Positions 1 through 64,000 of a DNA stretch of 64,000 bases are shown here, one piece after another (the first letter of the stretch is position 1; every line of letters starts with the position of its first letter). This DNA comes from Gemmatimonadota bacterium (GTDB lineage: Bacteria; Gemmatimonadota; Gemmatimonadetes; Gemmatimonadales; Gemmatimonadaceae): assembly GCA_026387915.1 (NCBI GenBank), contig JAPLKS010000007.1:124001-188000 (forward strand). The letters are read 5' to 3'. The position numbers were made by a program, and so were the translations under genes. The notes beneath the pieces were generated by a model that worked only from the letters and a program-made list of their open reading frames with translations, was not told the DNA's origin and ran no database searches.

Positions 1-69
1 ACCGGCGAGCGCCTCGTAGACTTCGGGCCGCAACAGCCCGTGCGTGTCGCTAATGAGCCCGATCAGCAC
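1..69 (-). CDS. Metallophosphoesterase, YfcE-like (N-terminal 23 residues only)
   Basis: Only the first 23 codons lie in the window; the gene continues past base 1. The reading starts at GTG (67-69) behind a good GGAGG ribosome binding site at 77-81. The residues read VLIGLISDTHGLLRPEVYEA, which matches the opening strand and the first metal-binding motif (D-x-H) of the YfcE/MJ0936 family of small calcineurin-like phosphodiesterases. It overlaps the end of the MFS gene by 20 bases, so it is probably the last gene of the menaquinone operon. Family membership rests on this short stretch. The substrate cannot be inferred. Confidence 0.72.
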   Translation of the reverse strand, partial: MLIGLISDTHGLLRPEVYEALAG

Positions 70-1273
70 CGCGAATCCTCCCGGCCAAAATCACGAACAA
101 CACCAAACAGCCAAGCGACACCAACGCCTCTGCGGCGAGCATCCCCTGCGTGCCGAAGCGGTCGTGCACGGCGCCATCAAAGCGGATCATGGCCAATCCA
201 CCCAGCGTATTGAATGCAAAGAACACGTTGATCTTGGTGGCGGCTGCGTGGTCGCCAATGAGCGCGAGCACCATCCCAGTGAGCGACGCGGTACACAAGC
301 CGAGCGAAAACGTATAGAACAGCGTGGCGGCAGCAAACCCCATACTATTGCGCGGCGACAGCATCATCAGCGCGGCGGCCGCGGCGGATATGGCACAGGC
401 CCACGCATACGCCGTGGGCTTGGCCATTCGATCTGCCACCCACCCGCCCGCAAAACAGCCGGCCACAATCGCCACGCCGCCACCGGCGCCGAGCACGAAG
501 CCAACCGTGTCGGCGCCAGCATTCCACTCGGCGCCAAGCGATCCAAACAGGAACTGCGACGCGCCGCTCCCAATGGGCAACAACGCGAGGAGCAGGCCAA
601 TGCGGCCATCGCGTGTGCGCAGCATCAGCGTCAACGCTCGTACGGCAGCCGCAAGTTTTGTCGCCACCGTTTCACCGACCACGCCGCGCCCAGGCTCGTC
701 TAGAAACCGCAGCGCAAATGCGCACGCAAATACAATCGCCGCCAGCGCAACGCCCGCGAGCCAGGTGGACGGCAGATGCTTGACGAGCAACAACCCTACG
801 CCGCCACCGGCCGTTTGACCAAACTGATTCCCGCTCTGGAACCACCCGGCGGCGCGACCGCGCGTGGCCAGCGTGGTGTTGTGCGCCATCAACCCTTCGG
901 TGGCAAACGCAAGGAACGACGCCCCCACATTCGACGCTAGCACCACCACCGAGAGCAGCGGCACGTTCGACGCTTGCATCGGCGTCACCGTCAACACAAA
1001 CAGACCGAGCGCAATCGCTGCGACCGCGAGCAGGTACCACGTTTTGCGCGTGAGTGTTGCGTCGCCGAGCGGCGCCCACACGAACTTGAACGCGTGCGCA
1101 AAAAAGGCCATCCCCACAATGGCCGCGCTCGTGGACACCGGCAAACCAGCGCGACTCGCGAGGTACCCGAGCGCGACCGACGGATAGCCGATAGTAAGAC
1201 CCATCGGAAAGTAGAGCACCGCGAACACCCACGGATGCGGCGCACGCCCACCAAGAGCGGCGCCCGACACCAC
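50..1273 (-). CDS. Major facilitator superfamily transporter, AmpG/PAT-like
   Basis: A 407-residue inner-membrane protein with about twelve hydrophobic segments. The stretch FFAHAFKFVWAPLGD near residue 40 resembles the cytoplasmic loop after helix 2 of AmpG-like permeases (usual form TFKFLWSPLMD), so muropeptide or acyl-CoA-type carriers are the nearest relatives; the substrate is unknown. The open frame extends further upstream, but that part runs inside ubiX. GTG at 1271-1273 shares one base with the ubiX stop (TAGTG) and has GGAG about nine bases upstream, so it is the likely start. It is cotranscribed with the menaquinone genes, though nothing shows a role in that pathway. Confidence 0.8.
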   Translation of the reverse strand: MVSGAALGGRAPHPWVFAVLYFPMGLTIGYPSVALGYLASRAGLPVSTSAAIVGMAFFAHAFKFVWAPLGDATLTRKTWYLLAVAAIALGLFVLTVTPMQASNVPLLSVVVLASNVGASFLAFATEGLMAHNTTLATRGRAAGWFQSGNQFGQTAGGGVGLLLVKHLPSTWLAGVALAAIVFACAFALRFLDEPGRGVVGETVATKLAAAVRALTLMLRTRDGRIGLLLALLPIGSGASQFLFGSLGAEWNAGADTVGFVLGAGGGVAIVAGCFAGGWVADRMAKPTAYAWACAISAAAAALMMLSPRNSMGFAAATLFYTFSLGLCTASLTGMVLALIGDHAAATKINVFFAFNTLGGLAMIRFDGAVHDRFGTQGMLAAEALVSLGCLVLFVILAGRIRGADRAH

Positions 1274-1887
1274 TACGCGTTCTCCGACTGACCGCCCCAC
1301 CGAATGGCCAGCGTGTTGTCCACGCCGAGATGATCGAGCACGCGCGCCACCACGAAGTCCACCAGCTCTTCGATGCGCGTGGGGCGATTGTAGAAGCCGG
1401 GCGAAGCCGGCATGATCGTCGCGCCGGCGCGGGTCAGCCGCAGCATGTTCTCGAGATGGATGGCGCTGAGCGGCGTCTCGCGCGGCACCAGCACGAGCGG
1501 ACGGCGCTCCTTGAGCGCCACATCCGCTGCGCGCTCCACCAGCGAACGCGACGTACCGGCAGCAATCGACGCGAGCGTTCCCATAGAACACGGGCAAATC
1601 ACCATGCCGGCGCTCTTCGCGGAGCCAGACGCGGGCGCCGCGCCGCGGTCGGCGTCGTCAAACACCGTTACCTGTGCATCCCAGGCCGCCGCGCCCGCAA
1701 ACGTGCGCAGCCCCTCCACATCCACCAGATCGGTCTCGGTGCGCAACAAGCGAAGTCCGTGCGACGACATGATCAACGACACGCGGCGCTGTGACGCCAC
1801 CAACTGCTGCAACAGGCGCACTCCGTACGGCGCGCCCGACGCGCCGGTGAAGGCCATCACAATCGGAGCATCAGCGTGCGTGCTCAC
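1273..1887 (-). CDS. ubiX: Flavin prenyltransferase UbiX family
   Basis: A 204-residue protein of the UbiX/Pad1 family. Members attach dimethylallyl to FMN and so make the prenylated-FMN cofactor that UbiD decarboxylases need. The N-terminal FTGASGAPYGVRLL is the FMN-binding glycine loop, VICPCSMGTLASIAAG is the family's conserved CPCSM region, and LVLVPRETPLSAIHLENML is the second signature. The start is GTG overlapping the stop of the ubiA-like gene by four bases (GTGA). Directly following a UbiD and a UbiA homologue, it most likely serves the menaquinone decarboxylase; in the futalosine pathway of Streptomyces a similar gene is called mqnM. Confidence 0.93.
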   Translation of the reverse strand: MSTHADAPIVMAFTGASGAPYGVRLLQQLVASQRRVSLIMSSHGLRLLRTETDLVDVEGLRTFAGAAAWDAQVTVFDDADRGAAPASGSAKSAGMVICPCSMGTLASIAAGTSRSLVERAADVALKERRPLVLVPRETPLSAIHLENMLRLTRAGATIMPASPGFYNRPTRIEELVDFVVARVLDHLGVDNTLAIRWGGQSENA

Positions 1888-2786
1888 GTTAGCACCCGTT
1901 CGGCGAGCGCAAACATAAAGAACGCGATGCTAATCACCCCGTTCATCGTAAAGAACGCGGCGTCCAACTTGGACTGATCCTCGGCGCTGACCAATGAATG
2001 TTCGTACAGCAGTAGCGACGCAACGGTGCCTACACCGAGACCGAAGATCCAGCCGCGCCCGGCGCCGAGCCCCGCCACCATCAACAGGAGCACGGTGCAC
2101 ACGTGCAGCGCGCGCGCAATACGAATCGCCACGCGCGGCCCAACGGCGGCCGGCACGGAGTGCAAACCGTGCTCGCGATCAAAGGCGATGTCTTGCAGCG
2201 CATACATCACATCAAAGCCGCCGCCCCACGTCATCACAGCAAGTGCGAGCGCCGGAAGCAACCACCACGGATCGCTCCACTGCCCCGTCACGGCGAGATA
2301 TCCGCCAGCGGGCGCGATTCCCATGCCGAGCCCAAGCACGAGATGCGACCAACGCGTGAACCGTTTGGTGAGGCTGTAAAAACAAATCCAGAGTAGCGCC
2401 ACCGGCGAGAGCATCGCGCAGAGTGGATTCAACTCCCACGCCGCCCACACAAAGAGCGCCATCGCGCCAATCACGAGCGCCGATGCTTCCCCCACCGCCA
2501 TCGCACCGCTCGGGAGCTCACGCATGGCCGTGCGCGGATTCTTGGCGTCGAAGTGCCGGTCGGCAATACGATTGAATCCCATCGCGGCAAAGCGCGCCGC
2601 CGTAAAGGCGAGCACAATCCACCCGAGCGAACGAAGCGTCACGGGCGTGTGATACGTCGCGAGCACCACACCCACGAGCGCAAAGGGGAGCGCAAACACC
2701 GTATGCGGCAGTTTAACGAAGTTCACATAGCGCACAAATCGCGACGTGCCGTCAAACGTCTGCCCCTCACGGTGCGACGCGGTCAT
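1884..2786 (-). CDS. UbiA-family prenyltransferase, probably menaquinone (MqnP-like)
   Basis: A 300-residue integral membrane prenyltransferase. NRIADRHFDAKNPRT near residues 72-86 holds the first Asp-rich motif (NxxxDxxxD), and DVMYALQDIAFDREHGLHS holds the second. Both bind the magnesium-diphosphate of the polyprenyl donor. About eight membrane segments are visible. Among UbiA proteins it resembles the subgroup found with UbiX and UbiD, which in the futalosine route prenylates a dihydroxynaphthoate carboxylate. The ATG start overlaps the ubiD stop (ATGA). The menaquinone role is inferred from context; sequence alone does not exclude 4-hydroxybenzoate as substrate. Confidence 0.88.
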   Translation of the reverse strand: MTASHREGQTFDGTSRFVRYVNFVKLPHTVFALPFALVGVVLATYHTPVTLRSLGWIVLAFTAARFAAMGFNRIADRHFDAKNPRTAMRELPSGAMAVGEASALVIGAMALFVWAAWELNPLCAMLSPVALLWICFYSLTKRFTRWSHLVLGLGMGIAPAGGYLAVTGQWSDPWWLLPALALAVMTWGGGFDVMYALQDIAFDREHGLHSVPAAVGPRVAIRIARALHVCTVLLLMVAGLGAGRGWIFGLGVGTVASLLLYEHSLVSAEDQSKLDAAFFTMNGVISIAFFMFALAERVLT

Positions 2787-4255
2787 AGCCCGAGCCTCGG
2801 CCAGAGTGCATCCACGCGCTGCCGAGTGGCGTCGTCCATCGCGATCACCTCGGGCCAGTTGCGGGTGAATCCCTCTTCCGGAAATTTCTTAGTGCCGTCG
2901 ATTCCCATCTTGCTGCCGTACGTGAAGGCACGGCTGGCGTGATCGAGCACATCCACCGGCCCCATCGTAAAGCGCACGTCGCGTTGCGGGTCAATGTTAT
3001 TGAGCGCGACCCACCACGCTTCCGCCGCGTTCTGCACGTCCACCCAGCTATCGACAATCACGAGCACCTTCGCAAGCGACATTAATCCCTGCCCCCACAT
3101 GGCGTTCATCACCTTGTAGGCCTGGCCCGGATATTCCTTTTTGATGCTCACGAACACGAGGTTGTGAAAAATCCCCTCGGCGGGCATGTGATAATCCACG
3201 ATCTCGGGGACCGTGAGCTTGAGCAAGGGCAGGAAGATTCGTTCGGTGGCGTGGCCGAGGTAGTAGTCCTCCATCGGCGGACGCCCGACGATGGTGGTGG
3301 CGTACACCGGATTCTTGCGCATTGTCACCGCGGTGATATGCACCAGCGGATACAGATCGGCTTCGGAGTAGTAGCCCGTGTGATCGCCGAACGGCCCCTC
3401 GGTCACCAACGCCTCAGCCGGATCGATGTAGCCCTCGAGCACAAATTCGGCGTCGGCCGGCACTTCAAGATCGCAGGTGAGGGCCTTGGCGAGTTGCACC
3501 GGCTCCTTGCGCAGGAAGCCCGCAAAAATGAACTCGTCCACCATCGGTGGAAGAGGCGCGCTGGCCGAGTACATCGAGGCCGGATCGCCGCCGATGGCAA
3601 TGCACACTTCCATTTTCTCGCCGCGTTCGGCCATCTCTCGCCAATGGGCGGCGCCCACCTTGTGGCGCTGCCAGTGCATGGCGACCGTGTTCTTACCCAT
3701 CAGCTGCACTCGGTACATCCCCACATTGCGAATGCCGCGCTTGGGATCTTTGCTGATGACCATTGGCAGCGTGATGTACGGGCCACCGTCGTCAGGCCAG
3801 CAGGTGATGATCGGCAGTTTCCGCAAATCGACGTCGTCGCCGCGCCACACGGTTTCTTGGCACGACGGCGTGCCGCTTTTCATGCGCGGCGGAAACTTTG
3901 ACACTTCAAGCAGGCGCGGCAACATCGACAGCTTGCCGAGTAGCCCCTCTGGAACTTTGAGATCCATCAGCTTGGTGATGCGGTCGCCGTGTTCGTCGAG
4001 TCGCTCGACGCCAAGGCTCAGCGCCATGCGCTTCATGGAGCCGAACAGGTTGATGGCCACCGGAATCGGTGAGATGGTGCCGTCAGGCAGCACCGGCTTT
4101 TCGAAGAGCAGCGCTTTGCCTCCGCCCGGCATTTTGCTTACGCGGTCGGTGATTTCGCACAGTTCAAGATCCACCTTGACGGGCTCCGTAATGCGATGGA
4201 GCTCGCCGATCGCGTCGATGGCGGCAATGAATTCAGAGAGGGTATTGAGGGTCAC
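2783..4255 (-). CDS. UbiD-family decarboxylase, probably menaquinone (MqnL-like)
   Basis: A 490-residue UbiD/Fdc-type decarboxylase, the usual length for the family. It should use prenylated FMN and a divalent metal to remove the ring carboxylate of the prenylated quinone precursor. Visible features are a metal/phosphate-binding stretch around NVGMYRVQLMGKNTVAMHW, the active-site segment EGPFGDHTGYYSEADLYP with the conserved Glu, and VGRPPMEDYYLGHATERIF. The start is GTG overlapping the menG stop (GTGA). Its position between menG and the ubiA-like gene, with ubiX further on, makes a late menaquinone step much more likely than phenolic acid decarboxylation. Confidence 0.9.
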   Translation of the reverse strand: MTLNTLSEFIAAIDAIGELHRITEPVKVDLELCEITDRVSKMPGGGKALLFEKPVLPDGTISPIPVAINLFGSMKRMALSLGVERLDEHGDRITKLMDLKVPEGLLGKLSMLPRLLEVSKFPPRMKSGTPSCQETVWRGDDVDLRKLPIITCWPDDGGPYITLPMVISKDPKRGIRNVGMYRVQLMGKNTVAMHWQRHKVGAAHWREMAERGEKMEVCIAIGGDPASMYSASAPLPPMVDEFIFAGFLRKEPVQLAKALTCDLEVPADAEFVLEGYIDPAEALVTEGPFGDHTGYYSEADLYPLVHITAVTMRKNPVYATTIVGRPPMEDYYLGHATERIFLPLLKLTVPEIVDYHMPAEGIFHNLVFVSIKKEYPGQAYKVMNAMWGQGLMSLAKVLVIVDSWVDVQNAAEAWWVALNNIDPQRDVRFTMGPVDVLDHASRAFTYGSKMGIDGTKKFPEEGFTRNWPEVIAMDDATRQRVDALWPRLGL

Positions 4256-5013
4256 GATTGCGTCTTGCCTTTTTCGCCGACGTGAATCGCCGCAATCCCA
4301 AACGTCAGCGTCGTAAACGCGACGTCCGCAAACCCCGCCGCGCGCATGCGATCCGCGAGGATGGTGGTTTCGGGAAAATTGGCGACCGATTGCGGCAGGT
4401 ATTGGTACGCGGTGCGATGACCGCTAATGAGGCCGCCGATGAGCGGCAACACCTTATGAAAATAGAACAAGTAGGCCGTGCGCAGCAGCGCAACACGCGG
4501 CGTGGAGAACTCGAGAATCACGAATCGCGCACCCGGCGCCAGCACACGGTGCACCTCGGCGAGCGCGCTCTCGAGACTCGCCACATTGCGAATGCCGAAT
4601 GCGACGATCGCCCCGGCCATTGTGCCACTCGCCAACGGGAGCGCTAACGCGTCGGCAACAACCGGGGCGAGTGTGGTACGCGGCGCCTTGCCCACGCCCG
4701 CGCGCAGCATCGGCTCCGCGAAATCCGCGCCCACAATATGCCCGCGGAATCCGGAGTGGCGACTCAGCGCCGTGCCGACGTCGAGCGTCCCGGCGCAGAG
4801 GTCGAGATAGTGGCCCTCGGGCGCACGTTCCCATCCTAGGCGCGCGATCGCCAACCGACGCCACGACCGGTCGATACCCATGCTCAAGAGGTGATTGAGG
4901 AGATCGTATCGCGGGGCAATGTCGGAGAACATCCGTTGCACGTACGAACGCTTGCCGGGGGCGCCGGCAGCGGCCGCCCGTGCCTCGAGCGCTTCAGTAT
5001 CGGTGGCTGTCAT
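4252..5013 (-). CDS. menG: Demethylmenaquinone methyltransferase
   Basis: A 253-residue SAM-dependent C-methyltransferase of the UbiE/MenG family, which methylates demethylmenaquinone in the last step. MFSDIAPRYDLLNHLLSMG at residues 29-47 is the N-terminal signature, YLDLCAGTLDVG is the SAM-binding loop, and GIRNVASLESALAEVHRVL is the second family signature. The open frame extends far upstream, but that region is the divergent sigma factor gene, so ATG at 5011-5013 is taken as the start. It heads the menaquinone operon. A gene in this family can also act on ubiquinone precursors, but no dedicated ubiquinone genes are seen in the window. Confidence 0.92.
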   Translation of the reverse strand: MTATDTEALEARAAAAGAPGKRSYVQRMFSDIAPRYDLLNHLLSMGIDRSWRRLAIARLGWERAPEGHYLDLCAGTLDVGTALSRHSGFRGHIVGADFAEPMLRAGVGKAPRTTLAPVVADALALPLASGTMAGAIVAFGIRNVASLESALAEVHRVLAPGARFVILEFSTPRVALLRTAYLFYFHKVLPLIGGLISGHRTAYQYLPQSVANFPETTILADRMRAAGFADVAFTTLTFGIAAIHVGEKGKTQS

Positions 5014-5064
5014 CAGCCTTGAAAGTTGCCCGCGCGTGAGAGCACGGGCAAGTTTGAAGGCAGC

Positions 5065-5667
5065 GTGCCCCCCAAACTCGATCTCCTCAACCTTCCCGAC
5101 GCGGACGTCGTCGCCCTCGCCCAGCGCGGGCGCGAGGACGCCTATCGCGAACTGGTGCGCCGCTATGAGCGCCCCGTGTTCTCGCTGGTGTTCCGTATGG
5201 TGCGCGACACTGCCACCGCCGAGGATCTGGCGCAGGACGCGTTTATCAAGGTGCTCGGCAACCTCGACAAGTACCGGTCCGAGTTCAAGTTCTCGAGCTG
5301 GCTGTTCAAAATCGCGAATAACGTCGCCATCGATCACCTGCGACGCCGGCAGCTCGACACCATCTCGATGGACGGCTCCCCGCACGCCCAGACGGCGGCC
5401 GATATGGAGGCCACGTCCTTTGATGTGGGCTCCGAGGACGAGTCCCCACTCGAGGCGCTGGAGTCCAAGGAGCTGGGGTCGTCTATTGAGCGCGCGATTG
5501 CCGCCCTGCGCCCGGAATACCGCTCCTGCATCATGCTCCGCCACGTGGAAGGGCGGAGCTATGAGGAAATCGCGGCGACGCTCGACCTGCCGCTGGGCAC
5601 GGTGAAGACCTACATCCACCGCGCCCGTCACCAGCTCCGCGAGGCGCTGGACCACCTCAGAGAATGA
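5065..5667 (+). CDS. ECF-type RNA polymerase sigma factor
   Basis: A 200-residue group 4 sigma factor. Region 2 runs from ALAQRGREDAYRELVRRY to FSSWLFKIANNVAIDHLRRR (core binding and -10 recognition). Region 4 holds LRPEYRSCIMLRHVEGRSYEE and the helix-turn-helix LPLGTVKTYIHRARHQLREA. A linker of about 45 acidic and Ser-rich residues separates them. GTG at 5065 is preferred because GAAGG lies four to five bases upstream; an in-frame TTG at 5026 would add 13 residues but has no well-placed site. The downstream zinc-finger membrane protein is its likely anti-sigma factor. It is divergent from menG across about 50 bases. Confidence 0.9.
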   Translation: MPPKLDLLNLPDADVVALAQRGREDAYRELVRRYERPVFSLVFRMVRDTATAEDLAQDAFIKVLGNLDKYRSEFKFSSWLFKIANNVAIDHLRRRQLDTISMDGSPHAQTAADMEATSFDVGSEDESPLEALESKELGSSIERAIAALRPEYRSCIMLRHVEGRSYEEIAATLDLPLGTVKTYIHRARHQLREALDHLRE

Positions 5668-5786
5668 TGGCGAATAAACACCGAAAGTTCAGGACTGCCC
5701 GCGCGCCGATGGTCGGACGCCCGTGGCACTCCACACACGCTGAAACCGCGTCCCTCGCCCTGCCGTAGTCTGATTCAGGAGAACTC

Positions 5787-6377
5787 ATGCAACATCGACA
5801 CCTGCATCCAAACGAGATCGACCTGCTGCTCGACGGCGAGGTTGGTTTTGGCGTCGCGCCGTTGCGCGCGCACGTCGAGGAGTGCGCGGAATGCCGCGCC
5901 AAGCTCGACGATGTGCGCCTGGTGACCGACGCCCTCGACCGGTTGCCGCACTTTGCCCCCACCGTTCGCTTTGCCGATTCGGTGATGGCGCAGGTGCACA
6001 TTGTCGAACCGTGGCATGTGGCGCTCGTAGAGAGCGCCCTACGACTCGTCCCGCAGTCGCGCGCCATGCGCGTGGTGATGGCAGGCTCCGCGCTAACGGT
6101 GGCCTCCGTGCTCTCGGCGAGCGCCGTGTGGCTCGCCTTCCGCGCGGATGTGGCGCGCTACCTGGTGAACTTGGCGGCGGATCGCGGTCGGCAATCGGTG
6201 GTACAAGGTGCCACGGCTGTCCTCGATGCCGCCTTCGGCCAATCGGCGATTGACGCCATGCGTGGCGCTGGGATGAGCGGTGTCATGGTTGGCGCAGCCC
6301 TCTTGGTGACCGCCGCCGGCGGTGCCACCCTAGGCCTCCGCGCCATGGCCACCGCCTCGCGGCGTGCGCGGAACTAG
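5787..6377 (+). CDS. Zinc-finger anti-sigma factor, membrane-anchored
   Basis: A 196-residue protein starting at ATG behind AGGAG (5778-5782). The N-terminal 45 residues contain the HxxxCxxC zinc-binding motif of anti-sigma domains (HVEECAEC near residues 31-38), preceded by IDLLLDGEV. Two later hydrophobic segments, around residues 95-115 and 165-190, should anchor it in the inner membrane. It follows the ECF sigma gene by about 120 bases, so it most likely sequesters that sigma factor until an envelope signal arrives. The short C-terminal part has no recognised sensor domain. Confidence 0.85.
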   Translation: MQHRHLHPNEIDLLLDGEVGFGVAPLRAHVEECAECRAKLDDVRLVTDALDRLPHFAPTVRFADSVMAQVHIVEPWHVALVESALRLVPQSRAMRVVMAGSALTVASVLSASAVWLAFRADVARYLVNLAADRGRQSVVQGATAVLDAAFGQSAIDAMRGAGMSGVMVGAALLVTAAGGATLGLRAMATASRRARN

Positions 6378-6381
6378 GGCC

Positions 6382-7500
6382 ATGACGTCACGTTTTATTC
6401 GCGCGGTCCGCGGGCTCTCTGCGCTGACCGCGCTTTGGATTGCCTGTAGTACGACGGTGCAGGCTCAAGACAGTGCGCAGCGCGTTGCGCTCGCCAAGTC
6501 GTTGCAGTCGCTACGCACCAATGGCGAGTCGCCCGCACTCCCCGACGCAAAAGAATTCACCTTCGGTGATCGATCGATCGCCGCGAACACTCGCGCCGCT
6601 TCCACCGTGGCGGTCGCCAATGGCACGCTGACGGTGAGTGGCACGGTGGCCGGTGATGCCGTCAGCTGGAAAGGCGACATCGTCGTCGCGCCAGGTGGCG
6701 TGATTACTGGGCGTGCTGTGGCCATCGGAGGCAAAGTGCGCCTCAACGGCGGCCGCGTGGACGGCGAGATTCGCTCACTCGAAGGCAATCTCGACGCCAC
6801 AGGCACCGACGTGACGCCACTCGGCGGCGCGGCAACCGTCTCGCACGCGTTGTCACTCGCCGCCGCTTGGCTCGCCGTGCTCGTGTTCCTCGGCGTTGGC
6901 ATACTCGTGGTGGCGTCTCCCAATCTCGACGCTGTCACCGACGCGCTCGAGCAGGGCGTGGGCCGCGCCATCATGACGGGACTCGCGGGCGAGGTGGCGA
7001 TTTTGCCGGCGATTGTGGTCATCTCGCTCGGCCTCGTGCTTACGCTGCTCGGCATTCTCCTCGTGCCGTTCGCCGTCGTGGCGTATGTGATTTTGGTGGC
7101 CGGGTTGTTTGCGCTCGGCTTTCTCGCGGTGGCGCGCGTCATTGGCACCGCGATCACTCGTAGCCGCACGAGCGAGGGCGACCGTGAGCGGCGTGCCTCC
7201 TCACTGCGCGCACTGATTGTTGGCGTGCTGGCACTGATGAGTCCGTGGTTCCTCGCGGCATCGCTCGCGTGGCAGCCGATGGTGCACCTTGTGGCACAGA
7301 CCATCGCGATTGCCGTCACGAGCGTTGCGGCCACCGCTGGCCTCGGCGCGGCCATTCTCTCGCGCGGCGGTGTCCAGCGACGCCCGTCCGCGGCGGCGGT
7401 CAAAGCAATGGCGGCCGCGAGTTGGCAGACGCCGACGCCAGTCGCCGGTGTCGTAGCGGCGCGACGCCCATCCTCGTACGATGCCCCGGCGGCCAAGTGA
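6382..7500 (+). CDS. Exported bactofilin-like/polymer-forming protein with C-terminal membrane helices
   Basis: A 372-residue protein with a signal peptide ending near TTVQAQ. Residues about 70-140 carry short glycine-rich turns typical of right-handed beta-helix bactofilin or polymer-forming domains (for example NGTLTVSGTVAGDAVSWKGD, then GKVRLNGGRVDGE). About four hydrophobic segments follow from residue 155 to 310, then a low-complexity tail. ATG at 6382 sits five bases after the anti-sigma stop, with AGGG overlapping that stop. A longer frame from 6364 would overlap the upstream gene. The next gene overlaps its stop (GTGA). A structural or sensing role in the envelope under the neighbouring sigma factor is inference. 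Confidence 0.75.
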   Translation: MTSRFIRAVRGLSALTALWIACSTTVQAQDSAQRVALAKSLQSLRTNGESPALPDAKEFTFGDRSIAANTRAASTVAVANGTLTVSGTVAGDAVSWKGDIVVAPGGVITGRAVAIGGKVRLNGGRVDGEIRSLEGNLDATGTDVTPLGGAATVSHALSLAAAWLAVLVFLGVGILVVASPNLDAVTDALEQGVGRAIMTGLAGEVAILPAIVVISLGLVLTLLGILLVPFAVVAYVILVAGLFALGFLAVARVIGTAITRSRTSEGDRERRASSLRALIVGVLALMSPWFLAASLAWQPMVHLVAQTIAIAVTSVAATAGLGAAILSRGGVQRRPSAAAVKAMAAASWQTPTPVAGVVAARRPSSYDAPAAK

Positions 7501-8339
7501 ACGAACGCTTGCTCGTCGCGTCCGCGCTCGTCATTGCCTTGGCACACCCCGCTGAAGCACAGCGGTGGCGCACGCTCGAGGCCGCACGACAAGTGCACGA
7601 CACGTCGGCGCTTTCTGTTCGCGTCGAATATTCGGCCGGACGGTTCGACCTGCGTCCCGCCACAGGGAACACGCTCTATAACATGAGTTTGCGCTACGAT
7701 GCCAGCCGCGGCGAAGCCGTGAGCCGCTATGACAGTCTCGCGCGCTCACTCACCGTAGGGGTGAAGGGCAACCACAGCATCCGCGTCAACTTGGATGACA
7801 ACGACGGCGGCGATCTCAAACTGCAACTCGCGCCGAACGTCCCCATGGATCTCGCGCTCGAACTCGGTGCGGTTGAGGGCGAACTTCAGCTTGGCGGAAT
7901 GGCCCTCTCTGATCTTTCGATCAAAGGTGGCGCCGCCGAAATCACCGTGCGATTCGATGCGCCGAATCGCGTCCGCATGCATGCCATGAACATCGAGATT
8001 GGCGCGGCCTCCGTGAAGCTCATGCACGCGGCCAACGCCGGTGCCGAACGCATCAAAGCCAATGTCGGCGTCGGGTCACTGGACCTCGACCTCTCTGGCC
8101 CGCTGACGCACGACGTGGAGATCAACGCCTCGCTGGCCATGGGGGAGATTACCCTGCGCGTGGCGCCAGAGGTTGGCGTGATGGTGGAGGCCAAGACCTT
8201 CCTTGGCGATATGCACAGCTCCGGTCTCATCAAACGCGGCGACTACTGGTACTCGGCCGACTACGACGCCGCTCCGCGGAAGGTGCGGGTGCAACTCAAG
8301 GCGTTTCTTGGGGGCTTTAAACTTCGGCGGGCGAGCTAA
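7497..8339 (+). CDS. Secreted LiaF/DUF4097-like 'toast-rack' protein
   Basis: A 280-residue protein beginning at GTG that overlaps the previous stop (GTGA). The first 22 residues form a cleavable signal peptide (hydrophobic core then HPAEAQ). The mature part is rich in regularly spaced beta-strand repeats alternating D/N and hydrophobic residues, such as LDLDLSGPLTHDVEINASL, and resembles the C-terminal stacked-strand domain of LiaF and DUF4097-type proteins. No catalytic motif is visible. As the last gene of the sigma/anti-sigma block it is probably an output or sensor of an envelope stress response. That role is inferred from context. Confidence 0.7.
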   Translation: MNERLLVASALVIALAHPAEAQRWRTLEAARQVHDTSALSVRVEYSAGRFDLRPATGNTLYNMSLRYDASRGEAVSRYDSLARSLTVGVKGNHSIRVNLDDNDGGDLKLQLAPNVPMDLALELGAVEGELQLGGMALSDLSIKGGAAEITVRFDAPNRVRMHAMNIEIGAASVKLMHAANAGAERIKANVGVGSLDLDLSGPLTHDVEINASLAMGEITLRVAPEVGVMVEAKTFLGDMHSSGLIKRGDYWYSADYDAAPRKVRVQLKAFLGGFKLRRAS

Positions 8340-8369
8340 TCGCCGGACGTCACGCGGCGCGGGTGTGAA

Positions 8370-9122
8370 CTACCGTACCGGGTGCCAGAGCAGTGGCGTT
8401 TCGCGCGACAATCGCAGCACGGCAGCGGCACTCCCGTTTCGCACGGCGATTTCCAATAACCCTGCCGACCCCGCAACGGCGCACGGTTCGCCGGGCTCGA
8501 CCTCCGCGTAGGTCTGCACCACCGGAAGCCGCCAACCGGCTACTTCGACCACGCCGTTGCGCGCCACGAAGTTCGTGATGGCGTTGCCGAATCGGTCAAT
8601 GGTGATGACGCGGCCCTCAAGCGAACCATCTTCGCGCTGATGCGCGAGCGGCGTGCGCTCGATATGCGCGTCGGCAAAGCGAGGGCCGAGCGCGTCGAGC
8701 ATTTCGCCGGACACCAATCGTGCGGCGGCAGGCGCAAAGACATCGCGACCGTGAAACGTGTGCGCCGCGTCGGCGGGAATGGCGAGACTCACCACGCGCG
8801 CGCCCGGCCAGACGAGCGCCGGCGATAGTACGCCGTTGTCGGGGCCGACGAGATACCGACCGTCGCTCTCCACCGCGAGCGCGGCGCGTGACGTGCCAAC
8901 GCCGGGGTCCACGACCACCACGTGGACCGTCCCAACTGGAAAGTGCCGCCAGTAGCGAGCGAGCGCGAGCCGCGCGCCCTGCACATCCTGTGGCAACACT
9001 TCATGTGACGCGTCGATGATCGCCGAGTCTGGGGCGAGCGACGTGAGGACGCCCTTCATCTCCGCGACGTAGCCGTCGGCGGTTCCGAAGTCGGTGAGGA
9101 GGGTGATTGAGGGTCCGCGCAT
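8370..9122 (-). CDS. SAM hydrolase (DUF62, SAM hydroxide adenosyltransferase)
   Basis: A 250-residue protein of the SAM hydroxide adenosyltransferase family, which splits SAM into adenosine and methionine using activated water; halogenating relatives use chloride or fluoride. Visible signatures are LLTDFGTADGYVAEMKG at the N terminus, VVDPGVGTSRAALAVESDGR, VGPDNGVLSPAL and HGRDVFAPAAA; the last carries the conserved His, Arg and Asp. The C-terminal domain starts near VITIDRFGNAITNF. The short length and lack of an inserted loop fit a hydrolase, not a halogenase. It lies 33 bases after mrp on the same strand. Confidence 0.9.
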   Translation of the reverse strand: MRGPSITLLTDFGTADGYVAEMKGVLTSLAPDSAIIDASHEVLPQDVQGARLALARYWRHFPVGTVHVVVVDPGVGTSRAALAVESDGRYLVGPDNGVLSPALVWPGARVVSLAIPADAAHTFHGRDVFAPAAARLVSGEMLDALGPRFADAHIERTPLAHQREDGSLEGRVITIDRFGNAITNFVARNGVVEVAGWRLPVVQTYAEVEPGEPCAVAGSAGLLEIAVRNGSAAAVLRLSRETPLLWHPVR

Positions 9123-9128
9123 ACCAAA

Positions 9129-9134
9129 AGTATA
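9129..9134 (-). promoter_or_regulatory. Candidate -10 element for a leaderless SAM hydrolase mRNA
   Basis: On the minus strand TATACT ends six bases before the ATG at 9122. If used, transcription would begin at or next to the start codon. No Shine-Dalgarno sequence is seen upstream of this ATG, which fits a leaderless transcript. No good -35 hexamer is visible at the usual distance, so this is weak. Confidence 0.3.
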
Positions 9135-9155
9135 CGCCGCCCCGGTTACTTTCGC

Positions 9156-10268
9156 TTAGAACGCGGCGATTTTGGCTGCGATTTCGGTGAGTTTGCGGGC
9201 CGCGGTCGCATTTGCGTCGGCGACCACGATCGGCTGTCCGTTGTCCCCACCCTGGAGAACCGGTGGGTACAAGGGCACCTCGCCGAGCAGGGGAACCCCG
9301 AGCTCGTCGGCGAGCCGCTTGCCGCCGCCGGTACCAAAAATGGCCATCGGCTTGCCCGTTTCCGGACTCTCGAAGTAGCTCATGTTCTCGATGATGCCGA
9401 CGAGGGGCACTCCCACGCGCTGGAACATCTTGGCGCCTCGGAGGGCGTCGCCCACCGAGACTTCCTGCGGCGTGGTGACAATCACCGCGCCGGCGACTTC
9501 GGCGGCCTGCACGAGCGAGAGCTGCGCGTCGCCGGTGCCCGGGGGCATATCCACGAGCAGGTAATCGAGCTTCCCCCACGCGACGTCGCGCAGGAACTGC
9601 GTGATGATTTTCATAACGATCGGGCCGCGCCAAATGGCGGGCTGATCGCGCTCAATCAAAAAGCCGAGCGACATGAGTTTGACGCCATGCGCTTCGAGCG
9701 GCGTGATTTTTTCACCATCGACGGGCGGCGGCGAATTGACACCCATCATCTGCGGAATGTTCGGGCCATAGATGTCGGCGTCCATGAGGCCGACCTTCTT
9801 CCCCATTTTGGCAAGGGCCACCGCGAGGTTCACAGTGCAGGTGCTCTTGCCGACGCCGCCCTTTCCAGAACTGACGGCAATGATTTTGCCGAGGTTCGGG
9901 TACTGCACAGGGGTGGGCGCGCTGTTGCGCGGCGGTTGCGGGGCTGCGTCCATCACGGGGAGCGCGGCACGCTTGCCGCCCGACGCGGGCGCCGACGAAG
10001 CGGCCGCGCGTGCGGCCGCGAACTCAGCGGCGTCTTTGACATCGACGCGCACATCGGCCACGCCCTCCACGCGCTCAACCGCCTGACGCACGGCGCGGGC
10101 AATGGTCGCATCATCGTTGGCGGCGAGGAGAAGTGTGAGCCGCACTTTGCCATCGGTGGTGGTGGCAATGTCGCGCACCTGCCCAGACGTGAGCACGTTG
10201 TCACCGGTGCGCGGATTGACGATCTGCTGAAGCGCGGTATCGATACGCGCGGTAAGACTATCGGACAT
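9156..10268 (-). CDS. mrp: Mrp/ApbC-type iron-sulfur carrier P-loop ATPase
   Basis: A 370-residue protein with an N-terminal MIP18/DUF59 domain (about residues 5-90), an Ala-rich linker and a C-terminal Mrp/NBP35 ATPase domain. SSGKGGVGKSTCTVNLA holds the deviant Walker A with its extra Lys, LMDADIYGPNIPQMMG follows, and LLVDMPPGTGDAQLS is the switch/Walker B region. Family members carry Fe-S clusters to target enzymes. The segment that usually holds the cluster-bridging CxxC reads ENMSYFESPETGKPMAIFG here and has no cysteine; the only Cys in the protein is in the P-loop. Annotation as an Mrp homologue is firm, but cluster binding by the usual mode is doubtful. Confidence 0.9.
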   Translation of the reverse strand: MSDSLTARIDTALQQIVNPRTGDNVLTSGQVRDIATTTDGKVRLTLLLAANDDATIARAVRQAVERVEGVADVRVDVKDAAEFAAARAAASSAPASGGKRAALPVMDAAPQPPRNSAPTPVQYPNLGKIIAVSSGKGGVGKSTCTVNLAVALAKMGKKVGLMDADIYGPNIPQMMGVNSPPPVDGEKITPLEAHGVKLMSLGFLIERDQPAIWRGPIVMKIITQFLRDVAWGKLDYLLVDMPPGTGDAQLSLVQAAEVAGAVIVTTPQEVSVGDALRGAKMFQRVGVPLVGIIENMSYFESPETGKPMAIFGTGGGKRLADELGVPLLGEVPLYPPVLQGGDNGQPIVVADANATAARKLTEIAAKIAAF

Positions 10269-10294
10269 GGTCTGAAGAGAGCGAGAGGAAAGAG

Positions 10295-11329
10295 TTAGTG
10301 CGTCATCAACCGCGCGGCCGCGAGGACCTTCGCGTGGACGTCAGCGAGCGAACCGGATACGAGGGCGCCAGACGCCCGCGCGTGTCCGCCACCGCCGAAC
10401 TGTTTGGCGAGCACGTTGCAGTCCACGCCGCGCACGGAACGGAACGAGATCTTCACCTTGCCGTGGCCCAGGTCGCGAAAGAGGAGCGCGAGTTTGACGC
10501 CGGCAATCGAGCGGGGATATTCGGCAATGCCGTCGAGATCTTCACTCGACACCCCGTGCGCCTCAAGCGCGCCGGCGGCAATGGACACCCACGCTATTCC
10601 GTGCGCTTCGTCTACCTCGAGAGTGGCGAGCGCGTCGCGGAGCAAGTGCAGGCGTCCGCGGGGCACCGAGGCGTAGATGCGCTTGTACATCGCCTCGGGG
10701 TCCACCCCGGCAGCGAGGAGGCGCGACGCAATCGCGTGACAGCGCGGCGAGGTATTGCTGAAGCGAAAGCCGCCGGTATCGGTGAGGATGGCGGTATACA
10801 GCGCCGTTGCGATGGCTGGCGTGATTTGCAGCCCCATCGTGGCGGCAAAGTCAAAGACGAGTTCACCGGTGGCGCAGGCGGCGGTGTCGGAGACGTGAAT
10901 CGTTCCGGGCGGTTCCTCGCCGGGCAGATGATGGTCGATCACGAGCGGCGGCACGGCGAGCGCGCGCACGGCATCGGCGAGCGAGCCCAAGCGTTTGACG
11001 TCGCTGATGTCGAGCACGATCAGGCGATCGATGCCCTTGAGCGCGGCCGCGCCATCCGGAGAGCGATCGACAACGCCGTCGCCGAGCAGGTACGTAAACA
11101 TCGCCGGCCAGGGCGTGGGATTCACAATGTGCGCGGCAATCCCCATCTGACCGAGGAGCAGGGCGAGCGCCACTTCGGAGCCGCAGCCGTCGCCGTCGGA
11201 GTTGAGATGCGTGCTCAATGCCACCCGTTGGCCGGGGGCGAGCTGTGCAGCGAGCTTCAAAATATCGGCGCGCCGGTGCTCGGGCACGAGGATTGGGTCG
11301 TGGGCGGCGGGATTCGTCATCGGTTCCAT
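10295..11329 (-). CDS. DHH-family nanoRNase / pAp phosphatase NrnA-like
   Basis: A 344-residue DHH/DHHA1 phosphoesterase. The manganese-binding motifs are HLNSDGDGCGSE (motif I), VLDISD (II), the signature IDHH (III) and TDTGGFRFSN (IV). The C-terminal DHHA1 domain has FGGGGHARASGA, the glycine-rich nucleotide-binding loop. This set matches NrnA, which degrades 2-5-mer RNA and dephosphorylates pAp. Two in-frame ATGs (11329 and 11320) are possible starts. It is followed 27 bases later by mrp on the same strand and may share a transcript with it. Confidence 0.87.
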   Translation of the reverse strand: MEPMTNPAAHDPILVPEHRRADILKLAAQLAPGQRVALSTHLNSDGDGCGSEVALALLLGQMGIAAHIVNPTPWPAMFTYLLGDGVVDRSPDGAAALKGIDRLIVLDISDVKRLGSLADAVRALAVPPLVIDHHLPGEEPPGTIHVSDTAACATGELVFDFAATMGLQITPAIATALYTAILTDTGGFRFSNTSPRCHAIASRLLAAGVDPEAMYKRIYASVPRGRLHLLRDALATLEVDEAHGIAWVSIAAGALEAHGVSSEDLDGIAEYPRSIAGVKLALLFRDLGHGKVKISFRSVRGVDCNVLAKQFGGGGHARASGALVSGSLADVHAKVLAAARLMTH

Positions 11330-11354
11330 CGGTGTGCAGGTCGCCTAAACGACC

Positions 11355-11382
11355 AGTGGCGCCCGGAGTCCCGGGCGCCACT
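11355..11382 (-). terminator. Perfect 12-bp hairpin after the APC permease gene
   Basis: AGTGGCGCCCGG and its exact complement flank a four-base loop (11367-11370). It lies downstream of the permease stop on the minus strand and upstream of nrnA. After the hairpin the minus strand reads GGTCGTTTAGG, so the T-tract is poor. It could be an intrinsic terminator, a stability element or a Rho-linked 3' end. Confidence 0.55.
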
Positions 11383-11414
11383 GAAAGATACTGCCATTGC
11401 TCGCTTTGTGCCGC

Positions 11415-12875
11415 TTACTTCGCCTCGGCGAGCCCCAGCTTGGAGTGATGGCGCCCGTAGAAGAAGTAGATAGCCAGACCGATCGCCATCCAGATGATCA
11501 AACGGAGCCAGGTGGTGCCTGGCAAGAACGACATCATGAAGCCGCAGACCGCGATACCGGCAATCGGCACAAACGGCACGAACGGCGTCTTGAACGGACG
11601 GTGGAGGTCCGGCTGGCGATAGCGCAACACGAGCACGCCGGCGCAGACAATGATGAACGCGAGCAGGGTGCCGATGGAGACCAGTTCGCCCAGAATGTCG
11701 ATGGGGAACAGGCCGCCAAAGATCATCGCGAAGCCGCCGGTGATGATCGTGGCGAGCCACGGCGTCTGATACTTCGGATGCACTTTGCCGAACACCGCCG
11801 GAAGCAGGCCGTCGCGCGCCATCGCAAAGAAGATGCGCGGCTGACCCATGAGCATCACGAGCACGACCGACGAGAGGCCGGCGATGGCGCCGATGTTGAT
11901 GAAGTACGTCAGCCACTTGAGCGCCGGGCCAGCCGCGTCGATGGCGACGAACACCGGGTGCGGGACGTCGAGCTTCATGAAGGGCACGAGGCCGGTCATG
12001 ACGAGCGCCATCAGGATGTACAGCACGGTGCAAATGGCGAGCGATGCCAAAATGCCGATTGGCAGATCGCGCTGTGGATTCTTGGCTTCCTGCGCGGCGG
12101 TACTCACCGCGTCAAAGCCGATGTAGGCAAAGAACACCACCGCCGAACCGCGGACGATGCCGCTGAAGCCGTAGTGGCCGAACTGGCCCGTGTTTTCGGG
12201 AATGAACGGATGCCAGTTGGCCGTGTCCACGTACATAAACCCGAAGCCGATCACGAGCAGTACGATCGTCATCTTGATAAACACGGCGACGTTGTTGAAG
12301 CGCGCCGACTCACGAATGCCGACCACGAGGAGCATGGTCAGCGCCGCAATCAAGAGCATCGCGGGCAGGTTGATCACGGACGTGGTCCACTCAAAAGCGC
12401 CCTTGGCCTCCACCCACTTGAGCGGGGCGCCGGCAAACTTCTCCGGAATCGCGAAGCCGATTTCCTTCATCAGTTCCACGAAGTAGCCGCTCCAGCCCAC
12501 GCTGACCGTGGACGCCGCGAACAGATACTCGAGGATAAGATCCCAGCCAATGATCCAAGCGAGTAGTTCGCCGAGCGTCGCGTAACCGTACGTGTACGCG
12601 GAGCCGGCAATCGGGATCATCGACGCAAACTCGGCGTAGCAGAGCCCCGCAAAGAGGCAGCCGAAGCCAGCGATGACGAAGGAGAGGACAATGGCCGGGC
12701 CGGCATACTGCGCCGCCGCCTGTCCCGTGAGAACGAAAATACCGGCGCCAATAATGGCACCGCTTCCGAGCAGGGTAAGGTTGAGCGCGGTCAGACTGCG
12801 CTTGAGCGTGTGCTCCCCTTCCTCACCGGCTTCGGCCATCAGAACGCCCAGCGGCTTCTTGGTCCACAACGACAT
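11415..12875 (-). CDS. APC-superfamily amino acid permease
   Basis: A 486-residue membrane protein with twelve or more hydrophobic segments. LTLLGSGAIIGAGIFVLTGQ near residues 34-53 is the helix 1 substrate-binding GSGAIIGxGIF signature of APC transporters, and FFAYIGFDAVSTAAQEAKNP is the helix 6 signature, close to cationic amino acid transporters of the YfnA/CAT type. ATG at 12875 has GGAG ten bases upstream. Import of an amino acid is likely; the exact substrate is not shown. It seems to be a single-gene unit bounded by a hairpin downstream. Confidence 0.88.
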   Translation of the reverse strand: MSLWTKKPLGVLMAEAGEEGEHTLKRSLTALNLTLLGSGAIIGAGIFVLTGQAAAQYAGPAIVLSFVIAGFGCLFAGLCYAEFASMIPIAGSAYTYGYATLGELLAWIIGWDLILEYLFAASTVSVGWSGYFVELMKEIGFAIPEKFAGAPLKWVEAKGAFEWTTSVINLPAMLLIAALTMLLVVGIRESARFNNVAVFIKMTIVLLVIGFGFMYVDTANWHPFIPENTGQFGHYGFSGIVRGSAVVFFAYIGFDAVSTAAQEAKNPQRDLPIGILASLAICTVLYILMALVMTGLVPFMKLDVPHPVFVAIDAAGPALKWLTYFINIGAIAGLSSVVLVMLMGQPRIFFAMARDGLLPAVFGKVHPKYQTPWLATIITGGFAMIFGGLFPIDILGELVSIGTLLAFIIVCAGVLVLRYRQPDLHRPFKTPFVPFVPIAGIAVCGFMMSFLPGTTWLRLIIWMAIGLAIYFFYGRHHSKLGLAEAK

Positions 12876-13059
12876 TGCGGATTCTCCAAATTGAGAGCGG
12901 CGGGACTCGCCCAGCTGCCTGGACCCGCCGTGTGGTACCTGTGATTCGAAAAAACTGCGGTGTTGTAAGGGGCGCTGTCAATGACTTCCGGCACGCCGGC
13001 CTTGGGGGGTGGACACCATGCCGAATACGTCGTGGGACCGAGAAGCGCTGAAACGCAGC

Positions 13060-13083
13060 GGACGCCGCAAGTTGGCGGCGCCC
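13060..13083 (-). terminator. Candidate hairpin downstream of guaB
   Basis: On the minus strand GGGCGCCGC and GCGGCGTCC pair with one G-U wobble around a six-base loop. A second small hairpin follows directly (GCTGCG, TTT, CAGC). It sits about 25 bases after the guaB stop. The wobble pairs only in the minus-strand RNA, which fits termination of guaB. There is no long T-run. Confidence 0.42.
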
Positions 13084-13108
13084 GCTTTTCAGTCGCCGTG
13101 CAGGCGGG

Positions 13109-14722
<1,614 letters not shown>

Positions 14723-15040
14723 TTAGTCCTTTTTTTCGACCTTGGCGGCGGAAATCACGTCACCGGCCACCGATTTGCCGGCCGCTGCCACGCCATTGAG
14801 GACTCCCATCGCCTTGTTCAGGAACCCCATCGTCTCCGCGACGGTGCTCGCCGAGAGCTTCCCGGCTCGCATGGTGTCTTCGACCCCCTCCGCGAAGCGC
14901 TGGAAGACGCTCGCGGGGGCCGGTCGATGCTCGGCGTACTTGGACTCGAGAAACTCGATGTAGTCGAGAATCTGGTACGCGCGCTCATCGGAGAGCGTGT
15001 CGAGGCGGCGTTGGATGCGGTCTTTGAGCGTGTCGTGCAT
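14723..15040 (-). CDS. Small conserved-looking protein, unknown function
   Basis: A 105-residue soluble protein. The first 35 residues (RRLDTLSDERAYQILDYIEF) form a charged helical segment resembling the start of DUF2281-type small proteins. The rest is Ala/Ser/Val-rich and probably helical, ending in a lysine-rich tail. It lies between guaB and the M15 peptidase gene on the same strand, with about 90 bases to guaB. Codon usage is like its neighbours and the frame is intact, so it is probably real. No catalytic motif is seen. Confidence 0.6.
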   Translation of the reverse strand: MHDTLKDRIQRRLDTLSDERAYQILDYIEFLESKYAEHRPAPASVFQRFAEGVEDTMRAGKLSASTVAETMGFLNKAMGVLNGVAAAGKSVAGDVISAAKVEKKD

Positions 15041-15059
15041 GGGGGCCCCAGAGAAGAAC

Positions 15060-16064
15060 TCAGTCGCGCCAGCGTTTGGTCTGGCCGCGTACGTCTATAT
15101 GTACGTACGGAACCCGCCCGCGGTTACCGTACATCCCCAGCCCACCGGCCAGCTCGGGATGGTCGCGCTCGACCCACTCCACGGCGCGGGAGACGGCGAG
15201 GACATCCAGGTACGTCACCCGGCCGTCCTGATCCACATCCACGGCGAGGTCGGCGGCGTCGCCGTACTGGTGCCGGCTGTCGCTCGCGGCGCGCGGCACC
15301 CGCTGATTGTGCAGCGGGGTGCGATAGCCGGAGTTGACGTTGACGCTCATGTCGTGGTCGCGCGACCCCAAGTAGCGCAGCACCAACTCGACTTTATCGA
15401 GAATCTTGGTGTTGAGCGCCACATACCGCGGCCAGGTGGATTGGCCGTCGTGCGTGATGAAATCGCCAATGCGAAAATGCGCGGAGATCGGCAGCTCGGC
15501 GTTCTCCGCGGTGACTTCCACAAACCCCGGCGGCGGCGGCGTCGCGTCGCCGTGTTCGCGCTCCCACTTGTAGGTACCAATGCGATACCCGTTGACGATG
15601 CTCCCGCTCTTGGCCGAGAAGGGGAGCAACACACCGACGACGAGGGAATCAACAATCGACCGGCCGGCTGGGTCGAGCACCTCGAGTTCGTAAAACCCCG
15701 GGCGATCGGGAGAGCGCACGGTGCTCCCCGAGCCCATCTGTCCGACGGGCGTCATCGCGGCGGAATCGCTCGCGCGCACCCAGCGATACTGCAGGGAGTC
15801 GTGCCCTGGGCGCAGATCAATGGGAAACTCGAACTGCTCGCCGGGCAGTCGCAGTTGTAGGCGTACCTCCCCGCTCGCGCCAAAGGCGGTGGAGAGCGGA
15901 GCGACGGCGCGTGTGTCGCCATCGACGTTCCGCAGCGCTGAGCCGAAGAGCATATCGGGCGGATGCGTGACGATCACGGCAATGACGAGTACCGCAACAA
16001 CCGCCACCACGACTATGAGAGCTGGTGACCATCGGTCGCGCCGCTGCGGGTCGAGTTCGTGCAT
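15060..16064 (-). CDS. Membrane-anchored M15-type D,D-peptidase with a calcium-loop-like insert
   Basis: A 334-residue protein. An N-terminal hydrophobic segment (about residues 14-33) anchors it with the rest outside. The C-terminal third matches peptidase M15 (D-Ala-D-Ala carboxypeptidase-like): VNSGYRTPLHNQ, then SRHQYGDAADLAVD and the closing VPYVHIDVRG, which supply the His/Asp/His zinc ligands and catalytic residues. Between them DVDQDGRVTYLD has the spacing of a dockerin/EF-hand calcium loop. The central region looks like an Ig-like beta domain. It is the last gene of the cell-wall cluster on this strand. Confidence 0.8.
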   Translation of the reverse strand: MHELDPQRRDRWSPALIVVVAVVAVLVIAVIVTHPPDMLFGSALRNVDGDTRAVAPLSTAFGASGEVRLQLRLPGEQFEFPIDLRPGHDSLQYRWVRASDSAAMTPVGQMGSGSTVRSPDRPGFYELEVLDPAGRSIVDSLVVGVLLPFSAKSGSIVNGYRIGTYKWEREHGDATPPPPGFVEVTAENAELPISAHFRIGDFITHDGQSTWPRYVALNTKILDKVELVLRYLGSRDHDMSVNVNSGYRTPLHNQRVPRAASDSRHQYGDAADLAVDVDQDGRVTYLDVLAVSRAVEWVERDHPELAGGLGMYGNRGRVPYVHIDVRGQTKRWRD

Positions 16065-16138
16065 CCCGAATGATACCCCGCTCAGAAGGCAAAGGGGCCG
16101 TGCGCGGCGTTATGGCCGCAGCGCCACGACGCGCGCCG

Positions 16139-17059
16139 TCAGTAGATGTAGACGGGTGTGCCGAGCGGCACCACGCGATAGAGCAACTCGGCGTCTTCGT
16201 TGCGCAAGCGCACGCAGCCGTGACTCGCGGCGCGCCCGATGGAGGACGGCACATCCGTGCCGTGGAGGCCGTAGCCATCGCCGAGGTACAGGCGATTGGA
16301 GCCCAGTGTGCCGAAGTACTGACGTTGATTGGTGCCGTACGGCGGAATGATGAGCAGTTTGCCAACGCGAATCTCGTGTCCTTCGCGCACCTCAAACGGT
16401 TGCACGCGCCCGTCGCTCAACTGGGTGACCACATCGTTGCCGATCACCGTCAGGACGGCGCCACCACCCACGGGGAGCGGCTTGCCTTTCTGCAGATGAA
16501 ACGGCGTGAGTTGTTTTTTTCCCGCAACCTCGACGTAATGCCAGTCGGGCGGCACCCACGCCGGATCGACATCTTTGCGTTCTACGAAAAGCCGGCCGCG
16601 CGGCGTTTCGAATTTCCAGGTGCGGCCGCCGTTCGTCTGTTCGAGGTTTTTCCCCGTACCGGTGGCAACGCGCGTGGTATAGAGCACGGCGTTGCCGAGC
16701 TTGAGCCAGAGGCGGTTGTCGGCAATGCTGACCACGACGTAAGGCGCCTTTCCCGCCGCGATGTCGGCCGTGCTCGCGAGCTTTGCTTCGGCAAGTGTTT
16801 CGCCGACTTCGGCTGCGGCGCGGCGGGTGGAATCGAGCATCGCGAGGTTGTCGTCGTAGCCCGTGCGTGTGATGTCGCGGCGGAATCGTGCATGCTCGAC
16901 ATCAACGGCGAGCCACGCTGAGGCGGCGATCAGCGCGGGAATGCCAGCGACGGTCATCCACGCGGCCAAACCGCCGACGGCAAAGAACGCGCGAATGCCG
17001 GACGGTGCCGGCGTCCGCGATTCGGTGGGTTCGGTGGGCGGCGAGGCGGGGTGCGTCAT
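16139..17059 (-). CDS. L,D-transpeptidase (YkuD domain)
   Basis: A 306-residue protein with one N-terminal membrane segment (about residues 25-48), then a YkuD domain facing the periplasm. The catalytic motif is HGTDVPSSIGRAASHGCVRL, with the nucleophilic Cys near residue 280 and its conserved His and Arg. The protein ends just after VPLGTPVYIY. Such enzymes make 3-3 peptidoglycan cross-links or attach proteins to the wall. The ATG shares one base with the stop of the preceding gene (TAATG), which encodes a protein with a similar but motif-less fold, so the two probably act together. Confidence 0.9.
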   Translation of the reverse strand: MTHPASPPTEPTESRTPAPSGIRAFFAVGGLAAWMTVAGIPALIAASAWLAVDVEHARFRRDITRTGYDDNLAMLDSTRRAAAEVGETLAEAKLASTADIAAGKAPYVVVSIADNRLWLKLGNAVLYTTRVATGTGKNLEQTNGGRTWKFETPRGRLFVERKDVDPAWVPPDWHYVEVAGKKQLTPFHLQKGKPLPVGGGAVLTVIGNDVVTQLSDGRVQPFEVREGHEIRVGKLLIIPPYGTNQRQYFGTLGSNRLYLGDGYGLHGTDVPSSIGRAASHGCVRLRNEDAELLYRVVPLGTPVYIY

Positions 17060-17643
17060 TAGTAGAAATACACGCGCTGCCCGACGCGCAGATTCGGCAC
17101 GAGCACTTTGAACTCCGCGGCCTCAAGTCGCACGCTGCCGGTGAGGACGGGGCCCGTGTCGTTGGGTCCGCGCGCATACACGAGCGTGCCGCCGTTGATG
17201 GCAAAGGCGGTGTCGCCGATGACGCGTTCGATCGTGCGGGTGCCACGCGGGGCCACAATGTGCAGGGAGTCGCGCGGGCCGGTGCGCAACCAAGCGTCGC
17301 GTCCGATCTCGATAGTCGAGGTGCGCAGCACCGCACCTTGTTGCGCGAGATGCAAGCGCGCGCTGTCAATCGACACGGCAAGATGCAGGCGCTCGTCATC
17401 ACGGGCGCCACGGCGCGCCATCTCTATGACTACCTGCTCGCGATTGGCCTCAAGCGCGAGGGCGGCGTCCACCCGCTCGCGCGCGGTGGCGTTCATTCGT
17501 CCGCGCCACTCGGCGCTTTCGGCCGCTAAGCGGCGTCGCTGCTCAAGGAGCACGACATCGGCCACGCCCACGAGCAGCGCCGCGCCCCACAACAGCCGCA
17601 CGGTCCGCGGATACGCCTGCGCAAGTGAGCGGAAGCGCGACAC
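17059..17643 (-). CDS. Membrane-anchored degenerate YkuD-like protein
   Basis: A 194-residue protein starting at GTG one base after the upstream stop (an ATG at 17673 would overlap that gene). One N-terminal membrane helix is followed by a charged helix. The region LHLAVSIDSARLHLAQQGAV aligns by eye with PYVVVSIADNRLWLKLGNAV of the L,D-transpeptidase encoded next, and both proteins end alike (VGQRVYFY versus LGTPVYIY). The SHGCVRL catalytic motif is absent. I read it as a catalytically dead paralogue or regulatory partner; that relationship is inference and needs a profile comparison. Confidence 0.65.
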   Translation of the reverse strand: MSRFRSLAQAYPRTVRLLWGAALLVGVADVVLLEQRRRLAAESAEWRGRMNATARERVDAALALEANREQVVIEMARRGARDDERLHLAVSIDSARLHLAQQGAVLRTSTIEIGRDAWLRTGPRDSLHIVAPRGTRTIERVIGDTAFAINGGTLVYARGPNDTGPVLTGSVRLEAAEFKVLVPNLRVGQRVYFY

Positions 17644-17644
17644 G

Positions 17645-18301
17645 CTAGCGTTTGGCGAACGAGCGCAGGTCAAGGATCGGCATGCCGCCCGGATCGCTGC
17701 GACCCACGCGCACGCGCGCAGTGATCAGCAGGTTGGTGAGCGGCGGGAGGCTCTTGATGTCCTTGAGCATCGAGGGCGGAATGGCGAGGTACAGCAGGGC
17801 GTTCTCCTCACCCGGACCGCGTGCGAGCAGGTACGGCTCCTCGCGTGCGAGGTCGCGGCGCAGGGGATCGGCGTACTGCAGCGAGAGCAGTTGCACTTCC
17901 CAGCGCACAATCTTCCCCTTGGTGCCCTCTGGGTCGGCACGCAAATCGGCGGCGGAGAGTGACGCACGATACGAGCTGTCGGCGGGGGCGAGATCTTTTT
18001 CGCTGATCCACCCTTCCATGCGCACCTTGACCCAGCCGCGGTCGCGGGCGAGCGGCTCGACAATCACGCCGGGGGAGATCACGGCCGCGGTCCCGCTGCC
18101 CGGCACCGGCTGCATGACGGCGCCCTTGGTCACGCGCAGCGCGCCTGGCGCCACGGCCGTCGCGGCACTCGGTGTTGGCTGCGTGTCGGCCACAACGGGC
18201 GGTTCCGGCTTCTTGACCGGCTTGCGTTGAGCTTGGGCGCTGCCGGGCCCAAAGAGCGTGGCGGCAACGGCGAGTGCGTACAGGGAACAGAAGGGGCGCA
18301 T
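17645..18301 (-). CDS. Secreted SH3-like domain protein
   Basis: A 218-residue protein. The first 24 residues are a signal peptide (LAVAATLFGPGSAQAQ). A Pro-rich linker follows, then a segment (VTKGAVMQPVPGSGTAAVIS to WISEKDLAP) that reads like a bacterial SH3 domain, with the usual DRGWVKVRMEGWI strand. The C-terminal part has no recognised motif. It is the first gene of the four-gene cell-wall block, so a wall-binding helper role is plausible. The frame extends upstream, but ATG at 18301 precedes the signal peptide and is the obvious start. Confidence 0.72.
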   Translation of the reverse strand: MRPFCSLYALAVAATLFGPGSAQAQRKPVKKPEPPVVADTQPTPSAATAVAPGALRVTKGAVMQPVPGSGTAAVISPGVIVEPLARDRGWVKVRMEGWISEKDLAPADSSYRASLSAADLRADPEGTKGKIVRWEVQLLSLQYADPLRRDLAREEPYLLARGPGEENALLYLAIPPSMLKDIKSLPPLTNLLITARVRVGRSDPGGMPILDLRSFAKR

Positions 18302-18423
18302 CGCTGGTAGGGTCGCGGGACGGGGGCTAGATTCCAGAGGTTGCGCCCCGGCGCACAAACGGCATGTGCGCGGACGGCTGGCGCGCTCCCGAAACTTACT
18401 CTTCTGCACTCCGGCGGGCTACG

Positions 18424-19980
18424 ATGGCGCTTCGGCACGATGCGAGCAGTCCTGTAGTGCTCGTCGTGCTCGACGGCTGGGGGTACCGGCCCGAGCGCGA
18501 CGGCAACGCGATCGCGCTCGCCAACCTCCCCACGTGGGATCGCCTGGTGGCTCGCGCGCCGCGCACGCTGCTCGACGCGTCCGGGCTCGCCGTGGGGCTC
18601 CCGGCCGGTCAGATGGGCAATAGCGAGGTGGGGCACCTCAACCTCGGTGCCGGCCGCGTGGTGATGCAGGATTTGGTGCGGATTGGCCAGTCTATTCGAG
18701 TGGGTGATTTCTTCCGCAACGACGCCTTCCGAGCCGCCTGTGCGCACGCCAAGGCCAACGACGGAACGCTCCACCTCATTGGCCTGATTGGGGACGGCGG
18801 CGTGCACGCGCATCAGGACCACGTGCTCGCGCTGGTGACGTTGGCCGAGCAGCAGAAGGTGCCGCGCATTGCCATTCACGCGCTCCTCGATGGGCGCGAC
18901 ACCCTGCCAAAATCGGCGCTCGGCTACCTCGAGCAGCTGGCGGCAGCGACCGCTGGGCGCGCCACGATTGCCAGTATCGGTGGCCGCTACTACGGCATGG
19001 ATCGCGACAAGCGCTGGCCGCGCATTGAACTCTGCTATCGCGCGGCGGTGGACGGCACGGGCCCCTCGTGCACCGACGCCGTGCAGTTCGTGCGCGATGC
19101 CTACGCCCGCGGCGAGACCGACGAGTTTCTGCTGCCGGCGGTTGTTACCCGTGACGGCGCCCCGGTGGCGCCGATGCGCGATGGCGACGCGGTAATCTGC
19201 TGGAACTTTCGCTCGGATCGCATGCGCCAGATTGTCAGCGCGCTCGCGGTGGATGGCTTCAACGGTTTTGACGTGAGCCCGCGCCCACGCCTGCACGTAG
19301 CCACCATGACGCAGTACGACGCCACGCTCCCCTTCCCCGTGGCTTTTGCGCCGTTCTCGATGGCGCGTATCGTGGCTGAGGTGCTCTGCGACGTGGGCAT
19401 GACGACGCTACGCACGGCGGAGACAGAGAAGTACCCGCACGTCACCTATTTCTTCAACGGCGGCGGCGAAACGCCCTACAAGGGCGAAGAGCGCCGCTTG
19501 GTACCGAGCCAACAGGTGGCCACGTACGATTTGATGCCAGAAATGAGCGCCCCGGGTATTACCGACGTGCTCACCGCGGCGATCGAAGCCAAGTCGCATA
19601 ACTTTACGCTCGTGAACTATGCCAACGGCGACATGGTGGGGCATAGCGGCAATCTCGCCGCGACCATTCGTGCCTGTGAGGTGGTGGACCAATGCCTCGC
19701 GCGCATCATTGCGAGCGCGGAGCGCGCCGGCGCGCGGTTGTTGATTACCGCGGACCACGGCAACTGTGAAATGATGATCGACCCCGTGAGCGGCGGACCG
19801 CACACCGCTCACACCACCAACCCTGTGCCCTTTCTGTTGATTGACGACGGCGCTCCCGCCATGCTTCGCTCGGGCGGCGCGCTGTGCGATGTCGGACCTA
19901 CCGTTCTCGGAATGCTCGGTGTCGAGCAACCCGCGGAAATGACCGGGCGCGACCTGCGCCTCACCGGAGCTACCTCCTGA
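18424..19980 (+). CDS. gpmI: 2,3-bisphosphoglycerate-independent phosphoglycerate mutase
   Basis: A 518-residue manganese enzyme of glycolysis that interconverts 3- and 2-phosphoglycerate. VVLVVLDGWGYRPERDGNAI near the N terminus holds the first metal Asp. The phosphoserine nucleophile is in LPAGQMGNSEVGHLNLGAGR, and ITADHGNCEMMIDP plus GGPHTAHTTNPVPF hold later metal ligands. The length is standard. ATG at 18424 is chosen because the 20 residues encoded upstream are unlike the family. It is divergent from the cell-wall genes across about 120 bases, and its stop overlaps the next gene (TGATG). Confidence 0.95.
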   Translation: MALRHDASSPVVLVVLDGWGYRPERDGNAIALANLPTWDRLVARAPRTLLDASGLAVGLPAGQMGNSEVGHLNLGAGRVVMQDLVRIGQSIRVGDFFRNDAFRAACAHAKANDGTLHLIGLIGDGGVHAHQDHVLALVTLAEQQKVPRIAIHALLDGRDTLPKSALGYLEQLAAATAGRATIASIGGRYYGMDRDKRWPRIELCYRAAVDGTGPSCTDAVQFVRDAYARGETDEFLLPAVVTRDGAPVAPMRDGDAVICWNFRSDRMRQIVSALAVDGFNGFDVSPRPRLHVATMTQYDATLPFPVAFAPFSMARIVAEVLCDVGMTTLRTAETEKYPHVTYFFNGGGETPYKGEERRLVPSQQVATYDLMPEMSAPGITDVLTAAIEAKSHNFTLVNYANGDMVGHSGNLAATIRACEVVDQCLARIIASAERAGARLLITADHGNCEMMIDPVSGGPHTAHTTNPVPFLLIDDGAPAMLRSGGALCDVGPTVLGMLGVEQPAEMTGRDLRLTGATS

Positions 19981-20678
19981 TGTTCTCTCGCCTTCGCTCT
20001 GCTTGTGTGCTCCTTGCTTGCGCCGCCGCTCCGTTGGCCGCGCAGGTTGGCTCGCTGCCAAACAAGAGTCCGTATCTCGACCTTGAGGACGGGCAGCGCT
20101 TTGGCATCACCGCGGGCCTCATCACCTTTGGCAAGGATCCCGTGCACGTCGGGCCGTCCGGCACCGCGCCGACCGTCGGGCTTCGCTACGACCTGTACCT
20201 CGGCGGACCGGTGTACCTGACGTCGCGTTTGCTGGCAGCGAGCTTCGACCGCAACGTGCTCGATTACACCAAGAAGCCGGCGTCGCGTCTCACCGGAAAG
20301 AAAAGCGGTGTGTTGACCGACCTCGATGTGGGGCTGTCGATTTCCGCCACGGGCGAGAGGAGCTGGAAAGGAATCCAGCCGCTGCTCAACTTAGGCGTCG
20401 GCATGATCTTCGCTCCCGGCGACAGCAAAGCAGACGTGTCGGGCTACAACACCAAGCCCGCGCTCAGTGCGAGCTGGGGGCTGGGTGTGCGTTGGGTGAC
20501 GGGCAAGAATTCACAGCTCCGCGCCGACCTCTCGTACTACTACTGGCAGGTCAAGTATCCGGAGAACTATCGCTCTACGGATGCCGACCCGATTTCGATC
20601 TATCCCACGGGCACGCTCTCGCCGTATACGACCAACCGGTCGCTCTCGGTGAGCTATACGATGGGCATCTTCCGCTAA
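19980..20678 (+). CDS. Outer-membrane beta-barrel-like protein
   Basis: A 232-residue protein starting at ATG inside the gpmI stop (TGATG). A signal peptide ends at PLAAQ. The rest alternates polar and hydrophobic residues in 9-11-residue strands with aromatic girdles (for example TVGLRYDLYLGGPVYLTSRL), and it ends SLSVSYTMGIFR. This fits a small outer-membrane barrel of about eight strands. The family is not recognised and a transport or adhesion role is not shown. Translational coupling to gpmI is likely but functionally unexplained. Confidence 0.72.
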   Translation: MFSRLRSACVLLACAAAPLAAQVGSLPNKSPYLDLEDGQRFGITAGLITFGKDPVHVGPSGTAPTVGLRYDLYLGGPVYLTSRLLAASFDRNVLDYTKKPASRLTGKKSGVLTDLDVGLSISATGERSWKGIQPLLNLGVGMIFAPGDSKADVSGYNTKPALSASWGLGVRWVTGKNSQLRADLSYYYWQVKYPENYRSTDADPISIYPTGTLSPYTTNRSLSVSYTMGIFR

Positions 20679-20691
20679 ACGGCGTGCGCTG

Positions 20692-21114
20692 ATGCCCACC
20701 ACGTCGCTCACGCGTCGCGTGCAGTTTGCGGCTGCACATCGGTACCGGCGTCCCGAGTGGGATGACGCGACCAACGAGCGCGTGTTCGGCAAGTGTGCAC
20801 GTCCGGAATACCACGGGCACAGCTACACGTGCGACGTCACTATTGCTGGGCCCATTGAGTCGAAGACCGGGATGATCTTTGATCTCGGGGTGTTCGACGC
20901 CGTGCTCGCGCGTGAAGTGACGGAACGATTTGACCATCGCAATCTCAACACAGACGTCGCCGAGTTCGCCGAAGGGCTCGACATCCCAACGTGCGAGAAT
21001 CTCGCGCGCGTGATTGCGGAACGCGTCCAGTTGGGGATCGGCGACTGCGCGGTCGTGACCACCGTATGCGTTGCGGAAAGCCCCACGCTCTGGGCCACCT
21101 GGCACCACACGTGA
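20692..21114 (+). CDS. queD: 6-pyruvoyltetrahydropterin / 6-carboxytetrahydropterin synthase family
   Basis: A 140-residue member of the PTPS/QueD family. The zinc-binding His residues are visible in FAAAHRY and EYHGHSYTC, the catalytic Cys in FGKCARPEYHGHSY, and the downstream catalytic residues in ERFDHRNLN. Members convert dihydroneopterin triphosphate either to carboxytetrahydropterin (queuosine pathway) or to a pyruvoyl pterin. No other queuosine genes are nearby; it sits four bases into mobA (GTGA overlap) and near moeA, so a pterin supply role linked to molybdenum cofactor is conceivable but unproven. Confidence 0.85.
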   Translation: MPTTSLTRRVQFAAAHRYRRPEWDDATNERVFGKCARPEYHGHSYTCDVTIAGPIESKTGMIFDLGVFDAVLAREVTERFDHRNLNTDVAEFAEGLDIPTCENLARVIAERVQLGIGDCAVVTTVCVAESPTLWATWHHT

Positions 21115-21707
21115 GCGCGCGGCGGTGCACCGGAGTGGTGCTCGCCGGTGGCCGTGCCTCACGCATGGCGGAACGGCCCAAAGGGCTAGAGCGTGTCGGT
21201 GGGCGGCGGATTGTGGATCGTGTCGCCGAGGCGCTGGCGACTGCCGCCGACGACCTTCTCATTGTGGCGAATGATCCCGATGCGGCGGCGTGGCTGCCCG
21301 GCGTTCGCGTTGTTGCGGACATTCGCCCGGGTTACGGCGCGCTCTCTGGCCTGCACGCGGCGCTGACGGCAGCTGGCACAGCTCTGCTCGTAGTGGCGTG
21401 GGACACACCATTCGTGTCGAGCGCCCTCCTCCGCGCGCTTCGAGAGGCGGGTGAGCGCGAGGCGGTAGACGCGGCGGTTCCAACGAGCGACGCGCGGTTC
21501 GGCTTTGAGCCGCTCTGTGCGTGGTATGCCCCGAGTTGCCTCCCGGCGGTGGAGACCGCGCTCGAGGATCAGCGGCTCCACGCCGGTGGATGGCAAGGCG
21601 CGGTCCGTCTACATAAGCTCGACCCGTCGCCGTACGGCGATCCACAGACGATCTTTTTCAACGTGAATACCCCCGACGACCTTCTGCGCGCGGAGACCCT
21701 CCTGTGA
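21111..21707 (+). CDS. mobA: Molybdenum cofactor guanylyltransferase MobA-like
   Basis: A 198-residue nucleotidyltransferase. CTGVVLAGGRASRMAERPKG is the N-terminal nucleotide-binding signature (LAGGxSxRMG-x-K with Ala for Gly). LLVVAWDTPFVSSALLRAL carries the Asp that binds magnesium, and TIFFNVNTPDDLLRAE is the C-terminal MobA signature. It attaches GMP to molybdopterin. The GTG start overlaps the queD stop. A moeA gene two positions downstream supports the molybdenum cofactor assignment over other small nucleotidyltransferases. Confidence 0.85.
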   Translation: MSARRCTGVVLAGGRASRMAERPKGLERVGGRRIVDRVAEALATAADDLLIVANDPDAAAWLPGVRVVADIRPGYGALSGLHAALTAAGTALLVVAWDTPFVSSALLRALREAGEREAVDAAVPTSDARFGFEPLCAWYAPSCLPAVETALEDQRLHAGGWQGAVRLHKLDPSPYGDPQTIFFNVNTPDDLLRAETLL

Positions 21708-23026
21708 CCGCTCGTGTTTCGGTGTCACTCGTCGCGGCGCTGACGCTCGCCGCGTGCCAGTCATCCGTGCAGACGCGCGCCGCGCCGATCAACACGCGCG
21801 CGTCGTTCCGCGGCTTTGCCGATTCACTCGTGTTGCAGCCGTCGTTTTCCAATGCGCACTGGGGCGTCCTGATTGTGGACCCGCTCACGGGCGACACGCT
21901 CTATTCGCGCAACGCGGGCAAGCTCTTTATGCCGGCGTCGAATCAAAAGATTCTTACCGGTGCCACGGCCCTCGCGCAGTTGGGGCCCCACTTTCGGTTT
22001 GTCACGCAGTTTGCTGGCACGGGGCCAGTGCGCGACGGCACGCTCGACGGGGACCTCGTCGTCATCGGGCGCGGAGATCCCACATTCAGTGACGCGATGC
22101 GCGGCGACTGGCGTTCGGCGTTCCGTGCGATGGCCGACTCGCTCTCCGCCCATGGTGTGCGGCGCATTAGCGGCGCCATTCGGCGCGGCGACGACGCCTT
22201 TCCCGACGACATATTCGGCTTCGGCTGGCAAATGGCCGACGCTACGGAGTCGTACGGCGCCGGTGTGGACGAGTTGTTCGTGAATGAAGGCTTCGAACGG
22301 CACGTCACGCGACGCGCAAACGGCGACTCAACCGTCACCGAAGTGGTGATCAAAGACCCTTCGCTGTTCTTCCTCACCGCGCTCCGGGACGCGCTCGCCG
22401 AACGTGGCATCAGCACGGGTGCCGTTGATGCGGCCGTCCCCGTGCCGGCGGCGGGCTTACAGACCGTCTTTGCCTTGCAGTCCGACACGCTCGGCGCCGT
22501 GCTCGCGCGGATGCTCAAGCCGTCGCAAAACCAGATTGCCGAGATTCTCTTCAAGACCGTCGCGCTCGAGAAAACAGGCGTCGGCACCGCCGACAGCGCA
22601 CGCCGCGTGCTCGAGCGGCAGATGGCGGCATGGGGAATCGGCTCCACTGGCTATGCAATTCGCGACGGTAGCGGCCTCTCGCGCCACGACTATGTGACGC
22701 CAGAAACCATTGTGCGCGTGCTCGACGTGATGCGGCAACATCGCGATTTTGCGGTGTTCTACAACGGGCTCCCTATTGCCGGAGTGGACGGCACTATTGA
22801 AAGTCGCATGCGCGGCACGGCCGCCGAGCGTAACGTGCATGCCAAGACCGGCACCGTGGACAAAGCGCGGTCACTCTCGGGCTACGTGACCACCGCCGAC
22901 GGACGCGTGCTCCTCTTTAGCTTGCTCTGCAATAATTTTTCCGTGAGCAACCGCGACGTCGAGCGAGTACAGGACGCCCTCTTGGTACGGCTCGCGACGC
23001 TGCCGTATCCACGCACCAACCGCTGA
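21704..23026 (+). CDS. dacB: D-Ala-D-Ala carboxypeptidase/endopeptidase (PBP4, S13), lipoprotein
   Basis: A 440-residue S13 peptidase. The N terminus is a lipoprotein signal with lipobox LAAC about 18 residues in, so it should be membrane-tethered. The catalytic motifs are MPASNQKILTGAT (SxxK), DGSGLSRHDYVTPE (the SxN region) and VHAKTGTVDKA (KTG). The large insert domain of PBP4 follows the SxxK box. It trims peptidoglycan peptides. The GTG start overlaps the mobA stop. Its place between mobA and moeA is unusual and may reflect operon packing only. Confidence 0.9.
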   Translation: MTARVSVSLVAALTLAACQSSVQTRAAPINTRASFRGFADSLVLQPSFSNAHWGVLIVDPLTGDTLYSRNAGKLFMPASNQKILTGATALAQLGPHFRFVTQFAGTGPVRDGTLDGDLVVIGRGDPTFSDAMRGDWRSAFRAMADSLSAHGVRRISGAIRRGDDAFPDDIFGFGWQMADATESYGAGVDELFVNEGFERHVTRRANGDSTVTEVVIKDPSLFFLTALRDALAERGISTGAVDAAVPVPAAGLQTVFALQSDTLGAVLARMLKPSQNQIAEILFKTVALEKTGVGTADSARRVLERQMAAWGIGSTGYAIRDGSGLSRHDYVTPETIVRVLDVMRQHRDFAVFYNGLPIAGVDGTIESRMRGTAAERNVHAKTGTVDKARSLSGYVTTADGRVLLFSLLCNNFSVSNRDVERVQDALLVRLATLPYPRTNR

Positions 23027-23034
23027 CTCCCACC

Positions 23035-24285
23035 GTGACCATCGACACGCTGCTCAGTATTTCCGACGCGGTCACGCGCGTACTCAGCGATGTCCGGACG
23101 TTGGCCGCCGAGTCCATTTCGCTGGCAGACGCGCAGGGGCGCGTACTGGCGGAAGACATTGTATCGCCCATTACGCTTCCGCCGTGGAACAACTCGGCGA
23201 TGGACGGCTACGCCGTGCACGCCGCTGACTTGGCGACGCTCCCCATTGCCCTTTCTGTTCTTGAGACGGTGCGCGCGGGCGGTGCCGCATCGCAGGCGCT
23301 GCCGCGCGGATACGCGATTCGCATTATGACTGGTGCGCCGGTGCCCGACGGCGCGGATACCGTCGTGCGCGTCGAAGACACTGACGGTGGCGTGGAACGC
23401 GTGGAGATCCGCCGCGACCGGGATGCCGGGAAAAACATCCGGCCACGCGGCGAAGACATTCATGCGGGCCAGCTCGTCATTCCCGTTGGCACAACACTCG
23501 GGGCGGCGCAGCTTGGCGTGCTGGCCTCGGTGGGCGCGGCCATGGTGCGGGTGTACCGCGCGCCGCGGGTGGCCATTCTGTCGTCCGGCGACGAACTCGT
23601 GTCGTTGGAGCGCTTTGATGAAGTGCTCGCGGGCAAGCGGATTGTCTCGTCGAACAGCATCACGCTGCAAGCGCTCGTCCGCGCGGCTGGCGGTGTACCG
23701 GTGGAGCTCGGCATTGCCCGCGACACACCGGAATCGCTCCGCGAGCATCTCGCTCTCGCCAACGACTGTGATCTGCTTATTACGTCCGCCGGCGTTTCGG
23801 TCGGCGAGCACGACTTTGTGCGTGAGGTGCTCGAGTCGCTCGGCGCGGAGATGAAGTTCTGGCGCGTTCGCATGCGTCCCGGCGCGCCGGTGGCGTTCGG
23901 AATGCTCGGCGGTATGCCGTGGCTCGGACTGCCAGGGAATCCCGTCTCGACCATGGTAACCTTCGAGCTCTTCGCGCGCCCCGCCATTCGGCGTATGCGT
24001 GGCCACCAACGACTATTCCGGCAACCCGTGCCGGTGGTGATGGATGAAGCGGTTCACACCACAGCAGAACTCACACATTTTCTCCGCGGCACCGTGCGCA
24101 CCGAGCACGGCGTGCGCCACGCGCGGCTCACGGGGCCGCAGAGTTCTGGGATTCTCACCAGCATGTCGCTCGCCAACGCGTTGATTGTGGTGCCGGCAGG
24201 GATGGCCGGGGCGCCGGCCGGCGCTACACTGAACGCGCTGCTGCTCGACGGCGACGCCGAACTTCTGGAGCAGTTTGCGCTCTAA
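23035..24285 (+). CDS. moeA: Molybdopterin molybdenumtransferase
   Basis: A 416-residue MoeA. ISLADAQGRVLAEDIVSP opens domain I, WNNSAMDGYAVHAADL is a family signature, IMTGAPVPDGADTVVRVE follows, and LLITSAGVSVGEHDFVREVL carries the conserved TSxGVSxGxxD motif of the MPT-binding domain. WLGLPGNPVSTMVTFELF is near the C terminus. The enzyme inserts molybdenum into adenylated molybdopterin. GTG at 23035, nine bases after dacB, is the start. Together with mobA it implies molybdoenzymes elsewhere in the genome. Confidence 0.94.
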   Translation: MTIDTLLSISDAVTRVLSDVRTLAAESISLADAQGRVLAEDIVSPITLPPWNNSAMDGYAVHAADLATLPIALSVLETVRAGGAASQALPRGYAIRIMTGAPVPDGADTVVRVEDTDGGVERVEIRRDRDAGKNIRPRGEDIHAGQLVIPVGTTLGAAQLGVLASVGAAMVRVYRAPRVAILSSGDELVSLERFDEVLAGKRIVSSNSITLQALVRAAGGVPVELGIARDTPESLREHLALANDCDLLITSAGVSVGEHDFVREVLESLGAEMKFWRVRMRPGAPVAFGMLGGMPWLGLPGNPVSTMVTFELFARPAIRRMRGHQRLFRQPVPVVMDEAVHTTAELTHFLRGTVRTEHGVRHARLTGPQSSGILTSMSLANALIVVPAGMAGAPAGATLNALLLDGDAELLEQFAL

Positions 24286-24949
24286 CCTCCCGAAGGAACT
24301 CGCCGCGCTCGACCGGCGATTTGTGCTCGCCGAGTCGGATCTCATGGTGGGAGATGCGGTCGTAACGTTAGAGCGTCCGCGTAGTGTGGATGACCTGATT
24401 CTCGAAGCGGATTTTCTCAAGGATGAGCGCCTCCCGTATTGGGCGGACGTGTGGCCGTCATGTACGGCGCTCGCGAGCATCGTGGCCACTCTCGCCGGCA
24501 GTGGGCAACGCGCGCTCGAACTCGGCTGCGGACTCGGCCTCGTCACGGTTGGCGCCATGCGAGCGGGGTTTGACGTAATGGCCACTGACTATTACGACGA
24601 CGCGCTCCTGTTCACCCGCCGCAATGCGTTGCGCAACACCGGCCACGCGCCGGCCACGCGTATGGTGGACTGGCGTGAATTCCCGAGCGACCTTGGGCGA
24701 TTTGACCTCGTGCTCGCGTCAGACGTCTTGTACGAAAAGGAATACGCCGAACTGGTGGCGTCGGCCATCGATTGGTCACTCGCCCCAGGAGGGCGCGCAC
24801 TCATTGGAGACCCTGGGCGCGTCGCCGTGCCGGACTTCCTCGCGGCGTGCAAGGCGCGCGGGCTGGCAACGCGGCTCTTTGCGACTGTTCCGTGGGCGGA
24901 ACCGCCCGCGCGACAGACGATCAATATTCACGAGGTCACGCGCCTGTGA
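24275..24949 (+). CDS. SAM-dependent methyltransferase, Methyltransf_16-like
   Basis: A 224-residue class I methyltransferase. LPYWADVWPSCTALASIVAT and RALELGCGLGLVTVGAMRAG (SAM-binding loop) followed by VMATDYYDDALLFTRRNAL match the family that includes protein-lysine and small-molecule methyltransferases such as METTL21/NNT1. FDLVLASDVLYEKEYAELV is the post-II motif. The TTG start at 24275 overlaps moeA by 11 bases; no better start lies before the conserved region. The substrate is unknown, and a link to molybdenum cofactor genes is not implied by sequence. Confidence 0.78.
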   Translation: MRSNLPKELAALDRRFVLAESDLMVGDAVVTLERPRSVDDLILEADFLKDERLPYWADVWPSCTALASIVATLAGSGQRALELGCGLGLVTVGAMRAGFDVMATDYYDDALLFTRRNALRNTGHAPATRMVDWREFPSDLGRFDLVLASDVLYEKEYAELVASAIDWSLAPGGRALIGDPGRVAVPDFLAACKARGLATRLFATVPWAEPPARQTINIHEVTRL

Positions 24950-25272
24950 GCACGATCCCCGACGGAGCATCGGCACGATTGATTGGCGCTGCGGTTGGCG
25001 TGGTCGCCGTGGCAGCGGTGAGCGTGGTGCTCGTGGGACGCCGCCTCCGCCAGTCGATGGGCCTTGGCTCCGCCAAGCGGTCGCCGACGCCTCTGACGTT
25101 TACTCCGGTGCCGCCATCGCTCGTCAAGCGTGCACTGGAACGCGGGCTCGTCACGAGCGCACAGCTCGCACGGATGTCAGAGGCGGAGCGCCAGTTCGCG
25201 CTCGCATCGCTACGCGGTCAACTGGAGGCGGACGAAGGCACCGCGTCGCGCACCCCGCCAAGGTCACCGTAG
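24946..25272 (+). CDS. Small single-pass membrane protein, unknown
   Basis: A 108-residue protein starting at GTG overlapping the methyltransferase stop (GTGA). One hydrophobic segment spans about residues 11-30, followed by a basic stretch and a soluble tail. SLVKRALERGLVTSAQLARM reads like the short helical motif often seen at the start of secretion or pilus ATPase accessory regions, but the rest gives no match. It ends the plus-strand operon and faces the convergent lipoprotein gene 22 bases later. Confidence 0.6.
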   Translation: MSTIPDGASARLIGAAVGVVAVAAVSVVLVGRRLRQSMGLGSAKRSPTPLTFTPVPPSLVKRALERGLVTSAQLARMSEAERQFALASLRGQLEADEGTASRTPPRSP

Positions 25273-25294
25273 GCGCCCACGCGCCGCGCGTGCA

Positions 25295-25597
25295 CTAGAT
25301 GCGCGGCGGATGCCAGAGGCAGCGCACAGAATCGCCAACACGCGCCTGATTCCAGGTGGTTTGCGGAACGCTGCACCACCAATGGTACGTGTCGAGCAAG
25401 ACATCGGGCGATCGCTTATCAGCGACGCGACGCGATTCGAGCACGCTATAGCTGGAATCCCGTTGCTGCTCGGGCATCCCAGGCCGCGCCTGCGGCACGG
25501 TGCCCTGCGGGCCGCCGAACGGCGGGAATGCCGATCGGCAGGAGAGGCCGGCGACAACCGCCAGCAGTGCCGCGAGACGGAACGATGAAGCGCGCAT
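25295..25597 (-). CDS. Small lipoprotein, unknown
   Basis: A 100-residue predicted lipoprotein. The N terminus is a short basic-hydrophobic signal with lipobox GLSC, cleaved before the Cys near residue 20. The mature part is Pro/Gln-rich, then contains DTYHWWCSVPQTTWNQAR and CLWHPP with two further cysteines that may form a disulfide. It follows the ETF:menaquinone oxidoreductase gene beyond a strong hairpin, so it may be expressed separately. No family was recognised. Confidence 0.6.
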   Translation of the reverse strand: MRASSFRLAALLAVVAGLSCRSAFPPFGGPQGTVPQARPGMPEQQRDSSYSVLESRRVADKRSPDVLLDTYHWWCSVPQTTWNQARVGDSVRCLWHPPRI

Positions 25598-25614
25598 AAC
25601 GAGAACTACCCGCC

Positions 25615-25644
25615 TCGGTCGGTGCGGTTCCGCGCACCGACCGA
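25615..25644 (-). terminator. 12-bp hairpin after the ETF:menaquinone oxidoreductase gene
   Basis: TCGGTCGGTGCG and its exact complement surround a six-base loop (25627-25632). It begins 13 bases past the oxidoreductase stop on the minus strand and precedes the lipoprotein gene. No T-tract follows, so a stability element or Rho-linked end is as likely as intrinsic termination. Confidence 0.5.
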
Positions 25645-25656
25645 AGCGAAGGGACT

Positions 25657-27690
25657 TCAGGTGGCGAGTCGCTGCGCGACGACTTCGGCCACGTCGTACA
25701 CGGCCACGTTTTCGTTTCGGGCACTCACGCTGTCGTTCATCATCGTCATGCAGAACGGGCAGGCCACGGCAATCGCCTGCGCGCCCGTGGCCAGCGCTTC
25801 TTCCGCACGCTCAGCGTTGATGCGCTTGCCGACATTTTCTTCCATCCACATCCGCCCGCCACCGGCGCCGCAGCACAGGCCTTTATCCTTGGAGCGTGGC
25901 ATCTCCACAAGGTTCACCACGGGAAGCGCCCGCTTGAGGATCTCGCGCGGCGCGTCGTACACGCCGTTGTAGCGTCCGAGGTAGCAGGAGTCGTGGTACG
26001 TGAATGAGCTGAACGGCTCGTGCAGCTCTTCGCGCAACGGAATGCGGTCCGCCTCGAGCAACGCGGCGATGTACGTGGAGTGGTGCACCACGTCGTAGTT
26101 GCCGCCAAACTGCGGATACTCGTTGCCGAGTTGATGGAAGCAGTGCGGGCAGGCCGTGACGACCGTCTTGACGCCGTACTTGGCCAGCGTTTCGACATTG
26201 TCCTTGGCGAGCATCTGGTAGAGATACTCATTGCCCATGCGACGCGCCGGATCACCGTTGCATTTCTCTTCTTGCCCGAGAATCGCAAAGTTGACATTGG
26301 CCGCTTGGAGAATCTTGGCAAAGGCGACCGTGGTTTTCTTGGCGCGATCGTCAAACGACCCCGCGCATCCCACCCAATAGAGCACTTCCGGCCGTTCGCC
26401 ACGTTCGGCGAGTTCGGCCATCGTGGGAATGTTCATCCCGTCGGCCCACTTGCCGCGATCGCCCGGATCGAAAGCCCACGGCGAGCCACGCTGTTCCATG
26501 GACTCAAAAGCCGGCATCACTTCTTCGGGGAAACGCGATTCGCCGAGCACGAGATTGCGGCGCAGTTCGAGGATCACGGAGAGCTGATCGAGCGACACCG
26601 GGCATTCCTGCACGCAGGCGCGGCAGGTGGTGCAGCTCCAGATCTCTTCTTCGGTGATGTAGTCGTCGAGCAGCGACTTGGCGAACACGGATTCGCGATC
26701 GCCCTTCTCAAATGCGGTGTCGCCGGTGAGGTAGGGCGCTTTCGCTTCGAGCCGTTCGCGCACATTGATCATGATTTTGCGCGGACTCAGCTTCTTGCCC
26801 GTCAAGTTGGCTGGGCAGACGCTCGTGCAACGCCCGCACTCGGTGCAGGCAAAGCCGTCCATCAGGCTCTTCCAACTCAAGTCGTTCACATCTTTGGCGC
26901 CAAAGACCTCGACGTCGCCCTCGAGGTCCATCATCGTCATGACGCCGACTGGCCCCGGCCCGCTCGTATTCGAGAGGTACACGTTGGGGAGCGATGCCAC
27001 GACATGCAGGTGCTTGGAGAACGGCAGATAGTTCAAGAAACCGAGCACGAGTAGTACGTGTGCCCACCAGAAGAAATCCGCGAGCACCACCGCCGTGGAG
27101 GCAGGGACCCACGTCAACGCGCGCGACACGGCAAAGGTGATCGGCCGCACCACCGGCTCGTCGGCGTGGCCCAAGTACAGAAACGCACCGGCGAGAAACA
27201 TCGTGACCATCAACGAACCGATCCACGAAAGAATCAGGAGTGGATCGTTGGGATGCGTTTCGGCGCCCAGCAGACGCTTCACGCGCTTGGTGAGTCGGCG
27301 GAAGAGCGCGAAGGCCACCGCGCCAAGCACCAACGCGCCCCACACGTCCTGATTGAGCGTGAAGAACAGGTAGGCGGGCTTGATGAGGAGCCAGGAGAAA
27401 CTGAAGCCTGGGACAACCCCTTCAACGATTGCCTCTACAGTGCCGGCCGAGAGAATACAGAAGCCCCAGAAAATCGCGGCGTGCATCGGCCCGGCGACCG
27501 AATCGCGAAAGATTTTCTCTTGGAATATCCCGATGCGTATCAGGTTCCAGAGCCGCGCCGGGATCTGGTCCCAGCGCGAGTCATCGAGGCGGCCGATGCG
27601 GAGGTAGCCAATGAGGCGCTGGACGTTGAAGCTGAAGAAGCCCAGGGCAACGGCGAGGACGATCGCGAAAACCACGTGCGAGGCAGTCAT
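25657..27690 (-). CDS. Membrane ETF:menaquinone oxidoreductase-like iron-sulfur protein
   Basis: A 677-residue protein. Residues 1-240 hold about six membrane segments like the heme b subunit of nitrate reductase (NarI-like). Two 4Fe-4S motifs follow ([19 protein letters not shown] at 282 and [16 protein letters not shown] at 353). The C-terminal part is heterodisulfide reductase-like, with cysteine-rich CCG motifs including [14 protein letters not shown] and [13 protein letters not shown]. Proteins of this architecture next to etfA/etfB are known as EMO, passing electrons from ETF to menaquinone. The neighbouring etfAB and the menaquinone genes fit this. A heme-ligand count was not attempted. 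Confidence 0.85.
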
Positions 27691-27769
27691 ATGGAGAAAG
27701 TACTAAGGGCGCGGCCGCCCCGACAGGCGACCACGCCCTTCCATGCCGACTGAGCCCTCAGCCGGTTAC

Positions 27770-27793
27770 GCTCCCACCCGAGCGGGCGGGAGC
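27770..27793 (-). terminator. 11-bp hairpin after etfA
   Basis: On the minus strand GCTCCCGCCCG and CGGGTGGGAGC pair with one G-U wobble around a two-base loop. It lies just past the etfA stop and before the oxidoreductase gene about 80 bases on. No T-run follows, so it may lower rather than stop readthrough into the oxidoreductase. Confidence 0.45.
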
Positions 27794-27800
27794 GGTTCGC

Positions 27801-28784
27801 TCAGCCGCCGGCCTTTGCCGTCTTCACTGCGGCGGTGAGCACCGGCAGGATTTCCAGCACGTCACCCACAATGCCGTAATCCGCCACCTTGAAGATCGGG
27901 GCTTCCTTGTCTTTGTTGATGGCGACAATGCACTTGCTGGTGCGCATCCCCGCCAGATGCTGAATGGCGCCGCTGATACCGCAGGCCACGTATAAATCGG
28001 GGCTCACGAGCCGTCCGGTCTGGCCGATCTGGTCGGAATGGGGGCGCCACCCTTCGTCCGTCACCGCGCGCGTCGCGCCGACGGCCGCGTTGCCGAATGC
28101 GGCCGCGCAGTCTTCGACGAGCGCGAAGTTTGCCGCTTCCTTGAGTCCCCGTCCGCCGGCAATGATCACCGGCGCTTCGCCGAGGTCAAGCTTGCCGCGG
28201 TTGCCCGCCTCGGTGGAGGTGACCTTCACACGCGCCGTGGCCGGATCCATCGCCGGTGCAATCGCTTCGACGGCGCCCGCCTTGGCATTCTCTGCCGGCA
28301 GCACCGCACCCGCGCGCAACGAGATGATCGCGATGGGGGTCCTGAGCACGAGCGTCTGCACAATCTTGTTGGTGTAGCCCGGGTGCTGCACGGTCACGCT
28401 GTCGCCCGTGAAGGCAAAGTCGGTGACGTCGCTCGCGTACGGCATTTTCAATTTGGCGGCGGTACGGGCCACGAGATCGTGCCCCTGCGCGCTCGCCGCA
28501 AAGAAGGCCGCACGATAGCCTGACCCGAGCCGCGCCGCGATCGTAGCAGCCAGCACTTCGGGATTGTAGTTGACGTAGGCGTCGCCTTCGAGCACGAGCA
28601 CCACGTCGGCGCCGTGCGCGGCGAGTTTCGCAGCAATCGCCCCGATTCCCGGCCCGCCCGCGAGCATCGCGTGTACCTGACCACCCGTCTCATCGGCCAC
28701 GCGGCGTGCCGCAGTGACCGCTTCGAGTCCCGCGCGGCGCAGCTCGCCCAGTCGCGTCTCGGCAAATGCAAAGATGTTGGCCAT
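27801..28784 (-). CDS. etfA: Electron transfer flavoprotein alpha subunit
   Basis: A 327-residue EtfA. The N-terminal half is an alpha/beta domain. The C-terminal FAD-binding domain starts near APVIIAGGRGLKEAANF, with GATRAVTDEGWRPHSDQIGQ, GRLVSPDLYVACGISGAIQH and IVAINKDKEAPIFKVADYGI as the classic FAD-contacting signatures. With EtfB it collects electrons from acyl-CoA dehydrogenases and other flavoenzymes. ATG shares one base with the etfB stop (TAATG). The acyl-CoA dehydrogenase at 31.8-33.1 kb is a candidate partner. Confidence 0.96.
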   Translation of the reverse strand: MANIFAFAETRLGELRRAGLEAVTAARRVADETGGQVHAMLAGGPGIGAIAAKLAAHGADVVLVLEGDAYVNYNPEVLAATIAARLGSGYRAAFFAASAQGHDLVARTAAKLKMPYASDVTDFAFTGDSVTVQHPGYTNKIVQTLVLRTPIAIISLRAGAVLPAENAKAGAVEAIAPAMDPATARVKVTSTEAGNRGKLDLGEAPVIIAGGRGLKEAANFALVEDCAAAFGNAAVGATRAVTDEGWRPHSDQIGQTGRLVSPDLYVACGISGAIQHLAGMRTSKCIVAINKDKEAPIFKVADYGIVGDVLEILPVLTAAVKTAKAGG

Positions 28785-29536
28785 TAGAGTACCTTCGCCT
28801 CTTCCTTGAGAAGCCGAATGAGTTCGGGCACCGCGTCCTTTCCTTCGCCAATGATGCGGCCAGCTGCACGCTCGGCGGGGAGCTCAAGTTTCTCGAGCAA
28901 CAGACGCTGTTCGGGGAGTTGCGCGGGCTTGGACGCCAGCGGCTTTTTCTTGGCCGCCATGATTCCCTTGAGCGAGGGATAGCGCGGGCGCGCAATGCCT
29001 TCGTCAATCGTGACCACGGCGGGAAGCGCCGCCTCGATCAGCTCAAATGCGCCCTCGAGTTCGCGACGCGCCTTCACGGTGCCATTTTCGATATCGAGCT
29101 TGCTGATGGCGCTGATGAGCGGCATCCCGAGCAACTCGGCGCAGAGCGCGCCGGTGGAACGGTTCTGCGTGTCCACCGCCATGCGGCCGAACATCACCAG
29201 ATCATAGCCGCCGCCCTGAATCTCCGCGGCGAGCGCGGAGGCCACGGCAAAGCCGTCATAGATCGGTGCATCGTGCTTGAGCTGCACCGCGTTGTGCGCG
29301 CCAATGGACAACGCTTTTCGGAGCGTCTCTTGAACGACATCGGCGCCAAGCGAAATCACGGTGACTTCGCCGGCGCCAAGTTTTTCGGTGATTTGAACGG
29401 CGGCTTCTACGGCGTATCCGTCAAAGTCGCTCATGTCGAATTTGAGGCCCGACTCATCCACCGCAGTGCCTGAGGGGGCAATCTTGAAGCGGACGTCCAT
29501 GTCAGGGACCCGCTTAATGCACACGGCAATTTTCAC
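28784..29536 (-). CDS. etfB: Electron transfer flavoprotein beta subunit
   Basis: A 250-residue EtfB. MKIAVCIKRVPDMDVRFKIA is the N-terminal signature. VISLGADVVQETLRKALSIG and LVMFGRMAVDTQNRSTGALC line the AMP-binding pocket, and VTIDEGIARPRYPSLKGIMA is the family's C-terminal signature. The start is GTG with GAGG about a dozen bases upstream. It is the first gene of the etfB-etfA pair and probably of the oxidoreductase transcript. Confidence 0.96.
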   Translation of the reverse strand: MKIAVCIKRVPDMDVRFKIAPSGTAVDESGLKFDMSDFDGYAVEAAVQITEKLGAGEVTVISLGADVVQETLRKALSIGAHNAVQLKHDAPIYDGFAVASALAAEIQGGGYDLVMFGRMAVDTQNRSTGALCAELLGMPLISAISKLDIENGTVKARRELEGAFELIEAALPAVVTIDEGIARPRYPSLKGIMAAKKKPLASKPAQLPEQRLLLEKLELPAERAAGRIIGEGKDAVPELIRLLKEEAKVL

Positions 29537-29593
29537 CGTGAAATACCTCGGTAAGGGATATCTGAAATTAGTGCGGGGGGAGGATTTCTAGAA

Positions 29594-29608
29594 GCGAGCA
29601 GGGCTCGC
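29594..29608 (-). terminator. Short hairpin after the fatty acid hydroxylase gene
   Basis: GCGAGC and GCTCGC pair around a three-base loop, followed on the minus strand by TTCTAG. It lies ten bases past the hydroxylase stop and ahead of etfB. A weak intrinsic terminator is possible. Confidence 0.38.
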
Positions 29609-29617
29609 GGTTGCCGG

Positions 29618-30934
29618 TCAGGTGACGGCGGGCTGCGCCCCGTCACTCGGGCCGCCATCCCTGCCCGCCACCGCGCGCAGCCAGATGGCGGACAGCACGA
29701 ACAGCACCAGAGCAGAGCCGGCCCAGCCGGCTGGCACCCGGCCCGTAACCAGCAAAGTCCCTGCGGCCGCCGCGAGTGAGATCAATCGCGCCTGTTCGAG
29801 CACATAGCCCCAGCGCTCCCCTTCCAGTAGGCCGCCAATGGTGGTGAGTCCCAAAGTGAGGTAGAACGCGAGCGCGAACGTCTGTGCCAACGGAAGCGCG
29901 CTCGCCAATGCCAGCACTTTCACCGCCGCCACCGTGACGATCACGAACTGCGTTGCGGCATACCAGTTCACCCCAGGGCGGACCACGGGATCGTAGAGCC
30001 GGTGGTTGTCCACCGTAAACAGCGGCCCTTCGACCGCTGGCGGTACATCAGTCGGCCGCCACGACGGCGGGCCAAAAACCACCTTCAGCCTGTTGCCCCA
30101 CCCCGAGGTGCGCCGCGCGAGCTGCCAAATCTCCACAAACACGTGCAGGTTGGCCCACAACGGATTCCAACTCGCGAGCGGGTGGGTGAGCCCGTACACC
30201 GGCTCCTCCTGCTCTTCTACGAAGGTGCCGTGCAACCGGTCCCACACAATGAACACGCCGGCGTAATTCTGGTCGATGTACTGCAGATTCACGGCGTGAT
30301 GCACCCGATGGTGGCTCGGCGTATTGAGGATGAACTCGCTCAGCGAACCGAGCTTCCCCACCGCTCGCGTGTGAATCCAGAACTGGTAGACGAGGTTGAT
30401 GGCGTTACAGGTGACGAACATCGTCCACGGTACACCCAGCACGGCGAGCGGAATGTAAAACACCCACGTCATCAACCCACCCAACGCCGTCTGCCGGAGC
30501 GCCACCGCCAGGTTGTACTCCTCGCTGGAGTGATGTACCACGTGCCCCGCCCACAGCACGTGCACCTCGTGTGACATCCGGTGCGACCAGTAATAGGCAT
30601 AGTCCACGAGCGTGAACACGACGGCCCACGACAGCAGGGGGATGGCGTTCACGCCGAACCATGGGAACCCGCCAAGCGCATAGAACGGTGCGCCGTCAGG
30701 CCAGTCCGTCACGGGAAAGTAACGCTGCACGGCAAAGCGCTCCGCCACGACGATATAGAGGCCGAGTGTGACCACCTTGAAGAACACCCCCATCAGCTGG
30801 CTGAGGGTGCCTAAACTCAGGTCTGAAATCGCATCGTTCAGACGATACAGCCGCGCCCCGGAAGCGCGCTGATACAGCAACTCGACCCCGATCAAAATGA
30901 AAAAGAGCGGAATCGAGGCTTGAATGATGGACAT
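29618..30934 (-). CDS. Fatty acid hydroxylase / sterol desaturase superfamily membrane enzyme
   Basis: A 438-residue membrane protein. The di-iron histidine motifs are WSHRMSHEVH, AGHVVHHSSEEYNL and NTPSHHRVHHAVN, matching the HxxxH/HxxHH/HxxHH pattern of the superfamily. Membrane segments flank them, with four more at the C terminus after about residue 310. The domain layout and the long C-terminal membrane part are closest to alkylglycerol monooxygenase-like proteins (TMEM195 type). It oxidises a lipid, probably an ether lipid or fatty acyl chain. It is divergent from an SDR gene across 75 bases. Confidence 0.85.
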   Translation of the reverse strand: MSIIQASIPLFFILIGVELLYQRASGARLYRLNDAISDLSLGTLSQLMGVFFKVVTLGLYIVVAERFAVQRYFPVTDWPDGAPFYALGGFPWFGVNAIPLLSWAVVFTLVDYAYYWSHRMSHEVHVLWAGHVVHHSSEEYNLAVALRQTALGGLMTWVFYIPLAVLGVPWTMFVTCNAINLVYQFWIHTRAVGKLGSLSEFILNTPSHHRVHHAVNLQYIDQNYAGVFIVWDRLHGTFVEEQEEPVYGLTHPLASWNPLWANLHVFVEIWQLARRTSGWGNRLKVVFGPPSWRPTDVPPAVEGPLFTVDNHRLYDPVVRPGVNWYAATQFVIVTVAAVKVLALASALPLAQTFALAFYLTLGLTTIGGLLEGERWGYVLEQARLISLAAAAGTLLVTGRVPAGWAGSALVLFVLSAIWLRAVAGRDGGPSDGAQPAVT

Positions 30935-31009
30935 CGACGGCCGGGGGCTGAGGAGGCTATCTTAAGGAATGGTGATTCTTCCTTCCCTAATAATGATGGG
31001 TTCCCCCCG

Positions 31010-31816
31010 ATGACCGACAGCGTCTCTCACGGATCCGGCCGCCCCGTCGCCCTCGTCACCGGCTCTACGGCGGGAATCGGGAAGGTGTTCGCTCATCAGC
31101 TGGCGACGCAGGGGTACGACCTGATCTTGGTCGCCCGTGATGCCGCGCGACTGCAAGCGCAGAGCGACGAGCTCGCACTGCAGTACGGTATCAACGCAGA
31201 ACCCATCGCTGCCGATCTCTCCCGCGACGAGGGCATGCGGCGCGTGGGCGAGCGGATCTCGCAAACCAACGCGCTGACGATGCTCGTCAACAACGCGGGG
31301 TTTGGCACTAAGGGCAAACTCGCAAATCGTCCGCTCGCCGAGCAGGCGACGATGCTTGAGTTGCACGTGATGGCGCCCATGCTGCTTTCGCGCGCCGCGC
31401 TCCCAGGGATGATCGCCCGCGGCTCGGGCACAATTATCAACGTGGCGTCCGTGGCGAGCTTTGCGTTTAGCGCCGGCAATGTGAACTACTGCGCCACCAA
31501 GGCGTACCTGCGCATTTTCTCGCTGGGGCTCGCCCTCGAAGTTGCCGACAAGGGGATCACCGTGCAGGCACTCTGCCCGGGGTTCACACACACGGAGTTC
31601 CACGATCGCGGCGGAATGGACAAAACGTCCATCCCCGGCTTTATGTGGCTGAGCGCGGAGCGCGTCGTGCGCGACTCCCTCGCGCAGGCGGCGCGACGCG
31701 GACCCGTCGTGTGCATCCCTGGCAAACGCTACAAGGCGCTGGTGTTGCTCATTCGCTACGCGCCCGAGTGGCTCGTGGGATTCTTCCGCGCCCGGTACGG
31801 CAAGACGCGGACGTAA
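31010..31816 (+). CDS. Short-chain dehydrogenase/reductase
   Basis: A 268-residue classical SDR. VALVTGSTAGIGKVFAHQLA is the NAD(P) glycine motif (TGxxxGIG), LVNNAGFG is the NNAG motif, and VNYCATKAYL provides the Tyr-x-x-x-Lys catalytic pair with a Ser upstream in INVASVASF. An Arg/Lys-rich C terminus follows a hydrophobic patch. Among SDRs it resembles DltE/YqjQ-type lipid-associated proteins, and a divergent lipid hydroxylase gene supports a lipid substrate, but this is inference. ATG at 31010 precedes the Rossmann fold by about 12 residues; the upstream frame is poor. Confidence 0.85.
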   Translation: MTDSVSHGSGRPVALVTGSTAGIGKVFAHQLATQGYDLILVARDAARLQAQSDELALQYGINAEPIAADLSRDEGMRRVGERISQTNALTMLVNNAGFGTKGKLANRPLAEQATMLELHVMAPMLLSRAALPGMIARGSGTIINVASVASFAFSAGNVNYCATKAYLRIFSLGLALEVADKGITVQALCPGFTHTEFHDRGGMDKTSIPGFMWLSAERVVRDSLAQAARRGPVVCIPGKRYKALVLLIRYAPEWLVGFFRARYGKTRT

Positions 31817-31831
31817 CGCTCGCCCTCGGCG

Positions 31832-33061
31832 TTATCCGCCGAAGGCGTTGAATCCCGTCTCGTGCATGCCAATCACCAACGAGTGCACGTCGTGCGTTCC
31901 CTCGTACGTGTAGACGCTCTCGAGATTCGCCATGTGACGCATCGCTGAGTACTCAGCGAGAATGCCGTTGGCGCCGAGCAAGCGACGCGCCTCGCGCGCG
32001 ATGTCGGTGGCGACATTCACATTGTTGCGCTTGGCCACACTCACCTGCTGCGGCGTGGACGTACCCGCGTCCTTCATGCGGCCGAGGTGCAATGAGAGGA
32101 GTTGCCCCTTAATGATCTCTGTGACCATGTCCGCCAGACGCACCTGCTGAATCTGGAACGCCCCGATGGGCTTGCCAAACATCACGCGCTGCTTGGAGTA
32201 GCTCAGCGCTTCGTCGTAACAGGCGATCGCCGCGCCCATTGCGCCCCAGGAAATTCCGTAGCGCGCCTGCGTGAGGCACATCAGCGGACTCTTGAGCCCG
32301 CCGGACTTGGGAAGAATCGCGTCGGCGGGCACGTGCACATCGCTGAACACCAACTCACCCGTCATGCTCGCGCGGAGCGAGAGCTTGCCTTTCGTCTCTT
32401 TGATGTCGTAGCCCTTCGAGCCCGTGGGCACGAGGAAGCCGCGCACGCTTTTGCCGTCGGTGTCGCCGTCTTCTGTTTTGGCCCACACCACCGCGACCTG
32501 CGAGAGAATGGCGTTCGTGATCCACATCTTGCTGCCGTTGATCACCCAGCTGCCGTCGGGTTGCTGGCGCGCGCGGGTGATCATGCCAGCCGGGTTCGAA
32601 CCATAATCCGGTTCGGTCAGTCCAAAACATCCGATCGCCTCGCCCTTCGCCATCTTGGGCAACCAGTGACGCTTCTGCTCGTCACTGCCGAATGCGAAGA
32701 TGGGGTACATCACCAATGAGCCCTGCACACTCGCAAAGGAGCGAATGCCGGAATCGCCGCGCTCGAGTTCCTGATTGATGAGGCCGTACGCCACATTGCT
32801 CAGCCCCGCGCAGCCGTACTCCTCCGGGAGATTGGCGCCGAGCATTCCCATCTCGCCCATTTCCGCAATGAGTTCGGTGGGAAAGCGGCCGTCCACGTAG
32901 CACTGGCCGATGATCGGCAGCACGCGCTCATTCACCCAGCCGCGGATGGAGTCACGTACTGCGCGCTCGTCTTCGGTGAGCGCCGCATCAATGTTGAACA
33001 TGTCGCCGGTCCGCGGCTTGAGTTGCGCGGAGGCGAGGTGGGTTTCGGAGGCAGAAGTCAT
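31832..33061 (-). CDS. Acyl-CoA dehydrogenase, glutaryl-CoA dehydrogenase-like
   Basis: A 409-residue flavoenzyme. GCFGLTEPDYGSNPAGMITR and WVINGSKMWITNAILSQVAV are the FAD-binding signatures, and the catalytic Glu lies in ESVYTYEGTHDVHSLVIG near residue 388. The N-terminal acyl-CoA binding helix and the SNPAGM form are closest to glutaryl-CoA dehydrogenases, which decarboxylate glutaryl-CoA to crotonyl-CoA. Electrons would go to the EtfAB pair encoded nearby. A general short-chain acyl-CoA substrate is not excluded. Confidence 0.9.
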   Translation of the reverse strand: MTSASETHLASAQLKPRTGDMFNIDAALTEDERAVRDSIRGWVNERVLPIIGQCYVDGRFPTELIAEMGEMGMLGANLPEEYGCAGLSNVAYGLINQELERGDSGIRSFASVQGSLVMYPIFAFGSDEQKRHWLPKMAKGEAIGCFGLTEPDYGSNPAGMITRARQQPDGSWVINGSKMWITNAILSQVAVVWAKTEDGDTDGKSVRGFLVPTGSKGYDIKETKGKLSLRASMTGELVFSDVHVPADAILPKSGGLKSPLMCLTQARYGISWGAMGAAIACYDEALSYSKQRVMFGKPIGAFQIQQVRLADMVTEIIKGQLLSLHLGRMKDAGTSTPQQVSVAKRNNVNVATDIAREARRLLGANGILAEYSAMRHMANLESVYTYEGTHDVHSLVIGMHETGFNAFGG

Positions 33062-33176
33062 GAACGAAAGATAGGCGTCTTGCCTGGGGTCAGGACACCC
33101 CGCCGCAGCCGGCGTGTGCCGTAACCGTTGGCGGATGTCGGACTATACCCCTGCTTGCACGCGGTCATCAGTCGTA

Positions 33177-33218
33177 GACGGTTGACCGTTAACGGTTAAC
33201 CGTAAACCGTCAACGGCT
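33177..33218. repeat. Heptad repeat array 1 (7-bp unit, consensus RACSGTT)
   Basis: Six units in register: GACGGTT, GACCGTT, AACGGTT, AACCGTA, AACCGTC, AACGGCT. It is embedded in about 180 gene-free bases between the acyl-CoA dehydrogenase start and the SprT-like stop, both on the minus strand. The units are partly self-complementary. A 17-base stretch is identical to array 2 at 50.03 kb. Confidence 0.75.
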
Positions 33219-33238
33219 TTAGCCGTTCCAACCCAGCG

Positions 33239-33940
33239 CTACCGCAACGGCCTCGTCGCGCTCGCCGGAGCCCCAACTGACCGCGCCTTCCGCCTAAACG
33301 CCACGCCGTGATCCACGGGGAGTCCGTTTTCGTCCTGCCACTGATGCACCATCTCATGCATCAGTGTCTGCACCACCTCGGCCCATCCGTGCCGACGAAA
33401 ATGGCCTCGAGAAATCGCGATCTCCGGCCGCACATTGGGTCGGCGCGGCGTGTAGTGGCCGAGCCGCGATTTCATCCGCCGCGACACGCGAATGGGGAGG
33501 GTGCTTAGTGCGTCGTCGAACAGTTCGGCGTTCAACCGCGCGTGCTCGGCGGCCAGCCGCGCGGCCAACGGTTCGTCGTCCGCGTGCGTGCGCTCCGCAC
33601 TCGCCCGTGGCGGTCGTTTGGGAAAATGCTCGGCGAATTTCAGGACGCGTTGCAGCGCCTCGTGGCGCCGCTCCACGAGGCGGCGCGGCGTCATCACGAA
33701 CATCACAATCGCCGCGTGCACGTCGTCCGGTGCCTCGAGGTACCCCTCTTGCACGCGCAGCACGTGACCGGCGATGCTCAGCACCGTGCGTCGATTGCGC
33801 GTGAGTTTCAACTGGTCCACCCCACGTAGCCCGTGCGCGCGCAGTCGCTCCAGCAGTTCTTCGGCGCTCCGCGGTGGAGGCGCGTCGAGCGAGAGGGCGA
33901 GCTGCGCGGCATCGCGCGACCCGCGCAGCCGCCGAATCAG
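33239..33940 (-). CDS. SprT-like metallopeptidase
   Basis: A protein of about 233 residues. The C-terminal half has LMHEMVHQWQDENGLPVDHG, the zinc HExxH motif plus a third His, followed by AFRRKARSVG, as in SprT-like/Spartan domains. The N-terminal half (about 100 residues) is Leu/Arg-rich and not recognised. No ATG, GTG or TTG fits before the conserved part; CTG at 33938-33940 overlaps the upstream stop (CTGA) exactly like the GTGA junctions elsewhere, so it is the proposed start. GTG at 33820 would give 193 residues. Confidence 0.75.
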   Translation of the reverse strand: MIRRLRGSRDAAQLALSLDAPPPRSAEELLERLRAHGLRGVDQLKLTRNRRTVLSIAGHVLRVQEGYLEAPDDVHAAIVMFVMTPRRLVERRHEALQRVLKFAEHFPKRPPRASAERTHADDEPLAARLAAEHARLNAELFDDALSTLPIRVSRRMKSRLGHYTPRRPNVRPEIAISRGHFRRHGWAEVVQTLMHEMVHQWQDENGLPVDHGVAFRRKARSVGAPASATRPLR

Positions 33941-34800
33941 CGCGCGAAGCAGTGGGTCTCGCCCGGCGCGAACGCGCGCGCTAGAGCGTTCCACGACATC
34001 ACGGTGATGTTCACGCTCGCAACATCCGACTCGATGATATTGAACGACGCCGGCCGGTGGTGCCGCACTCGCGTAGTCAGCGTGCTGGCCGTGCTCACGA
34101 TCAACCGGCGATTGCCAACCATCACCTCGGCGACGCGCTCTTCGTGGTCGTGGCCGCACAGCACGAGGTCAGCACCGGTCGCGGCTGCATCGGTGATGCC
34201 CGCCGCGCGACTCGCCAGCCCCCAACGGTTCGACAAATGGCCGCGCAACAGGTTGTGGTGCAGCACCAGTACCTTGAGGTCGCTCCCAGCTGCCGCAAGC
34301 CGCGAGGCGGCACTCGCCCATTGGTGCGGCTGCACCGCACCCACCACGCTCAGGTCGCGCGGGCGGGTCGTCAGCGTGCATGGGCGAATGCCCTGCGACG
34401 AGTTGAGGCCCACAATCAGCGCGCCAGCGCACCGAAGCTCTGGTTCGAGCAGCGGACTCACGAACTGACGGTAGCGCCCGTGCATGGCGGCGGTTGCGCC
34501 GAGTCCCATCGGCGACAGCCACCATTCGGTGTCATGATTGCCGGGCACACAGAGCACCGGTGCGTGCGCACGCACTGTGTCGAGAAACGTTCGCGCCCGC
34601 ACATACTCCCGCGTCCTCGTGCGCTGCGTGAGATCGCCGGACACCACCACCGCATCCCACCGCGAGGCTGCTACAATCCCCTGTAACGCCTCAACCTGCT
34701 CGGGCACGCTGGACGCGCCGAAGTGCAGATCGGAGACGTGCAGGATTCGTGTCACGCCGAGCGGAGCGGTGCTGGTGACATCAGCCTCAGAGGTTGGCAA
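33937..34800 (-). CDS. Calcineurin-like metallophosphoesterase
   Basis: A 287-residue two-metal phosphoesterase. ILHVSDLHFGAS (DxH), VVVSGDLTQR (GDxx), VLCVPGNHDTEWW (GNHD), LVLHHNLLRG and CGHDHEERVAEV (GHxH) are all present and in order. Soluble, cytoplasmic by appearance. TTG at 34800 overlaps the end of icd by 14 bases; GTG at 34755 just before the fold is an alternative start. Similar proteins hydrolyse cyclic nucleotides or nucleotide anhydrides, but the substrate is not determinable. Confidence 0.86.
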   Translation of the reverse strand: MPTSEADVTSTAPLGVTRILHVSDLHFGASSVPEQVEALQGIVAASRWDAVVVSGDLTQRTRTREYVRARTFLDTVRAHAPVLCVPGNHDTEWWLSPMGLGATAAMHGRYRQFVSPLLEPELRCAGALIVGLNSSQGIRPCTLTTRPRDLSVVGAVQPHQWASAASRLAAAGSDLKVLVLHHNLLRGHLSNRWGLASRAAGITDAAATGADLVLCGHDHEERVAEVMVGNRRLIVSTASTLTTRVRHHRPASFNIIESDVASVNITVMSWNALARAFAPGETHCFAR

Positions 34801-35800
34801 TCACCGCGTCGGTGTACTGCTCGGTGGTCGCGGTGCCGCCAATGTCGCCGGTGACCGTCTTACGCGCGCGGAGTGTGTTCTCCACGGCGTTGCGTACGCG
34901 AGTGCCGAGCGCCGTATCGCCGATATGGTCAAGCATCTGGCACGCGGCGAGCATCACCGCCGTCGGATTGGCGATCCCCTTGCCCACGATGTCCGGCGCG
35001 GTACCGTGCACCGCTTCGAAGATCGCCGCGTTCTTGCCAATGTTCGCGCCCGGCGTGAGCCCGAGCCCGCCAACGAGCCCCGACGTGAGATCCGAGAGGA
35101 TATCACCGAACAGATTGGTCGTCACAATCACGTCAAAACGCTCGGGACGCATCACCAACTCCATCGCGCAGGCATCGACAATCTTTTCTTCGACTTCAAT
35201 GCGCCCCGCGTATTCCTTGGCAATCTCGCGCCCAACATCCAAAAACAAACCCTGCGACAACTTGAGGATGTTCGCCTTGTGCACGAGCGACACCTTCTTG
35301 CGTCCGTGCGACACCGCAAACTCAAAGGCGTAGCGGTGAATGCGTTCGGCGCCGAGCCGCGTCACGACGGCCACGGACTGCGCCGCGGCGCGCTCGTCGT
35401 CGCCGACCTTGATGTAGTTCTCAATCCCGATGTACAACCCCTCGGTGTTTTCGCGTACGAGGATGATGTCCACGTCGGAAAAGCGAAGTCCCGGGATCAC
35501 CGATTTGGCTGGCCGCACATTGGCGTAGAGGTCGAATGCCTTGCGCAGCGCCACGTTGATCGAGCGGAATCCCTTGCCCACGGGCGTCTCGAGCGGCCCC
35601 TTGAGGGCGAGCTTGGTGCGTTTGATCGACTCGATCGTCGAATCGGGAATCGGGTCGTTGTATTCTTTGACCGCCGCCATGCCAGCCAACTGGCGATCCC
35701 ACGTGAGATCGGCGCCGGCGGCCGCGAGCAGGCGGACGGTGGCGTCGGTGATCGACGGACCGATGCCGTCGCCGGGAATGAGCGTAACGTTGATTGGCAT
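34787..35800 (-). CDS. icd: Isocitrate dehydrogenase, NAD-type
   Basis: A 337-residue beta-decarboxylating dehydrogenase. VTLIPGDGIGPSITDATVRL opens the protein, RSINVALRKAFDLYANVRPA and ILVRENTEGLYIGIENY carry the substrate-binding Ser/Arg residues of isocitrate enzymes, and FEAVHGTAPDIVGKGIANPT is the cofactor-binding signature. The short length and the Asn-Val-Ala-Leu-Arg pattern match the NAD-dependent IDH3-like type, not the longer NADP enzyme. Isopropylmalate dehydrogenase is less likely because of the RSINVALRK segment. It feeds 2-oxoglutarate into the TCA cycle. Confidence 0.87.
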   Translation of the reverse strand: MPINVTLIPGDGIGPSITDATVRLLAAAGADLTWDRQLAGMAAVKEYNDPIPDSTIESIKRTKLALKGPLETPVGKGFRSINVALRKAFDLYANVRPAKSVIPGLRFSDVDIILVRENTEGLYIGIENYIKVGDDERAAAQSVAVVTRLGAERIHRYAFEFAVSHGRKKVSLVHKANILKLSQGLFLDVGREIAKEYAGRIEVEEKIVDACAMELVMRPERFDVIVTTNLFGDILSDLTSGLVGGLGLTPGANIGKNAAIFEAVHGTAPDIVGKGIANPTAVMLAACQMLDHIGDTALGTRVRNAVENTLRARKTVTGDIGGTATTEQYTDAVIANL

Positions 35801-35826
35801 ATCAGTAGGTTATCGGCAGGTTCGCA

Positions 35827-36480
35827 CTAGTTTTTCGGCGCCACAAAATCCGCCGCTTTCTGAGCAATAAGTCCAGCGAGTCCCGCAGGGATCGCCGCCG
35901 CAGCGTCCGTGGCCGCGTCGCCAACCCAGACAAACGTTCCCAACCGCGCATCGATCAGCGCAAGCCGTAGCACCGCGCGCTGACGCTCGCCCTGTTTTTC
36001 GAATACCAGTTCCACCGGAACGAGCGCATAGCGCGCATCACTCAGCGCCACGAGCGTGCGCAGGCTCCCGGCCATGGCATCCGGAGCATGGTCGTCGGCC
36101 TTGTACGGCTGGCCGCGCAACCGCTCCACGCCAATCGCGTAGGGATCGTTCGTATACAGCGCGTTGCGACGCGAAAGCCGCGCGACGTCGGCGCTATAGG
36201 CCCAGCCCCGCCCTGGGCCGCGCGCCGCGAGGGCCGCGCTGAGCGAATCATCCAGCTCTCGCCGGAACTTCTCCCACGTCGGGGCCGTCACCCAAGACGT
36301 GGCGTCCCCACGGAGCGTTTGCACCGGGAGCACAATCAGGCGTTGACTGGCAAAGTTGCCCAAGGAAACGGCTGGGGCTTTCTGCGCCTGCAGGGTGCCG
36401 CCACCCAAGGCCAAACCGACGCCAAGGGCCACGAGGGACCGCCTGACGCCTCCCGACAGAAGTGCTCGTCTGGTAGGCAT
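35827..36480 (-). CDS. Secreted protein, unknown
   Basis: A 217-residue protein with an N-terminal export signal that begins MPTRRALLSGG, so Tat or Sec export is possible, ending near LQAQ. The mature part has a repeated pattern of charged helices and short beta-strands (LDDSLSAALAARGPGRGWAY, then ARYALVPVELVF). It resembles periplasmic proteins that compute on small molecules, but no family was recognised. It is divergent from cstA across about 60 bases. Confidence 0.6.
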   Translation of the reverse strand: MPTRRALLSGGVRRSLVALGVGLALGGGTLQAQKAPAVSLGNFASQRLIVLPVQTLRGDATSWVTAPTWEKFRRELDDSLSAALAARGPGRGWAYSADVARLSRRNALYTNDPYAIGVERLRGQPYKADDHAPDAMAGSLRTLVALSDARYALVPVELVFEKQGERQRAVLRLALIDARLGTFVWVGDAATDAAAAIPAGLAGLIAQKAADFVAPKN

Positions 36481-36543
36481 CTGTTGAAGTTAGTGCCCGC
36501 CGGTCGGTTGCGCCTGTCCGTGGTGCAACGGCATTTTCTTCCC

Positions 36544-38607
36544 ATGCGAATCCTAAAACCGCTTGGCTGGGCCCTCGTCGCCATCGCCGGCGCCGTGGCC
36601 TTTGGCTTTCTCGCCCTCTCTCGCGGCGAACCCGTCAGCGCCGGCTGGCTTCTCACCGCCGCCGTCTGCACCTACCTCGTGGCGTACCGGTTCTATAGCC
36701 GGATTATCGCCTCGAAGATCTTTGCACTGGACGCCACGCGGGCCACCCCCGCCGAGCGCCTGAGCGATGGCCGAGACTTCGTCCCCACCAACAAGTGGAT
36801 CGTGTTCGGGCATCACTTTGCGGCCATCGCCGGGCCCGGCCCGCTCGTCGGCCCCACCCTCGCCGCCCAGTTCGGATTTCTCCCCGGCCTGCTCTGGATC
36901 ATCGTCGGCGTTGCGGTGGGCGGCGCCGTGCAGGACTTTGTGATTCTCTGCTCGTCCATCCGGCGCGACGGCAAGTCGCTCGGCCAGATGGCAAAAGAAG
37001 AGATCGGCCCCGTGGCCGGTTTCACCGCGCTCGTCGCGGTGCTCGGCATCATGATCGTGCTGATTTCGGTGCTCGCGCTTGTGGTCGTGAATGCGCTCAA
37101 GTCGAGTCCGTGGGGCACCGTGACGATCGGCCTCACCATTCCCATCGCTCTCCTGATGGGGGTGTATCTTCGCTTCCTGCGGCCGGGACGCGTCCTCGAA
37201 ACCACCGCGATCGGTCTCGTCCTGCTCGTGCTCTCACTCTACGCGGGCCGCTGGGTGGCCGAACAGCCGTCCATCGCTCCGTTGTTTACCCTGAGCGGCA
37301 CCACGCTCGCTCTGTCGATCATGGTGTATGGGTTCGCCGCATCGGTGCTCCCAGTATGGCTGCTACTCGCGCCGCGTGACTATCTCTCGGCGTTCGTGAA
37401 GATCGGCGTGGTGATTGCGCTCGCTGTTGGGATTCTGGTGATTCTGCCTCCGCTGCAAATGCCGCCGCTCACGCGCTTCATTGACGGCACCGGTCCCGTA
37501 TTCGCCGGAAAGATCTTTCCGTTCGTCTTTATTACGATTGCGTGCGGCGCTATTTCCGGCTTCCACTCGCTCATTGCGAGCGGCACCACCCCGAAGTTGC
37601 TGCTCCGCGAAACGGACGCGCGGTTCATTGGCTACGGTGCCATGCTCACGGAATCGCTCGTGGCCGTGATGGCGTTGATCGCCGCCTGCATTCTCTCGCC
37701 CGGCGTGTACTTCGCCATCAATGCTCCGCCGGGGATCATTGGCACCACGGTCGAAAGCGCGTCGGCCGTGATCAACAACTGGGGCTTCATTGTCACCCCC
37801 GCAGAACTCACCTCGCTCGCGCAGCAGGTGCAGGAGACGTCCCTCCTCTCACGCACGGGCGGTGCCCCGAGCCTCGCGGTGGGCATGGCGCACATCTTTG
37901 CCAAGGTCCTCGGCGGCGGCGGCGCGATGGCACTCTGGTACCATTTCGCCATCATGTTCGAGGCGCTCTTCATTCTGACCACGCTCGACGCCGGCACGCG
38001 CGTTGGTCGCTTCATGCTGCAGGACCTCGGCAAGAACGTATGGGAGCCCTTCGGCAGAGTGTCGTGGTATCCGGCGGTGCTGCTGGCGAGTGCGATGTTC
38101 GTCGCGATGTGGGGCTACTTCCTCTATCAGGGCGTCCTCGACCCACTCGGCGGCATCAACTCACTCTGGCCGCTGTTCGGCATTGCCAATCAACTCCTCG
38201 CCGCCGTGGCGCTGTGCGTGGGCACCACCGTGATTATCAAAATGGGGAAGGCGCGCTACGCTTTTACCACGCTGATTCCGCTCGCCTGGCTCGTGACGGT
38301 GACCATGACCGCCGGCTGGCTCAAGATCTTTTCGCCAGACCCACGACTCGGGTTCCTCGCCCACGCGCGTACCGTGGCCGACAAGCTCGCGGCGGGCGGA
38401 CTTCCCGCAGGTGTAAAGACGGCGGCCGACGCGGCGCGCGTCATGTTCAACGACCGGCTCGACGCTGCCGTGGCCGGCTTCTTTATGGTGTCGGTGATTG
38501 TGATTCTCACCGATTCGCTGTGGGGATGGGTCGCCGTGCTACGCGGCACGAGATCGATCAACAACACCGAAGTGCCGTACACCGCCACCGCGATCACGGC
38601 GGACTGA
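36544..38607 (+). CDS. cstA: Carbon starvation protein CstA family transporter
   Basis: A 687-residue membrane protein with about 16 hydrophobic segments. Signature regions include NKWIVFGHHFAAIAGPGPLV, GFHSLIASGTTPKLL and LFILTTLDAGTRVGRFMLQ, all typical of the CstA/BtsT pyruvate or peptide transporter family. ATG at 36544 is the start; the frame extends upstream only across the divergent region. It heads an operon with an ABC-like ATPase and a ybdD-like gene. In Escherichia coli cstA and btsT are likewise followed by a short ybdD/yjiX gene, though not with an ATPase between. Confidence 0.93.
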   Translation: MRILKPLGWALVAIAGAVAFGFLALSRGEPVSAGWLLTAAVCTYLVAYRFYSRIIASKIFALDATRATPAERLSDGRDFVPTNKWIVFGHHFAAIAGPGPLVGPTLAAQFGFLPGLLWIIVGVAVGGAVQDFVILCSSIRRDGKSLGQMAKEEIGPVAGFTALVAVLGIMIVLISVLALVVVNALKSSPWGTVTIGLTIPIALLMGVYLRFLRPGRVLETTAIGLVLLVLSLYAGRWVAEQPSIAPLFTLSGTTLALSIMVYGFAASVLPVWLLLAPRDYLSAFVKIGVVIALAVGILVILPPLQMPPLTRFIDGTGPVFAGKIFPFVFITIACGAISGFHSLIASGTTPKLLLRETDARFIGYGAMLTESLVAVMALIAACILSPGVYFAINAPPGIIGTTVESASAVINNWGFIVTPAELTSLAQQVQETSLLSRTGGAPSLAVGMAHIFAKVLGGGGAMALWYHFAIMFEALFILTTLDAGTRVGRFMLQDLGKNVWEPFGRVSWYPAVLLASAMFVAMWGYFLYQGVLDPLGGINSLWPLFGIANQLLAAVALCVGTTVIIKMGKARYAFTTLIPLAWLVTVTMTAGWLKIFSPDPRLGFLAHARTVADKLAAGGLPAGVKTAADAARVMFNDRLDAAVAGFFMVSVIVILTDSLWGWVAVLRGTRSINNTEVPYTATAITAD

Positions 38608-38608
38608 C

Positions 38609-39442
38609 GTGTTGCACCTGAAGGAACTCTCGCTCTCGTCCGTGTCAAACGGCGCGCTCGCTTATCCGTTTTCCGTGCCGGCGGTTCGCAACACACGCCG
38701 TCTTACTTTCAGCGCGCCGGTCACGTTTTTCGTGGGCGAGAACGGCTCCGGCAAATCCACGTTATTAGAGGGCCTCGCGGCCGCCGCGCACCTGCCTGCT
38801 GTGGGGAGCGCCAGCGTGGACGACGACGCCTCCCTCTCCGCCGCCCGCGCGCTGGGCGGCGCGATGCGCCTGAGTTGGGCGCATCGCACACATCGTGGTT
38901 TCTTTTTGCGCGCCGAAGATTTTTTTGGCTTTACCAAATCGCTCGCCGTGATGCGCACGGAACTCAATGCACGACTCGCAGAAATCGAACGCGAGTACGC
39001 AGACCGATCGGACTACGCCAAGGGACTGGCTGCTGGCCCCGTGCGCGGTTCGCTCTTCGAACTCACTGAAAAATACGGCGTCGATTTTGACGCCCAGTCG
39101 CACGGGCAAAGTTTTCTGCAGCTCTTTCGCGAACGTTTTGTGCCGGGTGGCCTCTACCTCCTCGACGAACCCGAAGCGCCGCTCTCCCCGAACAGCCAAC
39201 TGGCAATGATTGCCATGCTTCACGATATGGTGCAGCAGGATGCGCAGTTCGTGATTGCTACGCACTCGCCCATAATCCTGGCGTATCCGGGCGCACAGAT
39301 CGTGAGCTTCGACCAATCGCCGCCAGAGATCGTGCCGTACGAGGAGCTCGAGCACGTAACGGTGACGCGCGACTTCCTCAACAACCCCGCGCGTTACCTG
39401 CGGCACTTAGTTGAGCCGCACAGCGCCGAGGCTACGGAATGA
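38609..39442 (+). CDS. Stand-alone ABC-like ATPase (COG3910-type)
   Basis: A 277-residue soluble ATPase. VTFFVGENGSGKSTLLEGLA is Walker A, QSHGQSFLQLF is the signature-like motif, and LYLLDEPEAPLSP plus ATHSPIILAYPG give Walker B and the switch His. No membrane segments. Many COG3910 ATPases stand alone as presumed regulators. GTG at 38609 follows the cstA stop by one base. Lying between cstA and the ybdD-like gene, it probably acts on the same process, but no partner has been shown. Confidence 0.82.
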   Translation: MLHLKELSLSSVSNGALAYPFSVPAVRNTRRLTFSAPVTFFVGENGSGKSTLLEGLAAAAHLPAVGSASVDDDASLSAARALGGAMRLSWAHRTHRGFFLRAEDFFGFTKSLAVMRTELNARLAEIEREYADRSDYAKGLAAGPVRGSLFELTEKYGVDFDAQSHGQSFLQLFRERFVPGGLYLLDEPEAPLSPNSQLAMIAMLHDMVQQDAQFVIATHSPIILAYPGAQIVSFDQSPPEIVPYEELEHVTVTRDFLNNPARYLRHLVEPHSAEATE

Positions 39443-39651
39443 TCCGCGCTCCATTCATGACGCATACGCTCCGCCCGGCGCTGGCGCGGACGCTCGCCGT
39501 GGTCCGCCGTATCATCGGCGCACCAGACTATGCGCTGTACCTCGAGCATATGCGGGTGCGCCATCCCGACTGCGCGCCGCTGTCGGTGCGTGACTTTGAG
39601 CGCGAGCGACTGCACGATCGCTATTCTCGCCCGGGATCACGCTGCTGCTGA
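39439..39651 (+). CDS. YbdD/YjiX-like small protein
   Basis: A 70-residue protein. GAPDYALYLEHMRVRHPDCA and RDFERERLHDRYSRPG, ending in a double Cys, match the short DUF466/YbdD family encoded next to CstA or BtsT in many bacteria. ATG at 39439 overlaps the ATPase stop (ATGA); a second ATG at 39457 is possible. The family is required for transport activity of some partners. It completes the cstA operon and is followed by a convergent MFS gene 19 bases on. Confidence 0.83.
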   Translation: MIRAPFMTHTLRPALARTLAVVRRIIGAPDYALYLEHMRVRHPDCAPLSVRDFERERLHDRYSRPGSRCC

Positions 39652-39670
39652 GGCACGCACTGCTCGGGCG

Positions 39671-40942
39671 TTAGTTTCGCGTCGGCGCCGGCACTAGGAG
39701 CATCAGCGCCACGGCGGCGGCACCCGCGAGCGCGGCGCCCATCCCGAACGCCACCTGCGCGCCCCATCGCTCCCAGACGACGCCAAACACCACCGACGCC
39801 GGGAGCGCGGCAATGCCCACCGTGAAGTTGAACAAGCCAAAGGCGCGTCCGCGCCGTTCCGCGGGCACGAGGTCGGCGACCAGCGCTTTCTCCACCCCCT
39901 CCACCAATCCGAGATACAGCGCGTAGGCCCCAAACAATGCCCACGCGTGCCAAGCCTGCGTCGCCTGCGCAAAGAGGAGGTACACGGCCGCATACACGAG
40001 CCACCCGGCCACGATCACCGGTTTTCGTCCAATACGGTCGGAGAGTGAACCGGCCGGCGTACTCGCGGCTGATTTTAGGAGATTGTGCATGGCCCAGAGC
40101 ACCGGAATGAGCGCGGTTGCCACGCCGAGTTGCCCCGCACGCATCAACAAAAAGGCGTCGCTTGAGCAGCCAAGGGTGAACACACCGAGCACCGCGAGGT
40201 AGCGCCAGAACGCCGGACTCAGCGACGGGCCGTTCGGAGTGTCACTCGCCTTGGCGTGCATCGACGCGCTGCGCACGGGCTCGGCCGCGCGCGCTGGTTC
40301 ACGCACAAACCAAGCGAGCACCATCAACGACAACACCCCAGGCACGGCGGCCCACAAGAACACGGACCGCAACGGCATCCCCGCACCTTGCAACAGGAAC
40401 CACGCGACCATCGGCCCCACAAAGGCGCCGAGGTTGTCGGCAGCACGGTGAAAACCAAAGGCGCGTCCCCGTGAGTCCGGCGAGACCGACGCCGCGAGCA
40501 GCGCATCGCGTGGAGAGGAGCGCAGCCCCTTCCCCACACGATCGGACATCCGTACCACCAGCACGTGCCACGGGGCCGCGGCAAATCCCATCAGCGGCCG
40601 AGCCAACGACGACACGCCATACCCGAACATCACGAGCGGTTTGCGCCGCACGCGATCGCTCCACCAACCACTCGCCAACTTCAGTAGAGATGCCGTCGTC
40701 TCCGCGAGCCCTTCGATGGCACCGAGCATACTCGCGCTTCCGCCAAGTACGGTCGTCACGAACAGCGGCAGCAGCGGATAAATCATTTCGCTCGACACGT
40801 CGGCGAGCAGACTCACCGCGCCGAGCGCCTTTACGTTTGGCTCAAGCGCTGACGTTGGCGCGACTGGTCGCGCAACCGGCGGCGTTTGCCCTGTCGACGG
40901 CGGCTCCGGCAACGCGTCGCCCGACCGAACCTGCTGACTCAC
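39671..40942 (-). CDS. Major facilitator superfamily transporter
   Basis: A 423-residue protein with about twelve membrane segments and a Pro-rich cytoplasmic N terminus of 35 residues. SDRVRRKPLVMFGYGVSSLA (loop 2-3) and SDRIGRKPVIVAGWLVYAAV (its repeat in the second half) carry the MFS DxxGRR/K-type motif. It resembles the drug/sugar exporter-like class often annotated as YceI-neighbour or sugar efflux. The GTG start overlaps the kinase stop, so it is the last gene of the sugar operon. Substrate unknown, but export of a sugar intermediate or import of the substrate is conceivable. Confidence 0.85.
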   Translation of the reverse strand: MSQQVRSGDALPEPPSTGQTPPVARPVAPTSALEPNVKALGAVSLLADVSSEMIYPLLPLFVTTVLGGSASMLGAIEGLAETTASLLKLASGWWSDRVRRKPLVMFGYGVSSLARPLMGFAAAPWHVLVVRMSDRVGKGLRSSPRDALLAASVSPDSRGRAFGFHRAADNLGAFVGPMVAWFLLQGAGMPLRSVFLWAAVPGVLSLMVLAWFVREPARAAEPVRSASMHAKASDTPNGPSLSPAFWRYLAVLGVFTLGCSSDAFLLMRAGQLGVATALIPVLWAMHNLLKSAASTPAGSLSDRIGRKPVIVAGWLVYAAVYLLFAQATQAWHAWALFGAYALYLGLVEGVEKALVADLVPAERRGRAFGLFNFTVGIAALPASVVFGVVWERWGAQVAFGMGAALAGAAAVALMLLVPAPTRN

Positions 40943-42177
40943 TCCGTCTCCTCACGCACCGGCGGCCCCGGCTTTGTCACCAGCCATTTCGACTTCTCGG
41001 CGTACTGCGGAAACTGTGCAGCGTAGCCGGCTCGCCACTCGGCTTCAAACCGCTCAGCATCTGAGGCAGGCACCATGGCCCACACGGCTCCGCCGAAGCC
41101 GGCGCCAAACGCACTCGCCGCCGCCGCACCAAGCGTGCGCGCACTGCGCGCCAAATGAATGGTCTGCGGCACCTGATTTCCCAGCGCGCGCTCCGCGAGT
41201 TCCTGCGACCGATCCACAAAACGTCCGAGCGCCGCGTAGTCGCCACGCGCCAGCGCGTCTCCCACACTCGGCACAATCACTTCACACTCTTCGCGGAATT
41301 GATCAAAGCGCGGCGCAAGATAGCGTCCCTCAAAGCCGCCACCGCCCGCCTTTGCGAGTCGTTCAATGATTGTGCTCGCCGCCGTGTCTGCGGCCAACGC
41401 GGCGGCCACCGTGGCGTCGTCGCGCCGCGTTTCCGTATTCCAGCGCGCCACCAGCCACCGCATGGCGTCCGACGCACGATTGTATTGCCGCCGCGCATTG
41501 CCCGTCTTCGTGGCCTTCACACCACTCACGCCGATCACCAGCACCATCTCGATCGGCCACGGCACGCGCCGCTCTAGGCGCGCCGGGATGTAGCTGAACT
41601 GAGAAGCCGCATGATCCGCACCGCAAATCATTGCAATCGGGTCCTGCGCACCACCGCGAACCCCCACGCCCTCGTCACCCGCAAAGGGGCCGAACGGCGC
41701 ACCTGTTTCCATCGCCGCAAAATATTCCGCGCGCGCCAAGAGATCCGGCACGGCCTCGCGCCAGCGCGCGTCCTGCTCCATCTCATTGGCATCGACCAGC
41801 GCCGTCGCCATCGCCACAATGAATGCGCTCGAGCTGCTGAGCCCCGCCGACGGAGGCAGGTCACTGCGGAGTTTGACCTGCACACCGCGCCGCGCGTGGG
41901 GGAAGTCTCGCGCAAAGCGCCGCGCCACCGCCGACACATAGGTGGCCCAGCGAGGCCAACCACTCTTCGCGTTCGGAGACAAGGGCATCACCACTCGTCC
42001 GCGTCGTCCGCCGTCGCCCACCTTCAACACCGGCTCGTCAATCGCCGTGGCGCGCACGTGAATCGCCCGATCTACCGCGCACGTCAGCGACCGACCACCC
42101 GCATAGTCCACATGTTTGCCGACGAGCTCCACGCGCCCCGGGACCACGTACAGGCGCGATCGCGACGGTTCGCTCAC
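40939..42177 (-). CDS. Galactokinase-like GHMP sugar kinase
   Basis: A 412-residue GHMP kinase. VPGRVELVGKHVDYAGGRSL (residues 13-32) is the galactokinase signature but has Lys for the conserved Glu that contacts the sugar. LRSDLPPSAGLSSSSAF is the ATP loop and FGAGFGGAVWA the third motif. GTG at 42177 has GGAGGG upstream; the longer frame overlaps the previous gene. The altered sugar site suggests a substrate other than galactose, for example an N-acetylhexosamine. Its place after two nucleotidyltransferases and a GH109-like gene fits sugar 1-phosphate formation. Confidence 0.85.
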   Translation of the reverse strand: MSEPSRSRLYVVPGRVELVGKHVDYAGGRSLTCAVDRAIHVRATAIDEPVLKVGDGGRRGRVVMPLSPNAKSGWPRWATYVSAVARRFARDFPHARRGVQVKLRSDLPPSAGLSSSSAFIVAMATALVDANEMEQDARWREAVPDLLARAEYFAAMETGAPFGPFAGDEGVGVRGGAQDPIAMICGADHAASQFSYIPARLERRVPWPIEMVLVIGVSGVKATKTGNARRQYNRASDAMRWLVARWNTETRRDDATVAAALAADTAASTIIERLAKAGGGGFEGRYLAPRFDQFREECEVIVPSVGDALARGDYAALGRFVDRSQELAERALGNQVPQTIHLARSARTLGAAAASAFGAGFGGAVWAMVPASDAERFEAEWRAGYAAQFPQYAEKSKWLVTKPGPPVREETE

Positions 42178-42217
42178 GATCCCTCCCTCGCGCGTGCGAA
42201 CACGATGGGGCCGTACG

Positions 42218-43042
42218 TCATGGCCGAACGTCCACGCCAGCGAGGCGCGCGGCCACCGCGGACACATCGTCACGACTCGATAGATCGAGCACGCCCTCGC
42301 GCCGTCGCACCACACGGAAGTGCGCACGCTGCTCGCGCATCGCGAGCGTCACGGCGTCTTGCAGTTCCAACTCCCCCCGCGGAGACGGCGTCACCCGTTC
42401 ACACGCCGCAAAGAACGACGGCTCAAACGACCACAGGTTCATCGACACCCATCGCTCGGCGCGTAGCGCCAATGGATCATCGGCCGCCGGCTTTTCCCGA
42501 ATGTCGCACAGCAAATCATCGGCTCCGATATCGAGGAGTGCGAACCGCAACACGCGCGCCTCCTCCAACCCACTGTCTCGAACGAGCGACTCGGACTCGT
42601 ACGCCACGAGGCCATACCCGCCGAGCGCAGCCAACTCCCGAATGGCGGTTGGCGAATAGAGATTGTCGCTATTGAGCACCAGGAACGGTGCGTCCCGCAC
42701 CGCACCGCGCGCGGCAAGCACCGCGTGCGCCGTGCCGCGCGGCTCGTCCTGCACCGCAAAGCGAACGGCGACGCGCGCAGGAGGCGCGGTCGCCGTGAAA
42801 TAATGGTGCATCGCCTCGTGTTCTGGCGCTACCACGAACGTGACCTCACGAATGCCACCATCCGCTAGCGCCGACAACACATAATCCAAGAAGGGGCGCC
42901 CCACCGGCATCATCCCCTTCTGTCCGGCATCAGCGGCGCGCGCCTGTTCACTGCTCAGCGCGCCCGCCGCCGCTTGCTTCATCCGCGTGCCTAGCCCGCG
43001 GGCGAGAATCACCGCCTGCGAGGTCGGCACCGCGGAGGTCAC
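42218..43042 (-). CDS. Sugar-phosphate nucleotidyltransferase (NTP_transferase)
   Basis: A 274-residue nucleotidyltransferase. QAVILARGLGTRMKQAAAGA is the nucleotide-binding loop (LARGxGTRM variant with Arg for the usual second Gly), and MMPVGRPFLDYVLSALADGG follows. FLVLNSDNLYSP holds the metal Asp. There is no C-terminal beta-helix, so it is the single-domain type. The GTG start overlaps the symporter stop. It could activate the kinase product; the nucleotide base is unknown. Confidence 0.83.
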   Translation of the reverse strand: MTSAVPTSQAVILARGLGTRMKQAAAGALSSEQARAADAGQKGMMPVGRPFLDYVLSALADGGIREVTFVVAPEHEAMHHYFTATAPPARVAVRFAVQDEPRGTAHAVLAARGAVRDAPFLVLNSDNLYSPTAIRELAALGGYGLVAYESESLVRDSGLEEARVLRFALLDIGADDLLCDIREKPAADDPLALRAERWVSMNLWSFEPSFFAACERVTPSPRGELELQDAVTLAMREQRAHFRVVRRREGVLDLSSRDDVSAVAARLAGVDVRP

Positions 43043-44847
43043 TCGGCCTTCGACCAGAATCCGCTCAACACGCGCGACAACCAGAAGCCGCTAATGAGGA
43101 ACGACGCCAGCCAGAGATAGAACTGCGGCATACGACCATACAGCAAACTGCCGGTGCCAAAGAGCCCCGAATACACGAACGTGCACCCCAACACCCACGC
43201 GAGCATGGCCGCTGCAATGGAATCACCCGCCGGCACAACGCCGGAGGTTGCCGCAATCGGCTTCCACCCCGGCCCAGCCGGCCGCACGAGCTTATAGAAC
43301 GACTCAAGCGTCGCTCGTTCGGCCGGCGGCGCCACGAGCGTCGTCACAATCCAGACGACTGTTGTCGTGGCCACCGTCACGAGCAGCGATACGTGCGAGG
43401 CCACTTCAAATCCATTTTTGCGCGCAATAAAGAACCCGAGCGCCACAATAAACGAACTGGCCATCGCCGCGATCTCACTCCACGCACTCACACGCCACCA
43501 GAACCAGCGCAGCAGATACAACAGACCCGTACCGGCGCCGATCGACAGAATAAGGTCAAAGGCTTCCTTGGCAGTGCCGAGCGCGTAGGTCATCAACGCC
43601 GCACACACCATCAGCGCGGCCGTGGTCAAACGCCCCATCAGCACGTAGTGCTTCTCGCTCTTCCCCGGCTTCAGGAAGCGCCGGTAGAAATCGTGCACGA
43701 GATAGCTCGTGCCCCAGTTGAGATGCGTTTCGATGGTGGAGCGATATGCCGCGAGCGTGCCCGCGACCACCAGCCCAAGGAACCCAGCCGGCAGGAACTT
43801 CATCATCGCCGGATAGGCCATATCGTTGCCAATGAGCGACGGCTTTACGTAGGGCATGGCCGATGCGATGTCGCTGAGCTGCGGATACACCAACGTCGAT
43901 GCGAGTGCGACAATGATCCACGGCCACGGACGCAGCGCGTAGTGCATGACGTTGAACAACAGCGTACCGATCACCGCGTCCTTTTCCGTCTTGCTCGCCA
44001 GCATGCGCTGCGCGATGTAGCTACCGCCGCCGGGCTCGGCGCCTGGGTACCAGACGCTCCACCACTGCACCGTCAGCGGAATCACGAAGACTGTGGCCGC
44101 CACCGTCCAATCGCCGAAGTCCGGGAGCAACGCCAGCGTGCGCGCCGGTACCTTGGCCATGAGCCCCGCCAAACCGCCAACCTCCGGCTGTTGCAGCGCA
44201 AAGTACGCCACCGCAAAGGTGCCGGTCATGGTGATGCCGAACTGAATCGTGTCGGTCACGAGCACGCCCCACAGCCCGCTTACCGACGCAAAGAAGATCG
44301 TCATCACGGCGCAGACCACCAGCGTGCGCTCCATCGGCCAGCCCAGCACCACGTTACCGATCTTGGCGGCGGCAAGATTCACCGTGGCCATAATCACGCA
44401 GTTGAAAAACAGGCCGAGGTAGACGGCGCGGAAGCCGCGCAGGATCTTGGCCGGCTTGCCGGAATAGCGGATCTCATAGAACTCGAGATCCGTCAGCACG
44501 CCCGACCGACGCCAGAGCCGCGCGTAGAAGAACACCGTCATCATGCCGGTGAGCAGAAACGACCACCAGAGCCAGTTTTCGCTCACGCCACGTTCGCGCA
44601 CCATGTTCGTGACGAGGTTCGGCGTGTCGGTGCTGAAGGTCGTCGCCACCATGGAGATACCGACGAGCCACCACGGCGCGGCACGCCCCGCCGTAAAGAA
44701 CTCCCCCGTCCCCGAACTCGCGCGCCGCCAAAAGAACAGCGCTGGCAAGAAGCTCACCGCGATCGACACCGAAATAATGACCCAGTCGATCGTCGCAAAA
44801 TGAAAGCCCGCCGCCACAGCGGCCGTCTGCGCCAAGAGGTGCGTCAT
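43039..44847 (-). CDS. Sodium:solute symporter (SSS family)
   Basis: A 602-residue symporter with about 14 membrane segments. SVSIAVSFLPALFFWRRASS, the GRAAPWWLVGISMVATTFST region in helices 1-2 and ARTLALLPDFGDW fit the SSS family (SGLT/PutP fold). ATG at 44847 has GGAAGGG upstream and overlaps the GH109 stop (ATGA); an in-frame TTG at 44865 would lie inside that gene. Tail helices beyond the usual 13 are present. In this operon it probably imports the sugar freed by the exported glycosidase. Confidence 0.86.
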   Translation of the reverse strand: MTHLLAQTAAVAAGFHFATIDWVIISVSIAVSFLPALFFWRRASSGTGEFFTAGRAAPWWLVGISMVATTFSTDTPNLVTNMVRERGVSENWLWWSFLLTGMMTVFFYARLWRRSGVLTDLEFYEIRYSGKPAKILRGFRAVYLGLFFNCVIMATVNLAAAKIGNVVLGWPMERTLVVCAVMTIFFASVSGLWGVLVTDTIQFGITMTGTFAVAYFALQQPEVGGLAGLMAKVPARTLALLPDFGDWTVAATVFVIPLTVQWWSVWYPGAEPGGGSYIAQRMLASKTEKDAVIGTLLFNVMHYALRPWPWIIVALASTLVYPQLSDIASAMPYVKPSLIGNDMAYPAMMKFLPAGFLGLVVAGTLAAYRSTIETHLNWGTSYLVHDFYRRFLKPGKSEKHYVLMGRLTTAALMVCAALMTYALGTAKEAFDLILSIGAGTGLLYLLRWFWWRVSAWSEIAAMASSFIVALGFFIARKNGFEVASHVSLLVTVATTTVVWIVTTLVAPPAERATLESFYKLVRPAGPGWKPIAATSGVVPAGDSIAAAMLAWVLGCTFVYSGLFGTGSLLYGRMPQFYLWLASFLISGFWLSRVLSGFWSKAE

Positions 44848-46226
44848 ACGCCCTTCCGTTGCCAATCACCACGCGTGAAATCGGGGAACTTCATGGGTGC
44901 GCTGCCTTTCGCCACGCTCATCTCCGAAAGAGGGAATGGCGCGCTCCAGGCCGCCGCGTCGTACACGTCGTAGTCCGGCACGAGCCCTTCGCGCAGGCAC
45001 TCCACCAGCCGGTACGCCATCACAAAGTCCATCCCACCATGCCCGCCGGTGCGCGCCCGCTCTCCGAGCTTCGTCCAGAGCGGATGCTCGAACTTCGCTT
45101 TCAGATCGTCAATCGTGTTCCAGCGCTCGCCGCCCTTCATCCCTTCGAGATAAATGCGCGGCGGATAATCCTCAAACGCACCTTTGGTCCCCTGCACGCG
45201 ATTGTGGCGTGTGTACGGTCGCGGGCTCGAGACATCATGCTGCAACATCACGGTCTTCCCCTTCACCGTCTTGAGGATGCTCGTGTTGAGATCGCCCGTG
45301 AGGTATTTCTCTTGCCACTTCGCGTCGGCGTGATCGGACACTTTGTCTTCACGATGGAGCGTGAGCCCGCGCTCAGGCGAACTCATGCTCACCATGTAGT
45401 CGAACCGGTCGCCATTGTGCACGTCGAGATACCAACTCACCGGCCCGAGCCCGTGCGTCGGATACAGGTTGGCGTTGGCACGCGTGTGCCATGCGCGGCG
45501 CCAGAGTCCTTCGTCGCGATTTTCAAACAAAATGTCGCGGAGGTCGTGCAGATACGCAGCCTCCGCGTGCAGCACCTCACCAAAGGCACCCTCGTGCACC
45601 ATCCGGTTCACCATCATCTCGGTGTAGCCGTAGTTGCAGTTCTCCATGTGCAGGCAGTGCTTGTGCGCCTTCTCACTCGCATCCACCAACGCCCAGAGAT
45701 CTTTCAAGGTGGTCCCAATGGGGCACTCGCTCCCGCAGTGCTTGCCGTGCGCCAGCGCCGCCAGCATCACCGGCACGTGCCATTCCCAAGGCGTCGCCGT
45801 GTACACGAAGTCGATGTCATCGCGCGCCACGAGCTTCTCAAAACCGTGATCGCCATTCGTATACAATTCCGGAGCGGCCTGCCCCGCATCGGTCACCATC
45901 TTTTGTGCCTTCTGCGCTTTGTCGGCCACCACGTCCGCCAGCGCGACAATCTTCACCCCTTCAATCGCCAGCAGCTCGTGCAGCACCGACCGCCCACGCA
46001 GCCCGGTGCCGACAATCCCCACGCGCACCGTCTCGTGTCGTTCGAACGGCACCCGGTGCATCGACTTGCGCCCCTTGGGCGCCACCGGCTGCTGCTCGGG
46101 GTGGTGCACCGCGTCCACAGACTCCGCGATCGCCGGCGAAAATGCGCCGCTCGTCGCTGAGGCGGCCAGTGCGGCACCCGCGAGCGCCGCTCCCTTCAAC
46201 AGATCCCGCCGCGAAAGCTCGCTCAT
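44844..46226 (-). CDS. Tat-exported Gfo/Idh/MocA protein, GH109-like (alpha-N-acetylgalactosaminidase family)
   Basis: A 460-residue protein. The first 35 residues are a Tat signal (SRRDLLKGAALAGA). RVGIVGTGLRGRSVLHELLA (residues 68-87) binds NAD. LYPTHGLGPVSWYLDVHNGD and ARTGGHGGMDFVMAYRLVEC are the substrate-side signatures, and the GHGGMDF motif with THGLGP is characteristic of GH109 glycosidases, which use tightly bound NAD to cleave alpha-GalNAc or related linkages. It is the exported member of an operon with a symporter and sugar-activating enzymes. The exact linkage cannot be read from sequence. Confidence 0.85.
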   Translation of the reverse strand: MSELSRRDLLKGAALAGAALAASATSGAFSPAIAESVDAVHHPEQQPVAPKGRKSMHRVPFERHETVRVGIVGTGLRGRSVLHELLAIEGVKIVALADVVADKAQKAQKMVTDAGQAAPELYTNGDHGFEKLVARDDIDFVYTATPWEWHVPVMLAALAHGKHCGSECPIGTTLKDLWALVDASEKAHKHCLHMENCNYGYTEMMVNRMVHEGAFGEVLHAEAAYLHDLRDILFENRDEGLWRRAWHTRANANLYPTHGLGPVSWYLDVHNGDRFDYMVSMSSPERGLTLHREDKVSDHADAKWQEKYLTGDLNTSILKTVKGKTVMLQHDVSSPRPYTRHNRVQGTKGAFEDYPPRIYLEGMKGGERWNTIDDLKAKFEHPLWTKLGERARTGGHGGMDFVMAYRLVECLREGLVPDYDVYDAAAWSAPFPLSEMSVAKGSAPMKFPDFTRGDWQRKGV

Positions 46227-47234
46227 TCACGCGCCCCGAAGTTCGGTGTGATCGCCAATGGACACTTCCCCACGATATCCCTCAAGCACCACGTGATCGC
46301 CAATCATCGAGTTGGTGAGCGTGCACCGCTCCACCATACTCTTCACGCCAACGATCACATTGCGCAACGTCGAATCGCGAATCACCGAACCGGCGCCAAT
46401 CGTCACGTTCGGCCCAACGGAGCAGCGCTCCAGCACCGCGCCTTCCTCAATTCGCACCGGCTCCGTAATGCGCAGCCCAGCGGCCTCGGCGTTGCTTCCG
46501 GTATACTCCAACGGACGCGACGCCCGTCCACGCCCCAGCATCACGCGGTTCGTGTCGAGCAACGTGTCGAGCTTGCCGGCGTCGTACCATCCGTCCACAT
46601 CAATCACGCGGAGCTTCGCCCCGTGATCGATCATGTACTGAAAGGCGTCCGTGAGGTAGTACTCGCCCTTGTTCGCCGGCTGCTTGAGCGTGTGTTCAAT
46701 CCCCTCAAAAAGCAGTTGCCAGTTCTTTATATAGTAGAGCCCAATGTTCGCCCGTTTCGAGATCGGCGTGCTTGGCTTCTCCACAATCTGCGTCATATGG
46801 CCGTTCGCGTCGGTCACTACCACACCGAAGCGCTGGTAGTCCTCGACTTCCTTGGTCCAGATGATGCCGTCGTCATCGCTCGACGTGATCACCGACAAAT
46901 CGGTGTCGAAGATCGTGTCCACAAAGATGATCAGCACTGGCGCGTCAACGCGATCGCGCGCCAGCGCCACGGCACCGGCCGTGCCGTCCTGCACCTTCTG
47001 CTCCACGAATGTCGCGCCGAGGTCGGCGTAGTTCGCCAGCACGTGGCGTTCGACCGTCTCCTTGAGATGCCCGGTGATGTACACCACGTCATCCACATTC
47101 CCAAGCCGGCGCACATCGTCAAGCACGTAGTCCATCACCGGCTTCCCTGCCACCTTGAGCATGGGCTTTGGCACGGTGTGCGTGTGCGGGCGAAGGCGCG
47201 TCCCCTTGCCGGCCAGCGGAATGATCACCTTCAC
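46227..47234 (-). CDS. NDP-sugar pyrophosphorylase with C-terminal left-handed beta-helix
   Basis: A 335-residue enzyme. MKVIIPLAGKGTRLRPHTHT and KPMLKVAGKPVMDYVLDDV are the nucleotide and uridine/thymidine-binding signatures; VLIIFVDTIFDTDL holds the metal Asp; KPSTPISKRANIGLYYIKN is the sugar-contacting segment. Residues beyond 255 form hexapeptide repeats (SVGPNVTIGAGSVIRDSTL), as in bifunctional sugar-1-phosphate nucleotidyltransferases. The start is GTG overlapping the cupin stop. It ends directly before the GH109 start with no gap. Confidence 0.88.
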   Translation of the reverse strand: MKVIIPLAGKGTRLRPHTHTVPKPMLKVAGKPVMDYVLDDVRRLGNVDDVVYITGHLKETVERHVLANYADLGATFVEQKVQDGTAGAVALARDRVDAPVLIIFVDTIFDTDLSVITSSDDDGIIWTKEVEDYQRFGVVVTDANGHMTQIVEKPSTPISKRANIGLYYIKNWQLLFEGIEHTLKQPANKGEYYLTDAFQYMIDHGAKLRVIDVDGWYDAGKLDTLLDTNRVMLGRGRASRPLEYTGSNAEAAGLRITEPVRIEEGAVLERCSVGPNVTIGAGSVIRDSTLRNVIVGVKSMVERCTLTNSMIGDHVVLEGYRGEVSIGDHTELRGA

Positions 47235-47608
47235 GGTGCGCTCGTTCCCTGACGCCCGTATCGGTCCTGCAGGCGCACCACGTCATCGAGGTGCGGCGTG
47301 CTCGCCTCGAGCAAGTCGCAGTCGGTGACCGCCTGCATCTGATGCACGTGGCCGGGCTCGTTCCGGTACGCCTCCCCCTCGCGCAAAATCACTTCGCGCA
47401 GCGGCGCGCCCGGCGCGTCCCCCACGCGGTAAATCATCTCGCCGCGCAGCACGAAAATCGTCTCGTCTTTCTGCTCGTGATACTGCAGCGACAACGATTC
47501 GCCCGCCTTGATGTGCAGCACCTTGCCCACGTACTGGCTCGTGTGCGCCCAAATCGTTTCGTGCCCCCACGGCTTCTGCACCGTGCGCACGGTGGACTTT
47601 CCGCTCAT
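47231..47608 (-). CDS. Cupin, mannose-6-phosphate isomerase type II-like
   Basis: A 125-residue single cupin domain. VQKPWGHETIWAHTSQYVGK, LSLQYHEQKDETIFVLRGEM and EPGHVHQMQAVTD carry the metal-binding His and Glu residues, and STPHLDDVVRLQDRYGR is the usual C-terminal tail of phosphomannose isomerase type II cupins. It may isomerise or stabilise a sugar phosphate in this pathway. ATG overlaps the polyferredoxin stop (ATGA). Enzyme activity is not certain because single cupins are often non-catalytic. Confidence 0.82.
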   Translation of the reverse strand: MSGKSTVRTVQKPWGHETIWAHTSQYVGKVLHIKAGESLSLQYHEQKDETIFVLRGEMIYRVGDAPGAPLREVILREGEAYRNEPGHVHQMQAVTDCDLLEASTPHLDDVVRLQDRYGRQGTSAP

Positions 47609-48177
47609 GAATTCGATCCCATTGGTTTATGTATCATGGAACTCGGGCTCGTAATGCAGGCATTGATGCAGCTTCCACAGCCCGTGCACGCCGCGCCGAG
47701 CACCGGATGCCCGTCCGCGTTGATACGGAGCGCATCTTCTCCCGCTGGGCAAACCCGCGCACACACCCCGCACGACACGCCGCGCCAGGTCACGCACCGG
47801 TCTGCATCAATCGTGATGCGCGCCATCTGCACATCGCGCCACGACTCCGGCACATCGAGCGCTGGCGTGGGGCAACTCCGCGCACAGGCAATGTCCACGC
47901 ACATCGCGCAGGCCTGCACATCAATCCGAAGCACAGGCGTCCCCGCCGCAAAGCCATACTCGGTCGTCAGCGGGTGGATCGCGTGCACGGGGCAGGCCTT
48001 TTCACACTCGCCGCACCGCGTACAAGCTCCCAAAAACGCCGCCTCAGAGATAGCCCCAGGCGGCCGGATGTGATCGCCGCCGGAGAGCCGTGCGCCAACG
48101 GCGTCAGCGGCCTTCGCCACGACCTGGCGAAACCCCTGGGAAAAGAACGCGCGACGATCAACTGGGCTGTCTGCCAT
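47605..48177 (-). CDS. Polyferredoxin, NapF/NapG-like, four 4Fe-4S motifs
   Basis: A 190-residue ferredoxin-type protein. Four CxxC...CP motifs are visible: CTRCGECEKACP, CAMCVDIACARSCP, CVTWRGVSCGVCARVCP and CTGCGSCINACI. The start is the ATG at 48177 with a short N-terminal basic segment (MADSPVDRRAFFSQ), which could be a cryptic Tat-like signal. It is the first gene of the eight-gene sugar operon and shares its stop with the cupin start. NapF and MauN types mature or feed enzymes; why it heads a sugar operon is unclear. Confidence 0.78.
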   Translation of the reverse strand: MADSPVDRRAFFSQGFRQVVAKAADAVGARLSGGDHIRPPGAISEAAFLGACTRCGECEKACPVHAIHPLTTEYGFAAGTPVLRIDVQACAMCVDIACARSCPTPALDVPESWRDVQMARITIDADRCVTWRGVSCGVCARVCPAGEDALRINADGHPVLGAACTGCGSCINACITSPSSMIHKPMGSNS

Positions 48178-48337
48178 TCTGGGGAAAATGCAGGCTGGAG
48201 CGCCCGAATACCAGCACTTGCACCGGTTCGCCCCCACGACCCTCGCCCTGACCCTGACCGTGGTCCCCGGTGGGCCTGCCCCCCGTGCCCTGCGTTGGAC
48301 CCGTTACACCTCGCCGCGGGATCCTCACGCCAAACAA

Positions 48338-48365
48338 ACGGGGCCGCTCAAGTGAGCGGCCCCGT
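48338..48365 (-). terminator. Intrinsic terminator of the F0 operon
   Basis: A 13-bp perfect stem, ACGGGGCCGCTCA and its complement with a two-base centre, lies about 35 bases past the atpH stop. On the minus strand it is followed by TTTGTTTGG. This is the best intrinsic terminator in the window and separates atp from the sugar operon. Confidence 0.8.
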
Positions 48366-48398
48366 CGCATTTCTGGTGCAGCACAATCCGCGCGTGAC

Positions 48399-48938
48399 CT
48401 ATCGGCCCGCCATCTGCGCGCGCAGCCGCTCCAAGCGACGCTTGACGGATCCGTCCATCACCGTATCACCCACGCGCACCACCACGCCCCCGAGAATCTT
48501 CGGGTTCACCGTGACGTGGCTCACCACCGTCTTGCCGAGCGCCTTTCCGAGCGCCGCGCTGATCGCCTGCACCTCCACCTCTGGCGTCTCACGCGACACC
48601 GTCACGCGTGCGTGCACACGTCCCTCGGCGAGGTCCACCAGGTTGTTGTACTCAGTGGCGATGTGCGGAATGAGCGTCTGCCGGCGGTTCATCACCAGTT
48701 TCTGCAAAAAGCGCACGAACAGCGGCGGCACCTTGCCATCGAGCCCCTTCGACAACCAGGCGATCTTCGCTTCTTGGCTCACCTGCGGCGCCGAGAGATA
48801 CCGCTGCAGCGTCACATTCTGCTCGATCGCCCCGGCAATGGCGTTGATGTACCCCGCCCACTCCGTTGCGGCGTTCGCTTTTTTGGCGAGCGCCAGCAAC
48901 GCTTCGGCGTAGTTGCGAGCAATGGATTCGTCGCGCAT
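48399..48938 (-). CDS. atpH: F1F0 ATP synthase delta subunit
   Basis: A 179-residue AtpH that links F1 to the peripheral stalk. RNYAEALLALAKKANAATEW is the N-terminal signature, and the C-terminal VTVNPKILGGVVVRVGDTVM with the final SVKRRLERLRAQM is the family's conserved tail. ATG shares bases with the atpF stop (TAATG). In most bacteria atpA follows; here a terminator does. Confidence 0.93.
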   Translation of the reverse strand: MRDESIARNYAEALLALAKKANAATEWAGYINAIAGAIEQNVTLQRYLSAPQVSQEAKIAWLSKGLDGKVPPLFVRFLQKLVMNRRQTLIPHIATEYNNLVDLAEGRVHARVTVSRETPEVEVQAISAALGKALGKTVVSHVTVNPKILGGVVVRVGDTVMDGSVKRRLERLRAQMAGR

Positions 48939-49510
48939 TAGCGCGTCCCGATGGAGCCGAGGTACTTCTCGACAATCGCGCGGTTCTGCGCGTTATCGAG
49001 ATTCTGCTCGATCACCTTGCTCGCGCCGGCCATCGCGAGATCAATCGCCTCGCGGCGCAGTGCGTCCACGGCTTTGGTCTTTTCGGCTTCGATGTCGCGC
49101 TTGGCGCGCTCCATCATCTGTTCCTGCTGCACCCGCGTCTGTTCGAGCAAGTCAGCGCGCATCGACTCGGCGGTTTTGCGGCCGTCGGCAATGAGCTGCT
49201 GCGCTTCGCCGCGCGCCGATTCAATGGCGGCGCGATGCTCCGCGAGGAGTTTGGCGGCCTCTTCACGATCGGCCTTGGCCATCGCCGTCGCGTCTTCGAG
49301 CGCCTTCTCGCGCGCCGACACGGCGGCCACGATCGGGCCAAACGCGAACTTGGCGAGCACAAAGAAGACGACGAGGAAGATGACCAACGTCCAGAACATC
49401 AATCCGGTCGCTGGGCTAAGCAGATCCACCTTGGCGGCCTCGTGCTCCTGCGCGAGCAGGGGCGAGGCAATGGCGAGCAGCGCAGCAGCGCGGGAGAACA
49501 TCGAACGCAT
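48938..49510 (-). CDS. atpF: F1F0 ATP synthase subunit b
   Basis: A 190-residue AtpF. An apparent signal peptide (residues 1-20, ending SPLLAQ) precedes the single membrane helix (about 33-52: FWTLVIFLVVFFVLAKFAFG), and a long coiled coil follows, rich in Glu, Arg and Ala. It forms the peripheral stalk. ATG at 49510 has AAAGGA upstream; the frame extends farther, but not sensibly. A cleaved N terminus on subunit b is unusual and matches a similar extension on subunit a. Confidence 0.9.
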   Translation of the reverse strand: MRSMFSRAAALLAIASPLLAQEHEAAKVDLLSPATGLMFWTLVIFLVVFFVLAKFAFGPIVAAVSAREKALEDATAMAKADREEAAKLLAEHRAAIESARGEAQQLIADGRKTAESMRADLLEQTRVQQEQMMERAKRDIEAEKTKAVDALRREAIDLAMAGASKVIEQNLDNAQNRAIVEKYLGSIGTR

Positions 49511-49575
49511 GGGAAATCCTTTCGGAGAATAGAGTGTGGTGGGTGCGCACCCCGGGGCGCGCACCCACCGACGAC

Positions 49576-49851
49576 TTAGAACTTGCCCTGAATGGCGAAC
49601 GCGACGACGACGGCAAACAGCGCGGCGCCTTCGATGAACGCCGCAAAGATCAACGCGGCCGTCTGGATCTTGCCCGCGATTTCCGGCTGACGCGCCATGC
49701 CTTCGACGGCCTGGCCGCCCACGCGGCCGATGCCGAGACCGGCACCGATGATCGCCAGACCAGCGCCGATGCCGGCACCCATCATGGCCCACGCGCCCAT
49801 GTAGCTCTTGTTGAACTCACCGGCGACCTGCAGAAGCGGATACATCGTCAT
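49576..49851 (-). CDS. atpE: F1F0 ATP synthase subunit c
   Basis: A 91-residue proteolipid of two membrane helices joined by the RQP loop (EGMARQPEIAG). The ion-binding Glu is residue 74 (AFIEGAALFAV). Against a sodium-binding c subunit, the Gln in helix 1 aligns with Ile here and the Ser after the Glu is Gly, so proton specificity is expected. ATG at 49851 has GGAG upstream. It precedes atpF by about 65 bases and lies after a 238-base gap that holds heptad array 2. Confidence 0.95.
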   Translation of the reverse strand: MTMYPLLQVAGEFNKSYMGAWAMMGAGIGAGLAIIGAGLGIGRVGGQAVEGMARQPEIAGKIQTAALIFAAFIEGAALFAVVVAFAIQGKF

Positions 49852-50023
49852 GATCGAACTCCAATGGTGAAACGTAGAACTACCCTTGCCGCTACCGGCC
49901 ATCGTACCGCGTGGCCGCGTTCCGTCAGCGAGCCCCCGGGGCTCAACGGAATTCGCCGAACACTCATTCGGCTACTGCGCGGTTCGGACAAGCGGATCCC
50001 GAGCCGCGACCTGCAATGTTTTC

Positions 50024-50065
50024 AGCCGTTGACGGTTGACCGTTAACCGAAAACCGAAAACCGTC
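50024..50065. repeat. Heptad repeat array 2 (consensus RACSGTT), inside the F0 operon
   Basis: Six units in register: AGCCGTT, GACGGTT, GACCGTT, AACCGAA, AACCGAA, AACCGTC. It lies between atpB and atpE, in a gap of 238 bases that has no other gene. Seventeen bases (50031-50047) are identical to array 1. Confidence 0.72.
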
Positions 50066-50089
50066 AGCGACTGACAACGCCACACAACC

Positions 50090-51085
50090 CTAGTGGTGCG
50101 ACTCCCGCACCAACCCAATGAACACACTCGACAGCAGCGTAAAAATGAACGCCTGCAAAAACGCCACCATCAACTCCAAAAACATGATCGCAACGGCCAT
50201 CGCCAACGGCAGCGGCGCCACGACAAACGAATGGAACGTGAAGATCATCCCCACAAAGGCCAGCACCACGATGTGTCCCGCCGTCATGTTGGCGAACAAA
50301 CGAATCGTGAGCGCGAACGGCTTGGTGAACTTCCCGAGCAGTTCCACGGGCGAGAGGATCATCGACATCGGCACGCGCATCATCAGTGGCATGTCGTGCG
50401 GCCAGAAGATGATGGTGTTGATGTAGCCCTTGCCCAACGCCTTCATGCCCGCAATCTCAATCACGAGGAAGGTGAGGATCGCGAGCGTCGCCGTCACGGC
50501 AATATTGCCCGTCGCCGTGCTCATATAGGGCACGAGCCCGAGCAGGTTGGCGAAGAGAATGAAAAAGAAGATCGTGAGCAAATACGGCACGAACCCTTCC
50601 CCGTGATGTCCCACGTTCGGAAGGATCACTTCGTTGCGGATGTACAGCACCATCGCTTCAATGGCGTTGGCATAGCCCTTCGGCGGCCGCCCCGTGCGCG
50701 CGCTGCGCGCCTGACTCCGCGCCGCGCCCACGAGAATCAGACAGGCCAACAACGCGGCCACGAGCAACATCACCACGTGCTTGGTCGGCGAGAGATCGAC
50801 TTCCACCGAGCCGATATGCACCGGTGCCCACCGCGGCAGTTCGATTTCCTTGGTGAGGAACCCTTCTTCGAGGCTCGGCCACGGCACTTCAATGGCGTGC
50901 GCGTCGGTGATGTGCGGCGTGATGATGTCGACCTTGGCCGCAGCGGGCGCCTCGGCAGCCTTGGCCTGCGCCTCAGCGGCAACAGCCGGCGCGGCGGCAC
51001 CCTGCGGCTCTTGCGCGCGCAGGACAGGCGCGGCGGCAACAAACGCAGAGGCGAGCAGCGCGAACAGAATGGAACGGGATTTCAT
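50090..51085 (-). CDS. atpB: F1F0 ATP synthase subunit a
   Basis: A 331-residue subunit a. The essential Arg is in FALTIRLFANMTAGH, followed by EFMVAFLQ-type helices. The N terminus has a signal peptide (residues 1-24) and then about 75 Ala/Pro/Glu-rich residues before helix 1, which would sit outside the membrane. ATG at 51085 overlaps the atpI-like stop (ATGA). The extension is unlike Escherichia coli AtpB but is known in some other phyla. Confidence 0.9.
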   Translation of the reverse strand: MKSRSILFALLASAFVAAAPVLRAQEPQGAAAPAVAAEAQAKAAEAPAAAKVDIITPHITDAHAIEVPWPSLEEGFLTKEIELPRWAPVHIGSVEVDLSPTKHVVMLLVAALLACLILVGAARSQARSARTGRPPKGYANAIEAMVLYIRNEVILPNVGHHGEGFVPYLLTIFFFILFANLLGLVPYMSTATGNIAVTATLAILTFLVIEIAGMKALGKGYINTIIFWPHDMPLMMRVPMSMILSPVELLGKFTKPFALTIRLFANMTAGHIVVLAFVGMIFTFHSFVVAPLPLAMAVAIMFLELMVAFLQAFIFTLLSSVFIGLVRESHH

Positions 51086-51429
51086 GGCGTGAGCAGTATC
51101 GGTTCGACGAGCGTCGTGACGAAGAAGAATCCAGCCAGACTCAGTAACGCCGGGGCCAACGTGAGCCCCAGCACCCGCACTCCTACCAACGCGTACACGG
51201 CCAGCGATACGAACCGGAGCATCATCCCCATTCCCCAGCCCAGCATCACGTGCTCTTTGCGCAGCGACCAAGCAAACCCAAACCCGATCCCCTGCACCAC
51301 GATCGCAATCCAAGCGCTCGTCCAGATCGCGCGCGCTGCCTCCGGGCCCGGCACGAGCCGCGTCAACAGCGCCGCTCCACCCACCGCCACCAAAAGCAGC
51401 GTCACCACGAAAATCAGAATCTTCTTCAT
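51082..51429 (-). CDS. atpI: ATP synthase protein I-like membrane protein
   Basis: A 115-residue protein with four membrane segments and few charges, typical of AtpI/UncI. It probably helps assemble the c-ring or stores magnesium. ATG overlaps the AtpZ-like stop. Identity rests on length, topology and the place directly before atpB. Confidence 0.72.
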   Translation of the reverse strand: MKKILIFVVTLLLVAVGGAALLTRLVPGPEAARAIWTSAWIAIVVQGIGFGFAWSLRKEHVMLGWGMGMMLRFVSLAVYALVGVRVLGLTLAPALLSLAGFFFVTTLVEPILLTP

Positions 51430-51767
51430 TTGCGGCGCGCCGCCTCCTCATCCTGAATCCGGTTCTCCTCCACCATCGCCCGGTACAGGGAGTAGAAGCC
51501 CGCACCCGCCCCAACAAAGGTCCCCAACAGCATCATCCACGGAGCCGTCCCAAACTTCCGGTCCAGCCACGTTCCCAGGTACAGAAAGAGCAGAATCGCG
51601 ACCACGAACTGGACTCCCAGCCCCATCAGTCGCTGCCCCCCGCCCCCCACACTCGGCGCCTCCCCTCGCGCCCGAGCCAGCAGCTCGTCGCGCCGCCGCG
51701 CCACGTCCTTTTCATCAAAGGATGCGCGATCGTCCTTCAGAGGCCCTTCGGTACCCGTCACAGCCAC
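51426..51767 (-). CDS. AtpZ/AtpI family protein
   Basis: A 113-residue protein. After a charged N terminus, VQFVVAILLFLYLGTWLDRK and PWMMLLGTFVGAGAGFYSLY form the two-helix hairpin of the AtpZ family (PF09527). It heads the F0 operon. GTG at 51767 or 51761 is the likely start; no clear ribosome binding site is seen. Confidence 0.78.
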   Translation of the reverse strand: MAVTGTEGPLKDDRASFDEKDVARRRDELLARARGEAPSVGGGGQRLMGLGVQFVVAILLFLYLGTWLDRKFGTAPWMMLLGTFVGAGAGFYSLYRAMVEENRIQDEEAARRK

Positions 51768-52129
51768 GAAAGTTAGAGGCTTGTGAAAAAAAGCGCAAGC
51801 AAACTCCCCCAATGAAAAACCGGTCCGCACGACGGTCTTCTGCACCCCAAATGGAGGCCAAAAAACGGCAGCGAAACACCCCCGAATCGCCAAACAACCC
51901 ACAATTCGGCGGCTCTAAAGAAAGCCTCAATCCCCGCCATTCCGGCACCACCAAATCAGGCCAAAGGAAGCAAGCGACTACCCCCCTTACACTTAGCTGT
52001 TGCCTGGGGTTTGACGAATCGTCACTATGTTGATATGTTTCACTCGCTGACAAAGTTAGTGTGACATTTGTGATGTTTGGCTGACCCACCAGCCGTAGTA
52101 GTTCACCCTTCATCGTGCTCCCCACCTCG
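51768..52129. other. Divergent intergenic region between atp and the lipoprotein gene
   Basis: About 360 bases without a supported gene. It must hold the atp promoter (minus) and that of the lipoprotein gene (plus). A plus-strand promoter candidate is given separately. Several A- and C-rich stretches and an open frame on the minus strand were seen but have no protein-like content. Confidence 0.55.
52011..52039 (+). promoter_or_regulatory. Candidate sigma70-type promoter
   Basis: TTGACG at 52011-52016 and TATGTT at 52034-52039 with a 17-base spacer. It lies about 90 bases upstream of the lipoprotein gene. Confidence 0.5.
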
Positions 52130-52588
52130 ATGAACGGAAGATTGGTTTTTGCGTCGCTCTCATTCACTGCACTCGGTGTCGCATTCGCATGCGGCCCGCG
52201 GCCGCGCAACTCCGATGTACCGCGCGCATCGCACGCGCGCGCCAAGAGCGAAGCCAAACTCACGCCGACGCTCGACATCAACGTGAAAGACGGCGTGCAG
52301 TTCGCATTCCGCGTCACGAACACCGGCGACGCAAAAGTCGAGCTGAACTTCCCGAGCGGCCTCACGCACGATCTCGTCGTCGTCGACAGCGCGGGGCGCG
52401 AAGTGTGGCGCTGGAGTCAGGGGCGCTTCTTCACGCAGTCGCTCCAGAGTCGCGTGCTGCGCTCGAGCGATGCGCTGGATTACGACGCCCGCTGGGACTC
52501 CATCCCCCAAGGCCGCTATACCGCGATCGCGACGCTGGCGAGCGACAACTACCCCGTCGTCCAGCGCGCTGACTTCGTCGTCCGCTAG
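52130..52588 (+). CDS. BsuPI-like lipoprotein
   Basis: A 152-residue predicted lipoprotein. Signal with lipobox VAFAC, then a Pro/Arg-rich linker. The body, from VKDGVQFAFRVTNTGDAKVE to AGREVWRWSQGRFFTQSL, is the BsuPI (intracellular proteinase inhibitor) immunoglobulin-like fold. GTG at 52115 is an alternative start, but ATG at 52130 gives a normal signal. It is probably monocistronic. Confidence 0.8.
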   Translation: MNGRLVFASLSFTALGVAFACGPRPRNSDVPRASHARAKSEAKLTPTLDINVKDGVQFAFRVTNTGDAKVELNFPSGLTHDLVVVDSAGREVWRWSQGRFFTQSLQSRVLRSSDALDYDARWDSIPQGRYTAIATLASDNYPVVQRADFVVR

Positions 52589-52716
52589 GCGCCGCACCTA
52601 CACACGGCCCCACAAATCTCAGCGTTCTTCCCTGCGGCGCCGTTACCCAACGGCGCCGTTGTGCTATCTTTTCCTCCCGCGGCATTCCGCCGCGCGCACT
52701 CTGTGGAGATTCCTGC

Positions 52717-53700
52717 GTGGCCCAATCGCTAGCTGACGAACGCGACCTCGACCTCCTCGGCAAACTGGCCAAGGCCCGCACGGCGCTCAGTGACCAGATC
52801 GCCCGCCGTATTGTCGGTCAGGCCGATATCGTGGAGAACCTCACCGGCGCTATTCTCGCCGGCGGCCACGTCATCCTCATTGGCGTACCAGGTCTCGCCA
52901 AGACGCTCCTGATTCAAACACTCGCGCAGGCCCTCGATCTCAAGTTCTCGCGCGTGCAGTTTACCCCTGACTTGATGCCGAGCGACATCACCGGCACGGA
53001 ACTGCTCGAAGAAGATCACGGCACGGGCAAGCGCAGCTTCAAGTTCCAGCCGGGCCCGATTTTCGGAAACATCGTCCTTGCTGACGAAATCAACCGAGCC
53101 CCACCGAAAACCCAGGCCGCGCTGCTCGAGGCGATGCAGGAACACCGCGTCACAGCGGCTGGCAAAACGTACCAGCTTCCGGAACCGTTCTTCGTGCTTG
53201 CCACGCAGAACCCCATTGAGCACGACGGCACCTATTCGCTGCCCGAAGCCCAGCTCGACCGTTTCATGTTCGAGTTGAAGGTGGGCTATCCGAGTCGCGA
53301 AGAAGAAGAGCGCATCGTCAACACGACGACCACCGACAAGAGCCTCACCGTCTCCCCGGTCCTCACGGGTCAGGAGATTCTCGACATGCAACAACTCGTA
53401 CGCCGCATTCCCGCGCCGCCGAGTGTGGTGAGCTACGCGGTGAACCTCGCGCGCAGCACGCGCCCGAGCGAGCCGGGCGTCACGGCCGCCGTCAAGAAGT
53501 TCGTCGCATACGGCGCCGGACCGCGCGCGAGTCAGTACCTCACGCTCGGTGCGAAGGCGCGCGCCGCCATGAATGGACGGAGCGTGCCGGACATTGACGA
53601 TGTGAAGGCCATCGCCAACATCGTGCTCGGCCATCGCGTGACGCTCAACTTTCAGGCCGAAGCCGAAAGCGTCACGGTCGCGGACTTGTTGCAGCTGTAG
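52717..53700 (+). CDS. MoxR-family AAA ATPase
   Basis: A 327-residue AAA ATPase. GVPGLAKTLLIQTLAQAL is Walker A (residues 56-73), NIVLADEINRAPPKTQAALL is Walker B (118-137), and the sensor 1 region is FFVLATQNPIEHDGTYSLPE. MoxR proteins act as chaperones for metal insertion or complex assembly, often with a VWA-domain partner, but none is seen here. GTG at 52717 is used. The hairpin at 53.7 kb ends this gene. Confidence 0.9.
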   Translation: MAQSLADERDLDLLGKLAKARTALSDQIARRIVGQADIVENLTGAILAGGHVILIGVPGLAKTLLIQTLAQALDLKFSRVQFTPDLMPSDITGTELLEEDHGTGKRSFKFQPGPIFGNIVLADEINRAPPKTQAALLEAMQEHRVTAAGKTYQLPEPFFVLATQNPIEHDGTYSLPEAQLDRFMFELKVGYPSREEEERIVNTTTTDKSLTVSPVLTGQEILDMQQLVRRIPAPPSVVSYAVNLARSTRPSEPGVTAAVKKFVAYGAGPRASQYLTLGAKARAAMNGRSVPDIDDVKAIANIVLGHRVTLNFQAEAESVTVADLLQL

Positions 53701-53724
53701 TCGCTATTGGTTGCGTGAGACGCC

Positions 53725-53763
53725 ACCGAAACGCCGTGGAGCTATGCTCCGCGGCGTTTCGGT
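53725..53763. terminator. Bidirectional hairpin between moxR and the TPR gene
   Basis: A 17-bp stem: ACCGAAACGCCG pairs with CGGCGTTTCGGT, extended by TGGAG/CTCCG (one wobble) around the loop CTATG. The plus strand is followed by TTTAATC. The stop codon of the minus-strand TPR gene (53742-53744) lies in the loop, so the right arm is coding. Confidence 0.7.
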
Positions 53764-55310
53764 TTAATCAACGCGAGGGAATCCACCCAGTCGCGATAGC
53801 GCTGCGTCGCACCATCGAGGTCGAGCGCCACGTTCGCCTCGCGGCGACTCTCGCTCAGCCACGCATCGGCTGAGTCGGCATCGGGCGTGGCGGTCAGGCG
53901 ATCGTATAGCAGACGACTCCGTTCGAACCGTACACTCGGTTCAATCGGATTGCGCACCAGCGCCTTCTCCATCGCGGCCGTCGCGCCGGCAATATCGCCG
54001 GCACCACGCTGCGCACGGCCGAGCGCGGCATGAAAGCGCCAGTCATCACCAACTAAAAGTGCCGCTTGTGCCGCTTCCGTGGCGGTCGCAAAGTCGCCGC
54101 GGGCCACCGCGTCGCGCGATTCCACCCAGGAGAGAAATCCACGCACCGCGCGGAGTCGCGGCTCCTCCGCCAGACGGGAGTCCGCTTGATCGGCGAGTTT
54201 GCCGAGCGCTTTCAGCGATCCGCCGGACTGCGGATCGAGCACCAGCGCATACAGGATGTAGCTCCGCAGACTGAGCGGTTGAATCATCAGCGCGCGCCGA
54301 AATGCCTCTGCGGCACCCACCGCATCACCACGCGCTTGCGCCATGGAGAGCAGGAGCCAGTAGCCGCCAATCGCCATCGGGTCGCTTCGCAGCGCCGACG
54401 CAATTTCGAGTTCGGCTCGGCGGAATTCACGCTTCATACCGTCGAGTTGCTGGCGCGTGGTGGTTTTGATCGGTTGATCGCCGCGCAACAACAGCCCAGA
54501 CCGCACATACGCCGACGCACGCACTAGGTGCGCGAGGTGGCTCGCCGGACGCGCGGCAAGCCACGCGTCCATTTGCACTTCGGCGGCCGGCCCAGCATAG
54601 CCGAGTGCTTTGAGGGTGGTCCCCCACCGAATTTCGGAGCGCGGGTGCGTCAGCGCATCGCGTTCGAGGCGGCCCAGGACGAGTTCGAGGGAATCGAACT
54701 GCGATCGTTCGAGCGCGCCGCGCAACACCGCCAGCGTGTCCGCGTCTTGCGGCGCCACCGTCACGTCGCTTGCCGCGGCGGTGCGACCATTGTCGTCCTT
54801 GGGCAGCGGCAGACTCGTGATCAGATCCGCCATTGGACTGCTGACGACGCTGTTGAATAAGTGATTGAGGGTCTGATAGCCACCGATCGCCGTTCCACTG
54901 ATCGCGACCACGGCCACAAGCCGTGCGATAGGTTGCTGCCAACCGCGCAGCAACAACAAGTTGATCACGCTCGCCATGATTCCCATGAGGACACCCGGAA
55001 GCGTCACCGTGAAGGCGAGCCCAACGGGCACGGCACCGAGCGCCCACTCCCACCATCGCATGGGCGGAACGAGTTCAATCGGCTGATCACGGAACTGTAC
55101 GCGCGGCACGGGATCGAGGAAGATCTTCCGTACCAGAATTTTCTCCGTGGTACCGTCAGCCATCGGCACCACAAACGGCTCGCCGTCTTCGTAGGAGAGG
55201 CGCTCGAGATGCACGCCGCGCAATGCAATTGCGGTGCGACCGTCCCAGCCGCGCGAGAGCACGAGCACGGGTCCGCCGCTCAGAGGAACCTTGAAGGTCC
55301 AACTCGCCAT
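53742..55310 (-). CDS. Membrane protein with C-terminal TPR-like repeats
   Basis: A 522-residue protein. An N-terminal beta-rich cytosolic segment of about 90 residues precedes two or three membrane helices (about residues 90-155, ALGAVPVGLAFTVTLPGVLM). The remaining 350 residues are helical repeats in the TPR style (for example ATEAAQAALLVGDDWRFHAA). ATG at 55310 is the first start before SWTFKVPLSGG. A scaffold role near MoxR is possible. The family is not recognised. Confidence 0.65.
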   Translation of the reverse strand: MASWTFKVPLSGGPVLVLSRGWDGRTAIALRGVHLERLSYEDGEPFVVPMADGTTEKILVRKIFLDPVPRVQFRDQPIELVPPMRWWEWALGAVPVGLAFTVTLPGVLMGIMASVINLLLLRGWQQPIARLVAVVAISGTAIGGYQTLNHLFNSVVSSPMADLITSLPLPKDDNGRTAAASDVTVAPQDADTLAVLRGALERSQFDSLELVLGRLERDALTHPRSEIRWGTTLKALGYAGPAAEVQMDAWLAARPASHLAHLVRASAYVRSGLLLRGDQPIKTTTRQQLDGMKREFRRAELEIASALRSDPMAIGGYWLLLSMAQARGDAVGAAEAFRRALMIQPLSLRSYILYALVLDPQSGGSLKALGKLADQADSRLAEEPRLRAVRGFLSWVESRDAVARGDFATATEAAQAALLVGDDWRFHAALGRAQRGAGDIAGATAAMEKALVRNPIEPSVRFERSRLLYDRLTATPDADSADAWLSESRREANVALDLDGATQRYRDWVDSLALIKPKRRGA

Positions 55311-55580
55311 CGTTGGTACTCGCTCACGGGGGGATAGGCGCCTTCCAACGGGATTATCCTGACAGTCGGATGTCCGCAGGCACCCCAAATGTGTGTCAGG
55401 AACCGCAAGAACGCGAATAGTGGTGCGTTCCTGGTCGACGGCCATCGTAGGGACTTGCCGAAACGGTTACGGTTTGGGATTCTAATGGCCGACCCTGCGC
55501 GAGTGACGCTGCGGTGACGGCACTCGCTTTCGTATGGAATGGCGGCATTCTGGTATTCACCATGGCGGAGGAGCCCGCTC
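55311..55580. other. Divergent intergenic region
   Basis: About 270 bases between the TPR gene (minus) and the large regulator (plus). It must hold both promoters. A loose TTGCCG-like -35 occurs at 55455 on the plus strand, without a convincing -10. No small gene or RNA was seen. Confidence 0.4.
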
Positions 55581-58500
55581 ATGCGCGTGCGTTTGTTACG
55601 GGCGATGACAATCCGCATCGGCCGTACCTCCATCAGGCCTTCGTCGCACGTGCAGTTCGCACTCGCCATGTATTTGGCGGCAACTGGCGGGCAATCCGTG
55701 AGCCGAGCACGGCTGCTGGAGCTGTTCTATCCAGATGCGTCGCTCACCGACGCACGTCATGCACTTCGACAAATGCTGTACCGCCTGCGACGTGCGGGGC
55801 TCGAGTTTGGCGAGTCGCACGAGTCGCTGCTGGTCGATCCGGCGATGATCGACGCGGATTTCCTGACCGCGCTCACGCCGGAATGGGCCCACAGCGCCAG
55901 TGTGGAGGAGCTCACGGCCGCCACGCGATTCTTGGCGGATGTCGCGATGCTCTCCACGCCCCATTTTGAGGAGTGGCTCGACGGCCTACGCGCGCAGGTT
56001 GCGGCGGCGGCACGCCGCGCGCTGCTGACGCGCTTGGCGGCCACGCGCCGCGAGGGACGTTGGGCGGAGTTGGATGCGCTGGCGCAGTTGTTGCTCACGA
56101 TTGATCCGCTCAACGAGGAAGCGACACTCTCGCGCGCCGAGGCGTTGGCGATGGTGGGCGCGAAGGCGGAAGCGATTCGGATGCTCGACACGTTCGTGGA
56201 AGAGGTCGACGGGCGATCGCAGGATATTTCATTGCCCGCGAAAGTGTTACGGCGGCGCATCTCGGACGCCGTCGTGACGCATCCGCATGCGGGTATGGCC
56301 ATTCGGCCGTTTATTGGTCGGCAGCAAGAGCTCGGGCAGCTGCAGGACGCGATGGATCGTGCGGCAGCGCGAGCCGGCACGCTGGTAGCGATGTCCGGAG
56401 CGTCGGGCATGGGGAAGTCGCGACTGGCCGCGCAGGCCAATGCGGTGGCCGGGCTCCGAGGCTTTCGTCGAGTGGAGGTTCGTCTGTCGCAGCAGGATGC
56501 GACGCGGAGCCTCGCACTGTTTTCTGAGTTGGTGCCGCTCATTGTGGCGTCGCCCGGTGGCGCCGCGTGCTCGCCGGATTCGATGAGTGTCCTGCTGGCC
56601 TTTACGCAGCCGGAGGACAGCGCGGCGGCCGCGCGGCGGGCCACCGAACGCGCGATGTCGCGGAGTTTGGTGCGGCGTTCGTTGATCGACGTGATTGAGG
56701 CCGTGACGGACGAGGCACCGCTCTTCGTGCTCGTGGACGATGCGCACCGCTTGGATCCGGCCAGCACGTCCCTGCTCGTGGATGTCGTGGGCGGCACGGC
56801 GCACTGTCGCGTCGTGTGGTTGCTGTGCGGCACCGACTGGGACGATGTGCGATGGCGCGACCTGCGAGCGCTGACCACGGTTCGGCTCCCACTGAGCGGC
56901 CTCTCGCGATGCGACTGCGATGCCTTTGCGACCAGTGTGCTCACCCACACGCTCGGCGCCGAGGAGAGCGCGCGATTGGACGAGTGTTATGTCGCCACGA
57001 ACGGCAATCCATTGTTTGTCCGAGAGTGGATGCTGCACTACTCGGTTCCCGGGAATGCGGAGGCCGCACCCGGACGCATGCGTGATACGCTCTTGGCACG
57101 CGCCCGCACCCTATCGGATGCGGGATTGCATGTGCTGCGCGCCTGCGCGTTGCTGGGTGCACACGCGACGCCAGAATCGGTGCGCGCCGTCCTCGATCTT
57201 TCCACGCCGGTACTCCTGTCTGCGCTTGAGGAGATCGGGAAGGCCGATCTTCTGTCGGTGGACACGTCCACGGCGCTCACGATGCATGACGTGCCCGCGG
57301 GGATCGTCACCGAGGATTTGAGCCCGGCCGTCCGTGCGCTACTGCATTATCGGATTGCGGAGTATTTGGAGACTCGCGCGGCCGGCGTGTGGATTCCTCG
57401 ACTGGCGTGGGACGCGGCCCGGCACTTTCAAGATGCGGGCGACCCGAAGCGGGCGCGAGTCCTCCTCATAAGCTACGGACGCCACCTCATGACGCTTGGC
57501 GCACCGGCCGAGGCGGCGGAGACGTTCGCGCTCGCGGTGCCGCTATCGGTGACGACGGAGGACCGGCTTCGCGTCACCGTGGACTATGCGCACGCGCTGT
57601 ACTGTGCGGGGAGCAGTCGACAGGTGACGGTGGTGGTGTCCGAGGCGCTGGGGCAGTATCGGCGGGAGGAAGCGCTAGAGGAGGCGGCGTGTGAGTTGGA
57701 GTTGATCGGGATTGAGGCGGCGTGGGGGGTTGGGGAGGATGCGCATTCGAATCTCGACAGGACAGAACGCCTCCTTCGTCGCCCAGGAATTAGTGAGCGC
57801 GTCCTCGGCAAAGCTGCGACGCTCGCCTCGGGCCTTGCCGCCGAACTCTGGGACACAGAAACGCTCAATCGCATTGACAACCTCGTTTCCGCGCGCACCT
57901 CAGGGACTGACTCCACAGTCAGCTCCATTCACACCGCTCAAGGCATTTCCCTCTTTCAGCGCGGCGCGTTCGATGACGCAGCTTCTGCCTTCTTGCGCGC
58001 CATCGACATTGACAGCCAGTCAACTGACAGTATTTCGCTAATCACCGCACTACATGGGCACGCGAACGTGCTACGCCAGGTTGACCGAATCGATGAAGGC
58101 ATGAGACAACTTCGGCGGGCCTTCGAAGTTTCCTCAAAGCTTGGACTAAGCGTCTTTGCGTCTAGGATAGCGGACCGAATGAGCGCCCTTCACTTCGATC
58201 GATATGAAGTAGAAGAAGCTCACAGCTGGCTTGGCGTCGCCGAACGGTGGGTTCGCCGGTCTGAGCACCTGACTGCACAGAACAGCATCGCTCATCAGCG
58301 GCAAATGCTTGCGGTGCACTTTGGCTCACTGCCCCTCAGCGGCGCAGAGGCATCCCAACCGTTACCGATTCTGATCGACGACAGAGTATCATCAAGACGC
58401 CTCGCCAATTTGGCACTGGCATGCCATACGGCGGCGCTCGAGGAGAACGGCGACATCCTCGCACTCACGGTCCCTCATTTACTAAAAGCAGTGGGACAAG

Positions 58501-58694
58501 CCAGCCCAACGACATTATGCGACTATGCTCTTTCGGCGTTGCTCTCAGCCGCTCGCTTCACATTGGACCGATCGACTTGCATGGAGGCCGTGGAGAACCG
58601 CAGAACGCACCGCCTTCCCACAAACCGCGACGAAAAGTGGTACTTGGTAGCAGCGATCAACAAAGATTGGTCCACACTTTACGGGCGCCAGTAA
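55581..58694 (+). CDS. Large SARP/AAA-type transcriptional regulator with TPR-like region
   Basis: A 1037-residue regulator. Residues 1-90 form an OmpR-like winged helix as in SARP/BTAD proteins (SRARLLELFYPDASLTDARHA). A helical BTAD-like domain follows. FIGRQQELGQ begins an AAA/NB-ARC-like ATPase (Walker A GASGMGKS near 275, Walker B FVLVDDAHRLD near 380). The rest is TPR-like. ATG at 55581 has GGAGGAG upstream. The last 320 residues use AT-richer codons than the first part, so a fusion or recombination at about 57.73 kb is possible. Signal and targets are unknown. Confidence 0.8.
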   Translation: MRVRLLRAMTIRIGRTSIRPSSHVQFALAMYLAATGGQSVSRARLLELFYPDASLTDARHALRQMLYRLRRAGLEFGESHESLLVDPAMIDADFLTALTPEWAHSASVEELTAATRFLADVAMLSTPHFEEWLDGLRAQVAAAARRALLTRLAATRREGRWAELDALAQLLLTIDPLNEEATLSRAEALAMVGAKAEAIRMLDTFVEEVDGRSQDISLPAKVLRRRISDAVVTHPHAGMAIRPFIGRQQELGQLQDAMDRAAARAGTLVAMSGASGMGKSRLAAQANAVAGLRGFRRVEVRLSQQDATRSLALFSELVPLIVASPGGAACSPDSMSVLLAFTQPEDSAAAARRATERAMSRSLVRRSLIDVIEAVTDEAPLFVLVDDAHRLDPASTSLLVDVVGGTAHCRVVWLLCGTDWDDVRWRDLRALTTVRLPLSGLSRCDCDAFATSVLTHTLGAEESARLDECYVATNGNPLFVREWMLHYSVPGNAEAAPGRMRDTLLARARTLSDAGLHVLRACALLGAHATPESVRAVLDLSTPVLLSALEEIGKADLLSVDTSTALTMHDVPAGIVTEDLSPAVRALLHYRIAEYLETRAAGVWIPRLAWDAARHFQDAGDPKRARVLLISYGRHLMTLGAPAEAAETFALAVPLSVTTEDRLRVTVDYAHALYCAGSSRQVTVVVSEALGQYRREEALEEAACELELIGIEAAWGVGEDAHSNLDRTERLLRRPGISERVLGKAATLASGLAAELWDTETLNRIDNLVSARTSGTDSTVSSIHTAQGISLFQRGAFDDAASAFLRAIDIDSQSTDSISLITALHGHANVLRQVDRIDEGMRQLRRAFEVSSKLGLSVFASRIADRMSALHFDRYEVEEAHSWLGVAERWVRRSEHLTAQNSIAHQRQMLAVHFGSLPLSGAEASQPLPILIDDRVSSRRLANLALACHTAALEENGDILALTVPHLLKAVGQASPTTLCDYALSALLSAARFTLDRSTCMEAVENRRTHRLPTNRDEKWYLVAAINKDWSTLYGRQ

Positions 58695-58740
58695 CACGAG
58701 CCCTCGAGCAGCTACGACGCCCGGCTATTGACTGGCGTGA

Positions 58741-60114
58741 CTATAGTGCGACTGGCTGAGGTCGTTGTGTCGACTGGAGCTCAGGCACGACCTCATGTAG
58801 ATGCTCTTCGACTTGCTCTGCGCCAGCGGAAACGTCACGTGGCACGGCGTTGCGCGCGATGGCCGTCTCCAAGGCGGGCCAGTGAGACGCATTCAACAGC
58901 TTTACACAAATCGCTGGATCAAACTGCCGACCGCTTTCCTTCATTATTTCTGAGCGGATGACTTCGTACGAGAGGGCGTCTCGATACGGGCGCGTTGTAG
59001 CCATTGCATCGATCGTATCGGCTATAGCAATGAAGCGCGACCACTGCGGTATCTTGTCCCCGACCAGTCCATCTGGATAACCGCTGCCGTCCCATGCTTC
59101 GTGATGACCCCGAATCGCGGAAACCAAATCGTGAAATTGCGACGACTTCCCTACCAGAACTGCACCCTTCGCGGAGTGAGTTTTCATGACAGCAAACTCT
59201 GCTTCAGTGAGTCGGCCTGGTTTCCGGAGAATCGGCGCAAACTCCTCGTGAATCTTGCCCACGTCGTGGAGTAGAGCGGCGGTCGCAAGGCGCTCAATGG
59301 CTCGAGTTCCGAGCCCCGCCGCCCGAGCAACGATTCTCACATACTCAGCGACACGTTGAGAGTGGCCGGAAGTGTACGGATCACGAGCTTCAATCGCAGC
59401 GACCATGATCTGGAGCAACTCTTCATTGAGTCGCTCTAGCTGCCAGTTTGTTTTATAGAAATGCCGAAGACCGAAAAGCGGAATCGCAAACACGACCGAC
59501 CACGCCGGCCCCAGCTTTGCGTACAGGAACGCAAATCCGTACACCGCAGGCACCGCGATCACATCATAGATCAACGCGCTATGCGTGTTCTGCCAAAGCA
59601 CGCCAGCCAGCCTCTGGTGCGTACTGATCGCAATCACCGCACTAACGCAGACCGTATTAACCAAGAAGAACGACGTGAACGCCGCTGCAAACGCGAGCTT
59701 CGAGTGAAGAGAGGCCGCGTCAATGGGACGCCCTCCTAGAGCTCGGAACACCAGGATCGCAACGCTCACGGAAAGTGCGTACTGTCCGAGATTGAACAAG
59801 CCCTTGAGTCGATCACGTCGCTGAAGGATTTCTGCGAGCGCCACCGCAAGCGTTACGGATATGACGACCGAAAGTCCTGGTGCCACCGCTACAGCGCTCA
59901 TGAACGGAACAAACGAAATGTTTCCCATCGCTCCGCGTGGAATGCGATAGGCCATCACGTGCGCAAGAATACCCAAGAGAGCGAAGACCCCCGCGGCCTG
60001 CAGCGAGTCTTCATCGAATCCAAGTTGAGCACGAGCCACGAGCGCCGCGGCTATTAGGGCTGCCGCGACGACTGCTCCTACGAAATACTTTGTTTGGCGT
60101 TCAACCATGACCAT
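58741..60114 (-). CDS. Membrane HD-GYP phosphodiesterase
   Basis: A 457-residue protein. Residues 1-225 carry about seven membrane helices of a sensory module. The HD-GYP domain follows with LLHDVGKIHEEF (283-294) and HHEAWDGSGYPDGLVG (337-352), the HD pair and GYP loop. It should break down cyclic di-GMP to control motility or adhesion. Two in-frame ATGs lie near the start. Codon use is AT-richer than most neighbours. A tiny ORF with a strong ribosome site lies just upstream on the same strand. Confidence 0.92.
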   Translation of the reverse strand: MVMVERQTKYFVGAVVAAALIAAALVARAQLGFDEDSLQAAGVFALLGILAHVMAYRIPRGAMGNISFVPFMSAVAVAPGLSVVISVTLAVALAEILQRRDRLKGLFNLGQYALSVSVAILVFRALGGRPIDAASLHSKLAFAAAFTSFFLVNTVCVSAVIAISTHQRLAGVLWQNTHSALIYDVIAVPAVYGFAFLYAKLGPAWSVVFAIPLFGLRHFYKTNWQLERLNEELLQIMVAAIEARDPYTSGHSQRVAEYVRIVARAAGLGTRAIERLATAALLHDVGKIHEEFAPILRKPGRLTEAEFAVMKTHSAKGAVLVGKSSQFHDLVSAIRGHHEAWDGSGYPDGLVGDKIPQWSRFIAIADTIDAMATTRPYRDALSYEVIRSEIMKESGRQFDPAICVKLLNASHWPALETAIARNAVPRDVSAGAEQVEEHLHEVVPELQSTQRPQPVAL

Positions 60115-60116
60115 GT

Positions 60117-60345
60117 GAGGAAAGAGAACCCCCGACCTCGACTCAACCCCAGCTCAACGTGTCACCGAGCACGAACGCGAAGAGACTCGCGATGATACCA
60201 GCCAGAGCTTGCATGTTGCGTCACCTCCCTTGGGTACTAGAGTCACGCCCACCATCAGACGTGCATACCAGGTTGGCTCCGCTCCTGTTGCTAGTCGGCC
60301 CGCTCAGCTTCTCTCAAAGCCGAAGTCGGGGGTTGTAGTCTCCTC
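60117..60345. repeat. Imperfect inverted repeat flanking the small ORF
   Basis: The left arm (60117-60141) and the right arm (60321-60345) are imperfect inverse copies of about 25 bases, centred on AACCCCCGAC and its complement. About 180 bases, including the 23-codon ORF, lie between. It could form a long-range stem in the leader of the HD-GYP gene. Confidence 0.5.
60143..60214 (-). CDS. 23-residue hydrophobic small ORF with strong ribosome binding site
   Basis: ATG at 60212-60214 follows AGGGAGGTGA by six bases (60221-60230), nearly a full complement of the 16S anti-SD, which is the best such site in the window. The peptide starts MQALAGIIASLFAFVLGD and is mostly hydrophobic, so it may insert in the membrane. 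It ends 28 bases before the HD-GYP start. It may be a leader peptide, a small regulator of the neighbouring membrane enzyme or a signalling peptide. Function unknown, and the ORF is too short for homology. Confidence 0.5.
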   Translation of the reverse strand: MQALAGIIASLFAFVLGDTLSWG

Positions 60346-60395
60346 TGTAAAGTGATTGCGCCAACAGGCACACGCCGCACCGCGCGCATCCGCCG

Positions 60396-61181
60396 CTACC
60401 GCATGCCGTCCACCCAACGATTCGTCGCGTTCAGCACCGCAAGCGCGCCGGCCGTCTCGCTGTTGTCTTTGACCTCGCAGCACCCGGTCAGCAACGTGCT
60501 GCTCCGCCCAGTTTTGGCGCGTAAGCCCACCACAACGAGCTCGCGATCAAAGGCCGAGACGATCTTCACCCCCTCGAGCGTCAGCGAGCGAGCGCCGCCA
60601 TCGGCCAGGACCACCGCCTGCATCGCCGCGCGTGCACTCAACTCCACACGATTCCGATCGCCGGTCTCTACCCCCTCGGCCTCGCCCACAAACAGCTCGC
60701 GCCCACGACGTACCGTCACCTTGCACGTCACACCCTTGGCGCGCGAGCCGCGAAGTTCCACATCCTCGAAGTACAGCGCACGACCGGCATCGTCGACGGG
60801 GGCATGCTCCACCGCGCTCCCTTCTGCCACCGGCGCCGGCAACGTCAACGCCGCTGCCTTTGCCGACGAAACCGCGGCGCCGGGCGCCGAGAGCAACGAC
60901 ACCGCATCCGCTCGCGCCGTCGTCGTGGCCACACTCACCTTGCGATGGTCCACCCGCATCCCGAGCTGCGCCATCAGCGCGCTCTCAATGTTCCGCACCA
61001 TCTGCTTCGCCGGCGTGTCACCCGTCACCAGAACGTGAATCGCCTCCACGTTCCCCGTCTCCGTCGACACAATGCGAACACTCACCACCCCGGCCAACGT
61101 CGCGATCAACTCTTCCGCGCGCTGCAATGGCAATACACTGCCAGCGATCGGCGACGAAACTCCCGGGTGCGGTTGTGTCAC
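60396..61181 (-). CDS. Conserved-looking protein, unknown function
   Basis: A 261-residue soluble protein. The N-terminal 100 residues (ELIATLAGVVSVRIVSTETG then HVLVTGDTPAKQMVRNIESA) form an alpha/beta domain, followed by an Ala/Pro linker and a second alpha/beta region with two copies of a G-R-V-E/D pattern (VRRGRELFVGEAEGVETGDR). GTG at 61181 has GAGG five bases upstream; the longer frame from 61253 lacks one. It lies between the HD-GYP and sigma54 activator genes. No enzyme motif is seen. Confidence 0.62.
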   Translation of the reverse strand: MTQPHPGVSSPIAGSVLPLQRAEELIATLAGVVSVRIVSTETGNVEAIHVLVTGDTPAKQMVRNIESALMAQLGMRVDHRKVSVATTTARADAVSLLSAPGAAVSSAKAAALTLPAPVAEGSAVEHAPVDDAGRALYFEDVELRGSRAKGVTCKVTVRRGRELFVGEAEGVETGDRNRVELSARAAMQAVVLADGGARSLTLEGVKIVSAFDRELVVVGLRAKTGRSSTLLTGCCEVKDNSETAGALAVLNATNRWVDGMR

Positions 61182-61257
61182 TTCTGCCTCTTCAATGGGT
61201 GCAAAACGTGAACGGAGGCACCGCCGAGTAACCGACAGGAATATATGCCCCACCTAA

Positions 61258-61278
61258 CGCTCAAATGACGATTGAGCG
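61258..61278. promoter_or_regulatory. Small hairpin or operator between the activator and the unknown gene
   Basis: CGCTCAA and TTGAGCG flank the seven-base loop ATGACGA. It lies in the leader of the unknown gene, about 75 bases before its start. It could be an operator dyad or an RNA hairpin. Confidence 0.4.
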
Positions 61279-61330
61279 ACCTAATTAGGGACAAAATGTT
61301 CGCGAACTAGCCAGCAGGGCAATAATCGGA

Positions 61331-62905
61331 CTAATTGTCCGATTCGTAGTCGCCCGTGGGAAGCCCATACTCCTTCAGCTTCCGGTACAGGGTGCGCTCC
61401 CCGATATCCAGGACCTCGGCGGCCTTCCGACGGTTCCCGCGCGACTCCCGCAGCGCTGCCTCGATGGCCGACCGCTCTATCTGCGCCATCGTCATGCCAG
61501 GCGTGATGGTCACAACATTCGACGATGAGGGCGAACTCGGGGGCTCCAGCCCCTCCGACACTGAACCGAGCAGTCCGCCCGAGCCGACCCCGCTGCCCAC
61601 GAACCCGTGAGCCGCAATCGCGCTCAAGTGTGACCGGTCATCGTCCACCTTTCGCCGCAAATCCTCAACCTGAAGCTTCAACTCCAGGAGGCTGCGCACA
61701 ATAAACTCGAGCTCCCGTCCCGCGGCCTGCTCGCCCTCGCGCATCATAGGCCCCACATGCACGGGCAACAGCCGCTCCATCCCACTGCCACCACGAAGCT
61801 GCGGGGGAATGTCGTCCACGCCGATCTCGCGACCGTGCGACAACACCACCATGCTCTCCACCAAGTTTCGCAACTCACGCACGTTGCCGGGCCACGCGTA
61901 ACTCACCAACGCCTGCATGGCCTCTGGGGAAATCCCTCGGAACTCGCGATCGTGCTGCTGCGAAAACTCCTGCACGAACCGCCGTACCAGCATCACGATA
62001 TCGTCGCGACGCTCGCGCAGTGGCGGTAAATACATCCGCAACACATTCAAGCGATAATACAAATCGCTCCGGAACGTGCCGCGCTCCACCCCTTCACGGA
62101 GCGGACGATTCGTCGCCGCCACCACGCGCACATCCACCGGAATCGTGTGCGTGCCACCAACGCGCGTGACCTCTCGCGCCTCCAGCACCCGCAGCAGCTT
62201 CACCTGCGTGCTGGGCGAGATGTCGCCAATCTCATCGAGAAAAATCGTCCCGCCGTGCGCGAGCTCGAACCGTCCAATCCGTCGCTCCGCCGCTCCCGTG
62301 AACGCGCCCTTCTCGTGCCCAAAGAGCTCACTCTCCAGCAACGTCTCCGGCAGCGCGCCCACATTCACCGCAATGAACGCCTTACCGCGGCGCGGGCTCA
62401 ACTGGTGCACGGCACGCGCCACCAACTCCTTGCCGGTGCCGCTCTCGCCCTCAATGAGCACGGTGCTACTCACCGGCGCGATCTGCTCGATCTTCACTAG
62501 CAGCTCACGCACGGCTTCACTGTCGCCGTACAGCCCAGTCTCCAGCGCCAACGCCCGTCGATCGACCAAGTTCTTCACGCGCGAGAACAACTCCTCGCTC
62601 GACACGGGCTTGGCCAACACCTCATTGAAACCAACGCTCCGCAACCGCGACTCCAGCTGCGGATCCCCAACGTCGGCCAAACCCAGCACCGCCGCACCAC
62701 TCCACAACTGCTGGCGCACGAGGTGCAGTGTCTGCTGGTCCAGCAGATTGCCGGTAATCACAATCACGTCGGGCCGCTCGCGGGTGACCGTGCTGCCGAG
62801 GTCGTCCATCGGCGAGACCATGGCCGTCTTGATCCCTGCCGCCTCGAGGGCGGCATTGAGACGGACAGCGGGCTCGACGTCAGTGAGCGTGATAAGAACT
62901 TTCAT
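61331..62905 (-). CDS. Sigma54-dependent activator with degenerate receiver
   Basis: A 524-residue NtrC-type activator. The N-terminal receiver-like domain (1-115) has Thr51 where the phospho-acceptor Asp should be, and lacks the acidic pair near residues 7-8, but keeps Lys99. The AAA domain has GESGTGKE (153-160), the sigma54 contact GAFTGA (200-205) and GTIFLDEIGD (219-228). The C-terminal Fis helix-turn-helix is KAAEVLDIGERTLYRKL. A Glu- and Ser-rich linker follows the AAA domain. Activity is probably set by protein partners, not phosphorylation. Target promoters are unknown. Confidence 0.93.
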   Translation of the reverse strand: MKVLITLTDVEPAVRLNAALEAAGIKTAMVSPMDDLGSTVTRERPDVIVITGNLLDQQTLHLVRQQLWSGAAVLGLADVGDPQLESRLRSVGFNEVLAKPVSSEELFSRVKNLVDRRALALETGLYGDSEAVRELLVKIEQIAPVSSTVLIEGESGTGKELVARAVHQLSPRRGKAFIAVNVGALPETLLESELFGHEKGAFTGAAERRIGRFELAHGGTIFLDEIGDISPSTQVKLLRVLEAREVTRVGGTHTIPVDVRVVAATNRPLREGVERGTFRSDLYYRLNVLRMYLPPLRERRDDIVMLVRRFVQEFSQQHDREFRGISPEAMQALVSYAWPGNVRELRNLVESMVVLSHGREIGVDDIPPQLRGGSGMERLLPVHVGPMMREGEQAAGRELEFIVRSLLELKLQVEDLRRKVDDDRSHLSAIAAHGFVGSGVGSGGLLGSVSEGLEPPSSPSSSNVVTITPGMTMAQIERSAIEAALRESRGNRRKAAEVLDIGERTLYRKLKEYGLPTGDYESDN

Positions 62906-62923
62906 GAACCACGAAAGCGAGAG

Positions 62924-62965
62924 AACGAAAGACCGTTAACGGAGAACGGTAAACGACGAACAACA
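62924..62965. repeat. Heptad repeat array 3 (degenerate)
   Basis: Units AACGAAA, GACCGTT, AACGGAG, AACGGTA, AACGACG, AACAACA, in the same register as arrays 1 and 2 (RACSGTT). It lies between the sigma54 activator start and the gcvT stop, both on the minus strand. GACCGTTAACGG is shared with array 1. Confidence 0.6.
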
Positions 62966-62984
62966 CGAGCGATCGCCAACGCCA

Positions 62985-64000
62985 CTAGCGATGCGATGCG
63001 CTCTTATAAAACGGCAACTCTACAATCGTCGCCTCGAGGCGCTTGCCACGAATCTCCACCTCAAACGTGTTGCCCGTCTGCGCGTGCGCGAACGGCACAT
63101 ACGCTGTCCCAATCGCAATGCCGCAGCTGGGGCTCGCCGTGCCGCTGCACACCGTGCCACTCGCCGCGCCATTCACGAACACGGGATACCCATGACGCGG
63201 GAAGCTCTTCTCGGCGATCGTAAAACCGACCAGTCGCTTCGGCACGCCAGCGGCCTTCTGCGCTTCGAGCGCGGCGCGACCAGTGAAATCGCCCTTCTTC
63301 ATTTTCACGAGCCAGCCGAGGTTGGCTTCCCACGGCGTGACCGTGTCGTCGATGTCATTGCCGTAGAGCGCCATCCCCATCTCCAGGCGCAACGAGTCGC
63401 GGCAGCCGAGTCCGGTGGGCGTCACTTTGCCGGTCGCCATCAGCGCATTCCAGATGTGGACCGCGTCTTTCACGTCGTGATACAGCTCGAAACCGTCTTC
63501 ACCGGTGTAGCCTGTGCGACTCACGACCATTGGCCCCACGCCGGCGACGTTGCCTTCGGTGAAGTGGTAGTACTTGATGTCGTCGAGCTTGATGTCCGTG
63601 AGCGTCTGCAGAATGGCCTGCGCTTCGGGCCCCTGCAGCGCGAGCAAGGCGATGCGATCAGAAATATCCTCGAGCTGCACATCAAACTTCGAAAGCTGCT
63701 GGCTGATGTGCGCGAAGTCTTTGTCCTTATTCGACGCATTCACCACCATCATCAGGTGGTCCTCGCCACGATACACGAGGCAGTCGTCTTCGAAGGTGCC
63801 GCGCTCGTTGAGTAGCCCGGAGTAGTGCACCTGCCCGATCGCGAGCGACGCCACGTTATTGGACGTCACGTAGTTCACGAACTCCACGCGCTGCGGCCCC
63901 GTGACCTTGAACTCACCCATGTGGCTCACGTCGAACAGCCCGCAGTGCTGGCGCACGGCGTTATGCTCGGCGGTGATGCCGGCGGGGTACTGAACGGGCA
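62985..64000 (-). CDS. gcvT: Aminomethyltransferase, glycine cleavage T protein (5' end outside)
   Basis: About 338 residues visible; the start lies beyond base 64000. PVQYPAGITAEHNAVR and RQHCGLFDVSHMGEFKV open the visible part, NASNKDKDFAHI and YTGEDGFELYHDVKDAV are central signatures, and the C-terminal domain holds FTIAEKSFPRHGYPVFVNGA. It transfers the aminomethyl group to tetrahydrofolate. An in-frame GTG at 63956 is internal. Gene order beyond the window should show gcvH or gcvP. Confidence 0.95.
   Translation of the reverse strand, partial: PVQYPAGITAEHNAVRQHCGLFDVSHMGEFKVTGPQRVEFVNYVTSNNVASLAIGQVHYSGLLNERGTFEDDCLVYRGEDHLMMVVNASNKDKDFAHISQQLSKFDVQLEDISDRIALLALQGPEAQAILQTLTDIKLDDIKYYHFTEGNVAGVGPMVVSRTGYTGEDGFELYHDVKDAVHIWNALMATGKVTPTGLGCRDSLRLEMGMALYGNDIDDTVTPWEANLGWLVKMKKGDFTGRAALEAQKAAGVPKRLVGFTIAEKSFPRHGYPVFVNGAASGTVCSGTASPSCGIAIGTAYVPFAHAQTGNTFEVEIRGKRLEATIVELPFYKSASHR

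Follow-up and report, generated by a model that had tools for sequence, protein, structure and literature searches.

A small ORF with a strong start signal precedes an HD-GYP gene

In the 64,000-nucleotide stretch of Gemmatimonadaceae DNA analysed here (the window), a minus-strand gene at 58741..60114 encodes a MASE9-HD-GYP protein of 457 aa, which is recognized by the Pfam models HD_5 (2.3e-28), HD (5.5e-17) and MASE9 (1.6e-8). Its translation carries the LLHDVGK and GSGYP motifs of an HD-GYP-type catalytic domain and matches the HD-GYP-type phosphodiesterases 5z7c and 4mcw in the PDB, and from its sequence the product is presumed to be a c-di-GMP phosphodiesterase. A second conserved gene lies upstream on the same strand (60396..61253, minus) and is syntenic in every locus tested, adjoining the element described below in 58 of 58. 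The C-terminal domain of its protein resembles the LeuA regulatory domain (AlphaFold/Foldseek, E about 1e-5). We considered this gene as an RNA-binding regulator and found the idea unsupported, the best Foldseek match being the LeuA regulatory domain and the matches to dsRBDs being weak.

Between the two genes lies a small open reading frame (ORF; 60143..60214, minus) of 23 codons followed by TGA (60145-60143), which begins with an ATG at 60214 and would encode the peptide MQALAGIIASLFAFVLGDTLSWG. Its stop codon is 28 bases from the HD-GYP ATG (60114), in agreement with the preliminary description of the locus. That description had also drawn attention to a strong ribosome site six bases before the ATG, and the comparison across the window bears this out. 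The sequence AGGGAGGTGA (60230-60221, minus), followed by the six-base spacer CGCAAC and then the ATG, contains the Shine-Dalgarno (SD) sequence GGGAGGTGA (60221..60229, minus), whose predicted duplex with the 3' end of 16S rRNA has an energy of -17.2 kcal/mol. This is the strongest of 1804 start codons (those of ORFs of 15-50 codons on both strands of the window), the runner-up being -14.0. It also exceeds every SD found for the 81 stop-free window frames of at least 250 codons, for which the best starts have a median of -5.3 and an extreme of -12.5.

The HD-GYP gene itself had been described as having no visible ribosome site, a statement that holds only in part. A GGGGG run (60133-60129) stands 14 nt 5' of its ATG, with an SD energy of -9.8, and is the sole SD-like run there, although it is paired within the stem P1 described below. 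Averaged across loci, the SD energy is -16.3 for the small ORF versus -6.4 for the HD-GYP gene.

The small ORF bears the signature of a protein-coding sequence

A peptide search of 41 relatives recovered the ORF in five genomes of the genus, one of them the window's own, and in all seven genus members inspected (the window's genome and six more) it lies directly before the HD-GYP orthologue. More widely, MASE9-HD-GYP orthologues in the Gemmatimonadaceae are preceded by a short ORF placed after GGAGGTGA. The 91 distinct peptides collected in this way are 14-39 aa long and mostly hydrophobic (mean hydropathy 0.94), and what they share lies at the C terminus: a Trp falls within the final two codons in 88 of the 91, and an Asp or Glu occupies the position four residues before it (W-4) in 62%, compared with at most 6% at other upstream positions. 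In three lineages the Trp is shifted to 4-5 residues from the stop. A set of 56 distinct elements collected without a Trp filter has a Trp in 56/56 and among the last two codons in 53/56.

Substitutions follow the reading frame. In 26 disjoint pairs the differences at codon positions 1, 2 and 3 numbered 127, 93 and 201 (p about 1e-9), and pN/pS was 0.50 in the group with 23 codons. Several codons are used for the conserved D and E, so selection acts at the level of the peptide. The ORF thus combines a conserved start signal with a frame under protein-level selection and, by these comparative measures, evolves as a protein. We infer from the coding selection and the start signal that it is a functional leader ORF that is translated.

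The preliminary description had proposed conservation in relatives as the check on a chance ORF. Family-wide, the peptide is kept together with its start signal and its position before the HD-GYP gene, and the frame is under coding selection, so a chance origin no longer stands; given conservation at orthologous sites, the extreme SD and the coding signature, we consider it practically ruled out. The small ORF and its leader are very likely a genuine, previously undescribed control element.

The element is inherited with its two neighbours

A covariance model built from the 5' half of the leader was run on 288 genomes of the order. It matched 112, of which 110 belong to the window's family, usually with one copy per genome. 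Across 346 genomes sampled from the whole phylum, all of the matches listed were in Gemmatimonadaceae. When 84,980 species genomes were scanned with a DNA pattern, 63 stretches matched. Nearly all of these carry Gemmatimonadaceae or Gemmatimonadota in their titles, and the covariance model confirmed 62 of the 63; viral contigs scanned for the core pattern gave no match. A typical element also occurs in records titled Chthoniobacterales, Nitrospiraceae, delta proteobacterium and Kuenenia (L057, L059, L064, L081 and L090). Several of these oddly titled records are the same places as matches in Gemmatimonadaceae genomes, and are therefore likely to be mislabelled or mixed bins.

The HD-GYP gene is the constant downstream neighbour, being present in 50 of the 51 loci with enough sequence, with a median of 32 nt between the small-ORF stop and the HD-GYP start across loci; in the one exception the element and the ORF are kept and the HD-GYP gene is truncated or degenerate. 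Conversely, 89 of the 105 genomes with an HD-GYP orthologue in the family sample have a model match. For the 16 that lack one, 14 upstream regions were read and all 14 contain a short ORF with a Trp close to its end, which does not amount to independent proof of the Trp rule since these loci were read by seeking ORFs with a Trp near the end; 13 of the 14 ORFs directly follow GGAGGTGA or GGGGGTGA. Within the window's genus, nine genomes have no detected HD-GYP orthologue and seven of these have no upstream gene either. This joint loss indicates that the upstream gene, the leader with its small ORF, and the HD-GYP gene behave as a single block.

Several loci depart from the usual arrangement. 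In L060 (G008) the element and small ORF are intact and a truncation leaves about 70 codons of the HD-GYP gene, and an HD-GYP orthologue at G222:C4:370297-371619 has one in-frame TAG. The element, or the element together with the HD-GYP gene, is duplicated in some genomes (L092 and L108 in G161; L047/L102; L059 with L057/L079), and in these copies the 5' RNA part is identical or near-identical and the peptides have diverged. Metagenome-assembled contigs end at the element unusually often (L050/L053, L051/L098, L061/L079, L142-L145 and L147); some of these breaks arise because near-identical copies share it. A mobile inverted-repeat element, with P1 corresponding to terminal inverted repeats, was also considered and was rejected because the same two genes flank the element throughout and almost every genome with a match has a single copy.

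A conserved RNA structure encloses the small ORF

The small ORF lies within a conserved RNA, about 200 nt long, that comprises the helices P1, P2 and P3. P1 is a long-range closing stem of 18 pairs in the window, G-U pairs included, in which the 5' arm AACCCCCGACTTCGGCTT (60317..60334, minus) pairs with the 3' arm GAGTCGAGGTCGGGGGTT (60127..60144, minus). The 3' arm overlaps the small-ORF stop codon, includes the GGGGG run and stops about 13 nt short of the HD-GYP start. Inside P1, a conserved junction GAGAGAAGCTGAGCGGGC (60298..60315, minus) leads to P2, where the 5' strand GCGGAGCCAACCTGG (60268..60282, minus) and the 3' strand CAAGGGAGGTGACGC (60218..60232, minus) form short G-C helices split by GA/AA purine mismatches. 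The P2 3' strand contains the small-ORF SD. P2 is capped by the hairpin P3 (60242..60264, minus).

Support for P1 comes from alignment-free permutation tests. Across 56 elements the duplex of each arm with its own partner averaged -27.4 kcal/mol versus -21.2 kcal/mol for permuted partners, the best of 2000 permutations reaching -22.9; with the diverged genera included (n = 83) the values were -33.3 for own arms and -25.4 for permuted ones. The covariation score was 0.370 versus 0.131 for shuffled versions and at most 0.060 for all slid versions, in an alignment fitted to the model's own structure. The strongest covariation is in P3, where, again in an alignment fitted to the model, seven of eight pairs have changed on both sides and 96.5% of cells are paired. 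The outer pairs of P2 are nearly invariant, so this helix is supported by conservation, and covariation backs P3 and P1 better. The compensatory base-pair changes in P1 and P3 are those of a structured cis-regulatory RNA. It is also a possibility that the P1 5' arm pairs with the junction in an alternative local hairpin, for which covariation is weak (-12.5 vs -11.8, p = 0.004).

In loci that have the G-run, its end is commonly 9-16 nt from the HD-GYP start, and the run belongs to P1. Some genera keep P1 yet lose GGGGG, and masking of an SD therefore cannot be the sole role of the stem. In genus g43 (L151, L152, L154, L155 and L158) the P1 3' arm includes GGAC-GGGG-GTCC-type repeats, which could fold as a small local hairpin with the G-run displayed in its loop. 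An Rfam search with the window region and 13 diverged loci at permissive E-values gave no relevant match, the c-di-GMP riboswitch classes included, and no description of this leader was found in the literature searched.

Translation of the small ORF may open the stem before the HD-GYP gene

Control of the HD-GYP gene by translation of the small ORF fits this anatomy and is our leading explanation as judged from sequence. We consider it somewhat better than an even bet that this is a structured, translated leader in which ribosomes that translate the small ORF open P1 and become coupled to the HD-GYP gene, with P2 as the gate. We infer a single leader transcript (a scan for consensus promoters at the locus found none) on which regulation would run as follows. 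Closed P1 would keep the bases immediately 5' of the HD-GYP start paired, resulting in poor initiation. Ribosomes would load at the very strong small-ORF SD and translate the short hydrophobic peptide, and a ribosome arriving at the stop codon within P1 would melt the stem, so that the same or a new 30S subunit could start on the HD-GYP gene 28 nt on, by termination-reinitiation or coupling. That SD forms the 3' strand of the P2/P3 arm, and this arm would gate entry to the small ORF and set the number of ribosomes loading on it, possibly by sensing a ligand or protein. The C-terminal [D/E]xxxW beside the stop may tune termination, or may be the functional end of the peptide. In a simple accessibility model with a ribosome placed at the small-ORF stop, the HD-GYP start region was 0.40 versus 0.36 unpaired, and release was not seen.

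A broader reading, which we put forward tentatively and hold to have a smaller chance of being right than of being wrong, is that the element represents a new class of signal-sensing leader RNA in the Gemmatimonadaceae, in which an aptamer-like P2/P3 gates a leader peptide with [D/E]xxxW close to its stop and the translating ribosome works P1 as a switch for c-di-GMP breakdown; the signal could be c-di-GMP, tryptophan or a membrane cue.

The placement of the conserved residues admits a different role for the ribosome. Conservation is anchored at the stop rather than the start, with the Trp 0-1 residues from it in nearly all peptides and Asp/Glu frequent at W-4, and TnaC provides a precedent as a Trp-sensitive leader peptide (PMC8429421). 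The nascent chain might act in the exit tunnel, perhaps together with a small molecule, to slow termination at [D/E]xxxW(x)-stop, and where the ribosome pauses would then decide whether P1 forms. We regard such arrest as possible but on the unlikely side: tunnel-contact residues in common are absent beyond the Trp and Asp/Glu, the Trp has moved away from the stop in three lineages, and a ribosome held at the stop should partly cover the HD-GYP start region too.

It is likewise unlikely, in our estimation, that the peptide, small and hydrophobic or amphipathic, is the main product, acting on the MASE9 membrane domain or being exported and sensed by the HD-GYP enzyme, while the RNA merely limits its synthesis. 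The hydropathy of the peptides, their C-terminal [D/E]xxxW, the coding selection and the strict pairing with one membrane enzyme would all suit such a role. Against it, peptide length and sequence are highly variable, several peptides have just 14-18 aa and are short for a membrane span, and neither a signal peptide nor a processing motif was identified in them.

The spacer that follows the G-run is T-rich (42% vs 22% background), with at least five T among its first eight bases in 20 of 72 cases, which raises the question of whether P1 and a U-rich tract form a terminator that is prevented by a ribosome on the small ORF. A transcription attenuator of this kind seems to us improbable, as a real T-run is missing from most lineages, the loop of P1 would be about 170 nt, a terminator scan was negative at the site and the HD-GYP start is just about 13 nt away. 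Finally, a type I toxin-like mRNA, whose hydrophobic toxin would be silenced by 5'-3' pairing, SD sequestration and an undetected antisense RNA, has very little to recommend it: the fold is like that of the translationally inert type I toxin mRNAs of the AapA family (PMC6733600) and the peptide is short and hydrophobic, but it is not basic, and the element is no independent module, having fixed neighbours on both sides, being missing where they are missing, and giving model matches confined to one family.

Relation to known leaders and significance

The favoured reading, in which small-ORF translation opens P1, has a close parallel in the ppe2 leader of Mycobacterium tuberculosis, where PPE2 expression requires an upstream ORF, itself under a B12 riboswitch, that acts mainly via termination-reinitiation (PMC11260477). 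In both, if control and translation here are as we propose, the downstream gene depends on translation of a short ORF that is controlled by a structured leader. The present RNA differs in having no Rfam match or known ligand and in preceding a gene for a presumed c-di-GMP phosphodiesterase, and its ORF terminates within the closing stem, leaving 28 nt to the next start, whereas the ppe2 ORF overlaps the start that follows it. The ORF of an arrest leader peptide such as TnaC likewise has about 20 codons and precedes the gene under regulation, and it too has a conserved Trp as well as conserved residues close to the stop. In TnaC the Trp lies mid-peptide; here it adjoins the stop, a long-range stem closes around the ORF and stalling is hypothetical. 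Type I toxin mRNAs, including those of the AapA family and hok, also encode small hydrophobic peptides, whereas the element here is strictly linked to the HD-GYP and upstream genes and has no known antitoxin RNA. Like the c-di-GMP-I and c-di-GMP-II riboswitches, the element would tie c-di-GMP to the expression of its metabolic genes, but its fold and conserved sequence differ from theirs, with no match at the permissive threshold. It is a structured leader with a leader ORF, and it lies outside every named riboswitch, arrest-peptide or toxin family.

With this element come an RNA family and a family of leader peptides, neither of them present in Rfam or the literature searched and both tied to one c-di-GMP enzyme throughout the Gemmatimonadaceae. 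It also provides a compact natural system with an ORF lodged within the closing stem of the leader RNA that carries it. Should the switch prove real, it would show that c-di-GMP turnover is set at the level of translation in a little-studied phylum.
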